This document shows positions 1 to 46,419 of a DNA stretch of 46,419 nt, piece by piece. The notes under the pieces were generated by a model. That model was not told where the DNA came from, did no database searches, and saw only the letters and a list, made by a program, of their open reading frames with translations. Location: contig PKUA01000039.1 of NCBI GenBank assembly GCA_002868905.1, positions 570-46,988 of the forward strand, written 5' to 3'. Position numbers and translations under genes: made by a program. The first letter of the stretch is position 1, and each line of letters starts with the position of its first letter. Origin of the DNA: Desulfuromonas sp. (lineage in GTDB: Bacteria; Desulfobacterota; Desulfuromonadia; Desulfuromonadales; Geothermobacteraceae).

Positions 1-1
1 A

Positions 2-1255
2 TCGGTTTTGGCACTTGCAGTTCTGGCTGCCTACGTGGTTGGTGCAGCTGGAAAGGCGGTGTGGCAAAAGGGGGTTAAGGGGAGTGGTCTTGGCACCCTG
101 GTGGTGTTGTCTCTCCTGGTCGGCGGCAGTGCCCTGATGACTCCCTATCCCAGCAAGTTGTGGAATACCTTGTTGACTGTAGGAAAGTTGGGCGCAAAAG
201 CCTCGAAATCTACGGATGGAACCGGTACCCAACTCACAGGTAACCCGTTGGCGGTTTTCAATATGGACTGGAAGCCGACGACTTTTGCCCAGGACCCACA
301 TTTCTACTACGCCATGGGCATCTGTGCTGTCATCATGCTGCTCGGTTGGCGTCGGCTGCGCCTCTCCGATGTCTGCCTGATGTCGGGACTCGGCCTGATG
401 GGGCTGAGCCTGTTAAGGCATATACCCTTCTTCTATATGGGGATGGTTGCAATCCTTCCGGCCTACCTTGATGCTCTTGCCGCTCCCGGAAGGAAACTCC
501 TTCCGGAGATTTACCGAAAAGGCAGCAGTTTGGCCGTTTGTTGTGCGGCAATCTTTCTTTTCTGGCATTTCTGGTCGCCCCTGCACAATGTATACGGTGC
601 TTTTCATACAGGCCTCAGGGAATGGCACTATCCGATCGAGGCGACCGAGTTTGTTCGCAAACATAAATTGCCGGCTAATATTTACAATACCTATGATTGG
701 GGTGGCTACATGGCATGGCAGCTTTATCCCGACTACCGGATGTTCTTGGATGGTCGACAGGATTCTCGGGAAATGTTTTTGCTCGGATGGAATGTCATGT
801 CCGGGAAAAACGACTGGGAGTCCATCCTGCAACGATTTGATGTTAAGACGATCGTTTCACGTTCGGCGACCATCGACACCGGTCAGCGTTACCCCCTGCT
901 TGACCGGTTGAGGGTGCATAACGAATGGTCCCTCGTTTTCAACGATGAATCATCCCTGGTGTTTGTCAGGAATGACAGCGTCCCTGCCGAGTGGTTGAAC
1001 CGGTATTCAAGGCCGAAAGAGCAGATCGACAACACCGTGCTGAGTGAGGCCTTCCTGATGACCGGCGTAAACCCGGCCCGCTTCATGTCGTGGTGGAGCA
1101 TGACGGAGATTTACATGAAGCGGAGACAATACAAGGATGCCTGGTATGCCCTGAATCGGCATCTTGCGTGGGCACCACAACCGGTCCCGCAGGCAACGCG
1201 GTTATACCAGCAACTGGCGCCGATGTATCAGAAAGAAGGGGCGGCGAATCGCTGA
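2..1255 (+). CDS. C-terminal part of polytopic membrane protein (5' truncated)
   Basis: The frame is open at the left edge, so the true start lies outside the window. The visible N-terminal half has several hydrophobic helices separated by short polar loops (roughly residues 1-20, 30-45, 100-135 and 170-190). After these comes a soluble stretch with the motif YNTYDWGGYMAWQLYP followed by FLDGRQDSRE. I know this arrangement from bacterial membrane proteins of the GT-C-like glycan or hypothetical class, usually with a TPR-like tail. The last 60 residues look helical and could be such a tail. Function is not established; a role in cell-surface polysaccharide handling is only a guess. It converges on the TPR gene on the opposite strand. 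Confidence 0.7.
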   Translation, partial: SVLALAVLAAYVVGAAGKAVWQKGVKGSGLGTLVVLSLLVGGSALMTPYPSKLWNTLLTVGKLGAKASKSTDGTGTQLTGNPLAVFNMDWKPTTFAQDPHFYYAMGICAVIMLLGWRRLRLSDVCLMSGLGLMGLSLLRHIPFFYMGMVAILPAYLDALAAPGRKLLPEIYRKGSSLAVCCAAIFLFWHFWSPLHNVYGAFHTGLREWHYPIEATEFVRKHKLPANIYNTYDWGGYMAWQLYPDYRMFLDGRQDSREMFLLGWNVMSGKNDWESILQRFDVKTIVSRSATIDTGQRYPLLDRLRVHNEWSLVFNDESSLVFVRNDSVPAEWLNRYSRPKEQIDNTVLSEAFLMTGVNPARFMSWWSMTEIYMKRRQYKDAWYALNRHLAWAPQPVPQATRLYQQLAPMYQKEGAANR

Positions 1256-1312
1256 TGCGAAGAGTAGTGCCGAAGACGACTGGACGACCCTTTTTGATAA
1301 AAAACTGGTCGA

Positions 1313-2761
1313 TTACCTAGTGAGATCGTTTTTTTCCGATGGTGTCTGGTTTGCTGTTTCAATCACTTTTTGCAGATTCCGCAGGTAGTCTGGTACGTCA
1401 GGGTGATATTCGGTTGACCAGTCAAGCTTCTCTAGCATGATGAGTTTTTCCCTCGCCTCGGGAAACCGTTCCAATGCAACCAGTGATTCCACCATGCCGA
1501 TGTCGATGAACGCGTTATCCGGGAAGAATGATTTCGCCTTCTGTCCGAATTCAAGGGCCTGCTGAAAGTTCCCGGTTTCGGCGCTTCGGGAGGCGAGCAT
1601 GGGGTAGGCCGAGGCATAGCCGCTATCCAAACGAACGGCTTCGTCGAGGAAGTCGATCCCTCCCTGGTTGTCCCCCTGTTGCAGACTGAGCATCGCCATA
1701 TCATACAGGGCTGCCGCATCGTCCGGATAGCTCTCCGCCGCTGCCCTGATCAGCTTCTTTGCATCACTTTCCATGTACATCGCCCCGGCATACATCGCTT
1801 GTGCGCGCTTTTCCCAGGCAGGGGGGAGGCCGGTCTCCAACAGGTCGGGGTTGCGCACCATCTCGGCCAGGGCAGCCATCAGGAACCGGACTTCGAGAGA
1901 GACTGCCTGGTTCTCCGTTGAGAAGGAGAGAGTTACGAGTTTGACATTCCAGCCGGCGGCGCGAATAGCGCTTGCGGTCTGGTGCAACAGGCCGTAGATC
2001 GGGGTGCTGACAGGGTTTTTGTAAATCCCCTTAAAATAACTGAGATCGAAATGTACAATAACCGGATCGGGCTGGTGACCAATGGCGCCCGGGTGATAAA
2101 CCGAAAAGTCATAACCTGAAATTTTTCCATTGAAAATGCCGGAGGTATACTTTAAGGCGGCGGCATTTTCCACGGAAAGAAATCCAAGCGTTTTCATCTG
2201 CTGGCGAAAGGTGTTCGGATCGATATCCTCAATCGGCGAGCGGGTAGGGAAAACCCAGCCAAGTCGCTTGAACATGCCGCTATCGACGGTGACTCGTACT
2301 GACTGGATTGGTAACAACACGGGGTCGGAGTTGGAGAAACGTCCGAGCTTTTGAAAGTCTTCAGGTGTGCCATTCCTCGCAAGGTTTAAAGCTCTTTTTT
2401 CTGCCGACTCGGGAATCGGTTGCAGAAGGGGATGTAAAGAGAGAACGATAAGGGGAAGCGGGGATTCATCCGCTACCGCCTGCCAGTAAGGGACAGCATC
2501 GCCCGGCAGTTCAACGACGATCGGATCGATTGCATTGACGAAAAGGGCACCTTCTCTTTGTCCGCCTGCAAGTTTTTCCTGGACGGCGGTGAGTTCGACA
2601 TCCGGACCATTCTTAACGGCCGCCCCTTGTTTGGGTTGTGTCTTGGCCGATTCTTGCGTAATATGGGATTCGCTCATTGTTTGGCTCGGAGTCTGTTGAA
2701 ACATCAGAAATCCGAGAAAGGCAAGGCCAAACAGCAATAGTGTGATCTGGATGGGTTTCAT
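1313..2761 (-). CDS. Membrane-anchored TPR-repeat protein
   Basis: Start chosen at 2761 because CCGGAGGA lies just upstream of this ATG; the longer frame from 2797 adds 12 residues without such a site. The 482-residue product begins MKPIQITLLLFGLAFLGFLM, a signal anchor, so most of it should be periplasmic. Residues about 60-310 form a globular region I do not recognise, with the segment IVHFDLSYFKGIY. The last 170 residues carry TPR-like helix pairs (for example ALYDMAMLSLQQGDNQGGID and ALEFGQKAKSFFPDNAF). It is divergent from the next gene, with about 100 bp between them for both promoters. Probably a scaffold or assembly protein; no enzyme activity is assigned. Confidence 0.75.
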   Translation of the reverse strand: MKPIQITLLLFGLAFLGFLMFQQTPSQTMSESHITQESAKTQPKQGAAVKNGPDVELTAVQEKLAGGQREGALFVNAIDPIVVELPGDAVPYWQAVADESPLPLIVLSLHPLLQPIPESAEKRALNLARNGTPEDFQKLGRFSNSDPVLLPIQSVRVTVDSGMFKRLGWVFPTRSPIEDIDPNTFRQQMKTLGFLSVENAAALKYTSGIFNGKISGYDFSVYHPGAIGHQPDPVIVHFDLSYFKGIYKNPVSTPIYGLLHQTASAIRAAGWNVKLVTLSFSTENQAVSLEVRFLMAALAEMVRNPDLLETGLPPAWEKRAQAMYAGAMYMESDAKKLIRAAAESYPDDAAALYDMAMLSLQQGDNQGGIDFLDEAVRLDSGYASAYPMLASRSAETGNFQQALEFGQKAKSFFPDNAFIDIGMVESLVALERFPEAREKLIMLEKLDWSTEYHPDVPDYLRNLQKVIETANQTPSEKNDLTR

Positions 2762-2869
2762 ATTGATCCTCCGGAAAATTGCGTCATTATACGGCAATCT
2801 TACATGAGCGGCTACCCTGGATGTTAGTTATCGGGTGAGTTGGAAAATCTTGTCCTTTTGAGGTTATCT

Positions 2870-3472
2870 ATGAAAGGTAAATCGATTCTTTTCACTGTTG
2901 TCGGGCTCGGTGTCCTGGCCATCACCATTTACTTTGTGGCGCATTCCTATCGGGAAAGTACGGCTCTGACCAGGCTGCATGAAGCGGAGTCGGGTATCCG
3001 AGGGGGGGATTTTCATGCTGCCAGGGAGCAGCTGAGAGAGATTGTCAGTCATTACGGTGAAACGGAGGCCGCACCCAAGGCGGCCGAACATTTAGAGGCT
3101 CTGCAGGTCAGGATGGAGTTGGTCGAGGCGCGCAAGGCGCTTGAAAGCCTGCAACGCGTCATGGATGGTTACCAGGCGATGTTTGGCATCTACCCGGCAT
3201 CTGTCGCTGAACTGGATAGCGGGGAGTATTTTTTCGACAGCCTTTACCTTGCGGAGACGTTGCCCGAAGATTACCAGGTTTATCTCGCCCTGCTCGGCCA
3301 GCAGGGATACCAGGGGTTTGCAATAAAGCAGGGAGGGGCTTTCGGTTTCTCCTTAGGTTCCGGTAGAGATGGCCTTGTGCGTCAGCAAAAAACAGAGTTG
3401 CTGACGACGATCGACCGCGAATATGTTGAGGTCGACCGGCAAAGCCAATTGGTGTTTTTGGCAGCACGGTAA
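2870..3472 (+). CDS. Anchored protein with pseudopilin-like C-terminal region
   Basis: An upstream TTG at 2840 is in frame, but the ATG at 2870 has GAGG 6-7 bases upstream and opens directly into the hydrophobic segment SILFTVVGLGVLAITIYFV, so 2870 is preferred (200 aa). After the single membrane helix comes a charged helical stretch (residues 30-100, TPR or coiled-coil-like). A region follows with ESLQRVMDGYQAMFGIYPAS and VAELDSG, which resembles the post-helix part of GspG-type pseudopilins (short helix, then YP, then a Gly-rich sheet). The canonical prepilin peptidase motif at the N-terminus is absent. It lies upstream of the FG-GAP gene and divergent from the TPR gene. Function unknown. 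Confidence 0.65.
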   Translation: MKGKSILFTVVGLGVLAITIYFVAHSYRESTALTRLHEAESGIRGGDFHAAREQLREIVSHYGETEAAPKAAEHLEALQVRMELVEARKALESLQRVMDGYQAMFGIYPASVAELDSGEYFFDSLYLAETLPEDYQVYLALLGQQGYQGFAIKQGGAFGFSLGSGRDGLVRQQKTELLTTIDREYVEVDRQSQLVFLAAR

Positions 3473-3563
3473 CCGGCTTGCTTTTTGCAATAATAGTTGG
3501 TGTTGGTTTTGTTCAGATGGTTGATTGGGGCGTTGCTCAATGGCAACCAATTAATGTAGCAGC

Positions 3564-3591
3564 TTGATTTTTCAGTGGAAACCGGTATAAA
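3564..3591 (+). promoter_or_regulatory. Putative sigma-70 promoter for the FG-GAP gene
   Basis: TTGATT at 3564-3569 and TATAAA at 3586-3591 are separated by 16 bases, about 100 bp before the ATG at 3693. Match to the -35/-10 consensus is good, but assignment is by eye only. Confidence 0.4.
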
Positions 3592-3692
3592 TAGGCGTGT
3601 GACCCTTGATGTGGTTAATGGTTCAAGGTCGATTTCCCGCCCTTCCAGATAAGCGGTTTTTCACGGACCGATTGGTGAAAAGGAGAGGTCTT

Positions 3693-5192
3693 ATGGGTAA
3701 AAGAGCGTGGTGCATCCTGATGATGACTGTTCTGCTGCTGAGCGGCGCGACAACTCTGCTCGCAAAGGAGTTTGTCGACATCTCTCAGGAGGCAGGCGTG
3801 GCAGATGCCGGACTCGGCAAGGGTGTGGCATTTGGTGATGTCAACAACGATGGACTCGTCGACCTGTATGTCTCCAATAAGGGTGGCGCCAACAAGCTTT
3901 TCCTGAACCGCGGGGATGGGAAATTCGACGATGTCACCGCAAAAGCGGGTGCCGGTATCGATTATCCAGGCTTTGCCATGGGGAGCGTTTTCGGCGATTT
4001 TAACAACGACGGAAATGTTGACCTTTACCTGGCGACCGGTGGGCGCTACGAGATTGATGAAAATCGCCTCTTCCAGGGGAATGGAGATGGTACTTTCGTC
4101 GACGTGACCGCACAGGCCGGAGTTGGTCTCAAGGCGTTCACCTACTCCGCGTCTTTTGTTGATTATGACAATGACGGGAACCTCGATCTCTACTGCGCCA
4201 ACTACGGTGTCGGTGCCAAGAACGTTCTCTACCGCAACAACGGCAACGGCACTTTTACGGATGTAACCGATATGGCCGGCGTCGGAGATCCTTCCTGGAG
4301 TTGGATGGCGGTTTGGGCCGATGTCGACGGTGACAATCTTTCCGATCTCTATGTTGTCAATGGCCGATACCCGGCCGGTGAGCCGAATCGCCTCTACCTC
4401 AACAAGGGAGACGGTACTTTTGAGGAGGTCTCCAAGGCGGCAGGCGTATCCGACCCAAACTGGGGTCTGGGTGCCACCTTCTCCGATATTGACAACGACG
4501 GCGATCTCGACCTGTTTGTCTCCAACTATGTCGGCGGGAACAACATCTATCTGAATGACGGCAGCGGCAGCTTCACCAAGGCAAATCACCTGATGGCCGG
4601 GACTCACGAAGGTTGGGGCAAGGGCCCGACCTTTGGCGATATCGACCATGACGGAGATGTCGACCTGTATGAAGGAGATTGCAAGGTTGCCAACCAGCTT
4701 TACATCAATGACGGCAAAGGGAACTTCAAGGATGTGGCGAATCAGCAGCCGCAACTGAAATGTGAAACGGTCCGGACCAAGGGAACCGCCTTCGCCGACA
4801 TCGATAACGACGGCGACCTTGACCTCTACGTGGTCAACTGGGGAGCCGAGAACAAGCTCTACCTGAATCAGCAGAACGACAAGAACTGGTTGCAGGTCAA
4901 GGTCACCGGGACCCTTTCCAACAAAGACGCCTACGGGACCAAGGTCAAGGTTTTTGAAGCCGGCAAAAGCGATCAACTGGCGGTGCGCGAAATCCAGTCA
5001 GCCAACGGGTTCTGTGCTCAATCGCCGAAGGTCGCTCATTTCGGCCTTGATGCAGCTAAACGTTATGACGTGGTGACCCTCTTCCCCAGTGGGAGCGAAG
5101 CCCGGGTTGACAACGTCGCCACCGGCCAGATTCTCGAAGTCATCGAGCCGACCCTGTCGAAGCCGAACATGCTTTCGCAGGTTGTCAAGTAA
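3693..5192 (+). CDS. Secreted FG-GAP/VCBS repeat protein with ASPIC/UnbV C-terminus
   Basis: Start set at 3693, where AGGAGAGG precedes an ATG that opens a signal peptide (KRAWCILMMTVLLLSGAT, cleavage near TLLAKE). The longer frame from 3606 would bury that signal peptide. The body has six or seven repeats of about 60 residues, each with a calcium-binding loop of the type DxDNDGDLDLY (DFNNDGNVDLY, DYDNDGNLDLY, DIDNDGDLDLF, DIDHDGDVDLY). This predicts a beta-propeller. The last 110 residues match the ASPIC/UnbV domain (AYGTKVKVF, QSANGFCAQ, HFGLDAAKRYDVV). The family is extracytoplasmic; functions range from adhesion to polysaccharide binding and none is proven. No enzyme residues are evident. 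The 18-codon peptide gene lies 62 bp downstream. Confidence 0.88.
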   Translation: MGKRAWCILMMTVLLLSGATTLLAKEFVDISQEAGVADAGLGKGVAFGDVNNDGLVDLYVSNKGGANKLFLNRGDGKFDDVTAKAGAGIDYPGFAMGSVFGDFNNDGNVDLYLATGGRYEIDENRLFQGNGDGTFVDVTAQAGVGLKAFTYSASFVDYDNDGNLDLYCANYGVGAKNVLYRNNGNGTFTDVTDMAGVGDPSWSWMAVWADVDGDNLSDLYVVNGRYPAGEPNRLYLNKGDGTFEEVSKAAGVSDPNWGLGATFSDIDNDGDLDLFVSNYVGGNNIYLNDGSGSFTKANHLMAGTHEGWGKGPTFGDIDHDGDVDLYEGDCKVANQLYINDGKGNFKDVANQQPQLKCETVRTKGTAFADIDNDGDLDLYVVNWGAENKLYLNQQNDKNWLQVKVTGTLSNKDAYGTKVKVFEAGKSDQLAVREIQSANGFCAQSPKVAHFGLDAAKRYDVVTLFPSGSEARVDNVATGQILEVIEPTLSKPNMLSQVVK

Positions 5193-5254
5193 ACAGTGAG
5201 CCGATTTGCTTGAATAGCAAGTCTGTTTAAACCCTTAACCCCAAGGAGGATAGA

Positions 5255-5311
5255 ATGAAGAAATATCTGAAGCCGCGTGTGGTTGGCAGCGGAAACGTTC
5301 ATCCCTGCTAA
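5255..5311 (+). CDS. 18-residue peptide, possible modified-peptide precursor or leader peptide
   Basis: A consensus AAGGAGG sits 7 bases before an ATG that encodes MKKYLKPRVVGSGNVHPC and then TAA. A strong intrinsic terminator follows 21 bases later, so the gene has all the marks of a translated unit. The start MKKYxKPxV resembles leader sequences of small ribosomally made, post-translationally modified peptides. In particular the YxxPxL/V pattern is known from lasso-peptide leaders that bind PqqD-like domains. The tail GSGNVHPC with its single terminal Cys would then be the core. No maturase lies next to it; the nearest radical SAM enzymes are 9 and 29 kb away. A leader peptide for attenuation is the alternative, since a terminator follows, but no clear regulated gene does. 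Confidence 0.5.
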   Translation: MKKYLKPRVVGSGNVHPC

Positions 5312-5332
5312 AAACCATGGCACACTCATGAC

Positions 5333-5369
5333 GAAGGCCGGCTCTTGGAGTCGGCCTTTCGTTTTTTTT
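5333..5369 (+). terminator. Intrinsic terminator after the 18-codon gene
   Basis: The stem GGCCGGCTC pairs with GAGTCGGCC (one G-U) around a TTG loop, extended by AA/TT, and is followed by eight T residues (5362-5369). It ends the FG-GAP and peptide transcript. Confidence 0.85.
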
Positions 5370-5399
5370 GGGGCGGGACGGATGGTCGTTGGTGTTGCA

Positions 5400-5422
5400 G
5401 AGACGGCTCGGCGGGACGTCTC
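5400..5422. repeat. GAGACG-type palindromic repeat, copy 1 (degenerate)
   Basis: Outer arms GAGACG and CGTCTC are intact, while the inner part pairs only partially. It belongs to the same family as the better copies at 5561, 6477, 6521 and 6575. Confidence 0.45.
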
Positions 5423-5448
5423 CATTGCTCTGGTGGTTAATCTTGTAT

Positions 5449-5500
5449 TGTAGGGGCGGCGCTCGCTCTGCCCCTGGGCGCGGCAAGCAGCGCCCCTACA
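5449..5500. repeat. TGTAGGGGCG palindromic repeat
   Basis: Perfect 10-base arms TGTAGGGGCG and CGCCCCTACA enclose a GC-rich 32-base interior (GCGCTCGCTCTGCC, then GGGCGCGGCAAGCAG) that can also pair. From memory this looks like the TGTAGGGGCG...CGCCCCTACA repeats scattered between genes in desulfuromonad genomes. A genome-wide count is needed. Confidence 0.6.
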
Positions 5501-5560
5501 AATTCTGGATTTCGATATCTAACATTGAATCGATTAGGTTCGTTTTGAACTGATGAGCCG

Positions 5561-5583
5561 GAGACGTGTCAGCGACACGTCTC
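5561..5583. repeat. GAGACG-type palindromic repeat, copy 2
   Basis: Perfect 10-base arms GAGACGTGTC and GACACGTCTC surround the loop AGC. It lies about 100 bp upstream of the alpha/beta hydrolase gene. Confidence 0.65.
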
Positions 5584-5685
5584 TACGGGGTTTTGGGGAC
5601 TGCAGTTAAATGGTCGGACATTGTTCGGTGACGAACCGACAATTCTTTTGCTAAAATCTGTTTATTCTTTTTCAGGAGGCATCCC

Positions 5686-6465
5686 ATGAGTTCAAAATCT
5701 CCACTGGTTTATGACGACAGCGGTTCCGGGCTGCCGGTTGTTCTGATCCACGGATTTCCTCTCTGTCGTGCCATGTGGCAACCACAGGTCGAACCACTCG
5801 TCGGCGCCGGTTACCGGGTGATCACTCCTGACCTGCGAGGCTTCGGCGATAGCCCGGTGGGCGAAGGCGCGGTTTCCATGAACCGCTATGCGGACGACCT
5901 GGTAGCCCTGCTTGACCACCTTGGAATCGACCGGGCGGTGATCGGTGGTATGTCGATGGGTGGGTACGTCCTCTGCAACCTGCTGGAGCGATTTCCGCAG
6001 CGGGTCAGCGCGGCCATGTTTATTGTAACCCGGGCTGCCGCCGACGACGCCGAAGCAAAACAGCGACGGACCAAACTCGCCGGGGAGGCAGCCGAGGGTC
6101 GGCGAGATGTCATCGCTGACGCTTTTCAGTCGGTGTTGTTCGGCCCTGATACAGGCGATGACCTGAGGCAGAGTGTTCGGGACTGGATGCTGAAAACGCC
6201 CCCGCAGGGGATGGCTGACGGTTTGATCGCCATGCGCGACCGGGACGACTCGATCGCCCACCTGGCCAACTTCAAGCTCCCGGCCTTGGTGATCGGTGCC
6301 GAGCAGGACCTCGCCGTTCCCCTCGGGCACTCTCACGTTCTGAACCGGGGCCTTCCCCAGGGGCGCCTGGTGACGATTGCAGATGCCGGCCATATGGTCA
6401 ATCTGGAGAGACCTGACGCATTCAACCGGGCTTTGCTGGAATTTCTGGCTGAGATGAGTCCATGA
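5686..6465 (+). CDS. Alpha/beta-fold hydrolase
   Basis: AGGAGG lies 6-7 bases before the ATG. The 259-residue protein has the standard alpha/beta hydrolase layout: HGFPLC oxyanion-hole region (about residues 23-28), nucleophile elbow GGMSMGG (Ser near 89), a helical cap, acid region GAEQDLAVP (Asp near 207) and catalytic His in DAGHMVNLERPD (near 232). No signal peptide, so cytoplasmic. The closest relatives by eye are esterase/MhpC/RsbQ-like single-domain hydrolases; substrate cannot be read from sequence. The gene stands alone between two clusters of palindromic repeats and converges on the MBL-fold gene. Confidence 0.85.
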   Translation: MSSKSPLVYDDSGSGLPVVLIHGFPLCRAMWQPQVEPLVGAGYRVITPDLRGFGDSPVGEGAVSMNRYADDLVALLDHLGIDRAVIGGMSMGGYVLCNLLERFPQRVSAAMFIVTRAAADDAEAKQRRTKLAGEAAEGRRDVIADAFQSVLFGPDTGDDLRQSVRDWMLKTPPQGMADGLIAMRDRDDSIAHLANFKLPALVIGAEQDLAVPLGHSHVLNRGLPQGRLVTIADAGHMVNLERPDAFNRALLEFLAEMSP

Positions 6466-6476
6466 ATAAACGTGTT

Positions 6477-6501
6477 GGAGACGCCCCGCTGGGGCGTCTC
6501 C
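6477..6501. repeat. GAGACG-type palindromic repeat, copy 3
   Basis: Perfect 11-base arms GGAGACGCCCC and GGGGCGTCTCC surround the loop GCT. It starts 12 bases after the hydrolase stop codon. Relative to copy 2 the inner arm differs on both sides so that pairing is kept. Confidence 0.65.
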
Positions 6502-6520
6502 GTACTCCATGTCCTCGGAA

Positions 6521-6553
6521 GCAGGGCGAGACGCCTCGACGAGGCGTCCCTGC
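6521..6553. repeat. GAGACG-type palindromic repeat, copy 4
   Basis: GCAGGG pairs with CCCTGC and ACGCCTC pairs with GAGGCGT around the loop GAC. A CGAG bulge interrupts the left arm. Confidence 0.55.
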
Positions 6554-6574
6554 TTATAAAATCCTGCCCATGGT

Positions 6575-6596
6575 GAGACACATTTCAATGTGTCTC
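6575..6596. repeat. GAGACG-type palindromic repeat, copy 5
   Basis: Perfect 10-base arms GAGACACATT and AATGTGTCTC with a two-base centre. Its right end touches the stop codon of the MBL-fold gene on the minus strand. Confidence 0.6.
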
Positions 6597-7312
6597 TACA
6601 ACTCCAACACCATTCCATCCGTTGCAAATTCTGCCTTGAGACCGAGCATGGACCCGGTCCCGGCCAGTCGCAGGCCGGCCGCTTCGGGGTTACGACAGAC
6701 CTCTTCGCCGCAGTGAGTCAATAAGCACTTGCGAACGCCGGCCTGGGCGCACCACGAAAGCTGGTCCGTGATCGAGGCATGACCGCACGATGCCCCCTCT
6801 TCTGTTCGCAGGTAGTCGTGATCGAAGCTGCTGCCGTCACCAATGTAGAGTGCTGCACCCCCCAGAAGACTACGGACATTTTGCAGTGTCGCGACATCCG
6901 GCAGGTAGATCAGCGTGGAGTCCCCCGATGAGATTCTCAGGCCGTGCATCGGGGCGCGGAGGGAATGCGGTGCCGGAAACGGGATGACACGCAAAGGACC
7001 GAAGGATAATTCCGCCTCCGCAGGAAAGATTCGAACATTTTTTGGTCGGGAAGTTAACAGCCCTGCAGTCATTTCGGAGGCAAAGACCGGGCAGGGGATG
7101 TCGTTCGTAACGCCGCCCGCATGGTCATTGTGACCGTGGGTCAGGATGATGGCATCCGGTGTGGCAGTCGGCAATCGGTCTCGCCAGTCACTGCCGCAGT
7201 CGATAAGCAGGCTTGTCTCGTCCGCTTCGATTTGCAGCAGGCTGTGCCACTGGTGTTGCGGTGAAGTCGTGGCCGTGCTGGCGCGCGTACCATGGAAGGT
7301 GAGGCGGATCAT
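6596..7312 (-). CDS. MBL-fold metal-dependent hydrolase
   Basis: Start at 7312, where ATGA overlaps the stop of the photolyase gene by four bases; this gives 238 residues and begins MIRLTFHGTRAS. The metal-binding motif THGHNDHAGG (HxHxDH) is near residue 50. Further metal-ligand candidates follow: His in GHASITDQL and His in LTHCGEE. The fold is the RNase Z/PhnP-like branch of the metallo-beta-lactamase superfamily (ribonuclease-like or phosphodiesterase), substrate unknown. Co-translation with photolyase is suggested by the overlap. The longer frame to 7540 runs through photolyase codons and is rejected. Confidence 0.82.
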   Translation of the reverse strand: MIRLTFHGTRASTATTSPQHQWHSLLQIEADETSLLIDCGSDWRDRLPTATPDAIILTHGHNDHAGGVTNDIPCPVFASEMTAGLLTSRPKNVRIFPAEAELSFGPLRVIPFPAPHSLRAPMHGLRISSGDSTLIYLPDVATLQNVRSLLGGAALYIGDGSSFDHDYLRTEEGASCGHASITDQLSWCAQAGVRKCLLTHCGEEVCRNPEAAGLRLAGTGSMLGLKAEFATDGMVLEL

Positions 7313-8778
7313 TCGGCGTACCTTTCCAGGTAGGAAGTGACAGAGGTTTTGCGTGCGGTATTCGCGGAAGTCATATAGCGGATCTTGCCGAAGATTCTCC
7401 GTTCCGGACCCCAGGCACGGTCGAAACGGCCCAGGCACCAGGTGACGCCACTGGTGCTGTTCGGATCCCGCCCGTCGAGGGCGTAGCGGTTGTTGAGCTC
7501 CAGCATGATTTCCAGCGCAAGTCGGGGGGTTGGGCTCCACTCCAGGATTTTCTTGCCCCAGAGCATACGGAGGTAGCCGTGAATTCTTCCCTCACGCAGT
7601 AACTGCCGTTGGGCGGCATTCCAGAGCGGGTCGTGGGTGAGGGCATCTCGAAACTGTTCCAGCGTGTAAACTGTGGGACGTTCGTCGTCGGCATGTTGTT
7701 GCAGCGTATTTTTAGCCCATTCCGGCAGAGTCGTCCAATCCTCCGGTCCAGGTTGATGCCGGTAGAGGTTGAAGCCGAGTTCGCGCCAGGTCACCAGTTC
7801 ATCGAGAAAAGCCTCGGCGCTGGGCGACATTCTCCACCAGCCACTCTTCTTTCCCCTTGTCTCGAGGGAGAGCCTGCTGCTATCCCACGTCTCATGGCAT
7901 GCAAGATCCTCTAATATCTGGTGGGGGGAGATGTGACCGAAGTGCAGGTAGGGGGAGAGCCTGCTGGTGGCATCATGGTCGGGCGAGTTGCGCAGCTCTT
8001 GGTAGTGATCCAGCTGTTGTTCCAGGAAGTCTTGTAATTGTTCGGTGGCCGCTACGGTCCCCCCCCGGATGGAGACAGGACAAACTTGATGGTCGATCGG
8101 CAAGTTGGATAGACCGTTTGGCGCCAACAGTCCGGAGAGGTCGGCCATCGGCCACTTTCGCAGAACGTTTGGCGGGATCTTCGGTCGCGTCACGTCTGGT
8201 GCCAGTCGGACGGCTTCATCCGGGCGGTCGTCAAGGAATGCGGGAAGCGCTTTTTGTAGCAGGCGCCGGAAGGCGTAGGCCGTAGGATAGGTTTTGTCGG
8301 CGGCGTCCATGGGGAGCAGGCCATTGCTATCGACCGCTTCGAGGCGAATCGGCAGTTTTTCGGCTGCGGCCTGAAGCATGCGCGGGAAAAAGAAATGCGG
8401 TGCATCGTCGGTGACGACCAGGCTGGCGTGGCTCGCGACGGCCTCGAGCAGGCCGCGACCATTGCCGATCTTCAGTTCAACGTAGGGGAAATATGTCACG
8501 CCGGGCAGGGTGGCAGCCTTGGCGTTGTCGATCATTCCTTCAATGACGAACCGGTGGAGACGATCGCTCGCCCAGGGATAGTCACACCTCAGCGGTTCCA
8601 GAATCACGATCCCGACCCCGAGCTGTCGGGCCCAATCGGTGGCGCGTTGCAGGGCAAAGTTCCAGGTCATGCGCCGGGCGGAAATCATCCAGTAGAGAAT
8701 GTATCCACCATCGGGGTTGACTCCCCCTGAGTTGAGGACGCGCAGACGTAGATCAGAAAAGCTCGGAATTGATATCAT
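7309..8778 (-). CDS. Class II deoxyribodipyrimidine photolyase
   Basis: 489 residues, normal for class II CPD photolyases, which repair UV-induced cyclobutane pyrimidine dimers using FAD and blue light. Family marks: the N-terminal antenna-domain start with YWMISARRMTWNFAL, LSPYLHFGHISPHQIL in the FAD domain, and near the C-terminus DGRDPNSTSGVTWCLGRFDR followed by GPERRIFGKIRYM. It overlaps the MBL-fold gene by four bases. There is no Shine-Dalgarno; on the minus strand TATAAT ends six bases before the ATG, so the message could be leaderless. It is divergent from the M48 protease gene. Confidence 0.93.
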   Translation of the reverse strand: MISIPSFSDLRLRVLNSGGVNPDGGYILYWMISARRMTWNFALQRATDWARQLGVGIVILEPLRCDYPWASDRLHRFVIEGMIDNAKAATLPGVTYFPYVELKIGNGRGLLEAVASHASLVVTDDAPHFFFPRMLQAAAEKLPIRLEAVDSNGLLPMDAADKTYPTAYAFRRLLQKALPAFLDDRPDEAVRLAPDVTRPKIPPNVLRKWPMADLSGLLAPNGLSNLPIDHQVCPVSIRGGTVAATEQLQDFLEQQLDHYQELRNSPDHDATSRLSPYLHFGHISPHQILEDLACHETWDSSRLSLETRGKKSGWWRMSPSAEAFLDELVTWRELGFNLYRHQPGPEDWTTLPEWAKNTLQQHADDERPTVYTLEQFRDALTHDPLWNAAQRQLLREGRIHGYLRMLWGKKILEWSPTPRLALEIMLELNNRYALDGRDPNSTSGVTWCLGRFDRAWGPERRIFGKIRYMTSANTARKTSVTSYLERYAE

Positions 8779-8856
8779 TGTCTTATTATATACCTTGAAT
8801 CTTTGCTTGGACCAATCCCCTCGACCTCGAAACGGATTCGGTATATTATCCGCAGC

Positions 8857-10095
8857 ATGTTGATGCTGCTGTCACTTCTTCTGCTTCTGTTTGCCACACG
8901 ACTTTTGTTGCGATGGCTCAATCTTCACCACCTCAAGCGATTTGGCGATGTCGTCCCCGACGGTTGGGAGCATGTGATTGACCGGGAGCGTTTGAGCCGA
9001 TCTGCCCGCTACACCTTTGCCACCAGCCGGCTCGGCCTTCTGGAGGGGGGGCTCGGGCAACTTGCCACCTTGATCTTCGCTTTCGTGCTTCTCCCTGTTT
9101 ATGACCGCTGGGTCGTCTCCTGCAGCGAGAGCCTGGTTCTCAAGGGCCTGCTCTTTTTCGGCCTGCTGACCTTGGTGCAGGCGGTCGCAGGGTTGCCGTT
9201 CAACGCATGGCGGACCTTTGTCATCGAGGCGCGTTTCGGTTTTAACCGGACCGGCTGGAAGTTATGGCTGAGTGATCTGGCAAAAGGGAGCCTTATCTCT
9301 GCGGTTCTACTCGGTCTGCTCCTGTGGGGGGGCTTTTCCCTGGTCGCCTGGTCGCCCCGTTTTTGGTGGGTGACGGTATGGTTGTTTCTGGCGTGCTTGA
9401 GTTTGCTGTTGATGTATGTCTCGCCGGCTCTGATCGAACCGCTTTTTTTCAAGTTTACCCCTCTGGCCCGCCCCGAACTCGAGCCTCGGGTGCGCTCTTT
9501 GGCGGAGCAGGCCGGTATCCGGGTGTCAAAGGTGCGGCAGGTTGATGCTTCACGGCGCAGTGGGCATTCCAATGCGTATTTTTCAGGCATAGGCAGGGTG
9601 AAGAAAATTGTCCTGTTTGATACCCTGCTCGACCAACTCGACGATAATGAGATCATCGCTGTTCTGGCGCACGAGATTGGCCACTGGAAGTATGGACATC
9701 TCCGTAAGCGTTTGCTGGTTGGACAGGCCTCTCTTTTGGTCGGCTGTCTGTTTGCATGGTGGCTTCTGCAGCAGGATTTTCTGCCACGACTGGTCGGTGT
9801 GGAGAGCCTCTCTTTTTCGGGTCGGCTGGTTGTTGTCGGTCTTGTTGGTAGCTTGGCCGGATTTCTCCTGACCCCCTGGAGCAGTTGGCGTTCGCGCCGG
9901 CATGAGCGGCAGGCTGACAGTTTTGCCCGGGAAGTGACAGGAAAACCAGGTGCTCTGGCTTCCGCCCTGATGTTGCTGGCGAAGGAAAACTTGAGTAATT
10001 TACATCCCCATCCATGGTATGCGGTTTTTTATTTTTCCCATCCCCCGGTTGTCGAGCGGGTGGCGAGGCTTCAGGGTGAGGCCAAGACCGCTTGA
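8857..10095 (+). CDS. M48 (Ste24/CAAX prenyl protease-like) membrane metallopeptidase
   Basis: Start placed at ATG 8857, which opens the hydrophobic MLMLLSLLLLLF; a TTG at 8803 is in frame but gives an odd polar leader. No clear Shine-Dalgarno, so the start is uncertain by a few codons (ATG 8863 is possible). The 412-residue protein has four or more membrane helices before the zinc motif LAHEIGHWKYGH (HExxH) and the third ligand region RRHERQADSFA (Glu), then a C-terminal YFSHPPVVERVARL. This is the complete Ste24-type arrangement. In bacteria these proteases handle membrane-protein quality control; the substrate is unknown. Confidence 0.88.
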   Translation: MLMLLSLLLLLFATRLLLRWLNLHHLKRFGDVVPDGWEHVIDRERLSRSARYTFATSRLGLLEGGLGQLATLIFAFVLLPVYDRWVVSCSESLVLKGLLFFGLLTLVQAVAGLPFNAWRTFVIEARFGFNRTGWKLWLSDLAKGSLISAVLLGLLLWGGFSLVAWSPRFWWVTVWLFLACLSLLLMYVSPALIEPLFFKFTPLARPELEPRVRSLAEQAGIRVSKVRQVDASRRSGHSNAYFSGIGRVKKIVLFDTLLDQLDDNEIIAVLAHEIGHWKYGHLRKRLLVGQASLLVGCLFAWWLLQQDFLPRLVGVESLSFSGRLVVVGLVGSLAGFLLTPWSSWRSRRHERQADSFAREVTGKPGALASALMLLAKENLSNLHPHPWYAVFYFSHPPVVERVARLQGEAKTA

Positions 10096-10227
10096 CCTGC
10101 AAACTTTTATGACGTTTCCCGGGACTTGGCCGTGTTTTAGGAGATTGCCGGTTGACATGCCGTTTCTGCTCGGGGACAATCGGCAGGTTCTCATTGTTTG
10201 CAACATATTTGAAAGGAGTATATCTTG

Positions 10228-10911
10228 ATGAAGAAGTCGATGGCCATATTGGCCGTACTGTTGTTGTTCGTGTCGACCGCCGCCCCGGCTGCCGATTTCA
10301 AGAGTGACAAAGAGAAGAAAAGCTACGCAATAGGGATGAAAATCGGCAACGATTTCAAGAGCCAGGGGCTTGATATCTCCCCTGAGGTGTTGGTACAGGG
10401 TATCACGGATACGCTTGCCGAAAACAACATGCGCTTGTCGGATGATGAAGCGCGCCAGGTCATCACGGCCCTGCAGCAAGAGATCATGCAACGCCGGCAG
10501 CAGCAGTCGCAGGAGCTGGCCGGAAAAAACCTGGAGGAGGCTGAGGCGTTCCTGGAAAAAAACAAGAAGGCCAAAGGGGTCAAGCAGACGGAAAGCGGCC
10601 TGCAGTATATTGTCCTGCAAGAGGGCAAAGGGAAAATGCCCAAGGCGACTGACAAGGTCAAGGTCCATTACACGGGAACTCTGTTGAACGGCGAAAAGTT
10701 CGACAGCAGTTACGACCGGGGCGAACCTGCGACTTTCGGGGTCAACGCCGTGATCAAGGGGTGGACCGAAGCGCTGCAGTTGATGAAAGAGGGTGGAAAG
10801 CTGAAGATCTTCATCCCTCCTTCCATCGGTTACGGCGAGCGGGGTGCCGGGGCGCGCATTCCGCCTAATTCGGCTCTGGTTTTCGAAGTGGAACTTCTCG
10901 AAGTTCTGTAA
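10228..10911 (+). CDS. FKBP-type peptidyl-prolyl isomerase (FklB/Mip-like), exported
   Basis: AAAGGAG lies about 9 bases before ATG 10228 (a TTG directly before it is also in frame). The 227-residue protein starts with a signal peptide ending near APAAD. A helical dimerisation domain follows (FKSDKEKKSYAIGMKIG, then EEAEAFLEKNKK). The FKBP domain comes last (VHYTGTLLNGEKFDSSYDRG, GYGERGAGARIPPNS, FEVELLEVL). All hydrophobic active-site positions of the FKBP family appear conserved. Predicted role is proline isomerisation and chaperoning of secreted proteins in the periplasm. Confidence 0.92.
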   Translation: MKKSMAILAVLLLFVSTAAPAADFKSDKEKKSYAIGMKIGNDFKSQGLDISPEVLVQGITDTLAENNMRLSDDEARQVITALQQEIMQRRQQQSQELAGKNLEEAEAFLEKNKKAKGVKQTESGLQYIVLQEGKGKMPKATDKVKVHYTGTLLNGEKFDSSYDRGEPATFGVNAVIKGWTEALQLMKEGGKLKIFIPPSIGYGERGAGARIPPNSALVFEVELLEVL

Positions 10912-10921
10912 GTGCCACACC

Positions 10922-10952
10922 AAGGGCCATCCGCTGGATGGCCCTTGTCTTT
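10922..10952 (+). terminator. Intrinsic terminator after the FKBP gene
   Basis: Perfect 11-base arms AAGGGCCATCC and GGATGGCCCTT around the loop GCT, then GTCTTTT. It also argues that the next gene starts after it, not at the ATG inside the right arm. Confidence 0.8.
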
Positions 10953-10964
10953 TGGGAGGACCCG

Positions 10965-11570
10965 GTGCTGCAACCAGAAGCGGAAAATGTACTTGATTTT
11001 TGGTTCGCCGACCTCGGAAGCAAGGGGCAGGTGACCGCCGACTGTTCACGGCTCTGGTTTGGAAAAGACGAAGCGGTCGACCGGGAACTGGCCGACCGCT
11101 TCGGCCATACCGTTGAGGCAGTCGGAACGGGGGATCTCGACGCCTGGGCTGCCACAGCACTCGGGAGGCTTGCCCTGGTTCTGGTTTGTGATCAATTGCC
11201 GCGTAACATCTACCGTGACATGCCTAGAGCCTTCGCGTTTGATTCGCGTGCCCTGCGGTTGGCCAAGGCGGGGATTGAGCGGGGGGAAGACTTATCGCTC
11301 GGTATCGCGCAGAGAGCTTTTTTTTATCTCCCGTTCGAGCATGCGGAGGACATGGCGATGCAGGATCTCTCAGTTAAACTGTTTGCAAAACTGAAGGAGG
11401 ACGGAGGGGACATTCATGAAAAGGCGACCGCCAGTTTCCTCGATTATGCCGAGCAGCATCGTGTCATTATCGCCCGGTTCGGGCGATTCCCCCATCGCAA
11501 TCGGATTCTCGGCAGGGATTCGACCCCGGAAGAGGTGGACTTTCTGCGGCAGCCCGGATCGTCATTTTAA
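10965..11570 (+). CDS. DUF924 family protein
   Basis: An ATG at 10938 lies inside the terminator stem, so GTG 10965 is chosen; GGGAGGA ends four bases before it and the product starts MLQPEAENVLDFWFADLG, the usual DUF924 opening. The 201-residue protein has the family marks WFGKDEAVDREL, LVCDQLPRNIYRD, FYLPFEHAED and a C-terminal RFGRFPHRNRILGR. The family is alpha-helical, TPR-like and of unknown function. It is cytoplasmic and converges on nikR. Confidence 0.85.
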   Translation: MLQPEAENVLDFWFADLGSKGQVTADCSRLWFGKDEAVDRELADRFGHTVEAVGTGDLDAWAATALGRLALVLVCDQLPRNIYRDMPRAFAFDSRALRLAKAGIERGEDLSLGIAQRAFFYLPFEHAEDMAMQDLSVKLFAKLKEDGGDIHEKATASFLDYAEQHRVIIARFGRFPHRNRILGRDSTPEEVDFLRQPGSSF

Positions 11571-11670
11571 GCCCGGCTGGAGAAGGTTGGGGCGGCACAG
11601 CTCATCCGGTCGCAGATGCAGGGAGGCCTTCGTGGTTATCTTCTTGGTGTGCCCCGGTGCCTGACGCTTG

Positions 11671-12090
11671 TTAGCGAAGGTCGGTGCCGGGAAGAGTTGT
11701 GACCAGCTTGCCGTGCTTGACTCCCTTGGTGCCGATCAGTTCATCGGCCAATCGCCTCACCTTACTCGCTTTCCCGCGAACGACAACAACTTCAAGGCAG
11801 TGGTGGTGGTCGAGATGGACGTGCAGGGTCGAAACAATGGCGTCGTGGTGGCTGTGCTGGTGTTCGGTGAGTTTGTCTGAGAGGTCCCTGGTGTGGTGGT
11901 CGTAAACCAGTGTGATGGTGCCGACTGCTTCAACGTCACCCTGCCTCTCCCGTTCTTCGACCAGGGCCGCCCGGATCAGGTCACGTATCGCCTCTGAACG
12001 ATTGCCATACCCTTTCTGCCCACTCAGCCGGTCAAACTGTTCCAGCAGATCCTGGTCTATCGATATTCCAAAACGGGTCAATTCGGCCAT
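11671..12090 (-). CDS. nikR: Nickel-responsive regulator NikR
   Basis: Start at 12090: CAGGAGG stands nine bases before this ATG, and the two upstream in-frame ATGs lack a proper spacing. The 139-residue protein has an N-terminal ribbon-helix-helix domain ([19 protein letters not shown], then [12 protein letters not shown]). The C-terminal ACT-like metal domain contains [21 protein letters not shown] in two overlapping parts. The pattern His, HxH and Cys needed for the square-planar nickel site is present, plus extra His residues. No nickel transporter or hydrogenase gene is nearby. It is divergent from nrdD; I see no obvious NikR dyad (GTATGA-type) in the spacer. Confidence 0.9.
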
Positions 12091-12210
12091 AGTGACCATC
12101 CTCCTGTGCATTGAGGACTTGGTAGCACACCCCCGGAAGAGGGTCAAGGATTTAGGGTGTTTAGCCCTCTTTCATCACAATCAGTCCACAGGCTGTCCAC
12201 TTCGATTCAA

Positions 12211-12251
12211 CAATATGTTGGTGCTGTGTCAGATTAAATCCCTACATATTG
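12211..12251. promoter_or_regulatory. Pair of NrdR-box-like operators upstream of nrdD
   Basis: CAATATGTTG (12211-12220) and CTACATATTG (12242-12251) each fit the NrdR consensus acaCwAtATaTwGtgt with one or two differences. Their centres are 31 bp apart, three helical turns, which is the known spacing of tandem NrdR boxes. They sit just upstream of the predicted -35. No nrdR gene is in the window. Confidence 0.7.
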
Positions 12252-12262
12252 TGGTTTTTCCC

Positions 12263-12290
12263 TTGACTGGCAAGGGGGTTGTGATATGTT
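12263..12290 (+). promoter_or_regulatory. Putative sigma-70 promoter of nrdD
   Basis: TTGACT (12263-12268) and TATGTT (12285-12290) with a 16-base spacer, about 40 bp before the nrdD start and immediately downstream of the NrdR-box pair. Confidence 0.5.
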
Positions 12291-12329
12291 CGGTTAGTCT
12301 GCGGTCAATGTTCGCCAGGAGGGTTGATG

Positions 12330-14318
12330 ATGCTGAATTCCATTCGTAAGCGGGACGGTCGGATTGCTTCTTTCGAAGAGGAGAAAATCGTTGAAGCTAT
12401 CGCCAAGGCGGTGCAGGCGGTCGGGGGGGACGACTTTGAAAGACCGAGACAGATCACCCGCCAGGTTGTCGGCATCCTCGAGGTCATCTACAAAGATGGC
12501 CGTATTCCGACCGTGGAGAACGTTCAGGACCTGGTTGAAAAATGCCTGATCGAGAACGGTCACGCACGGGTCGCCAAGAACTACATCCTCTACCGCCAGC
12601 AACACGCCGCCCTGCGCCAAACCAGGCAGTTCATGAAGGAGTCGATCGAGGCGATCGATTCCTACCTCACCCAGGAAGACTGGCGCGTCAATGAAAACGC
12701 CAATATGGGGTATTCCCTGCAGGGGCTCAATAATCATATTGCCGCAAATATCACCAGCAACTACTGGTTGAACAAAATCTATCCCGAAGCGGTCGCCGAC
12801 CCGCATCGCAATGGCGATTACCATATTCATGACCTCGGTATGCTGTCGGTCTACTGCTGCGGTTGGGACCTGAAGGATCTCCTGCTTAAAGGGTTCACCG
12901 GCGCTTACGGCAAGGTTCAGAGCGGTCCGGCCAGGCATCTCCGTACGGCGTTGGGTCAGGCGGTCAATTTCTTCTATACCTTGCAGGGCGAGGCTGCGGG
13001 CGCACAGGCCTTCGCCAGTTTCGATACTCTGCTCGCTCCGTTTATTCGTTACGACGGGCTCTCTTACCCCGCCGTCAAGCAGGCGATGCAGGAGTTCATT
13101 TTCAACATGAACGTGCCGACTCGCGTCGGTTTTCAGACTCCTTTTACCAATATCACCATGGACCTGACGCCTCCCTCTGGAATCGCGAAGGAGGGGGTGA
13201 TTATCGGCGGTTGCGTGCAGCAGGAGACCTACGGTGACTTCCAGGACGAGATGGACATGTTCAACCGCGCGTTCTGCGAGGTGATGATGGAAGGGGATTC
13301 GTCCGGTCGGATATTTTCTTTTCCGATTCCGACTTACAACATCACCCGTGAACTCGACTGGGAAGGGGAGAGGTTGAAACCGGTCTGGGAGATGACCGCC
13401 AAGTACGGTATCCCCTATTTCTCCAATTTCATCAATTCCGATATGGATCCGGAGGACGCCCGCTCCATGTGCTGCCGACTGAGGCTCGACAACCGGGAAC
13501 TCCGCAGGCGCGGCGGCGGGCTGTTCGGCTCGAACCCGTTGACCGGCTCAATCGGCGTTGTCACTATTAATCTGCCCCGTGCTGCTTTCCAGGCCGAGGG
13601 GATGGATCAGTTTTTTTCGCAGATTGACAATTTAATGCAACTTGCCTGCGAGTCGCTGGAGATCAAGCGGAAACAGTTGGAGCGGTTTACCGATGACGGC
13701 CTCTACCCATTCAGTAAATTTTATCTGGAGGGAATCCGGCATCGGACCGGAAGTTACTGGACCAATCATTTCTCGACCGTCGGTCTACTCGGCATGAATG
13801 AAGCGGCGCTGAACCTGATCGGAGAGTCGATCGACACCGAGAGGGGACGCACCTTTGCCGAGGAGACTCTCTCCTTCATGCGAGAGCGCCTTGAACAATA
13901 CCAGGACGAGACGGGTCATCTCTATAACCTCGAGGCGACTCCGGCCGAGGGAACCAGCTACCGGTTGGCACGCCTCGACACTGAAAGGTTTGCCGACATT
14001 GTGACCGCCGGGGCAGATCAGCCATATTACACCAACTCGAGCCAGCTGCCGGTCGGTTGTACCGAGGACATCTTCCAGGCGCTTCAGCATCAGGACCGGT
14101 TACAGACACTCTATACCGGCGGAACCGTGTTTCATGGTTTTCTCGGTGAACGCCTGGAGGATTGGCGGGGCGCTCGCTTGTTGGTGAAGCGGATTGCCGA
14201 AAATTTCCACCTGCCGTATTTCACGATCAGTCCGACGTTTACCATATGCCCGGTCCACGGTTATGTGTCGGGAGAGCATTTCTCCTGTCCGCACATGCAG
14301 ACCGGGGCAGCGGCTTGA
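12330..14318 (+). CDS. nrdD: Anaerobic ribonucleoside-triphosphate reductase, large part lacking the glycyl-radical motif
   Basis: ATG 12330 lies seven bases after AGGAGG (ATG 12327 and TTG 12324 are alternatives). The 662-residue product has an N-terminal ATP-cone (IRKRDGRIASFEEEKI to about residue 95). The ten-stranded barrel follows, with GGCVQQETYGDFQDEMD, SMCCRLRLDNRELRRRGG and TGSIGVVTINLPRA. It ends FTICPVHGYVSGEHFSCP and eight further residues. Normal NrdD continues through a zinc ribbon into a C-terminal RVxGY glycyl-radical loop; here TGA stops the frame inside the ribbon. The missing piece is the separate gene at 14373. Alone, this chain could not form the radical. The next gene but one encodes the activase. 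Confidence 0.93.
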   Translation: MLNSIRKRDGRIASFEEEKIVEAIAKAVQAVGGDDFERPRQITRQVVGILEVIYKDGRIPTVENVQDLVEKCLIENGHARVAKNYILYRQQHAALRQTRQFMKESIEAIDSYLTQEDWRVNENANMGYSLQGLNNHIAANITSNYWLNKIYPEAVADPHRNGDYHIHDLGMLSVYCCGWDLKDLLLKGFTGAYGKVQSGPARHLRTALGQAVNFFYTLQGEAAGAQAFASFDTLLAPFIRYDGLSYPAVKQAMQEFIFNMNVPTRVGFQTPFTNITMDLTPPSGIAKEGVIIGGCVQQETYGDFQDEMDMFNRAFCEVMMEGDSSGRIFSFPIPTYNITRELDWEGERLKPVWEMTAKYGIPYFSNFINSDMDPEDARSMCCRLRLDNRELRRRGGGLFGSNPLTGSIGVVTINLPRAAFQAEGMDQFFSQIDNLMQLACESLEIKRKQLERFTDDGLYPFSKFYLEGIRHRTGSYWTNHFSTVGLLGMNEAALNLIGESIDTERGRTFAEETLSFMRERLEQYQDETGHLYNLEATPAEGTSYRLARLDTERFADIVTAGADQPYYTNSSQLPVGCTEDIFQALQHQDRLQTLYTGGTVFHGFLGERLEDWRGARLLVKRIAENFHLPYFTISPTFTICPVHGYVSGEHFSCPHMQTGAAA

Positions 14319-14372
14319 TGGATTGAATGGTATCGAACTTAGCAAGCAGTTCATTGAATAAAGGAGCATGTC

Positions 14373-14516
14373 ATGGCGAGCAAATGTGATGCGAAAACGG
14401 AGGTTTACTCAAGGGTTTGCGGTTTTTTTCGCCCGGTCCAGCAGTGGAACAAGGGAAAAAAGGAAGAGTTCAAGGACCGCTGCGAGTACCTGGTAACGAA
14501 AAACAAAGACAACTGA
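14373..14516 (+). CDS. Stand-alone glycyl-radical domain of NrdD
   Basis: A 47-residue gene, 54 bp after nrdD, with its own AGGAG six bases before the ATG. The product contains KTEVYSRVCGFFRPVQQWNK, which is the C-terminal signature of class III ribonucleotide reductase; the Gly of RVCGF (residue 17) is the predicted radical site. Cys5 in ASKCDAK probably completes the zinc ribbon whose first Cys pairs lie at the end of the large chain. Several in-frame stops separate the two genes, so simple readthrough does not join them. This implies a two-chain NrdD whose radical is carried by a small subunit, similar in idea to the spare-part protein GrcA/YfiD for pyruvate formate-lyase. Confidence 0.85.
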   Translation: MASKCDAKTEVYSRVCGFFRPVQQWNKGKKEEFKDRCEYLVTKNKDN

Positions 14517-14531
14517 CTAGATATCTCGCCG

Positions 14532-15224
14532 GTGCCTATCAAAGGTTTCCAGGGGACGAGTCTGCTTGACTACCCGGGGAGTATCGCTTCACTGATCTTC
14601 TGGGGTGGTTGTAACCTCGCCTGTCCGTTCTGCCATAATCCTGCCCTGGTGGTTGACCAGGAACAGCTCCCTGATTACCCGGTTGATGTGTTGCTGGCAG
14701 ACTTGCACTCCCGCCGCTCTTTTGTCGACGGTGTCGTAGTCAGCGGCGGGGAGCCGACTCTTGACCCGGACCTTCCCGGCATCCTTCGTTCCATCAAAGA
14801 ATTAGGCCTGCTGGTGAAGCTTGACACGAACGGTCTCCGTCCAGACGTCCTGGAAGATCTCCTGGCCGAGAAATTGCTCGATTATGTCGCGCTCGACCTC
14901 AAGACTTCCCCGGCTCGTTATGATGAGCTCGGCGCCAGAGGTGGTGGGGAGAATTTGAAGCAGAGTATCGAGTTGCTGCTTCACGCCCCTATGGATTACG
15001 AGTTCCGCACAACCTGCGCACCGGGATTGGTTGGTGCTGAAGAGTTGAGCGAGTTGGGGAGATATGTTTCAGGTGGAAGGATTTGGGTTTTGCAGCAGTT
15101 CCAGCCCGGACCTTCTCTCGATCCTCGTTGGCGGGAAAAAGACCCGTACCCGGTTGAAACGATCCGTGGTTTTGGCGACTTGATTCAGCCCTATGTTGAA
15201 GAAGTCGTATTGCGGGGGATATAG
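14532..15224 (+). CDS. nrdG: Anaerobic ribonucleotide reductase activating radical SAM protein
   Basis: GTG 14532 starts 15 bases after the radical-domain gene and gives MPIKGFQGTSLLDYPG, the normal opening of this family. The radical SAM motif CNLACPFC (Cys at about residues 28, 32 and 35) binds a [4Fe-4S] cluster; GGEP (near 74) is the SAM-binding motif. The 230-residue length fits the NrdG-like branch, which is longer than E. coli NrdG. Predicted role: make the glycyl radical on the 47-residue partner under anoxia. The three genes should form one operon under the NrdR-box promoter. The Shine-Dalgarno is weak, so translation may be coupled to the upstream gene. Confidence 0.9.
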   Translation: MPIKGFQGTSLLDYPGSIASLIFWGGCNLACPFCHNPALVVDQEQLPDYPVDVLLADLHSRRSFVDGVVVSGGEPTLDPDLPGILRSIKELGLLVKLDTNGLRPDVLEDLLAEKLLDYVALDLKTSPARYDELGARGGGENLKQSIELLLHAPMDYEFRTTCAPGLVGAEELSELGRYVSGGRIWVLQQFQPGPSLDPRWREKDPYPVETIRGFGDLIQPYVEEVVLRGI

Positions 15225-15286
15225 GAGCCGAGCTGACGCTCCATGAGCCGGTTGGAATTTCGACCCGTATAGTCCGACAGGCTCCT
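15223..15286. other. Possible structured element after nrdG
   Basis: AGGAGCC (15223-15229) pairs perfectly with GGCTCCT (15280-15286), enclosing GCTC-CAT-GAGC and other short stems. It overlaps the nrdG stop and has no U-run on the plus strand. It could be a repeat-type element or an mRNA 3'-end structure; identity unknown. Confidence 0.3.
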
Positions 15287-15296
15287 GACGTATCAA

Positions 15297-15327
15297 TAAA
15301 AAAGCCGCGACGTTTTGCGCCGCGGCT
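15297..15327 (-). terminator. Intrinsic terminator, mainly for the minus strand
   Basis: AGCCGCG (15303-15309) pairs with CGCGGCT (15321-15327). The A-run before it on the plus strand is a U-run after the stem for minus-strand transcription, so it should end the transcript of the 38-residue protein. Confidence 0.65.
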
Positions 15328-15350
15328 TGGTGCTAGCTGGTTGTTTCAGG

Positions 15351-15467
15351 TTAAAATCGGAGCCAGAGCATAAAACTGAAGCTCATGGTTGCCAGGACAC
15401 CGCCTGCAAGTCCATAGAGAACGTAGTCGATTACCTTGCTCATTTCGGTTTTGTTCTCAGGTCTCAT
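15351..15467 (-). CDS. Small single-span membrane protein (38 aa)
   Basis: A short frame with GAGAGG about nine bases before the ATG. The product begins MRPENKTEMSKVIDYVLYG, then one hydrophobic segment (about residues 15-36, LAGGVLATMSFSFMLW) and ends LRF. The minus-strand terminator at 15297 lies right behind the stop codon, so promoter-to-terminator logic supports a real gene. Its topology would be N-terminus in the cytoplasm. No family recognised; small hydrophobic partners of respiratory or transport complexes look like this. Confidence 0.55.
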   Translation of the reverse strand: MRPENKTEMSKVIDYVLYGLAGGVLATMSFSFMLWLRF

Positions 15468-15689
15468 CAATTCACACCTCTCATTCAATCTTTTCAGTCT
15501 GCCTGGTTTTCCTGTTCAAGTCGAAAACCTCCGTGCCGAATCAGTACCATGTAATTAGCAACAAGGATGCCATTTGTGTGATTCTCTCACGAACGGCTTA
15601 ACTTGTCGAAAATACATAGTTTTCACAGGCGAATTGTTGCGTTTCACGAAAGGCCTCGTGAATCAAAGTATGTGTTTTCGCGAAATGGC

Positions 15690-15959
15690 TTATTTTCCTT
15701 CTTCCAGTTTGTGACAGAACAGGCAACGGAATTTGGGTGGGTGATCGGCAGCAAAGGGGACGCCGTCAGGGTTGTGGCACTCGCCGCAGAATTTCTCACC
15801 AGCCTTCTTCCCGTCTTCTTTGATGATCGGATAGAATTTCTTATGCAGGTCGTCATAGGGGACCCGGGTTGTTTTTTCCTCCCCGGAGATGGCAATGAAT
15901 ATGCCGAGGACAACGACGATTAAGCTGACAAATAAGAGATCACGCTTCTGAAAGGCCAT
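15690..15959 (-). CDS. Small membrane-anchored diheme c-type cytochrome
   Basis: 89 residues with AAGGA before the ATG. An N-terminal uncleaved-looking anchor (DLLFVSLIVVVLGIFIAI) is followed by a soluble part with two heme c sites, CGECH (near residue 58) and CLFCH (near 79). Nearby His residues (HKKFY, ADHPPK) are candidates for the distal ligands. Predicted to hold two hemes on the periplasmic face and pass electrons. The neighbour upstream on the same strand is a 105-residue membrane protein. Deltaproteobacteria with many cytochromes commonly carry such mini-cytochromes; electron partner unknown. Confidence 0.85.
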   Translation of the reverse strand: MAFQKRDLLFVSLIVVVLGIFIAISGEEKTTRVPYDDLHKKFYPIIKEDGKKAGEKFCGECHNPDGVPFAADHPPKFRCLFCHKLEEGK

Positions 15960-16122
15960 TTTTTTTCCTTGGTGGGAGTTTGGCTGCCGATGTGGCGCAG
16001 CTTTGCTCTGTCAGATTGTGAAGTAGATGCGAAATTAGTCCGGTCTTGGTTGAGACGGGTCGATAACTTCAAATGCTCAGGTTTCAAATGTGGTGACAAG
16101 AAGAGTCGTTTTTCCGGAAATG

Positions 16123-16440
16123 TTACTCTCCACGTATAAAAAAAATGTAAATCGCCAGTCCGACAATGACAGCGCCCCCTCCTACAAATACGAGTAAGGT
16201 TTCATTGCCTCCTGACCCGAGCGTTGTGTCCTGTCCCAGGGTGTAACTCAGTAGCCAGGCAAAACCGGTCACGACCACGATGACGCCGGCCGCCATCTGC
16301 CATTTCAAGAGTAGGGCGATAATGGCGAGGGCTACCATTCCCGCAATGAAATACGGGTCTTGGACCAATTCACCGATTTTCATATCGTTGATGAGTTTTA
16401 GAATACGTTGTGTTTCAAAATATTGAAGCCATTTTTCCAT
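16123..16440 (-). CDS. Small membrane protein of unknown function (105 aa)
   Basis: The chain starts with an amphipathic segment (MEKWLQYFETQRILKLINDM). Three hydrophobic helices follow (FIAGMVALAIIALLLKW, AAGVIVVVTGFAWLLSY and VGGGAVIVGLAIYIFFI) and it ends in RGE. The Shine-Dalgarno is weak (GCGGA, about 9-12 bases upstream). It precedes the diheme cytochrome in the same direction with 163 bp between, so joint transcription is possible but not shown. I recognise similar short proteins in desulfuromonads but no function. Confidence 0.65.
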   Translation of the reverse strand: MEKWLQYFETQRILKLINDMKIGELVQDPYFIAGMVALAIIALLLKWQMAAGVIVVVTGFAWLLSYTLGQDTTLGSGGNETLLVFVGGGAVIVGLAIYIFFIRGE

Positions 16441-16716
16441 GTCTGTTATCCGCTTCTGGCAGGTCGTTTGGTCTTAACCCGGCTATTATAGACTGTTGTT
16501 AAAGTCGATTTTAGGAAAAATCAGCATATCGCGATTATTTTAATGGATTCTTTTTCGAACGGCAAGAGATTCCCCCTCCGCGATCCAGAACGGTTTGTTG
16601 GCGGTAAGGGCAGTTTGTGCATTCTTTAATCAATCTCTGGATGAATAGTGAGCAGGAATGTTGCGCGATTCATGACTTTTCCCCTGGAGGGTTCGGCATT
16701 TCGCGGTTTTCTCACA

Positions 16717-16732
16717 TGGCACGACTTATGCC
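16717..16732 (+). promoter_or_regulatory. Sigma-54-type promoter of the histidine kinase gene
   Basis: TGGCACGACTTATGCC carries GG at 16718-16719 and GC at 16730-16731, exactly 12 bp apart as -24/-12 elements need. Only a few positions differ from YTGGCACGrNNNTTGCW. A start near 16743 would give a 20-25 base leader that includes AGGGGAGGA and the ATG at 16765. Confidence 0.65.
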
Positions 16733-16764
16733 TCTTAGTGTTCCAGGGGAGGACGGTTTGGGCG

Positions 16765-18390
16765 ATGACATCCAATGAGAATCAAAGAGAAAAGTTACTG
16801 CAGGCACTGCTTGATATCGATCGGGAGTTTGCTTCGACGATTGACCTGGAAGAGTTGCTGAACAGGATTCTTCAGGTTTCGCGCGAGGTCTTCGGATTTG
16901 ATAACGCCATTATTCGTCTCCTCGATCCTGACGCCAGTGTCCTGGTCACGGCAGCCAGCTACGGGTATGAAGAGGCGGCGGCCAACGTCAGGATTCCGCT
17001 TGGCGAAGGGGTGATGGGCGCGGTCGCTCAAACGGAAAAACCGCTTCTGGTCAATGACCTGACGGCTCAGAACTATTACATCCCGGGAATCAACGATGCT
17101 CGCTCCGAACTGGCGGTACCGCTGTTGGTCAATGAGACGTTGATCGGTGTTTATAACGTTGAAAGTACCAGGCCTCACGCATTTTCAACCGCAGATATCC
17201 CACCCTTAATGATCCTCGCCGGTCAGGCAGCGGTTGCCATTGAGAATGCCCGTCTTTACAGTGATCTGCGCCTCGTTTCTGACCGCAACCGATCCCTGCA
17301 TCAACTGAATCAGCGTATCGTCGAGTCCGCCGGTCTCGGTATCTACACGGTTGATACCGACCTTGTCATTACTTCCTGGAACAGTCAGATGGAGAAGTTT
17401 GCCGGATTGCCACGGGATGAGGTGATCGGGCAAAAGCTTTTCAAGCGATTTCCCACTCTGCGCGATGAAGGTTTTGAGGATGCCGTCCGGCAGGTGTTGC
17501 GTGACGGTTCTCCCGGCAAGCTTCGGTTGGCCCATCGGAATGTACTGGGGGAACTCCGTTTTCAAAAACGCCGGCTTGCACCGTTGCGGGATGGGGGTGA
17601 GCTGACCGGGGTCCTGATCATCGTGGAGGATATTACGGAGTTCCGACGATTGTTGGACCAGACCGTCCAGTCTGAAAAGCTGGTCGAGGTTGGTCGTCTC
17701 GCCTCAGGGATCGCTCACGAGATCAATAACCCGTTGGCGGTCATTGCCTACGCTGTTCAGTTGTTGCAGCGGGATAATTCCAGTCTCGATGAGAGGCAGG
17801 AGCTGTTGGACCGCATTGCCAGTGAAACGGAGCGGTTGAAAACCTTGACCGGAGGTTTGCTCTCCTTTTCACGTCGAGGGGAGACACGCCTCCGGTGTAT
17901 TGATCTGAACAATGTTATCAGGGAGGTTCTGCTGCTGATTCGTTACGAGTTGGACAAGCATGTTATACAAGTGCATGAAAATTATGCGCCGCTTCCTTTG
18001 GTTCAAGCCGATTCCAACAAGTTAAAGCAGGTTTTTATCAATCTCTTTCTTAATTCAGCCCATGCCTTGAAAGGGAAGGGGCGTATCGATATCGTGACCC
18101 GCCGGACGAAAGATGGTGGGGTTGAAGCGGTGATCAGCGATGACGGACCGGGGGTACCCGCCGACTTGCAGGAAAAGGTCTTCGAGCCGTTTTTCACCAC
18201 CAAGCGTGAAGGGGAGGGGACGGGGCTGGGGCTTTACCTCTGTCGGAACATTGTCAGCGAGTTTCAGGGGGAGCTGAATCTGCTTGATTCGGCAGCCGGT
18301 GCTGCTTTTTCCATCAGTTTCCCTTCCGAGGCCCTGCCCATGGCAGGTGAAGCTGTGGTCAATGCTGCTGCAAAAATGGGCAGCAAATAG
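16765..18390 (+). CDS. GAF-PAS sensor histidine kinase (NtrB-like type)
   Basis: ATG 16765 is chosen over a GTG at 16648 because a sigma-54-type promoter lies between them and AGGGGAGGA precedes 16765. The 541-residue protein has no membrane segment. A GAF domain (about residues 25-165, ending AAVAIENARLYSDL) comes first. A PAS domain follows (about 180-300, LGIYTVDTDLVITSWNSQME). The HisKA box is next (GIAHEINNP, phosphoacceptor His about 318). The HATPase (SDDGPGVP, GEGTGLGLYLC) is last. There is no receiver domain and no response regulator gene adjacent. Neighbouring glnB-amt and the shared promoter type suggest a role in nitrogen control, but the signal is unknown. Confidence 0.88.
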   Translation: MTSNENQREKLLQALLDIDREFASTIDLEELLNRILQVSREVFGFDNAIIRLLDPDASVLVTAASYGYEEAAANVRIPLGEGVMGAVAQTEKPLLVNDLTAQNYYIPGINDARSELAVPLLVNETLIGVYNVESTRPHAFSTADIPPLMILAGQAAVAIENARLYSDLRLVSDRNRSLHQLNQRIVESAGLGIYTVDTDLVITSWNSQMEKFAGLPRDEVIGQKLFKRFPTLRDEGFEDAVRQVLRDGSPGKLRLAHRNVLGELRFQKRRLAPLRDGGELTGVLIIVEDITEFRRLLDQTVQSEKLVEVGRLASGIAHEINNPLAVIAYAVQLLQRDNSSLDERQELLDRIASETERLKTLTGGLLSFSRRGETRLRCIDLNNVIREVLLLIRYELDKHVIQVHENYAPLPLVQADSNKLKQVFINLFLNSAHALKGKGRIDIVTRRTKDGGVEAVISDDGPGVPADLQEKVFEPFFTTKREGEGTGLGLYLCRNIVSEFQGELNLLDSAAGAAFSISFPSEALPMAGEAVVNAAAKMGSK

Positions 18391-18433
18391 TCATACGCTA
18401 GTGTAAGTGCCTGAAAATAAATAATAAAAAAAT

Positions 18434-18450
18434 TTGGCACAAGCTGTGCT
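18434..18450 (+). promoter_or_regulatory. Sigma-54-type promoter of glnB-amt
   Basis: TTGGCACAAGCTGTGCT matches YTGGCACGrNNNTTGCW at nearly all fixed positions, with GG at 18436-18437 and GC at 18448-18449. It predicts transcription from about 18461 and a leader of about 170 bases. Sigma-54 control of PII-ammonium transporter operons is well established in proteobacteria. Confidence 0.75.
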
Positions 18451-18466
18451 AATAGGTTAGGGAGCA

Positions 18467-18498
18467 AGCCAACAGAATCAACGATTGATCCGTTGGCT
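18467..18498 (+). other. First hairpin of the glnB leader RNA
   Basis: AGCCAAC pairs with GTTGGCT, then an internal loop, then ATCAA pairs with TTGAT around CGA. It starts only a few bases after the predicted transcription start and could protect the 5' end or be a binding site. Confidence 0.5.
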
Positions 18499-18553
18499 GA
18501 TAAAAGACCGACCCGCAGGAAACAACGGCGTTCTCCGGCGAGTTCATTTGGGC

Positions 18554-18606
18554 AACGGCGCCCCGCCATCTACTTCAATGTAGATGGCCGGGCGCCGTTT
18601 CATTTT
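18554..18606 (+). terminator. Terminator-like hairpin in the glnB leader
   Basis: AACGGCGCCC pairs with GGGCGCCGTT and CCATCTAC with GTAGATGG around TTCAAT, with one 2x2 mismatch; TTTCATTTTTAG follows. It lies downstream of the sigma-54-type promoter and 31 bases before the glnB ATG, so glnB messages must cross it. That position suggests conditional termination rather than the end of the kinase transcript. Confidence 0.7.
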
Positions 18607-18609
18607 TAG

Positions 18610-18969
<360 letters not shown>

Positions 18970-19009
18970 TCAGCCGTATCAATCGGACAAACATAGAGGA
19001 GATATCATC

Positions 19010-20389
19010 ATGAAAAAGCTCGCATTTTTTCTCTCGGCAGGTTTGCTGCTGATCCCTTCCCTGGCGCTGGCCGAAGATGCGCCTGTTTCGGAACTTTCGT
19101 ACGTATTGAATACCTTTTCCTTTCTGATCATGGGTATTCTGGTCATGTGGATGGCCGCTGGTTTCGGTATGCTCGAATCCGGCCTGGTCCGTTCCAAGAA
19201 CGTTGCCACCATCTGTTTGAAAAACATCTCGCTGTTCGGCATCGCCGGCATCCTTTTCTATCTGAGCGGTTACAACCTGATGTACGCCGGGGTTGATGGC
19301 GGCTATATCGGTTCTTTCGGCCTCTGGGCTGCCGATGACGCAGCCGCCCTGGCCGGAGACTACTCGGCCGGATACTCTGCTTCTTCCGACTGGTTCTTCC
19401 AGATGGTCTTCTGCGGCGCCGCCTGCTCGATCGTGTCCGGGTGCGTTGCCGAGCGGATCAAGCTCTGGTCCTTCCTGCTCTTCTGCGCCATCCTCTGCGG
19501 AATCATTTATCCGATCCAGGGTTCCTGGGGCTGGGGTGGCGGTTGGCTCTCCGAGATGGGCTTCTCCGATTACGCCGGTTCCACCATTGTTCACTCGGTC
19601 GGCGGCTGGGCTGCTCTGACCGGCGCCATCATCCTTGGTGCTCGTAAAGGCAAGTACGGCAAAGACGGTCGCGTTAACCCGCTGCCCGGCTCCAATATCC
19701 CCCTCGCCACCCTCGGTACCTTCATCCTCTGGATGGGTTGGTACGGATTCAACGGCGGTTCGGTCCTCGCCCTGGGCGATGCAGCTTCGGCCATCGAAAT
19801 GTCCAACGTCATGGCCAACACCAATATGGCGGCTTGCGGTGGCATGATCGCTGCGATGATCATGGTTCAGGTGCTTTACAAGAAGGTTGACGTCACCATG
19901 GGCCTCAACGGCGCCCTGGCCGGCCTGGTCTCCATCACCGCCGGTCCGGCGACACCCTCCCTCGGCGCTGCCACACTGATCGGTGCCGTCGGTGGCGTCC
20001 TGGTCGTTCTGGCTGTTCCGTTCTTCGACAAGCTGAAAATTGACGACGTGGTCGGTGCTCTCTCGGTCCACCTGGTTTGCGGGATCTGGGGCACCATGGC
20101 CGTACCGTTCACCGACGGTGAAGCCAGCTTCTGGGTTCAGTTCGTTGGCGTGGCCGCTACCGGTATCTTCGTAGTTATCGCCTCGGCCATCGTGTGGTTT
20201 GCCATCAAGGTCACCATCGGTATCCGCTGCAGCGAAGAGGACGAGTACCGCGGCCTCGACGTCTCTGAAATCGGCATGGAAGCCTATCCCGATTTCCAGA
20301 CCATCAGCATAGGCGGCGGTTCCGGCGTGCCGGGTGCGCAAAGCGTTAGTTCTGCGGCGGCTTCTACCAAGCCGGTCAGCCAGTCCTGA
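19010..20389 (+). CDS. amtB: Ammonium transporter AmtB
   Basis: AGAGGA nine bases before ATG 19010; the longer frame from 18914 overlaps glnB and would hide the signal peptide. The 459-residue protein begins with a cleavable signal (KKLAFFLSAGLLLIPSLALA) and then about 11 membrane helices. Amt marks seen: GFGMLESGLVRSKN, twin-His positions in STIVHSVGGWAALTGA and ALSVHLVCGIWG, and the phenylalanine-gate surroundings. Ammonium is taken up as trimers in the inner membrane and blocked by the PII protein under nitrogen excess. The C-terminal tail (GIRCSEEDEYRGLDVSEIG) is the known PII contact region, followed by a Ser/Ala-rich end. Confidence 0.95.
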   Translation: MKKLAFFLSAGLLLIPSLALAEDAPVSELSYVLNTFSFLIMGILVMWMAAGFGMLESGLVRSKNVATICLKNISLFGIAGILFYLSGYNLMYAGVDGGYIGSFGLWAADDAAALAGDYSAGYSASSDWFFQMVFCGAACSIVSGCVAERIKLWSFLLFCAILCGIIYPIQGSWGWGGGWLSEMGFSDYAGSTIVHSVGGWAALTGAIILGARKGKYGKDGRVNPLPGSNIPLATLGTFILWMGWYGFNGGSVLALGDAASAIEMSNVMANTNMAACGGMIAAMIMVQVLYKKVDVTMGLNGALAGLVSITAGPATPSLGAATLIGAVGGVLVVLAVPFFDKLKIDDVVGALSVHLVCGIWGTMAVPFTDGEASFWVQFVGVAATGIFVVIASAIVWFAIKVTIGIRCSEEDEYRGLDVSEIGMEAYPDFQTISIGGGSGVPGAQSVSSAAASTKPVSQS

Positions 20390-20414
20390 TCAACTATCAA
20401 TCCAATACCAATAC

Positions 20415-20439
20415 GGGCGGAGCTAGCGCGGCTCCGCCC
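20415..20439 (+). other. Intercistronic hairpin between amtB and the porin gene
   Basis: Perfect 9-base arms GGGCGGAGC and GCTCCGCCC with a seven-base loop and no U-run. It may stabilise the upstream message or set the ratio of the two proteins. Confidence 0.5.
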
Positions 20440-20474
20440 AATCCACCATCCATTTTTTAAGGAGACAAGAAACA

Positions 20475-21194
20475 ATGAAGAAGATCGTAATGTTGTGTGC
20501 TGTTGCCCTGCTCGCCCTGACCGCGGTCCTGCCGACTTCGGCTCTGGCCCTCGACGCTTCCGCCGACGCTTATGTCAGTGTTTACAGCAAGTACCTCTGG
20601 CGCGGTTTCGACCTGAGCCCTGACGACAGCTTCGTCGTGCAGCCGGGCGCCGATGTCAGCATGGGCGGTTTCACTGTCAGCTGGTGGGGTAACGTCAGCG
20701 AGAATGACGGAAACATGAATGAGGTCGATCTCGTGCTCGATTACTCCTTCGATATCGGTGAGATGGTTTCGATGAGCGTTGGTAACATCATGTATGATGT
20801 TGACGGCGTCAAGGACACTAACGAACTCTACGTCGGCGCTACCCTCAATACCATCCTCGAGCCGTCCCTGACCGTCTACTACGATTACGACGAGTTCAAG
20901 ACTCTCTACACCACCCTCGGCATCGGTCACGGTTATGATATTAACGACCAGGTCTCCATCGGGGTCGGCGTGACCGCCAGTTATCTGGTTGATGACGAGG
21001 ATGACGGCTTCGGTACCGATGACAGCTGGCTGCACAATCTCGAGATCAGCGCCGGCGTTGGCTACACTGTGACCGAGCAGGTCTCCCTGAGCCTCGACGC
21101 TCTCTATTCCCTGCCGTTGAGCGACGATGCCGAGGACAACACCGGTATTGATGACGAAGCGACTGTCGGCTTGACTGCGACCTTCGCTTTTTAA
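20475..21194 (+). CDS. Gcw_chp/TorF-family outer membrane protein
   Basis: AAGGAG lies ten bases before the ATG. The 239-residue protein has a signal peptide (VMLCAVALLALTAVLPTSA, cleaved near ALALD). A pattern of alternating hydrophobic strands with acidic loops follows, ending in an aromatic residue (TATFAF), as in outer-membrane beta barrels. The segment DAYVSVYSKYLWRGFDLS near the mature N-terminus is the hallmark of the Gcw_chp (TorF-like putative porin) family. These genes often sit behind amt genes, suggesting a nitrogen-controlled outer-membrane pore. Substrate not known. Confidence 0.85.
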   Translation: MKKIVMLCAVALLALTAVLPTSALALDASADAYVSVYSKYLWRGFDLSPDDSFVVQPGADVSMGGFTVSWWGNVSENDGNMNEVDLVLDYSFDIGEMVSMSVGNIMYDVDGVKDTNELYVGATLNTILEPSLTVYYDYDEFKTLYTTLGIGHGYDINDQVSIGVGVTASYLVDDEDDGFGTDDSWLHNLEISAGVGYTVTEQVSLSLDALYSLPLSDDAEDNTGIDDEATVGLTATFAF

Positions 21195-21247
21195 GAAATA
21201 AACGAATAAGTTCTTATGTCGATAGACTTTGCCTCCTGTCGACTCTT

Positions 21248-21280
21248 GCCGCCTTCTTAACGGAAGGCGGCTTTTTTTTC
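21248..21280 (+). terminator. Intrinsic terminator of the glnB-amtB-porin operon
   Basis: Nine-base arms GCCGCCTTC and GAAGGCGGC, loop TTAACG, followed by eight T residues. Confidence 0.88.
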
Positions 21281-21426
21281 TTCGTTGTTGTAGTATCGCT
21301 GTAATGTTTTCAGGGGATTAGCTTTTAAAAAAAGTATTGTGTAATCTTGGAAATTGTGTTACGAGTGAAAAAAATGTGAAACCTAGGTACAGTTTTATCG
21401 GCAAGCAGATTGATTGGCAGTCTCGG

Positions 21427-21452
21427 ATCGCACGCGCTTAATGCCGTGCGAT
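21427..21452 (+). promoter_or_regulatory. Hairpin in the cold-shock gene leader
   Basis: ATCGCACG pairs perfectly with CGTGCGAT, followed by TTTTGTTT, about 70 bases before the csp ATG. Cold-shock mRNAs commonly have long structured leaders that change shape with temperature; this is the likely counterpart, though a weak terminator is also possible. A second small stem TTCCCTTTTAGGGGAA lies near 21488. Confidence 0.45.
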
Positions 21453-21519
21453 TTTGTTTATGCGCGAAACAGCTGGACCTATGACAATTCCCTTTTAGGG
21501 GAATCAGGAGTCGAAGAAA

Positions 21520-21720
21520 ATGGCAGAAGGTACAGTTAAGTGGTTCAACGATGCAAAAGGGTTTGGTTTCATCGAGCAGGACAATGGTCCGGATGTCTTC
21601 GTGCATTTTTCGGCGATCAGTGGGAATGGTTTCAAGTCCCTGGCCGAAGGGGAGCGAGTTCAGTTTGAAGTGACCGACGGTCCGAAAGGTCCGCAGGCTT
21701 CCAACGTCGAAAAACTGTAA
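21520..21720 (+). CDS. Cold-shock domain protein
   Basis: AGGAG precedes the ATG. At 66 residues it is a single cold-shock domain: [18 protein letters not shown] contains RNP1 (KGFGFI) and DVFVHFSAI is RNP2; it ends VEKL. It binds single-stranded nucleic acid and acts as an RNA chaperone in the cytoplasm. Single gene, bounded by the porin terminator upstream and its own terminator downstream, with a structured leader. Whether it is induced by cold cannot be read from sequence. Confidence 0.95.
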
Positions 21721-21737
21721 GATCGCAACAGAGTCAC

Positions 21738-21775
21738 AAAAAAGGCCCCGGCGGTGATCCGTCGGGGCCTTTTTT
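21738..21775. terminator. Bidirectional intrinsic terminator after csp
   Basis: An A-run, GGCCCCG, an interior stem-loop, CGGGGCC and a T-run; it works on both strands, serving csp and the small frame on the minus strand. Confidence 0.85.
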
Positions 21776-21890
21776 ATGCCCGCAGGCTGGCGAGCCAGGC
21801 GATGAAAGGCCAACTCAACAGGATAATGGTGACAGTGACAAACAGGATCAGCGCGATTATCAGAAGCAGTTTTAGCAGTGGCATGGTCAT
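21774..21890 (-). CDS. Possible small hydrophobic protein (38 aa)
   Basis: The frame encodes MTMPLLKLLLIIALILF followed by VTVTIILLSWPFIAWLA and SLRA. Almost the whole chain is one long hydrophobic helix with a positive end, and its stop codon abuts the bidirectional csp terminator. Against it: no Shine-Dalgarno is visible and an in-frame TAG directly precedes the ATG, so no longer start exists. It could be a small membrane peptide downstream of no known gene. Confidence 0.35.
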   Translation of the reverse strand: MTMPLLKLLLIIALILFVTVTIILLSWPFIAWLASLRA

Positions 21891-21958
21891 CTATGAGGTA
21901 CAAGGTCGGTCTTGCCGCTGGAGTTTTCCCATCGTGTCCGTGTCATCAGGTAGCTCTC

Positions 21959-22363
21959 TTAACTTGTGTTTGATCGATCCTTGATAAACATCCCAAAGTC
22001 CATGTCCGAGTCCATGATGTGGTGTTGCATCCAGTGAATGACCAGCTTAGTAAGTTCCAAAGCCTGGCTTGTGCTCGGTTGGCCTAGGCCCAGGCGGAAA
22101 AGTTTTTGAGTCAGGTCGACGTGTTGCTGGCGGTGTTCATCCAGACCTGGATAGCCGCATTTCTCCATCGCTCTTTCTTCCGCATCGAAATGGAGCTGGA
22201 CATATTCAACCAGGCTTTCAATGACCTCGGTGAGTTCCCTGGTGTTTGCGCCTTTGTTGACAAGACGGACTATTTCATTCGCCAGTCCGAACATGTACTG
22301 GTGCTGGGAATCCAGATGGGTAATCCCCATTTCGTATTTTTCCGACCAGATGAACTTCTGCAT
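21959..22363 (-). CDS. Bacteriohemerythrin
   Basis: AAGGAA precedes ATG 22363, giving 134 residues (MQKFIWSEKYEMGITHLD). The diiron ligands of the family are all visible: His in THLDSQH, His/Glu in LHFDAEERAMEKCGYP, HRQQH, and HxxxD in HHIMDSDMDFG. Single-domain hemerythrins bind O2 (or NO) reversibly in the cytoplasm and may supply or scavenge oxygen. The longer frame through 22531 has no start signal. It lies downstream of the subtilisin gene on the same strand, 64 bp apart. Confidence 0.92.
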   Translation of the reverse strand: MQKFIWSEKYEMGITHLDSQHQYMFGLANEIVRLVNKGANTRELTEVIESLVEYVQLHFDAEERAMEKCGYPGLDEHRQQHVDLTQKLFRLGLGQPSTSQALELTKLVIHWMQHHIMDSDMDFGMFIKDRSNTS

Positions 22364-22427
22364 GATTTCCTTCTTAGCCAGGAAAAATTTGGTCGATCGA
22401 TTGAGCCACCAATAATCAAGTTTGAGC

Positions 22428-24953
22428 TCAGCGGGTGACCTTTCTCTTTCCGGTTTGGTCTGATATCTTGAGGCCTTCGCTTTCCAGAATACTCTGTTTG
22501 CCTTGAGGTTGCAGCAAGTATTGCACGTCAAAGTCCAGGCCGGTCAGTTCGCCGTCTTCAGACGGCACTAAAACCAAATTGGGATAAAATCCGCAGGCGT
22601 CTTCGATGTCACAGATGTAATCATCATTGTCAAGGTCCGTGCCCGCCACGAGATAATAGCGCCCGGGAGGAGCAAATGTTGTGTAGCGATACTTGTCGGT
22701 GACATCTGTGGCAACAGTGGAAATACTCTCTTCGGTTTCCGCATCGATCAGCAGGATGTAAAGGGTCCCGACGTTTCCCTGACCGGTTTCAACGACCGCC
22801 ATGCTGATGTGTATATCCAATGAACCTGAAGAGTCCGTCATGATCGTGAGTTCGCCGCTGTATTCTCCGGGGGACAAGTTGCTGCGATCGATTTGAAGGC
22901 TCAGGTTGAGTGGCAGGGAGCCGCTGGTCTGGGAGACTTGCAGCCAGCTGACGCTGGAAACGGCGTCGAGGAGATAGATTTCCCCCCCTCCGAGATTGCT
23001 TATCTGGACCTGCAACGATTTTGTCCGGCTACCAAAGTCGAGAAAAACCGGATCAATGTGGAGGAGCGGTTCATCCGACTGGCTCAGGTTGGCGACGTCT
23101 TGCGCGGCCCGCACCGCTTGTGCTGCATCGATCAGGCCATATCCGAACACCTGGTCTTTGCCAGGTTCACCGAGATCATTGGTCAGCGGACGTGAAGTCG
23201 CCGGATGATCACCAGCGAGGAGAAGGGTCAGGTCGTCATCGGACAGATCAGGGTTAGCGGCGAGCATGAGAGAAAAAACTCCCGAGACGTGAGGGGCCGC
23301 CATCGAGGTCCCCTGGAAGAAGAGATATCCCGCCTGCCCATCGTCGTCACTTCCGGTGCTGAGAACACCATCTCCGTATCCGTCACCGTTGTTGTCGTCT
23401 TCGATATTGCCTCCCGGTGCGACAAGGTCGAGAGTCACGCCAAAGTTGGAGTAGGGCGCTTTTTCAAGAGAGAGGTCCACGGCACCGACGGAAAAAACTC
23501 CCGGGAGGGCGGCAGGATAATTCGGTGCCGTCGAGCTTGAATTCCCGGCCGCGGCCACCAGGACAACACCGGAATCCCTGGCGTCAGCGACCGCGTCTGC
23601 AATGGTGTTGCTGAATGCCGTGTCACCGAGACTCAAATTGACAATGCTGGCACGCTCATATTCATCAAGGACGATGCCGGAGTCGTTAGCCAGGCCTGCG
23701 GCATAGCGTATCGCCTGGGCAATGTCGTAATCTGTGCCGCCACCGACTCCGATGGCCCTTAATGGCATGATTCCTCCCTGCCAGGTGACCCCGCTGACTC
23801 CACTGTTGTTATTACTCACTGCGCCGATGGTGCCGGCGACATGTGTGCCGTGGAAGGTGCTGTTCTGACCTTCAGGGTCGTCCCCTGGATCGGTCGGGTC
23901 AGAATCGATGCCGTCGCCGTCATTGGAAATGCTGGTCATGCTGATGAAATCATAACCTGTATCGGTTAAACGGGATTGGAGGTCCGGGTGGTTGACCACG
24001 CCGGTGTCGATGACGGCCACGACCTGTTGCGCGTCACCGGTGGTGATGTCCCAGGCCTGGGGAAGTTTGATCAGCGGGTAATGCCACTGATAGGGATAGT
24101 TTTGGTCGTTGGGCAGATTGAACGATTGTCGCAGGTAATTCGGTTCGACGTACTCGATTTCCGGGTCAGAGGCAAGCTCGGCGAGCCTCGATGTTGTTTC
24201 CACCCGGCGGGAATGATGATTCACCCGGCCCCGATCATGCTTTTTTCTGGTTGACCGGACCGATTGCGTCTGACTGACGGTCGCCGTGGCCTGATCCCAG
24301 CGAAAGATGTGAACCCGGTTATCTGCCGTTGGCGCTGGTGGTCCGGCGGCTGAAACTGTGTTGAGGGAAGCTTCTGTTCTGTAGCGAACCAGCAATTCAC
24401 CCGGTACGAATTGACTGCCGATAGCGGCAGCCCCCGAGGCGAGAACCGTGGTGTCGAAATAAAGGAGATAGCTGCTCGCACCCTGGAAGCCGCGAACTCC
24501 AAGCAGGTAGGTCCCGGGGGTGGTAATGTCGATCGATTCTCTGGCGACCAGACCTTCAGATATGTCCAGCAGGGCTCCGTTGCTGTCAAGCAGCAACAGG
24601 TCAAGATCATTTGAAACCAGATCGTTTTCCGCGATCAACAGTGTGGCTCGCAGTGAATCGGTGACGGTAATACGGTAGAGGTCAGCCACATCAAGGAGGG
24701 AATCGTTGGTAACGGTGAACCAGGGGTCGTCATCTGCCACCTCACCGGAGACTCGGCTCCCTTCCTGTACGGGCTGGGCAGATGCCAGGGTCTGGTTGGG
24801 TTCAGCTTCCAGAGCTGCCAGGGGAGAAACCTGGATCTTCCCTCCGATGGATCTCTGCTGCGTATCGATGTTGCCATCATTCGAATCTCCACCTCCGCAG
24901 GCAGCAAGAAGGATCAGGAGCATAAGATGGGGGAAAAGGAAACGTGTTTGCAT
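22428..24953 (-). CDS. Subtilisin-like (S8) serine protease lipoprotein
   Basis: Start at 24953 opens a lipoprotein signal (LMLLILLAACGGG, lipobox LAAC), so the 841-residue protein should be membrane-lipid anchored. GGAG stands about ten bases upstream; longer frames to 25520 are unsupported. Order of parts: linker, PPC-like beta domain (about 55-160), FVPGELLVRYR propeptide-like segment (about 175), S8 catalytic domain and BACON-like beta domain (about 610-700). An acidic C-terminal beta domain ends in a basic tail. The catalytic triad is in VIDTGVVNHPD (Asp about 314), FHGTHVAGT (His about 368) and GTSMAAPHVSG (Ser about 549). It is divergent from the minor-pilin cluster and may process surface proteins. 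Confidence 0.93.
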   Translation of the reverse strand: MQTRFLFPHLMLLILLAACGGGDSNDGNIDTQQRSIGGKIQVSPLAALEAEPNQTLASAQPVQEGSRVSGEVADDDPWFTVTNDSLLDVADLYRITVTDSLRATLLIAENDLVSNDLDLLLLDSNGALLDISEGLVARESIDITTPGTYLLGVRGFQGASSYLLYFDTTVLASGAAAIGSQFVPGELLVRYRTEASLNTVSAAGPPAPTADNRVHIFRWDQATATVSQTQSVRSTRKKHDRGRVNHHSRRVETTSRLAELASDPEIEYVEPNYLRQSFNLPNDQNYPYQWHYPLIKLPQAWDITTGDAQQVVAVIDTGVVNHPDLQSRLTDTGYDFISMTSISNDGDGIDSDPTDPGDDPEGQNSTFHGTHVAGTIGAVSNNNSGVSGVTWQGGIMPLRAIGVGGGTDYDIAQAIRYAAGLANDSGIVLDEYERASIVNLSLGDTAFSNTIADAVADARDSGVVLVAAAGNSSSTAPNYPAALPGVFSVGAVDLSLEKAPYSNFGVTLDLVAPGGNIEDDNNGDGYGDGVLSTGSDDDGQAGYLFFQGTSMAAPHVSGVFSLMLAANPDLSDDDLTLLLAGDHPATSRPLTNDLGEPGKDQVFGYGLIDAAQAVRAAQDVANLSQSDEPLLHIDPVFLDFGSRTKSLQVQISNLGGGEIYLLDAVSSVSWLQVSQTSGSLPLNLSLQIDRSNLSPGEYSGELTIMTDSSGSLDIHISMAVVETGQGNVGTLYILLIDAETEESISTVATDVTDKYRYTTFAPPGRYYLVAGTDLDNDDYICDIEDACGFYPNLVLVPSEDGELTGLDFDVQYLLQPQGKQSILESEGLKISDQTGKRKVTR

Positions 24954-25151
24954 GACAAGTATCTCCAGAAATTTGAGTCTCTCGGGGAATTCTATCCAAT
25001 CGCCCAGGGCATGGCAAAGAAACAAAACATATTTTGGCTTGATAAAAAATTCATAAGCGAATATGGTTGTTTTTACATCAACTTCGGGGCTGCTTGATTC
25101 AGCCCTGTGCCATTGAATCTTGAGTTGGTCTTGCATGGTCCGGGGGGGGGA

Positions 25152-25763
25152 ATGCAACAGACAGCGTCTATTCAAAATTGTTCCAAGCCGGTTTTCTCTG
25201 AGAAAAACCCTTCTTTTCAGGCAGTCGCTCACCGAGGGGAGATAACTTCGAGATGGCCTCAGGGCCGTTCTGGCTTTACTCTCATGGAAGTCCTCGTGGT
25301 GGTGGCAATCATCGGAGTTCTGTCCGGTGTCGCCACTCTGACCTACGCACAGTTGCTCCCCGGGTACCAACTTAAATCGACGATCGATCGAATATTTTCC
25401 ACCATGCAGATGGGCCGGTCCGAGGCGATCAGGCGGAGCGCGCAGTGCGTCCTTGTTTTTGACCCTGGTACTGAAGAATATCATCTGTTTGTTGATCGCA
25501 CGAATCTTTCGGATTGCCATTTTGAACCCGGCGACGAAGAAATTTCTTCAGGCTCGATATCCGCAGCTCATGTCAATTACGTCAATTCGGAAATCACATT
25601 CCACGTAAATTCGGCAGGTTTACCGGCCATCGCCTTTACACCCCGGGGCTTCATCAGGAGCCCCGGGGCCACCTTTGGAAATGGCAGGGTGGTTCTGGCC
25701 AACAGCCGCCATGAAAAACGGGCGGTGGTGACTCATTGGAGCGGCCAGGTCAGGATTGAATAG
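25152..25763 (+). CDS. fimT: FimT/GspH-type minor pseudopilin, start region suspect
   Basis: The prepilin motif GFTLMEVLVVVAIIGVLSG and the GspH/FimT C-terminal domain are clear. In frame, however, the only ATG is at 25152 and gives a 46-residue leader before the Gly cleavage site, far too long for a prepilin. A better start, ATG 25253 preceded by GGGGAGA, is one base out of frame. Deleting one C at 25265-25266 would yield MASGRSGFTLMEV, an ideal prepilin leader. So a real one-base frameshift or a sequencing error is likely. First gene of a fimT-pilW-pilV-pilX-pilY1 order typical of type IV pilus tip complexes. Processing would be by PilD, not present here. Confidence 0.7.
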   Translation: MQQTASIQNCSKPVFSEKNPSFQAVAHRGEITSRWPQGRSGFTLMEVLVVVAIIGVLSGVATLTYAQLLPGYQLKSTIDRIFSTMQMGRSEAIRRSAQCVLVFDPGTEEYHLFVDRTNLSDCHFEPGDEEISSGSISAAHVNYVNSEITFHVNSAGLPAIAFTPRGFIRSPGATFGNGRVVLANSRHEKRAVVTHWSGQVRIE

Positions 25764-25810
25764 CAGGTTCTTTGAATCATGCAGTTTCGATGTACGGGTC
25801 AGGAGGGGAT

Positions 25811-26617
25811 ATGTCGCAAGGCGGATTTTCGCTGGTCGAAGTCATGATCGGATTGGCGATCGCTTGAGTTGTGTCACTTGCCATGTTTTCGGCGTTCTCA
25901 TCGCAAAACCAGAGTTACATTGCCCAGGAACAGGTTGTTGCCATGCAGCAAAATCTCCGGGCGGCTTTTACTGTTCTGGAGAGAGACCTTCGCATGGCTG
26001 GTTTTGTCGGCGATGGAGGCGCTACGGCTGGTATCGCCGAGGCGGGGGAGGGACGTCTCAGGTTGACTTACGATCTCGGGAATGGCACCCCATCAGGAAA
26101 CCCCGATGGGGATGTCCTCGACAACGGTGAACATATCACCTACGGAGTCTATTCTTCAGGCGGAGTTAATAAACTCGGGCGCAAGGTTTTGGCAGGCGGA
26201 AATTACCAGCCGGTCGCTGAAAACATCTCAGCACTCGGTTTCGCCTATGCGTTTGATGCGGATTTTGACAGCGAGAATCAGATCGACCGGGGGGCAGACG
26301 GCAGAGTCTACTGGGGCATCATCAACCCGTTGGATAACCATTGGTACGATCTCGATGTAAATGACGATGGTGACATCTCTCCTGCTGATGACCTTGACGG
26401 AGATGGATTGATCACCGGTCAGGACACGGGGCTGGTGGCCAGTCTCGATCAAATCAGGGGGGTGCGGGCCTGGTTGTTGGCGGAGACGGCCATCGAGGCC
26501 CGGGATTTTCGCGAGACGAATCTTTTTCAAGTCGGAAGTCGTACGGTCAAGCCGAATAATCAGAAGCGGCATCGATTGTTAACTGCAACGATTTTCTGTC
26601 GGAATCTGGGGTTGTGA
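25811..26617 (+). pseudogene. pilW: PilW-type minor pilin interrupted by TGA
   Basis: AGGAGG precedes ATG 25811 and the product starts MSQGGFSLVEVMIGLAIA, a perfect prepilin N-terminus. Codon 19 (25865-25867) is TGA. The frame then continues without interruption as VVSLAMFSAFSSQNQSY to a normal PilW C-terminus ending RNLGL at 26617. The stop sits in the middle of the conserved hydrophobic helix, where homologs have a hydrophobic or Gly residue. Selenocysteine there would be unexpected and no SECIS-like hairpin was noted. A nonsense change or base-call error is the likeliest reading; the rest of the gene shows no decay. Confidence 0.75.
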
Positions 26618-26619
26618 TC

Positions 26620-27075
26620 ATGGATGAATTGAGGGTCGATGCCGGGTTTTCCCTGGTTGAGGTGATGATTTCAATGATGATTTTCGCCATCTGCATGCTC
26701 GGGCTGGCCAAACTGCAATTGACGGCCCTGCACACCAACATGAAAGCTCGTGAGACAACCGAGGCGGTTTCGCTGGCCCAGGGGAAGCTCGACGAACTGC
26801 GACTGTTGCCCTTCACCCATCCGGATTTGCAGGATTACAACAGTGCCGGTGATACGGGTTTTGCAACCGGAGGCTTGCCCGATTCGGGAGTTGATGCCGA
26901 TAATCTGCAAACGGGTGTCAACGCATCGGGTCGCCTTTACGACCTGTTCTGGAACATTGCCGACGATGTCCCTGTTTCAGGCGCGAAGACAATACGTATG
27001 ATCGTACATTGGCGGGAGAGAGGAGGAGAACGTCAGGTGAAAATCGACTCGGTTTTTTCGGAGAGAATCCGATGA
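26620..27075 (+). CDS. pilV: PilV-type minor pilin
   Basis: Start at ATG 26620 with GGGG eight bases upstream; a GTG at 26614 overlapping the pilW stop is the alternative. The 151-residue product has the prepilin cleavage motif with Glu5 (AGFSLVEVMISMMIFAICML), then TTEAVSLAQGKLDELR, which is usual for PilV, and a C-terminal VHWRERGGERQVKI. It would join the type IV pilus tip complex after cleavage by prepilin peptidase. It overlaps pilX by four bases. Confidence 0.85.
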   Translation: MDELRVDAGFSLVEVMISMMIFAICMLGLAKLQLTALHTNMKARETTEAVSLAQGKLDELRLLPFTHPDLQDYNSAGDTGFATGGLPDSGVDADNLQTGVNASGRLYDLFWNIADDVPVSGAKTIRMIVHWRERGGERQVKIDSVFSERIR

Positions 27076-27530
27076 ATTTATTACCGGCTTTTCTGCAAAG
27101 TAAGACTTTCCAGAACGAAAAGGGCTCAATCCTTCTCTACACCGTGCTGTTGATGTCTCTTCTTCTTCTGATCGGGTTGGCGGCCGGGACCAGCAGTGAA
27201 CTTGAACTTCGTATTGCCGGGAGCGACCGGGATTATCGCCAGGCATTCATCTCTGCTGAAGCCGGCATCGATGCCGTTTTGTCTGACACATCCCTCTACA
27301 ATAGCGGCAACCTCGACGCCGGCGTTCCCCGTCTTTCCATGCAGGTGTTAAATCCGGTGCAGGAATTCCAGGCCCGAGTGACTTATGCCGGGGCCTCGAA
27401 TCTGCCTAGAGGGAGCGGTTATTCCGCCGACAGTTACAGGGCACATAACTACGTTCTGAACTCGACCGGGCATGGGGTGAGCGGTGCGGAGGTCGAGTTG
27501 CACGCCAAGGGTTACCGAGTCGGTTATTAA
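27072..27530 (+). CDS. pilX: PilX-type minor pilin/assembly protein
   Basis: ATGA overlap with pilV fixes the start and gives 152 residues. The N-terminal segment NEKGSILLYTVLLMSLLLL is the PilX_N pattern, in which the usual Glu5 is missing. The EAGIDAVLSD stretch after the helix is also family typical. It lies between pilV and pilY1, as in Pseudomonas and Geobacter clusters, and should help present PilY1 at the pilus tip. The rest is a variable beta-rich domain. Confidence 0.8.
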   Translation: MNLLPAFLQSKTFQNEKGSILLYTVLLMSLLLLIGLAAGTSSELELRIAGSDRDYRQAFISAEAGIDAVLSDTSLYNSGNLDAGVPRLSMQVLNPVQEFQARVTYAGASNLPRGSGYSADSYRAHNYVLNSTGHGVSGAEVELHAKGYRVGY

Positions 27531-27620
27531 GCACCAATTCCCGGTTGTTCTCAACGCTCATATTTTTTGTATGGACTGTCTTTATGTCCGTTATGTCTGA
27601 ACGGAAGAGGGAGGGGTTGC

Positions 27621-30600
27621 ATGTTAAGGGTTACTGAGGCTGGCCTTGTGAGTCTGTTGGCGTTTATGCTCACTGGTCCTGGTTTATTGAAAGGGGAGGA
27701 TACCTGCGTATTCTCGGTTGATTCAACAGCGGTGCCGCCGAACGTGGTTCTGTTGCTCGACAACGGGGCTGCAATGGAGAGGATATTCGAGCACAACGCT
27801 TACCAGGTTGACCTCGATTACACTCCGATGGTCGCCTCGCAGCAGGAAGGGATCAACGGTTTTTTCAACCCGGACGGCTACCTGGTTGAAAAATCGGGCA
27901 ATCGGTATTATATCCGGCAACTTGGTTCCGATTTGCTACCGGTGGCCGGGGGGATCGAGGGGGATTCCTCCAACCAGCATCGCTGGAGCATCAATGGTCG
28001 AACCATTACTCTGCCGGCGGCTCCGTCCAGTTCGGTGGATGGAACCGGGATCAAGGACAACGGCAGCCGGTTCCGTTACCCTGCAAACTACCTCAACTGG
28101 TTGTTCTACGGGCCGTATCAAGACGATGGCATAGATGACGGGACTCTTCATGGTGCGGGTGACGGTTCCGACCTCCCGGCGCAGACCCACTTCTATTTCA
28201 TGAAACAAGCGATTCTGGAGGTTGCCGCAGCGGTCGGAGCCGAGGTCAATTTCGGGATTTATAATTTTGCCAACGCTTCCGGCGCATCCCAGGTCCAGCC
28301 ACTAAAGCAGGTTGTTGATGGGAATGGTTTTCTGGATAGCAATTTTGTTAATAATGTCAACAATATGGGGACTGTCACCTACTCTCCCCTGGCCGAGGGG
28401 TTGGCTACCATCGGTGACTACTACGGTTCGTCAGCCATCAAGCAGTACGTATCGGAGGAATATTGCCAGAAAAATTTCGTGATCGTCCTGACCTCCGGAT
28501 TCTCTTCCGAGGACGGGACCAGTGACCATCAGTCGGTACCATCGACTCTCACCGATCTCGATGGCGACAATGGTTCCGGCGGTATCGGTGAGGGGAGGAT
28601 CAGCATCGATGGCGTCGTTTCCGCTATCCCGCACAACCTGAACGGCACCAGTCACCTGGACGATGTCGCTTATTACCTGAGAACCAACGATGTTGTTTAC
28701 TCTAATACACCATCATTCAAGAACCTCAGCACCTATACCGTAGGTCTTCAATCCAATCCGCTGACTCGGGCTTTTCTGATCAACACGTCCAACAACGGCA
28801 ATGGTGCGCTGAACCTCTACGACACATCTGATCCCGAATATGGTGCCTACCATTTCGAGGCCGATTCCCCTGAAAGTATCGGGGCGACTCTGCTCAGCGC
28901 ACTTAATAACATTCTTTCCAAAACCACGACGTTTACCGCTCCCGTGGTCCCGGTGACCCGGACGATGAGCGGAAAGACAATTTATCTCTCTTTCTTCAGG
29001 CCAGCGGAGGGTCTTTTCTGGGAAGGGGATGTGCGGAAGTTTGCCCTCGACTCGACCAACCGGATCATCGACGCTGACGGGAATCCGGCCACCTGGCCGA
29101 ATGGAGCGATGCGGGAGAACGCCACCCCCATCTGGTCGACCCGCGATTGGAGCGGGACGATGCACCACTCGACAAGGGAAGTGATGACCTACCTGGGGGA
29201 AGCCAGCCTGAACAATGCAGGCAACGCATTCACCGTTGATAATATCACGGCCGCACAACTGGGAAATCCGGTCACCGCGGCAAATGTCGATGATTCCAGT
29301 CGCGTCATTGCATACGTCCGGGGGGGCGATGCCTTCGATGAAGATGGTGATCTGGTGCTGGATGAGAACCGGCAAGTTGTCTCGGCGGATTCATTACATG
29401 GGAAGCCGGTCGTATTTACTTTCACTTATCAGCTCTCGGGGAATGACCCACAAGTCGATTCGGCGGAAACCAGAGTCTTCATCGGGGCGAATGACGGGAT
29501 GCTGCATGCCGTTGATGATGCCGATGGATCGGAAGTCTGGGGTTTTATTCCCCCTGATCTCCTGCCGCGTTTGCAGGAGATGGTCTACGGCATCGAGCAC
29601 CCGGTCTTCCTTGATTCGAGTCCAAGGGTGTGGTTTTTGGATCGCGATGGTGATGGTTATATTGACGACACCAATGGCGATGGTTTCGTCGATGTCGGAG
29701 AAGATGACAGGGTCTTGTTAATATTCGGTGAACGGGCCGGTGGTTCAGCTTATCACGCCCTCGATATCACCTATCCGGACAACCCTGTTTACCAATGGGG
29801 TTTTTCGCATGCCGCTCACTGGGGGAGTGCCCCACAAGCGGTCTCCTGGCTCGGTGAAAGTTGGTCCGAGCCTGTTTTCGGTCGAATCAAGACAGAGCAT
29901 GACTCCGCATCACTTGACACGCCGGATGAAACGGGTCCCGACCTCGACTACCACAACGTGATGATCGTCGGCGGTGGTTTCAGCGCGGCTGGAACAGTCG
30001 GTCGAGGAGTGTTGATCGTCGATGTCGAAAACGGGGAGGTGTTGAAGGAATTTCGCAACACCGCGGACAACAATATTGGGATGAACTTTCCTGTTCCGAG
30101 TTCGGTGACCGCTATCGATGCAGACGACAATGGGTTCCTCGATAAGGTTTACGTCGGGGATGTTGGAGGTCGGCTGTGGCGTCTCGGTCAATTTGAAGAC
30201 GAGGAGGGGGTGGCACTGCCGTTTCCCCAAAGCGAGGAGAATCTTTCTCGTTGGACCGCGGACGTTCTGCTTTATGCCGGATGCGATGAGGCGGACTGTG
30301 GCGATCACGCCGACAATGATGCGGATGGAGAAATCGATGAATTCCGACCGTTTTATTTTGCGCCGGAAATTGCCCTGGAAAAAGGCTTCGATCTGGTGGT
30401 GGCGGGTACTGGTGATCGTTCAAATTCCTGCAATCGCCGGACGGCGGATCGGATTTTGGCGGTGCGTGACAACCATCGGACCTCCCGGTTAAGCGCCGAA
30501 GCGGGCGATCTGGTAAATCTTGATGATGCAACGCCGAACCTTGATCTGCCTGCAGCCGACGTCGACCAGAACGATCGTGACGATCTTGGTTTTTTCCTGG

Positions 30601-30980
30601 CATTGAATCCCGGTGAGAAGGTCCTCGCAGAAGCCGTTGTTTTCTACCGCATTATCTACATGACCTCCTTCGAACCGAATGATGTTCCCTGCGTCCCCGG
30701 GGGGAATTCCTGGTTGTATGCTCTCGAATACAAAACAGGCGCTCCGAAGATTCCAATCGATGAGAATGGTACAATGGCTCGGCGGAAGAACATCGGGGGC
30801 GGGATCGCTTCTGATCCGGTCGTGATTATCAACGAAGGTGATGCCAAATTGATGATCTCCGTCGGTGAGGCCAACCCGGATGAAGATTCGGAATCGACCG
30901 GCGCGGGGGTCAGTCGATCCGAGCCCCCTTCACCTCCGCCATCTCTGTTCTTGAGGTGGTGGCAGGAACTGTTCGATTGA
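27621..30980 (+). CDS. pilY1: PilY1-type pilus tip protein
   Basis: ATG 27621, preceded by GAGGGAGGGG, opens a signal peptide (TEAGLVSLLAFMLTGPGLL); the longer frame from 27567 lacks support. The 1119-residue protein has a vWA-like N-terminal half (VVLLLDNGAAMERIF, later NFVIVLTSGFSS). The C-terminal PilY1/PilC beta-propeller follows (SGKTIYLSFFRPAEGLFWEG, FIGANDGMLHAVDD, WGFIPPDLLPRLQEM). An EF-like calcium loop DRDGDGYIDDTNGDGF sits near residue 680. PilY1 is exported, sits at pilus tips and acts in adhesion and mechanosensing. The C-terminus is Ser/Pro-rich. Probably transcribed with the upstream pilins. Confidence 0.92.
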   Translation: MLRVTEAGLVSLLAFMLTGPGLLKGEDTCVFSVDSTAVPPNVVLLLDNGAAMERIFEHNAYQVDLDYTPMVASQQEGINGFFNPDGYLVEKSGNRYYIRQLGSDLLPVAGGIEGDSSNQHRWSINGRTITLPAAPSSSVDGTGIKDNGSRFRYPANYLNWLFYGPYQDDGIDDGTLHGAGDGSDLPAQTHFYFMKQAILEVAAAVGAEVNFGIYNFANASGASQVQPLKQVVDGNGFLDSNFVNNVNNMGTVTYSPLAEGLATIGDYYGSSAIKQYVSEEYCQKNFVIVLTSGFSSEDGTSDHQSVPSTLTDLDGDNGSGGIGEGRISIDGVVSAIPHNLNGTSHLDDVAYYLRTNDVVYSNTPSFKNLSTYTVGLQSNPLTRAFLINTSNNGNGALNLYDTSDPEYGAYHFEADSPESIGATLLSALNNILSKTTTFTAPVVPVTRTMSGKTIYLSFFRPAEGLFWEGDVRKFALDSTNRIIDADGNPATWPNGAMRENATPIWSTRDWSGTMHHSTREVMTYLGEASLNNAGNAFTVDNITAAQLGNPVTAANVDDSSRVIAYVRGGDAFDEDGDLVLDENRQVVSADSLHGKPVVFTFTYQLSGNDPQVDSAETRVFIGANDGMLHAVDDADGSEVWGFIPPDLLPRLQEMVYGIEHPVFLDSSPRVWFLDRDGDGYIDDTNGDGFVDVGEDDRVLLIFGERAGGSAYHALDITYPDNPVYQWGFSHAAHWGSAPQAVSWLGESWSEPVFGRIKTEHDSASLDTPDETGPDLDYHNVMIVGGGFSAAGTVGRGVLIVDVENGEVLKEFRNTADNNIGMNFPVPSSVTAIDADDNGFLDKVYVGDVGGRLWRLGQFEDEEGVALPFPQSEENLSRWTADVLLYAGCDEADCGDHADNDADGEIDEFRPFYFAPEIALEKGFDLVVAGTGDRSNSCNRRTADRILAVRDNHRTSRLSAEAGDLVNLDDATPNLDLPAADVDQNDRDDLGFFLALNPGEKVLAEAVVFYRIIYMTSFEPNDVPCVPGGNSWLYALEYKTGAPKIPIDENGTMARRKNIGGGIASDPVVIINEGDAKLMISVGEANPDEDSESTGAGVSRSEPPSPPPSLFLRWWQELFD

Positions 30981-30981
30981 T

Positions 30982-31046
30982 CTGGCAGGACTTTTGATCC
31001 CGGTAAGGAGATAAGACGGAATGTGGTTGGTTGGGGGTCCTGCCAG
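30982..31046 (+). other. Inverted repeat behind pilY1
   Basis: CTGGCAGGAC (30982-30991) and GTCCTGCCAG (31037-31046) pair perfectly over a 45-base loop and are followed by GTTTTG. It may be a long-loop terminator for the pilin operon or a remnant of something larger. Confidence 0.35.
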
Positions 31047-31082
31047 GTTTTGCCTTTCAACCCAGCGCCCCAACATTTACGG

Positions 31083-32054
31083 TCATCGCTGAATTCCGGT
31101 AGGTTGAACATGTCGGCGGAAAAATTGCCAGATCTCAGCGGTCGCATTGAACCCGTAAAGGGGATTGTCCGTTGATAGTCTCATGGTGAAATGTTGACCG
31201 GGCCACTGGTGCCCCCAGTCTGCCAGCTGCCAGATTTCCAGGTCCTGCCGACATGAAACCCGGACTTGTCGAAGACCTCCCTCCCGAAGTGTTCGTTCAT
31301 CATTTTCGCCAGAGCATCCGTTCGCCCTTTGCCAGAATTCGGTCGCATCCTTGAGAGAACTGTAGCTACGCTCGCCACGTCCCAAAGGGCTAGTGCCACC
31401 TGCGGGAGGTATATGCTGGTCGGCATCACCATGAAAGATGACGAGTGGTGTCCCCTGGAAGGTGTTGGGAAGCTTCTGCTCGGGGACATCAGGGAGTCGA
31501 CTGCTGATTGCTCCGGCGACAACGGCTGCGGCGGCAAATCGTTCCGGTTGTTCAGCGAGAATCCGGTAGGCCAGCATACCGCCGTTTGACATGCCGGCCA
31601 GATAGATGCGGGATGGGTCGACCGGAAGTTCACGGCTCAGTTTGTCAACAACGGACATCACGAAGCCGATATCGTCGATCTTGTCATCGGCCGCCTTGCC
31701 ACAACAGTGCCCCGCGTTCCAGTGCTGCAGCCACCCGAACAAGCCGATTCCTTCCGGGTAGGCGACCAGGAAATGCTCCTGATCGGCCAAATCGTTGAAG
31801 CCCGTTTCAAGGGCGGTTTTTTCCCCGGTACTGAAGGCGCCATGCAGCACGATGACCAGGGGGTGACTGTCGCTGCTGTTCAGTCCCGGGGGAATATGCA
31901 GAAAGGTGGTACGTTGGCGCCATTGGAAACTGATTTCACTGGAGATGTGAAAATCACCCGCTATCAGATGGCCATCGGAATGGATTTTGGGCAACGGCGT
32001 GGTGCAGCCGACCAGGAGAAATAGAAATATAAGTGACAAACCGGTTGTTTTCAT
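31083..32054 (-). CDS. Lipoprotein esterase of the PHB-depolymerase/feruloyl-esterase (LpqC) type
   Basis: A lipoprotein signal (TTGLSLIFLFLLVGCTTP) precedes an alpha/beta hydrolase of the polyhydroxybutyrate-depolymerase/LpqC family. Visible marks are VIVLHGAFSTGEKTA (oxyanion region), AGMSNGGMLAYR (nucleophile Ser), FHGDADQHIPPAGG (acid Asp) and ADWGHQWPGQ (His). The length, 323 residues, fits. Such enzymes cleave esters of plant polymers or PHB; the substrate here is unknown. Its start overlaps the stop of the TatT-like gene (TGATG), so the two lipoproteins are co-translated. Confidence 0.87.
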   Translation of the reverse strand: MKTTGLSLIFLFLLVGCTTPLPKIHSDGHLIAGDFHISSEISFQWRQRTTFLHIPPGLNSSDSHPLVIVLHGAFSTGEKTALETGFNDLADQEHFLVAYPEGIGLFGWLQHWNAGHCCGKAADDKIDDIGFVMSVVDKLSRELPVDPSRIYLAGMSNGGMLAYRILAEQPERFAAAAVVAGAISSRLPDVPEQKLPNTFQGTPLVIFHGDADQHIPPAGGTSPLGRGERSYSSLKDATEFWQRANGCSGENDERTLREGGLRQVRVSCRQDLEIWQLADWGHQWPGQHFTMRLSTDNPLYGFNATAEIWQFFRRHVQPTGIQR

Positions 32055-32923
32055 CAGAAATAGTTTTCGAGGTTATCGAGGATTTTCCGTGCATCTTCCT
32101 GGATGTAGTAGCGCCAGGCATAGGGTCCGCCAGCTTGTGAGATGTCCTGGGCCAGTACCCACTCCAGGTCTTTGCGACACTCCTCTTTGTTCCCCATTTT
32201 AATGTGGTAATAACGCCCCCGTCCCCAACGGTGTTGCAGCCAGTTGGGTCCGGTGGCTATAGCCTTCTCAAAATAGGTCGCAGAAAGTTCCCTGTCACCG
32301 CCGACTGCCTCGGGGATAGCCAGGAAATAGATGCCCCAGGTAAAGTGAAGCATCCCGTGCCCCCAGTCGGGATCGAGTTGAGTCATCCGTTCCATGACCT
32401 GCCGGGCCCGTCCGATCCAGCGAAAATTGAGAGCCTGGGCGATAGCCCCCTGGCAGTCTTTATACCAGTAGAAGAGTGCAGTCACCCAGAACCCCATGGC
32501 ATCAAGATCGTCTTTTTTCAGAGTGTCCACCGCTTCCCATAAAGACTCCCCCCGGTCGACTCTTTTACGGAATACAGGGTTGGCATAAAGAGCCTGGGCT
32601 GCGATCTGCATTGCCTCAAGGTACGCTTCCTCTCTCTCGTTTGCATTCTTTGCGTACGCGGCACCGAATAGGATGTTCTGGTTGGCAAGAAGGGCTAGAG
32701 CTTCCTTATTTTCAGGCTCGGCCATGATGGCCTCCCGCTGGACTTGCATGGCGAGAAGCAACATCTGGCGGTTGTCTGCGTGGGCAAAGAGGTCTCTGGC
32801 ATGTTCGGACAGGATGGAAATGTCCTTGCCGGGTGATTTGACAGCCGGGAGCTTCCAATCTGGCTGCCAGGAAAAGCAACCGGAGAGTAGCACGGTGGTC
32901 AGAAGAAGAATGATTTTCAGCAT
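32054..32923 (-). CDS. TatT-like lipoprotein (TRAP transporter T-component family)
   Basis: GGGGAG precedes ATG 32923. The 289-residue product has a lipobox signal (IILLLTTVLLSGCFSW). It is helical, with paired helices of TPR character: LLAMQVQREAIMAEPENKEAL in parts, DLDAMGFWVTALFYWY, MLHFTWGIYFLAIPEAVGGD, and a C-terminal YHIKMGNKEECRKDL. This layout matches the TatT family, trimeric periplasmic proteins found beside TRAP transporters. No TRAP permease or binding protein is next to it; instead it pairs with a lipoprotein esterase. Confidence 0.8.
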   Translation of the reverse strand: MLKIILLLTTVLLSGCFSWQPDWKLPAVKSPGKDISILSEHARDLFAHADNRQMLLLAMQVQREAIMAEPENKEALALLANQNILFGAAYAKNANEREEAYLEAMQIAAQALYANPVFRKRVDRGESLWEAVDTLKKDDLDAMGFWVTALFYWYKDCQGAIAQALNFRWIGRARQVMERMTQLDPDWGHGMLHFTWGIYFLAIPEAVGGDRELSATYFEKAIATGPNWLQHRWGRGRYYHIKMGNKEECRKDLEWVLAQDISQAGGPYAWRYYIQEDARKILDNLENYF

Positions 32924-32963
32924 GATTTTTTCTCCCCTTGCATTGGTATAAGCATAGAGTCCC

Positions 32964-33170
32964 ATGGCCAAGAGTCAATATTTCAATAACCGGGACATGG
33001 TCCAGCTTAAAGACCTGCTCATCTGCTGCCGTGACGATGAGGAACGGAGAAGTCTGAAGCGGCGTATTTCCTTGAAGCAACTTCATTTTGGCCTGTTGCA
33101 GAAGTTAAATATGCGCAACCGGGCCTTTTCAAAATGTCAGCAACAAGTCCTAGGCCGAATCGGTCTTTGA
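32964..33170 (+). CDS. Hypothetical basic protein (68 aa)
   Basis: The frame encodes MAKSQYFNNRDMVQLKDLL followed by ICCRDDEERRSLKRRI and a basic helical remainder. No Shine-Dalgarno, no recognised domain, and it sits directly upstream of a divergent gene. Codon use is not obviously wrong, so it stays as a weak candidate; it may be chance. Confidence 0.3.
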   Translation: MAKSQYFNNRDMVQLKDLLICCRDDEERRSLKRRISLKQLHFGLLQKLNMRNRAFSKCQQQVLGRIGL

Positions 33171-33327
33171 AACTGCTTTTTAGCATAAAAATTCCTGGAA
33201 TCCGATCTGTCTCGCTTAATCCCAGGTCTGATCTTGATTTTTACGGGAAATGGAGCCGTTCTGCCTGACGCAGGGTTGAAATCTGCTATACTTTCTCCGA
33301 ATCGCCACTAAAACGGTCAGGAATAGT

Positions 33328-33735
33328 ATGGAGCTTTATGCTTGGCGCAGTGGATACGAGATCGGGCACGAGCGGGTCGACGATCAGCACCGGGAACTGG
33401 TCGGGATGATCAATCGGATGTACAGGGCCATGAAGGAAGGGAGCGGTAATGCCGCGATCGAGCCGATCCTCGACGAGTTGCTCGACTACGCTCAGCTCCA
33501 CTTTGACACGGAGGAAAAGGCGATGAGGGATAGCGCCTTTCCCGGACTTGAAGCCCAGCAGCAGGAACATATCGACCTGACCCGAAAAGTCTTGCGCCTT
33601 CGCCACAAGTGGCAGCAAGACCGATCTGTTAAAACCATTGAACTGCTCGATTTTCTGCGTCAATGGTTCATTGATCACATCTCCAAAGAAGACCTTGAGT
33701 TCGGTCGCTACCTTAAAACCCAAAATCTGTCTTAG
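33328..33735 (+). CDS. Bacteriohemerythrin
   Basis: 135 residues starting MELYAWRSGYEIGHERVD. Diiron ligands are complete: GHERVDDQH, LHFDTEEKAMRDSAFPG, QEHID, and DHISKEDLEFG (HxxxxD). No Shine-Dalgarno is visible near the ATG. It stands alone, with short empty flanks. Cytoplasmic O2/NO-binding protein; the paralogue at 21959 has a similar layout, while the hemerythrin at 38665 belongs to a different subfamily. Confidence 0.9.
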   Translation: MELYAWRSGYEIGHERVDDQHRELVGMINRMYRAMKEGSGNAAIEPILDELLDYAQLHFDTEEKAMRDSAFPGLEAQQQEHIDLTRKVLRLRHKWQQDRSVKTIELLDFLRQWFIDHISKEDLEFGRYLKTQNLS

Positions 33736-34016
33736 ATCATTTCTACAGCGATTTCTGAAAAATTCCCTGGTCAATATCGGCCATATAGCACTCCCTCGAT
33801 CTGTGGGAAACGATGAACTCGACCCCGCCACAGGGGTTGTCCAAGCCGGCGTGAGTATTGACTGCGGCCGATGGCGTCAGGCGCACCTGTTGACTTGATG
33901 CTTCATCTGCCGGTCGTGGGGTCGTCGAGGGTTCATTGTGAATTAGCATAGTATGGTGTAGAATTTGCAAACATATAAATAGTCAAATTAATGGATCAGT
34001 CTGTGGAGGTCAATTC
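33736..34016. other. Gene-free spacer
   Basis: About 280 bp after the hemerythrin. A 75-residue minus-strand frame here has no start signal and no domain; only the last 60 bases (AT-rich, with GTGGAGG before the next ATG) look like a promoter and start region. Confidence 0.4.
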
Positions 34017-34244
34017 ATGGAAGCTTGTCAATGTTTACCCAGTTGTGAGTTCATCCTGAAATACATCCCCCAGGTCCGTCCGCACTGGGATGAATTCGTC
34101 ACTCTTTACTGCCAGGGGGAGTTTCAGGATGTCTGTGAGCGGCGAAAATGGTTCGTCGTCAAGGGGGATGTTCCACCACCCGAGCTGATGCCGTCGGGTT
34201 TTACGGTGCCGAGCAATTTGTCAAAGGACGAAACAGACGGGTGA
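34017..34244 (+). CDS. Small Cys-rich protein
   Basis: GTGGAGG precedes the ATG by about nine bases. The 75-residue product has Cys residues in MEACQCLPSCEF and in YCQGEFQDVCERRKW, then VKGDVPPPELMPSGF. The arrangement YCxGxxxxCxR plus VPPxLxPxG recalls short Cys proteins that occur near signalling or radical SAM genes in desulfuromonads. A small Fe-S or zinc site is plausible. The radical SAM gene begins 122 bp downstream, same strand, so they may work together. No function is established. Confidence 0.65.
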   Translation: MEACQCLPSCEFILKYIPQVRPHWDEFVTLYCQGEFQDVCERRKWFVVKGDVPPPELMPSGFTVPSNLSKDETDG

Positions 34245-34366
34245 AATGACCGGAGCAGGGTTGGTGAATTGACTCTGCTGGGCTGCTGATTTTGATTGTG
34301 TTTTTTCTGAAATTCGTTTATCTAGCGTGACACCGAGCAGTCAAATACGTTCTGAAGGTGTCCAAC

Positions 34367-35776
34367 ATGGAAGACGCCGTCTGTGATCCCCTGGAAGCGG
34401 CCAGCCGGCAGGAGCTTGGTGCAGCTTACCAGTCGTTAACTTTTCTTGCGACGCAGATGGCTGCAGAGGTTGAGGAGCGCCGTGCTGCCTTGCTGGCGAA
34501 GCTCAACGGCGGCATCGAAATCGGTTGCGGTGGAAGCAAACTCGATATGCGCCGCCTCTCACCCGGCTGTCGTCTCTGTGTCGAGGGGCACTGGTCCTGT
34601 CTCTTCATCAACGGTCGCTGTAATGCCGACTGTTTCTACTGTCCGACGGGGCAGGATGAAACCGGCCTGCCGACCACGAATAGCATCAGTTTTCAACATC
34701 CATCCGATTACGCCGAATACCTCGAGCACTTCGGTTTTCGTGGTGCGAGTTTTTCCGGCGGAGAACCACTCCTTACACCCGGTCGGACCCTGGCGTTCCT
34801 GCGGACGGTCAAGCGGCGTTTCGGCGCAAGACTTCACACCTGGCTTTACACCAATGGTACGCTGCTCAAACCGGACCTGGTCCTGCAATTGCGGGATGCC
34901 GGTCTGGATGAGATCCGCTTTGATATCGGGGCAATCGGCTACAGTTTGAAACCGGCGGCAATGGCTGTCGGGGTCATCCCGACGGTGACGGTTGAAATTC
35001 CGGCCGTTCCGGAAGAAGGTGCTTTGCTGCGGGAGAAGCTGATTGAGATGGCCAACCTCGGAGTAGACCATCTCAATCTTCACCAGTTACGGGTCACTCC
35101 TTACAACTTGCCGAAGATATTGCATCGTGGCTACACCTTCCTGCACGGGGAAAAAGTCACTATCCTCGAGTCGGAATTGACTGCCCTGGAGTTGCTGGTT
35201 TTCGGAAAGGAGAGGGGGATCGACCTGCCGATTAACTACTGCTCTTTTGTTTATAAGAACCGTTACCAGAAAGTGGCGGCCCGACGGCGGGGTGCCGAGG
35301 TTATGGCCAAACCGTTTGAAGCGATCACCGGCAGCGGGCATATTCGGACCTTGGGACTGGTCGGTTCGGAGAAACTCCTGCAAAAACAGGTCGAGCAGTT
35401 TTTGAAAAGCGGGGCGACACCTGACCAGTTCTCTCTGCAGGCGTCCCGGGAACGACTGTTTTTCTCCCCCGATCTCTGGTCCGCAGTCCTCTGGCCCGAT
35501 TTCGACCTGGCCATAAGTTACGGTACCGCCACGATTCGCACGGGGATCAGCTACAGAGTCCCGTTTAGCGAATTTCGCTTCAAATCCGGCCGCAAAGTGT
35601 TTGTTGAGCGCGGATCGTCCGGCCCGGAAATTGTGCTGTCCGGGGATGACGTCGCGATGTTTGAGCGGCAGTTTCTCAGGGACGTTTTGCCGGCGGAACC
35701 TTTTGTCGTCGACGAGCAGTGGGCGAAGATCAAGCTGTGCGAACGAATACCCCAAGGATTGCAGGTCTATGGTTGA
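34367..35776 (+). CDS. Radical SAM protein with extra N-terminal Cys cluster
   Basis: ATG 34367 has GAAGG about eight bases upstream; GTG 34358 is in frame. The 469-residue protein has the radical SAM motif CNADCFYC (Cys85, 89, 92) and GASFSGGEPLLTPG for SAM binding, then TWLYTNGT. Just before the motif lies CRLCVEGHWSC (Cys68, 71, 78), giving six Cys in 25 residues and room for a second metal site. The C-terminal 200 residues hold few Cys (NYCSFVYKNRYQK, IKLCERI) and no SPASM domain. I do not know the reaction. It is not obviously PflA, MoaA or a peptide maturase. The upstream neighbour is a Cys-rich small protein. Confidence 0.82.
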   Translation: MEDAVCDPLEAASRQELGAAYQSLTFLATQMAAEVEERRAALLAKLNGGIEIGCGGSKLDMRRLSPGCRLCVEGHWSCLFINGRCNADCFYCPTGQDETGLPTTNSISFQHPSDYAEYLEHFGFRGASFSGGEPLLTPGRTLAFLRTVKRRFGARLHTWLYTNGTLLKPDLVLQLRDAGLDEIRFDIGAIGYSLKPAAMAVGVIPTVTVEIPAVPEEGALLREKLIEMANLGVDHLNLHQLRVTPYNLPKILHRGYTFLHGEKVTILESELTALELLVFGKERGIDLPINYCSFVYKNRYQKVAARRRGAEVMAKPFEAITGSGHIRTLGLVGSEKLLQKQVEQFLKSGATPDQFSLQASRERLFFSPDLWSAVLWPDFDLAISYGTATIRTGISYRVPFSEFRFKSGRKVFVERGSSGPEIVLSGDDVAMFERQFLRDVLPAEPFVVDEQWAKIKLCERIPQGLQVYG

Positions 35777-35816
35777 ATCGTGCTGGCCGGCGTAGCATGC
35801 CGTTTAGCCGCCCCGC

Positions 35817-36578
35817 TCATTCTCCGCTGAAGACTTTCTGCAGCAATTCCGTGGTTCGTTTGGCCGGGTCCTTGCGAATGGCGGCTTCTTCGACCGCGAG
35901 GTAGTGAAAAATCCCCTTCATTCCCGCATCGACCACGTGGCTGGTTAAATCTGTTTTGATATCGGGGACCAGCGGCATGCTGCGGTATTCGCCCATGACC
36001 GTTTCATAGGCCTGGATCGCTCCGACCTCTGAGAGGCTCTGGTCAACCACAGGACGCATCTCCTCCGCCAGGGCGGGAGACATGGCTTCTTCGAAGTAGC
36101 GGGTCGCGGCATCGTCGGATCCCTGATAAATCTTTTGCACATCATCAAGGGTCATTTTCTCGATTGATTGAATAAACAGCTCTTTCGCTTTTGGAGTGGC
36201 GGTTTCGGCCGCCCGGTTCAGGCGGAGTTCCAGGTCGTCCACCATCCCTCCCATGCCGATCCCGGCCATCATTTTTTTCACCGTGGCAAATTTCTCCGGG
36301 AGCGGAATATGCACCGCCGGGTCGAGGTTGAAGCCGTCCGTTGCCCCGAGCCGGGACACCACCCGGTCGCTGCCGACCCGCAACGCCTCTTTCAGACCGG
36401 CGCCGATGTCTCCCCGGCTCAGGGTTCCACCGGTCTGGCTGTCAGTCGAAGACGGACTTAACAATTTCTGTCCTTGCTGCAGTAGCCCGCCCAGACCTTC
36501 GGCCATGGCTGACGGAATCACAATCGAAAGAGCTAAACAGAGCACTGCTGTGATTGTTCTTACCTGTTGGCCAACCAT
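35817..36578 (-). CDS. DUF4197 family exported protein
   Basis: AAGGAG six bases before ATG 36578 fixes the start. The 253-residue protein has a signal peptide (ITAVLCLALSIVIPSAMA). The DUF4197 pattern follows: GGTLSRGDIGAGLKEALRVG, IHIPLPEKF-type segment, ETATPKAKELFIQSI, YFEEAMSPALAEEM, and VEEAAIRKDPAKRTTELL at the end. The family is alpha-helical, periplasmic and of unknown function. Single gene, convergent with the radical SAM gene. Confidence 0.85.
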   Translation of the reverse strand: MVGQQVRTITAVLCLALSIVIPSAMAEGLGGLLQQGQKLLSPSSTDSQTGGTLSRGDIGAGLKEALRVGSDRVVSRLGATDGFNLDPAVHIPLPEKFATVKKMMAGIGMGGMVDDLELRLNRAAETATPKAKELFIQSIEKMTLDDVQKIYQGSDDAATRYFEEAMSPALAEEMRPVVDQSLSEVGAIQAYETVMGEYRSMPLVPDIKTDLTSHVVDAGMKGIFHYLAVEEAAIRKDPAKRTTELLQKVFSGE

Positions 36579-36737
36579 GACGTACTCCTTGGCAAGGGTT
36601 TCTCTTCCTGCAACTATATCCTCTTGTCTTCGACTGACAACCGGCACTCCGCATCAGGTGACCATGACGAGACGGCTGCCTTTACAAGATGTAGTGGTTC
36701 CTGAAATAATCGACCAAAGCCTTTGAACGGAGATCCG

Positions 36738-37229
36738 ATGCTTTATTTTGCCTACGGCTCGAACATGGCGCTCGCCCGCCTTCAACAACGCATCCCGTCA
36801 GCCCGGCGGCTTGGGACGGGCCATCTTCCCGGTTACCAGCTCAGGTTCCATGTCGCCAGCACCAAGGACGGCAGCGCCAAGTGCGATGCGTTCCTGACCG
36901 GCGATGACAACGATCTGGTGGTCGGGGCTTTGTTTCGGCTGGACCCGGAGGCGAAGCCGGTGTTGGATGGTTACGAGGGTGTCGGGGTTGAGTACCGTGA
37001 TGAGCTGGTGTCGGTCGAGTTTGGCGGGGGACGGCAGGAGGCGTTGATCTATGTCGGCAGCAATCTCGATAGCGCACTTCGCCCTTTCAACTGGTACCGC
37101 GAGCATGTTTTACGTGGTGCTTTGGAAAATGATCTGCCGGTCGAGTACGTGGCAGCCATCCGGGAGGTGCCGTGCGTCGATGACCCGGATGCGGAGCGAA
37201 CATTGCGCGAATTGAGTATCTATCGTTAA
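36738..37229 (+). CDS. Gamma-glutamylcyclotransferase-like protein
   Basis: GGAG lies six bases before ATG 36738 (TTG 36723 is also in frame). The 163-residue protein starts MLYFAYGSNMALARLQQRIP, the substrate-binding YGSN loop of the GGCT fold, and has GYEGVGVEYRD with the catalytic Glu. Enzymes of this fold release 5-oxoproline from gamma-glutamyl peptides or amines. The C-terminal part (NWYREHVLRGALENDLPVEY) is typical of the bacterial branch. Cytoplasmic and not part of an evident operon. Confidence 0.87.
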   Translation: MLYFAYGSNMALARLQQRIPSARRLGTGHLPGYQLRFHVASTKDGSAKCDAFLTGDDNDLVVGALFRLDPEAKPVLDGYEGVGVEYRDELVSVEFGGGRQEALIYVGSNLDSALRPFNWYREHVLRGALENDLPVEYVAAIREVPCVDDPDAERTLRELSIYR

Positions 37230-37298
37230 GCCCTGGGGTGAAGTGATCACAGGTAGCCAATTTTCCTGTCACAGCCTGTCTAATCCGCCAACAAGCGA

Positions 37299-38450
37299 CT
37301 ATTGTTCTCCCAACTCCCTGGTCATCAAACTGCCCGCGGCCATCAGGCATCCCAGGGCGATAAACGCTAACTGGAACAGCCCGGCATCGCCGAGCATGCC
37401 GAGTGCAAGGGGTGTCACACCGGCTCCCAGGAGAAAGCCGAAAGGGACCGTATAGGCAACGGCCTGATTTCTCAACTCTGCCGGAACCGACAATGCCAGG
37501 GCCTTGAACACCGGAGGAAAAAAACAGACTGTAAACAACGGCTGCAGAAAAACCGGAACAAACAGCCAATACCCCTGCAGCACGCCGATGAGTACGGTCA
37601 GCAGCCCCCCTGTGGTGAGGACAATTGTCAGGGAGCGGCGCACGCCGATCCGGTCTGTCAGCCAGCCACCGAGAAGCACGACAGGAATGCTCAGCGTCCG
37701 CGATGCCGACAGCATGCTGTTGCCCAGACCCCGTTCAATACCCTGGTCGATAAAATAGACGGGCAGCATCGAGTAGATTCCGAGCGTACTTCCCACTCCC
37801 AGACCGAACAGCAGAACCAGCTTCCAGAAATTCTTTTGCCGGAAAAAGTCTTGAAGAGTGCTCAATTGGGGTGCGACGCCGCGGCTCCCGCCCTGGCCGG
37901 CATAAAAGCGATACGCGGCAACAATTCCCAGGGCCAGAATCCCCTGGAATAGCAGAACCTGGTGCCAGTCAAAAAAGCGAAGCAGAATTTCCACCTGGAG
38001 GGGGACCAGGAACAGGGCGAAATTCGGTCCCAGCTCGTGAACGGCCAGCCCCATTCCCCAGTGAGCCGAGGGGATCAGTTCGGTCAGTTTGGCCATGCCC
38101 GCCGGCAGATAGAGCCCCGCCATGAAGCCCAGTATGGTGATGAGGACACCGATCTGCCAGTAATTGCGGCTGAAGGCGATGCAGATCAGGCAGAGGCCGA
38201 ATCCGGAGACGGAAAGCTGGATCGTCTGGGTAAAGGTCCAGCGGGAGGAGATCACCCCGGAAGCAAACAGACCGCAAAAATATCCAAGCGAGGTCAGCAG
38301 GAATAGGCTCCCGGTGCCGGCGTGGGAGTAACCCAGCTCCATCTCCATGACCGGCGCCAGCGGTGATAAAAGAATGCGGGCGACAAAGTTCAGGTAGAAC
38401 AGCAGGGTGATAAATAGTAAGGGGACAAGCCAGGGGTGCTTTCGCAGCAT
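37299..38450 (-). CDS. Major facilitator superfamily transporter
   Basis: Start at 38450, because GGAG then lies six bases upstream; ATG 38456 overlaps that signal. The 383-residue product has twelve predicted membrane helices. Loop motifs of the MFS appear, such as GGWLTDRIGVRRS between helices 8 and 9 (motif A-like) and a degenerate loop 2-3 (SGVISSRWTF). No substrate-specific signature recognised; single-component, proton-linked export or uptake is assumed. It follows the hemerythrin gene on the same strand after 214 bp that include a strong hairpin. Confidence 0.87.
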   Translation of the reverse strand: MLRKHPWLVPLLFITLLFYLNFVARILLSPLAPVMEMELGYSHAGTGSLFLLTSLGYFCGLFASGVISSRWTFTQTIQLSVSGFGLCLICIAFSRNYWQIGVLITILGFMAGLYLPAGMAKLTELIPSAHWGMGLAVHELGPNFALFLVPLQVEILLRFFDWHQVLLFQGILALGIVAAYRFYAGQGGSRGVAPQLSTLQDFFRQKNFWKLVLLFGLGVGSTLGIYSMLPVYFIDQGIERGLGNSMLSASRTLSIPVVLLGGWLTDRIGVRRSLTIVLTTGGLLTVLIGVLQGYWLFVPVFLQPLFTVCFFPPVFKALALSVPAELRNQAVAYTVPFGFLLGAGVTPLALGMLGDAGLFQLAFIALGCLMAAGSLMTRELGEQ

Positions 38451-38621
38451 CGCCATCTCCGGTCAATGAGGAAACTATCATAACCCCAAACAGACCAGAA
38501 TCGCATGCGGTTTTATTGTAATGTTGCTTGCTTCTGACTTTTAAGAACCTCTGCCGATATAATCTTCAGCTTCCAGCAGATCGCACGTTGATTGCCAGGT
38601 AAAGTTTGAGTCACGGCATCG

Positions 38622-38648
38622 AAGGGGAGCGGTGTTGCCGCTCCCCTT
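38622..38648 (-). terminator. Strong hairpin after the hemerythrin module
   Basis: Perfect 11-base arms AAGGGGAGCGG and CCGCTCCCCTT around a five-base loop, 17 bp after the hemerythrin stop on the minus strand. There is no clear U-run, so it may be a weak terminator or a 3'-end stabiliser. Confidence 0.55.
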
Positions 38649-38664
38649 GGTCTCGGTCATTGCT

Positions 38665-39219
38665 TCAGCTGGCCAGGCGTTGCTCGTAACCTTCCACCAG
38701 CTTGCGATACGTCTCCTCCAGTTCCGGAGTGGCCGCCTCGGCCCGGTCGTAGGCCTGCAGCATCCGCTCCCGCACCTCTTCCGGCAAGACCCGCTCGGCC
38801 AGTGGATAAAGGATGTCATCCTCCTTCTCAATGTGACCGCGCAGCAGGGCGGCGTATCCTCGTGCGTTCTCCGCGATGATCGCGGCCTGCCCCGACTCCC
38901 CGGCCAGCGCCTTCTGGGCCGCCTCTTCGATGGCCCGAACGTGGGCGCGCCCCTGGTCGTGTTCCATGTGCATCGCTTCGATCGGTGACTGCTTCTCCGG
39001 CATGCCGTTCTTGATCAACTCGATAAACAGTACGTCCTCTTCCTTGGCATGGTGGAAGCGGTCGGCATAGTTGCGAATGAAATCGACCGCATCGAGATAG
39101 AACTGCCAGTCGCGGAATTTTCCCTGCTCCAAAAGCTCCGTGTTTTTCTCCACCAGCGCGATCATGCGCAGGATCAGCTTATGCTCGTCGACCATCACCT
39201 GGGTCACGTTGGTTTTCAT
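38665..39219 (-). CDS. Hemerythrin-domain protein (HHE type)
   Basis: AGGAG precedes the ATG. The 184-residue protein begins MKTNVTQVMVDEHKLILRMI and carries HHE ligands: DEHKLI, ADRFHHAKEEDVLF, MHMEHDQGRAHV, and LLRGHIEKEDDILYPLAE. This is the RIC/YtfE-like helical diiron class rather than the single-domain O2 carriers elsewhere in the window. Last gene of a three-gene run with a 2-bp gap to the Fe-S-type gene. Predicted role: sensing or repairing oxidative or nitrosative damage in the cytoplasm. Confidence 0.88.
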   Translation of the reverse strand: MKTNVTQVMVDEHKLILRMIALVEKNTELLEQGKFRDWQFYLDAVDFIRNYADRFHHAKEEDVLFIELIKNGMPEKQSPIEAMHMEHDQGRAHVRAIEEAAQKALAGESGQAAIIAENARGYAALLRGHIEKEDDILYPLAERVLPEEVRERMLQAYDRAEAATPELEETYRKLVEGYEQRLAS

Positions 39220-39221
39220 AA

Positions 39222-39680
39222 TCAGCTTCTCCTCTCACCGTCGATACCGATGACGGCGATTTCCACCGGGATGTCACGGCCGGACTGTTTCACCGCCTCC
39301 TGGGCCAGCAGCGCCAGGCCGCGGCAACAGGGGACTTCCATAATCGGCACCGTCACCGACTGGATGTCGTTATGACGGATGATCTCGGCCAGCTTCTCGA
39401 CGTAGGGCGAGGTGTCATCGAGTTTCGGACAGGCGTTGACCAGCACGCGTCCCTTGAGAAAGTCGCGATGGAACTCGGGGTAAGCGAACGGCACGCAGTC
39501 GGCGGCGATCAGCAGGTGGGCGTTCTGCAGGTAAGGCGCTGTCGGCGGCACCAGGTGCAGCTGGACCGGCCACTGACGCAGTTCGGATTGAAGGCGTCCA
39601 CTCGGAACGGTTTCCTGGGTTTTGTTTTTTTCGATGGTGCGGACGTGGCTGCCCGGGCAGCCGCAAGCGAGGTTTTTCAT
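39222..39680 (-). CDS. Truncated 4Fe-4S-protein relative (lacks ferredoxin domain)
   Basis: AAGGAG precedes ATG 39680. From about residue 28 the 152-residue protein matches, by memory, the C-terminal half of a widespread anaerobe protein: SELRQWPVQLHLVPPTAPYL, LIAADCVPFAYPEFHRDFL, VNACPKLDD and IMEVPCCRGLALLA. In usual relatives two [4Fe-4S] ferredoxin motifs come before this part. Here they are replaced by MKNLACGCPGSHVRTIEK, so the ferredoxin half is missing by design. Remaining Cys (CGCPG, ADC, CPK, PCC) could bind one cluster. Context with hemerythrin and a CxxC protein points to redox stress. Confidence 0.75.
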   Translation of the reverse strand: MKNLACGCPGSHVRTIEKNKTQETVPSGRLQSELRQWPVQLHLVPPTAPYLQNAHLLIAADCVPFAYPEFHRDFLKGRVLVNACPKLDDTSPYVEKLAEIIRHNDIQSVTVPIMEVPCCRGLALLAQEAVKQSGRDIPVEIAVIGIDGERRS

Positions 39681-39691
39681 GATGTTCTCCT

Positions 39692-39919
39692 TTATTTGGT
39701 GTTGTCTGTTGTTTGCAGGTAGTCGCGAATTTCCCGTTCGATCTCGGCCTCGACCACGTCACCGAGTGCATGGATGGAGACCACGTCCTTGACCAGGCAG
39801 ATGCCGACCCCGCAGGTGACGCAACCGATGTCGTGCTGCTGCAGGATTTCACCAATGCGCGGGTGTTGCTCGATCACTGTGTTGATGGCCTGTTCGCCGA
39901 TTCCGTTCGGGAGGTTCAT
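39692..39919 (-). CDS. DUF1858-like/hybrid-cluster-associated CxxC protein
   Basis: AAGGAG precedes ATG 39919. The 75-residue protein contains INTVIEQHPRIGEILQQHDI and then CVTCGVGICLVKDVV. That is the DUF1858/ScdA-N type fold in which a CxxC pair sits at a helix start. Such domains accompany hybrid-cluster proteins and RIC-type di-iron repair proteins. First gene of the three-gene module, divergent from aroE with 220 bp between. Function is inferred from company only. Confidence 0.78.
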   Translation of the reverse strand: MNLPNGIGEQAINTVIEQHPRIGEILQQHDIGCVTCGVGICLVKDVVSIHALGDVVEAEIEREIRDYLQTTDNTK

Positions 39920-40011
39920 GGTTGTTTCTCCTTGTCATCACGTGCGGTCAGTCGCCGGTGGTTTTCGTGTCAGGGTGATGTCAGAATAACCGCCTTTTCC
40001 GTGGGGAAACA

Positions 40012-40023
40012 TGACCGGGATCA
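40012..40023. promoter_or_regulatory. Possible Crp/Fnr-family site
   Basis: TGACCGGGATCA has the TGA-N6-TCA core recognised by Fnr/HcpR/Dnr-like regulators and lies 93-104 bp upstream of the CxxC gene start. The flanks do not complete a strong palindrome, so this is tentative. Confidence 0.25.
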
Positions 40024-40141
40024 AAAACATGACAAAAAAAGTCAGAATTGAGAGATGGCCTGCCCGGGATGAATATTTCTGCTTTCGTCAGGTCGCCCCC
40101 TGCGGTAGGATTGCGATTCCAATTGCAATCAAGGAGGTCGT

Positions 40142-41011
40142 ATGAACGATAAGAGTTCCATCAGTCCCAAGACCCAATTCTGTGCCCTGATCGGCAACCC
40201 GGTCGGGCACAGCATGTCGCCGGCGATTCACAACGCCGCATTTGTCGCCACCGGTCAGGATTTCGTCTACGTCGCCTGCAAGGTTGAGGATGTGAAAAAC
40301 GCCCTGGCGGGGATGCGTGCCCTCGGAAACTTTCGCGGTATGAGCGTCACCATTCCGCACAAGATCGAGGTGATGCAGCACGTCGACGAGATTGACGAGG
40401 TCGACAAGGCGATCGGTTCGATCAACACGGTGATCTGTGAAGAGGGAAGGCTGATCGGTTTCGGCACCGACGGGCCCGGTGCTCTCAAGGCGCTGACCGA
40501 TGCCGGGGTCGCTCCGGCCGGGAAAAGAGTTCTGATGATCGGTTGCGGCGGCGCGGCGCGTGCCATTGCCTTTACCCTGGCGCAGCAGACCGGTCTGGCG
40601 GAGTTGATCCTCCTCGATATCAACCGGGAACTGCTCGACGGCCTCGGCGCCGATCTGCGGGCCGGCACCGGCGCCAGCATCAGTACCGCGACGATGAACC
40701 CGGAAGAACTGGCCTCCGCCATGGAGCGGGCCGATATCATCATCCACTGCACCCCGGTCGGCATGCACCCGAAGGAGGATGCCTCCCTGGTGCCGCCGGA
40801 GCTGTTTCGTGCCGGGCAGGTGGTGTTCGACGTGGTATATAATCCGCTCGAGACCAAGCTGCTCAAAGAAGCGAAGGCGCATGGTTGCCAGGTCATCTCC
40901 GGGGTGGAGATGTTCATCAACCAGGCGGTGTTGCAATTCGAACGTTTTACCGGCGTCGATGCTCCCTACGAGGTGATGCGCCGGGTGGTCCTGGAGAACC
41001 TGAAACAATGA
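40142..41011 (+). CDS. aroE: Shikimate dehydrogenase
   Basis: AAGGAGG precedes the ATG. The 289-residue enzyme reduces 3-dehydroshikimate with NADPH in the shikimate pathway. Marks: GNPVGHSMSPAIHN (shikimate-binding Ser pair), MSVTIPHK with the catalytic Lys, NTVICEEGRLIGFGTDGPG, nucleotide loop MIGCGGAARAIAF, and DVVYNPLETKLL. Complete and of normal length. The stop overlaps aroK by four bases (ATGA), so both are translated together. Confidence 0.96.
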   Translation: MNDKSSISPKTQFCALIGNPVGHSMSPAIHNAAFVATGQDFVYVACKVEDVKNALAGMRALGNFRGMSVTIPHKIEVMQHVDEIDEVDKAIGSINTVICEEGRLIGFGTDGPGALKALTDAGVAPAGKRVLMIGCGGAARAIAFTLAQQTGLAELILLDINRELLDGLGADLRAGTGASISTATMNPEELASAMERADIIIHCTPVGMHPKEDASLVPPELFRAGQVVFDVVYNPLETKLLKEAKAHGCQVISGVEMFINQAVLQFERFTGVDAPYEVMRRVVLENLKQ

Positions 41012-41517
41012 ACCTGGTATTGATCGGCTATCGAGGCACCGGCAAGAGCGCCGTCGGCCAGCTGCTCGCGAAGCGGTTGGGGCGGGAGTTGGTGAACATG
41101 GACGCGGAGATCGTCCAGGGTGCCGGAATGAGCATCCCGGAGATCGTCGAGAAGTTCGGCTGGGACGCGTTCCGTGACCGGGAGACCGCCGAGGCGCGCA
41201 AGCTCGCCGGACGTGACGGGCTGGTGATCGACTGCGGCGGCGGGGTGATCGAACGGGAGGAGAACACCGCGATCTTGCAGCAGAACGCCATGGTGTTCTG
41301 GATGCAGGCCTCGGTTCAGACCATCGTTGGCCGGATCGAAGGGGACACCGAGCGCCCGGCCCTGGTCGAGGGGAAGACCTTCACCGAGGAGGTGGCCGAG
41401 GTGCTGGAGCGGCGTACGCCGAAGTACCGGGCCGCCGCCCACCACGCGATCGACACCGACGGTCTGACGCCGGAGCAGGTGGCGGATAAGATACTCTCCT
41501 TTTGGGAGACTAACTGA
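41008..41517 (+). CDS. aroK: Shikimate kinase
   Basis: ATG 41008 overlaps the aroE stop; longer frames run through aroE. The 169-residue kinase phosphorylates shikimate with ATP. Seen: Walker A GYRGTGKS, shikimate-binding NMDAEI and FRDRETAEARKL, Gly-rich CGGGVIEREEN and the LID region EGDTERPALVEG. Normal length. With aroE it supplies two consecutive steps towards chorismate; the other aro genes are not in the window. A terminator follows directly. Confidence 0.95.
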   Translation: MNLVLIGYRGTGKSAVGQLLAKRLGRELVNMDAEIVQGAGMSIPEIVEKFGWDAFRDRETAEARKLAGRDGLVIDCGGGVIEREENTAILQQNAMVFWMQASVQTIVGRIEGDTERPALVEGKTFTEEVAEVLERRTPKYRAAAHHAIDTDGLTPEQVADKILSFWETN

Positions 41518-41522
41518 CCGAG

Positions 41523-41556
41523 ACGGCCCGGCATCCAAAGATGCCGGGCCGTTTTT
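41523..41556. terminator. Intrinsic terminator between aroK and the glycosyltransferase
   Basis: Twelve-base arms ACGGCCCGGCAT and ATGCCGGGCCGT with loop CCAAAG, then TTTTT; it serves aroK on the plus strand and abuts the convergent gene. Confidence 0.88.
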
Positions 41557-42678
41557 CTAATTCCGTCGTTTCGCCGCTATCGATTCGAGCAGATCGTCGT
41601 ATGTCTCGATCATTTGTGGCCAGTCGTAGCGCAGTGCCGCCATCCGCAATCGCGGGTCCGGTTCTCCCGCTTTTCCTGCCAGCTGTCGGCGCATCCTCTC
41701 CAGCAGATCCTCGAAATCCCGGTAGAAAACCTGCTCATGCAATTCCGTTGGAACGTGTTCCGGGTAGGCGAGCCGCTGCGGCAACAGCGGCAAGGTGTTG
41801 CAGTAGATCGCCTGCACTACGCTGGCGCCGAAAAAATCGTGGGTCGAAGTGACCGGCAGCAGGTCGGCTCGCCAGAGCCAGCGGGCGTAGGTTGCGAAAT
41901 CGTCCGCATAGCCGAACTGCACCACCTTGTCGCCGAGTCGTTCCTTCGCCTCGGCAAAAATCGGTGGTTGTTTGCCGAACGACTCCCCCAGGACTGCCAC
42001 TTCGAATTGATACCCTTCGTCCTGCAGGCAGAACAGCGCCTGGAAAAACTCCTCCGGGTTCTTGTCGTATTCCCATCGGTGGTTCCACAAGGTCAGAGGG
42101 GGGCGGCTTCCGTCCTGTAGGTCGACCCGGTGCCGGTCAAAGCGTTGCAGGTCGAGCCCGAGGGGGAGGACGCAGGATCTTTCCGCAAGTTCCGCGAGAG
42201 TCGCGAGATTGTTCTGGTCCGGAAATGACCGTAGGAACCCGGGGAGTTCGGCATTGAACTCTTCAAGGTGATAATGTGAATTGAACAGCACTGCATCCGC
42301 CGCCAGGGCGCTGCTATAATTGATGAAGGCGTAATGAGCATCGCGCTGATGCCCGGGATCGCGATCGTCGGGAGACCAGGGATAGGTCAGCTGGTTCTCG
42401 TGGAAATAGACCGCTGTTGCAGTCTCCGCGGTTTCGGCACGGGTCAGGGCGAGAAAGAGGCCCAGGTCGAGCATGTCACTGGCCAACAGCAGGTCCGGAC
42501 GAAAAGAGCTTTCGAGGAAACGTTGTGCCAGGGTGACCGCTCCGCCGTGCATGCGCCATTTCCAATGGCGTCCCGCCAGAGTCAGCAACTCGATCCGGTG
42601 TCGGCTGTGACGGGTAAACTCCTCGGCCCAGGCGGCGTGAGACCCGGTGTGAAACGGTTCGATCAAGGTGATGTTCAT
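41557..42678 (-). CDS. DUF3524 glycosyltransferase (tRNA-queuosine mannosyltransferase type)
   Basis: 373 residues with MNITLIEPFHTGSHAAWAEE at the start, LLTLAGRHWKWRMHGGAVTLA, YFHENQLTYPW, and NHRWEYDKNPEEFFQAL. These are hallmarks of the DUF3524/GTDC1 family. The animal member mannosylates queuosine in tRNA-Asp. GT-B fold with a C-terminal donor site (TSTHDFFGASVVQAIYC). Bacterial members are annotated by homology only; whether this one modifies tRNA is an inference. No Shine-Dalgarno. Divergent from the mini-thioredoxin gene. Confidence 0.85.
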   Translation of the reverse strand: MNITLIEPFHTGSHAAWAEEFTRHSRHRIELLTLAGRHWKWRMHGGAVTLAQRFLESSFRPDLLLASDMLDLGLFLALTRAETAETATAVYFHENQLTYPWSPDDRDPGHQRDAHYAFINYSSALAADAVLFNSHYHLEEFNAELPGFLRSFPDQNNLATLAELAERSCVLPLGLDLQRFDRHRVDLQDGSRPPLTLWNHRWEYDKNPEEFFQALFCLQDEGYQFEVAVLGESFGKQPPIFAEAKERLGDKVVQFGYADDFATYARWLWRADLLPVTSTHDFFGASVVQAIYCNTLPLLPQRLAYPEHVPTELHEQVFYRDFEDLLERMRRQLAGKAGEPDPRLRMAALRYDWPQMIETYDDLLESIAAKRRN

Positions 42679-42764
42679 GGCGCGATGATTGTAGGCGGTG
42701 CTGAACCTGTTGGCAAGGTTGATACGATTTGGACAAGGTCGGCAACAAAGAACGGAGTCGGAAG

Positions 42765-43010
42765 ATGAAAATCGAAATCCTCGGTGACGGCTGTCGCCGC
42801 TGTGCCCAGATGAAAGAGCGTGTCTGCCAGGCGCTGGATGAACTCGAGATGGAAGCAGAAGTTGTTTCCGTGGTTGATCCCGAAGTTTTGGCCAGCTATC
42901 ACGCCATAAGCTTGCCCGGCCTGGTGGTTAATGGCCGGCCGAGTGCCGGCCCCGGCCATCTTTCAGTCGAGGCGATCAAGCAGATTTTGCAGCAGGGCGA
43001 TACTGGGTGA
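42765..43010 (+). CDS. Mini-thioredoxin (redox-active disulfide protein type)
   Basis: CGGAG lies eight bases before ATG 42765. The 81-residue protein begins MKIEILGDGCRRCAQMKERV with a CRRC active site, then LPGLVVNGRPSAGPGH (cis-Pro loop), and ends after one helix. This is the thioredoxin_3/redox-active disulfide protein 2 family of anaerobes and archaea. A thiol-disulfide donor in the cytoplasm; partners are unknown. Last GC-rich gene before the AT-rich tail of the window. Confidence 0.85.
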   Translation: MKIEILGDGCRRCAQMKERVCQALDELEMEAEVVSVVDPEVLASYHAISLPGLVVNGRPSAGPGHLSVEAIKQILQQGDTG

Positions 43011-43218
43011 GGTGTGAGGTGGTTCATTTATGCCTGGAAGACGTTTAGGAATGGTGATTGATTAGTCGTTGATCCAGCATGGTCTAATGGTCAGTGTGAG
43101 AATTCTTTAGAAATCAAGAGCTTTATGGATGAATGCTCTTAGAAGTCAGCTAATTTAGAAATATCTGCTAACCATCGTTGTTTTGTTAGAAAAAATCAGG
43201 AACAGGACATATAAGAAA

Positions 43219-43244
43219 ATGCCCCGCCCATTTGGGTGGGGCAT
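43219..43244 (-). terminator. Intrinsic terminator of the methyltransferase gene
   Basis: ATGCCCCGCCC pairs with GGGTGGGGCAT (one G-U); on the minus strand ATTTTCTT follows the stem. It lies 12 bases after the stop codon. Confidence 0.75.
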
Positions 43245-43256
43245 ATCACACAGGGA

Positions 43257-44096
43257 CTACATTAAACGAAGCACGACAGCCATTTCATTTGAATCTGAAC
43301 GATAAGCCCCACCGGCAACATCACTATATGTCTCTTCGATGACAAATCCGTTGCTTTCAACTTCGCTGGACAAGGACGCAAGATCAAAGTGCTGAAACCA
43401 GTTGTAGACAACTCGGGCACGATGCTCTTCTATGATCGTGTATTTGTCCAGAACCACCTTCTTATCGTCATACTTGAATGTGTTAACAAATCCGAAGTAG
43501 TCATCAGGTGACCAGAAGCCGTTCAGTTGCCGTCTTTCATAGGTCGACACCTCTTCTCTTTCTTTATAGGCATTCATTGTGTTTACATCGAGCATTACTC
43601 TTCCTTGGGGTGACAGATGCTTTTTGAAAATACTCAGCAACAATGCTCTCTGTGACGGGCTTAAAACACAATAGTCACACATGATCATCACGATCAAATC
43701 GTATCGATCTTTGCTGCTGAAGTTGAGATAGTTCATCTGTTGATATTCGATCTCAACGCCCTCCTGTTTAGCTGTCTCACGAGCGTAAGCAAGAGAGTTG
43801 GCTGAAAAGTCTACCCCTGTGACATTTGCTCCGGTTCGTGCCAGACGTAAAGCGTATAGTCCTGGCCCACAACCGAAATCTGCAACCTTTTTACCACTAC
43901 CAAGATTGAAATGTTCGGCAATCCAGTTTGCTGATTGATCGATAAATGTGTGCTTACGAGACGCCATCGGTAACTCTTTATTAAGATGATACCGAAGCAT
44001 CTGTTTAGCAGTATAAGGTTCTGTCCAAAGCTCTTCAGCCGTGTAGATTGAAAAACAGGCTGGGCGTTTGTTTATGTCAATAAGTTCTTCAAACAT
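43257..44096 (-). CDS. Class I SAM-dependent methyltransferase
   Basis: ATG 44096 is preferred because AGGA lies seven bases before it; ATG 44102 touches that signal. The 279-residue protein has the Rossmann SAM site VADFGCGPGLYALRLARTG (motif I), GVDFSANSLAYAR (acidic end of strand 2), and YDLIVMIMCDYCVLSP (motif IV region). The C-terminal beta part ends GAYRSDSNEMAVVLRLM. Small-molecule substrate unknown. Codon use is richer in A/T than in the preceding genes, and the gene is isolated between long spacers, which suggests horizontal gain. Confidence 0.85.
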   Translation of the reverse strand: MFEELIDINKRPACFSIYTAEELWTEPYTAKQMLRYHLNKELPMASRKHTFIDQSANWIAEHFNLGSGKKVADFGCGPGLYALRLARTGANVTGVDFSANSLAYARETAKQEGVEIEYQQMNYLNFSSKDRYDLIVMIMCDYCVLSPSQRALLLSIFKKHLSPQGRVMLDVNTMNAYKEREEVSTYERRQLNGFWSPDDYFGFVNTFKYDDKKVVLDKYTIIEEHRARVVYNWFQHFDLASLSSEVESNGFVIEETYSDVAGGAYRSDSNEMAVVLRLM

Positions 44097-44674
44097 AGTC
44101 ATATCCTGATGTTTATGCCGAACCTTTGTCGGCGTAATGAGTACATAACTGCCTGCAGACAGAGAGTGTCTGAACCATGTCGATTAGATTAGATACACTA
44201 CGAGGGTGATGCCGTGCTGCAAGGCAGAGCGGGTAACGCTGGCAGCGACTGGTTAAGAGCCGCCGTATGAAGGAAGTTACTGAATCATGCGGGGACAATA
44301 GATTAACAGTGAGTGTATGTCAACATTGAAGATCTCTTGAGAGTTTTGCGCATTCCTACAATGCAGGGTTAGTAGTAATTTCGCATTTCTGCCAATATGG
44401 GCACCCCAAGCAATGTAAGAGTATAAATAGAACGAACTTACAAGATGATGGCTACCTGGACCTGCCTGAGTAGTCATTATCATATTCGAGTTATCCATAA
44501 ATTAGATTTTTTTGGGTTACGTTTGACCCGTCAGAACTGCTAGTAAAATTGTTTCAGCTCTCCGACTACGACAATCGAGGATAATGCTTGCATATTGTGC
44601 ACAAAATATGTTGCTTGACATGAGTAGATTGCCTAGGCTAGTCAATATATTGATAGATTTACGAGGTATCTCAA
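44097..44674. other. Gene-poor AT-rich spacer
   Basis: About 580 bp without a convincing gene; short minus-strand frames here lack start signals and domains. A perfect dyad TTGTGCACAA lies at 44595-44604 and TTGACA at 44615-44620, both 55-80 bp before the sensor-kinase start. These could be an operator and a -35 element, although no good -10 follows. Confidence 0.4.
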
Positions 44675-46419
44675 TTGTTTTCTTTGATCATCAGGATATT
44701 GAGGCCGATTCGTTGGCTCCCATTCTTATTGCCGGTATTTATAATTCTGGTACTTGCCACATCTTGCTTTGCGCTTTTGGCTTTCGCTAAAGACGATATA
44801 AAGACAGTCCTTATTCTCCATGGCGTTTGGGCTCAGGATAACTGGGAGGGGGATTTTGACGCAGCACTGAAGCGGTCCTTTGCCATGCAGCAAAACGTTG
44901 CTGTTGTCACCCGAACAGAATACCTTGGCCTTGAATCCTCCCGCGACGACAGCTCCCGCTCTCAGATGGTTTTGCACCTGAAAAACAAACTGGGACAACA
45001 TGAGGTTGATCTGATTGTTGGTGTGTTACCTGCTGCCAGTAACTTTCTCCACCAATTTGGGGATGAATTTGCCGTCGATATCCCAAGAATATATGTGGTC
45101 CCCGGTTCTGGTCTTGCCAAAATGGCAGAAGAAAAGCCAGATGTCGCTTATATACGAAGTGCCTCAACGGCTGCTCTTAAAAATACGATTACACAAGTTT
45201 ATGAAATTCTTCCAGAGACAAAGCATTTATATTTAGTGGCTGGAATTGCGCTCAATGACACGGCTTATTTAGATCGGGCCAAGCAGGCAGTTATTGAACT
45301 CGGCAAGGACGCACAGACGACAGACCTTGTCGGGCTGCCTCTGGATAAACTAATGGACACGTTAGCGCAGTTACCACCAGACTCGGCCATTCTGTTTGTC
45401 TCCTATGAGGAGGATAGTAACGGCGACAAATATATCGTTGACAAGTTCATGACATCGTTGTCTGCCAAGGCCAATGCACCCATATTTGGGTTTTGGGACA
45501 CTCTGATTGGCCACGGAGTTCTGGGCGGCAGCATGACGAGCGCTGAAGCATACGCCAGTGAAACAGCCTCTGCTGCAATGAGGATACTAACAGGCACTGC
45601 TCCCTCTGAGATTCGCGTAAAAGATTCATCTACCACAAACCTCTATGACTGGCGGCAAATGCAACGCTGGGGAATTCCTCGCAGCCGCCTGCCGCAAGAC
45701 CATAAGGTTTTCTTCAAGGCCCCGAGTTTATGGGATGATTACAAGAATCATGTCATTGCGGCAACGGCACTGATCATCTTTCTTTCAATCATGGCTCTGG
45801 TCTTGACCCTTTCTCTTCGAAGTCGCAAAAAGGCATGGCAAAAAGCCAAGACAAGCGAAGAGAGGCTCGACCGCGCGCTGGCAGTCAACCATGATGGTAT
45901 TTACGAATGGGATACAAGGACGAATAATATCTACTTTGATGCTCGCTACTACACTATGGCTGGTTACGAGCCGAATGAATTTCCGGGCAGGTTTGATGAA
46001 TGGGTAGCACGAGTACATCCAGAGGATTATGCCAGGATTGGGCCTTTGGTCGAAGGCTATCTGGCAGGCGAACTGCTCACTTATGATGTCGAATTCAGAT
46101 TCAGAGGCAAAAACAGTGAATGGATGTGGATACGCTCTCGATTAAAAACATTTGAGAGAGATGAAGATGGCAAGCCACGACGAATTATTGGAACCCATAC
46201 GGATATTACCAGTCAAAAGCATTACGAATTAATGCTGCTGTCTCAGGTGAAAATTGCAGAGTTTGCGGACAAGCATTCTGCTCTGGAGGTGCTACAAAAG
46301 GTCTTGGATGAAGTAGAGCTCCTAACCAATAGCAAGGTCGGTTTTTATCATTTCGTTGCAGATGACCAGGAACATCTCTCTTTGCAGAATTGGTCGACGA
46401 ATACTCTTGATAAAATGTG
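44675..46419 (+). CDS. Sensor kinase, N-terminal part (periplasmic binding domain-TM-PAS-GAF), truncated by window end
   Basis: An in-frame TAG at 44654 and ACGAGG eight bases before TTG 44675 point to a TTG start. The frame stays open to the window edge (at least 581 codons). N-terminal membrane segment (WLPFLLPVFIILVLATSCF); then a periplasmic region of the ABC sugar-binding type (about 40-330) with VDLIVGVLPAASNFLHQFG, ILFVSYEED and IFGFWDTLIGHGVLGG; second helix HVIAATALIIFLSIMALVL (about 358-380). A PAS domain follows with NHDGIYEWDTRTNNIYF and PAC IIGTHTDITSQK (about 395-520), then the start of GAF (KVGFYHFVADDQEHLSLQ). A histidine kinase core is expected beyond the edge. Codon use is AT-rich. 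Confidence 0.8.
   Translation, partial: MFSLIIRILRPIRWLPFLLPVFIILVLATSCFALLAFAKDDIKTVLILHGVWAQDNWEGDFDAALKRSFAMQQNVAVVTRTEYLGLESSRDDSSRSQMVLHLKNKLGQHEVDLIVGVLPAASNFLHQFGDEFAVDIPRIYVVPGSGLAKMAEEKPDVAYIRSASTAALKNTITQVYEILPETKHLYLVAGIALNDTAYLDRAKQAVIELGKDAQTTDLVGLPLDKLMDTLAQLPPDSAILFVSYEEDSNGDKYIVDKFMTSLSAKANAPIFGFWDTLIGHGVLGGSMTSAEAYASETASAAMRILTGTAPSEIRVKDSSTTNLYDWRQMQRWGIPRSRLPQDHKVFFKAPSLWDDYKNHVIAATALIIFLSIMALVLTLSLRSRKKAWQKAKTSEERLDRALAVNHDGIYEWDTRTNNIYFDARYYTMAGYEPNEFPGRFDEWVARVHPEDYARIGPLVEGYLAGELLTYDVEFRFRGKNSEWMWIRSRLKTFERDEDGKPRRIIGTHTDITSQKHYELMLLSQVKIAEFADKHSALEVLQKVLDEVELLTNSKVGFYHFVADDQEHLSLQNWSTNTLDKM

Follow-up and report, generated by a model that had tools for sequence, protein, structure and literature searches.

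The class III ribonucleotide reductase encoded in the DNA analysed here is very probably an obligate two-chain enzyme, in which the glycyl radical resides on a small chain of 47 residues rather than on the large NrdD chain. The window, by which we mean the whole stretch of 46,419 nucleotides that was analysed, belongs to a 3.3-Mb genome (99.98% complete) of a Desulfuromonadales relative of Geothermobacter; Geothermobacter hydrogeniphilus HR-1 (G004) is a relative of the same family, and loci L003 and L054 are identical over 4891 bp. The gene is genuinely split, and the split is not an error. Its existence and conservation, the small gene's own translation signals, the purifying selection on that gene and the occurrence of free-standing phage copies are established at the level of sequence; for the two-chain enzyme itself there are no biochemical or expression data. 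A two-chain NrdD with the radical on a small subunit had been proposed in a preliminary description of this stretch, and the proposal gains support from the order-wide occurrence of the split and from the small gene's translation signals.

The features of the locus are collected in the table. The coding part of the large frame (12330-14315) ends with ICPVHGYVSGEHFSCPHMQTGAAA and is followed by TGA (14316-14318); the small gene begins MASKCDAKTEVYSRVCGFFRPVQQWN and contains KCDAKTEVYSRVCGFFRPVQQWN. The preliminary description held that the NrdD frame ends within the zinc ribbon without a radical loop, that a 47-codon gene with its own Shine-Dalgarno sequence lies 54 bp downstream and an activase gene 15 bp beyond that, and that several in-frame stops separate the parts. 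All of this was borne out, the activase starting with GTG at 14532 and the stops being three (TGA, TAG and TGA). Along the 562 positions of the PF13597 profile, the large chain covers 1-526 (598.9 bits) and the small chain 526-562 (41.3 bits; cut-off 26.2). Two properties of a class III NrdD, an NRDD domain and an adjoining NrdG-type activase (TIGR02495, NrdG2), are thus present; the third, a radical domain on the same chain, is not, and a second gene supplies that domain.

Table. Features of the split nrdD locus, in window positions
Feature	Position	Strand	Basis
Shine-Dalgarno of nrdD large chain, AGGAGGG	12317-12323	+	sequence; anti-SD duplex energy
nrdD large chain, 662 aa: ATP-cone, NRDD barrel and first part of zinc ribbon, without glycyl-radical loop	12330-14318	+	PF03477, PF13597
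Zinc-ribbon portion kept on large chain: C640 ... H643/H649 ... C653 (read-through numbering)	14247-14288	+	aligned with fused homologues
Conserved C-terminal -Ala-Ala of large chain and TGA stop	14310-14318	+	81/89 junctions end AA
Gap of 54 bp; in-frame TAG 14340-14342 and TGA 14355-14357	14319-14372	+	sequence
Shine-Dalgarno of small gene, AAGGAG	14361-14366	+	sequence; SD-like core in 89/89 junctions
Small chain, 47 aa: glycyl-radical domain	14373-14516	+	PF13597 match, junction comparison
Small-chain Cys5, proposed fourth zinc ligand	14385-14387	+	
Small-chain Gly17, presumed radical site	14421-14423	+	
nrdG2-type radical-SAM activase, 230 aa, GTG start	14532-15224	+	TIGR02495, 186.6 bits (cut-off 131.15)

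Upstream of nrdD are genes for a NikR-like nickel regulator (11671-12147, minus strand), a DUF924 protein (10938-11570) and an FKBP-type isomerase (10225-10911). A scan with the NrdR box consensus gave a best site near nrdD with three mismatches; the window contains four such sites against 0.98 expected, and 4 of 100 shuffles reach four.

An assembly error or a decaying gene could in principle leave such an arrangement, but nothing beyond the stops themselves favours this explanation, and we consider it practically negligible. The glycyl-radical domain was matched in 116 of 136 genomes of the order, and in 115 of the 116 the best match is in a frame that measures 46-432 codons from stop to stop and could not accommodate NrdD; single-contig genomes also have the short stand-alone frame. 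The exception (G048) has its sole radical-domain match in a fused frame of 837 codons. The small gene is moreover under purifying selection, with a mean pN/pS of 0.11 over 33 codons (pS is near saturation at 0.84) and, among the 45 closest pairs, a pN of 0.053 against a pS of 0.413. NrdD itself was matched in 53 of 58 genomes, the window's included: 46 have one open frame of 659-882 codons in which the query is matched to residue 656-662, and 7 have NrdD in pieces. Conservation of the split among relatives had been named in advance as a check, and fused genes in close relatives with only this assembly split as a refutation; relatives across the order proved to be split, with a start codon and SD-like core of the small gene's own. 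Two NrdD frames of 1072 and 1033 codons (L220; G051:C2:96998-99979) have an in-frame insert of ~315-325 residues, perhaps inteins.

A class I/II-type reductase (PF02867) is found in 57 of the 58 genomes; among 21 genomes chosen for a short-frame match, 20 have one (both sets include the window genome). The exception is an 83%-complete genome (G055). NrdD is therefore not shown to be essential, and we rejected the argument that a sole reductase of the cell must be functional.

The junctions between the two parts could be read in 116 of 130 loci (L002-L131), the others having no readable pair; these comprise 99 distinct junctions, 89 of them of the Desulfuromonadales type, and the counts are not fully independent owing to relatedness. 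Over the 89, the gap ranges from 11 to 290 bp with a median of 54, the start codon of the small gene is ATG in 86 cases and GTG in 3, and an SD-like core is present upstream of it every time, whereas after shuffling of these stretches such a core is present in 35%. The large chain ends in -Ala-Ala at 81 junctions, encoded by at least 12 different codon pairs, and one of the eight exceptions (L082) is a masked stretch. Because this end is conserved with varied codon pairs, the large chains seem really to terminate there. The end (window 14310-14315; L266) resembles the genome's own tmRNA tag, ADTDVRYALAA; the idea that it marks unpaired large chains for degradation is no more than a guess.

These junctions bear on whether the two parts are joined during translation, either through readthrough of the stop codons or through ribosome hopping across the gap, as in T4 gene 60. 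A single fused protein of this kind would be compatible with the window, where both parts share a frame. That shared frame is uninformative, however, since all three relative frames occur over the 89 junctions (32, 17 and 40). The three frames, together with gaps of such varied length, effectively rule out readthrough or hopping, to which we assign only the slightest weight; every small gene comes with a start codon and SD-like core of its own, as many as five in-frame stops intervene even where the frame is shared, and phages carry the small gene as an orphan.

How the two chains might be held together is suggested by the zinc ribbon, which in a fused relative (L127) reads CPTHGYIAGEHFTCPECNKETEVYSRV. 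Split large chains retain the ribbon up to the third ligand Cys, and the pattern used in searching for large chains required its first part. In all 89 small chains, a Cys occupies the missing zinc-ligand position five residues before the Glu of EVYSRV, which is the spacing seen in fused homologues such as L127. Because the large chain keeps the ribbon to the third Cys and the small chain has a Cys at the fused spacing, we propose one zinc site common to both chains that would hold the small chain in place. However, 71 of 87 large-chain tails have a His two residues past the third ligand Cys, 77 have a His somewhere and 7 a Cys, and with these residues the large chain might need no partner to complete the site. 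On account of the tail His count, our initial mild preference for the shared site has been reduced to an even balance. The T. maritima zinc motif, CxxxHx6CxxC in the available part of PMC4493059, does not map letter for letter onto the large chain, for which the zinc-ligand His candidates are H643, H649 or the tail His.

Structural prediction does not settle the matter. AlphaFold gave an NrdD fold for the read-through frame, and residues 126-704 of the model were superimposed by VIA-align on residues 26-587 of T4 NrdD with a Z score of 32.4; at the end of this alignment, model Gly698 falls within about one residue of T4 Gly580, assuming no gap between. Over most of the small-chain part, pLDDT is below 50 in both predictions, also with the small chains well aligned, and for this reason the shared zinc site remains an inference. 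A structural alignment that reaches the loop is weak support only, resting as it does on low-confidence model residues.

Several known systems share elements of this organization. Class III NrdD (PF13597, TIGR02487) has the same ATP-cone, barrel, SMCCR finger-loop motif, zinc ribbon, RVxG loop and neighbouring activase, whereas in the split enzyme a distinct chain of 47 residues bears the loop together with the ribbon's last Cys. The SMCCR motif is that of the NrdDh group, which includes T. maritima, according to the portion of PMC4493059 that was accessible. The split class II reductase NrdJa/NrdJb, as described in those sections of PMC9669993 and PMC4860495 available to us, likewise has its C-terminal zinc-finger part on a second chain, but is a cobalamin enzyme without a glycyl radical; the class I/II barrel family PF02867 is not among the large-chain matches at E up to 1, where PF13597 is. 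Phage nrdA and nrdD genes may be spread over several frames by introns, inteins or homing endonucleases (PMC3653736, available in part), whereas the present cut is at a domain border and conserved over an order; no intron or homing endonuclease was found in the 54-bp gap, and the gaps of relatives span 11-290 bp.

A further analogy is with GrcA/YfiD and T4 Y06I, which serve as spare parts for pyruvate formate-lyase, Y06I being phage-borne (PMC8683613, seen as an incomplete text). These too are small stand-alone glycyl-radical proteins that serve a large barrel without a loop of its own, and it could be argued from this similar logic that our small chain is a spare part that repairs a complete NrdD made elsewhere. 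We find this very unlikely. The window genome has a single NrdD match, which is without the loop, and no further NRDD match was found in that genome, so that an intact second NrdD was rejected; in the 136 genomes of the order there are just two fused matches at E up to 0.001, one on a plasmid (G041) and the other in G048. Hence the small chain does not, as GrcA does, provide a second copy of a radical domain that an intact enzyme of the cell already has. The small chain matches NRDD alone, with no match to a PFL-type radical-domain family (PF13597 is the only family found at E up to 1). The comparison with GrcA/YfiD drawn in the preliminary description thus holds in part: the stand-alone radical protein is there, but it is the genome's only copy of the domain, so that it alone can supply the loop and is no spare accompanying an intact NrdD. 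By analogy, the system would work as an NrdD with its radical domain cut off, following a logic like that of YfiD and Y06I. The plasmid-bearing genome is Geoalkalibacter subterraneus Red1, which has a split NrdD on the chromosome (L013), a fused NrdD on plasmid pGSUB1 (L048/L275; L048 is identical to the plasmid over 3601 bp) and an orphan small chain adjoining a GemA homologue (L160).

Small chains of the same kind are already visible to annotation, because RefSeq labels several of them "nrdD, anaerobic ribonucleoside-triphosphate reductase" (about 58-69 aa; e.g., WP_011154154.1 and WP_152090978.1). Most adjoin a separate large chain and an activase. They differ from ours in being cut after the zinc ribbon (type E, below), and the name comes from annotation without a described function. 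No description of a split NrdD or of the small proteins was found in open-licence PubMed Central papers, a search that leaves most subscription journals outside its scope.

The split is not confined to the Desulfuromonadales. The 80 best loci from named genomes form a set selected for its best matches; split pairs make up 73 of them, another 2 are fused, and for the other 5 the stretch shows no large chain. Members of the Lentisphaerota, Goldiibacteriota and FCPU426 share the cut position of the Desulfuromonadales, and other Thermodesulfobacteriota and Proteobacteria show different cuts. In type C (families f51 and f86) the small chain has no Cys at the zinc position; in type D (f36) there is a possible coiled-coil helix on both halves; and in type E (EVWTRVMGY) the cut follows a complete zinc ribbon. 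Types C-E are without the zinc layout of the Desulfuromonadales. In three type D loci (L136, L149 and L150), a charged, heptad-like helix ends the large chain and another starts the small one, as though the halves were held together by a coiled coil. Of 20 short-frame hits fetched from outside the order, 14 have the small gene adjoining a domain-less large chain and 6 are without a large chain.

For the 68 barrel sequences placed on a tree (44 split and 24 fused; the radical domain was excluded, and L140 was left out as too short), at least five changes of the split/fused label are required, two of which are forced by the starred branches. NrdD therefore appears to have been split more than once, although this is a quick tree with moderate branch support and does not distinguish gain from loss. 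Type E is found in the Pseudomonadota (Cupriavidus necator H16, C. metallidurans CH34, Paracoccus denitrificans, P. ferrooxidans, Cereibacter azotoformans, Azospira and Bradyrhizobium diazoefficiens) and in Sulfuricurvum kujiense (Campylobacterota); NrdD is fused in Acidiphilium and on the Geoalkalibacter plasmid. In C. necator H16 the type E split is located on pHG1, with a small gene of 66 codons. The nrdD and nrdG genes of pHG1 are reportedly needed for anaerobic growth, a result attributed to Siedow et al. (1999, J. Bacteriol.). On an Allochromatium vinosum plasmid, an orphan small gene named nrdD (L279, 3486-3695) adjoins a CHAP-domain gene, and no large chain was found within 3.5 kb.

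Small genes also occur on their own. In 11 of the 136 genomes of the order there is a second small gene without NrdD in the fetched stretch (L152-L162), and at 8 of the 11 loci a GemA or Gam homologue is present, as in Mu-like prophages (the queries were confirmed by Pfam or PHROG, and self hits were excluded). One locus (L153) has the same sequence as a viral contig of IMG/VR; another (L158/L124) has an integrase, of phage type in L158, and an endolysin-like gene beside the small gene; for L152, a phage origin is not clear. Relatives of the small chain are encoded by 100 stretches in IMG/VR, of which 80 were kept and fetched with up to 5 kb on each side. NrdD is absent from the fetched stretch in 77 of these and fused in 3. 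All 77 orphans keep R-x-x-G-[FY], with a stop interrupting the frame in two (L167 and L168). GemA or Gam adjoins the small gene in just 14 of the 77, so that a Mu-like nature is not established for the majority of these phages. Two contigs carry two separate small genes each (IMGVR_UViG_3300028857_000016, with L174 and L209; 3300038312_000391, with L196 and L203), and the 80 loci are therefore on 78 contigs.

Whole records, which may be fragments, were searched for 50 of the 80 viral loci. NrdD is present in four, comprising the three fused cases and G564, and an activase in three, all among these four. The remaining 46 have neither and thus carry the radical part alone. In record G564 (187 kb; L226, L268), NrdD is loop-less; an activase follows after about 5 kb, and the small gene is at a distance of about 70 kb. 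The archaeal virus ANMV-1 has a stand-alone version of 144 residues that is annotated as a reductase. When eight small peptides were compared with PHROGs, six matched the full-length NrdD family phrog_487, two also matched phrog_29963 (192 positions, unknown function) and phrog_4218, and two were unmatched; no dedicated short family was seen there.

Whether the small chain can be exchanged is a separate question from whether the enzyme has two chains. The chains could instead form a permanent complex, the split being a neutral accident kept by drift, with the small chain neither exchanged nor used in repair. Consistent with this, the order large-small-activase is kept close, an activase-like frame being within about 400 bp of the small gene at 36 of 46 split loci, and there is no sign of excess small chain, because its Shine-Dalgarno is no stronger than that of the large chain (stronger in 15 of 42, weaker in 25 of 42, by anti-SD duplex energy). 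A permanent complex does not readily accommodate the small genes located away from nrdD in the 11 genomes of the order, mostly beside GemA or Gam, the 46 viral records without NrdD, or the two tandem small genes that stand behind one large chain in Lentisphaeria (L121 3498-3827; L123 3498-3829). We regard it as possible but somewhat doubtful. Since phages carry the small piece alone and tandem copies occur, the piece looks exchangeable and is suggested to work in trans; these facts do not show repair after oxygen. The exchangeable radical carrier of the preliminary description accordingly has indirect support only, from orphan prophage and phage copies and from tandem duplicates, and we are evenly divided on whether exchange takes place in the cell. 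Tentatively, and with a little less confidence still, we suggest that the radical subunit is interchangeable and that Mu-like and other phages bring only this part, plugging it into the host's large chain and activase and so renewing or taking over nucleotide reduction during infection.

Taking the two-chain enzyme as the preferred interpretation, a mechanism can be outlined. ATP-cone and substrate barrel would belong to the 662-residue chain, as would the zinc ribbon up to the cut; the 47-residue chain would supply the Cys at the fourth ligand position, along with the glycine on which the radical forms. The small chain is inferred to dock on the large one, perhaps via the shared zinc site, so that its RVCGF loop would enter the barrel where the loop of a fused NrdD sits. 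NrdG2 would then act on the small chain to generate the glycyl radical, and a small chain that has been cleaved could be replaced with no need to make the large one again.

If this is correct, the glycyl radical, normally an integral part of a large enzyme, can be carried by a subunit of 47 residues, which would provide a minimal and easily mutated radical carrier for a reaction essential to DNA synthesis. Spare parts have been validated for pyruvate formate-lyase only, as far as the available part of PMC8683613 extends, and the split NrdD would offer a natural test of whether the swapping of a small part rescues radical enzymes after oxygen. An implication of phages that carry the radical part alone would be a new way of using a host enzyme.
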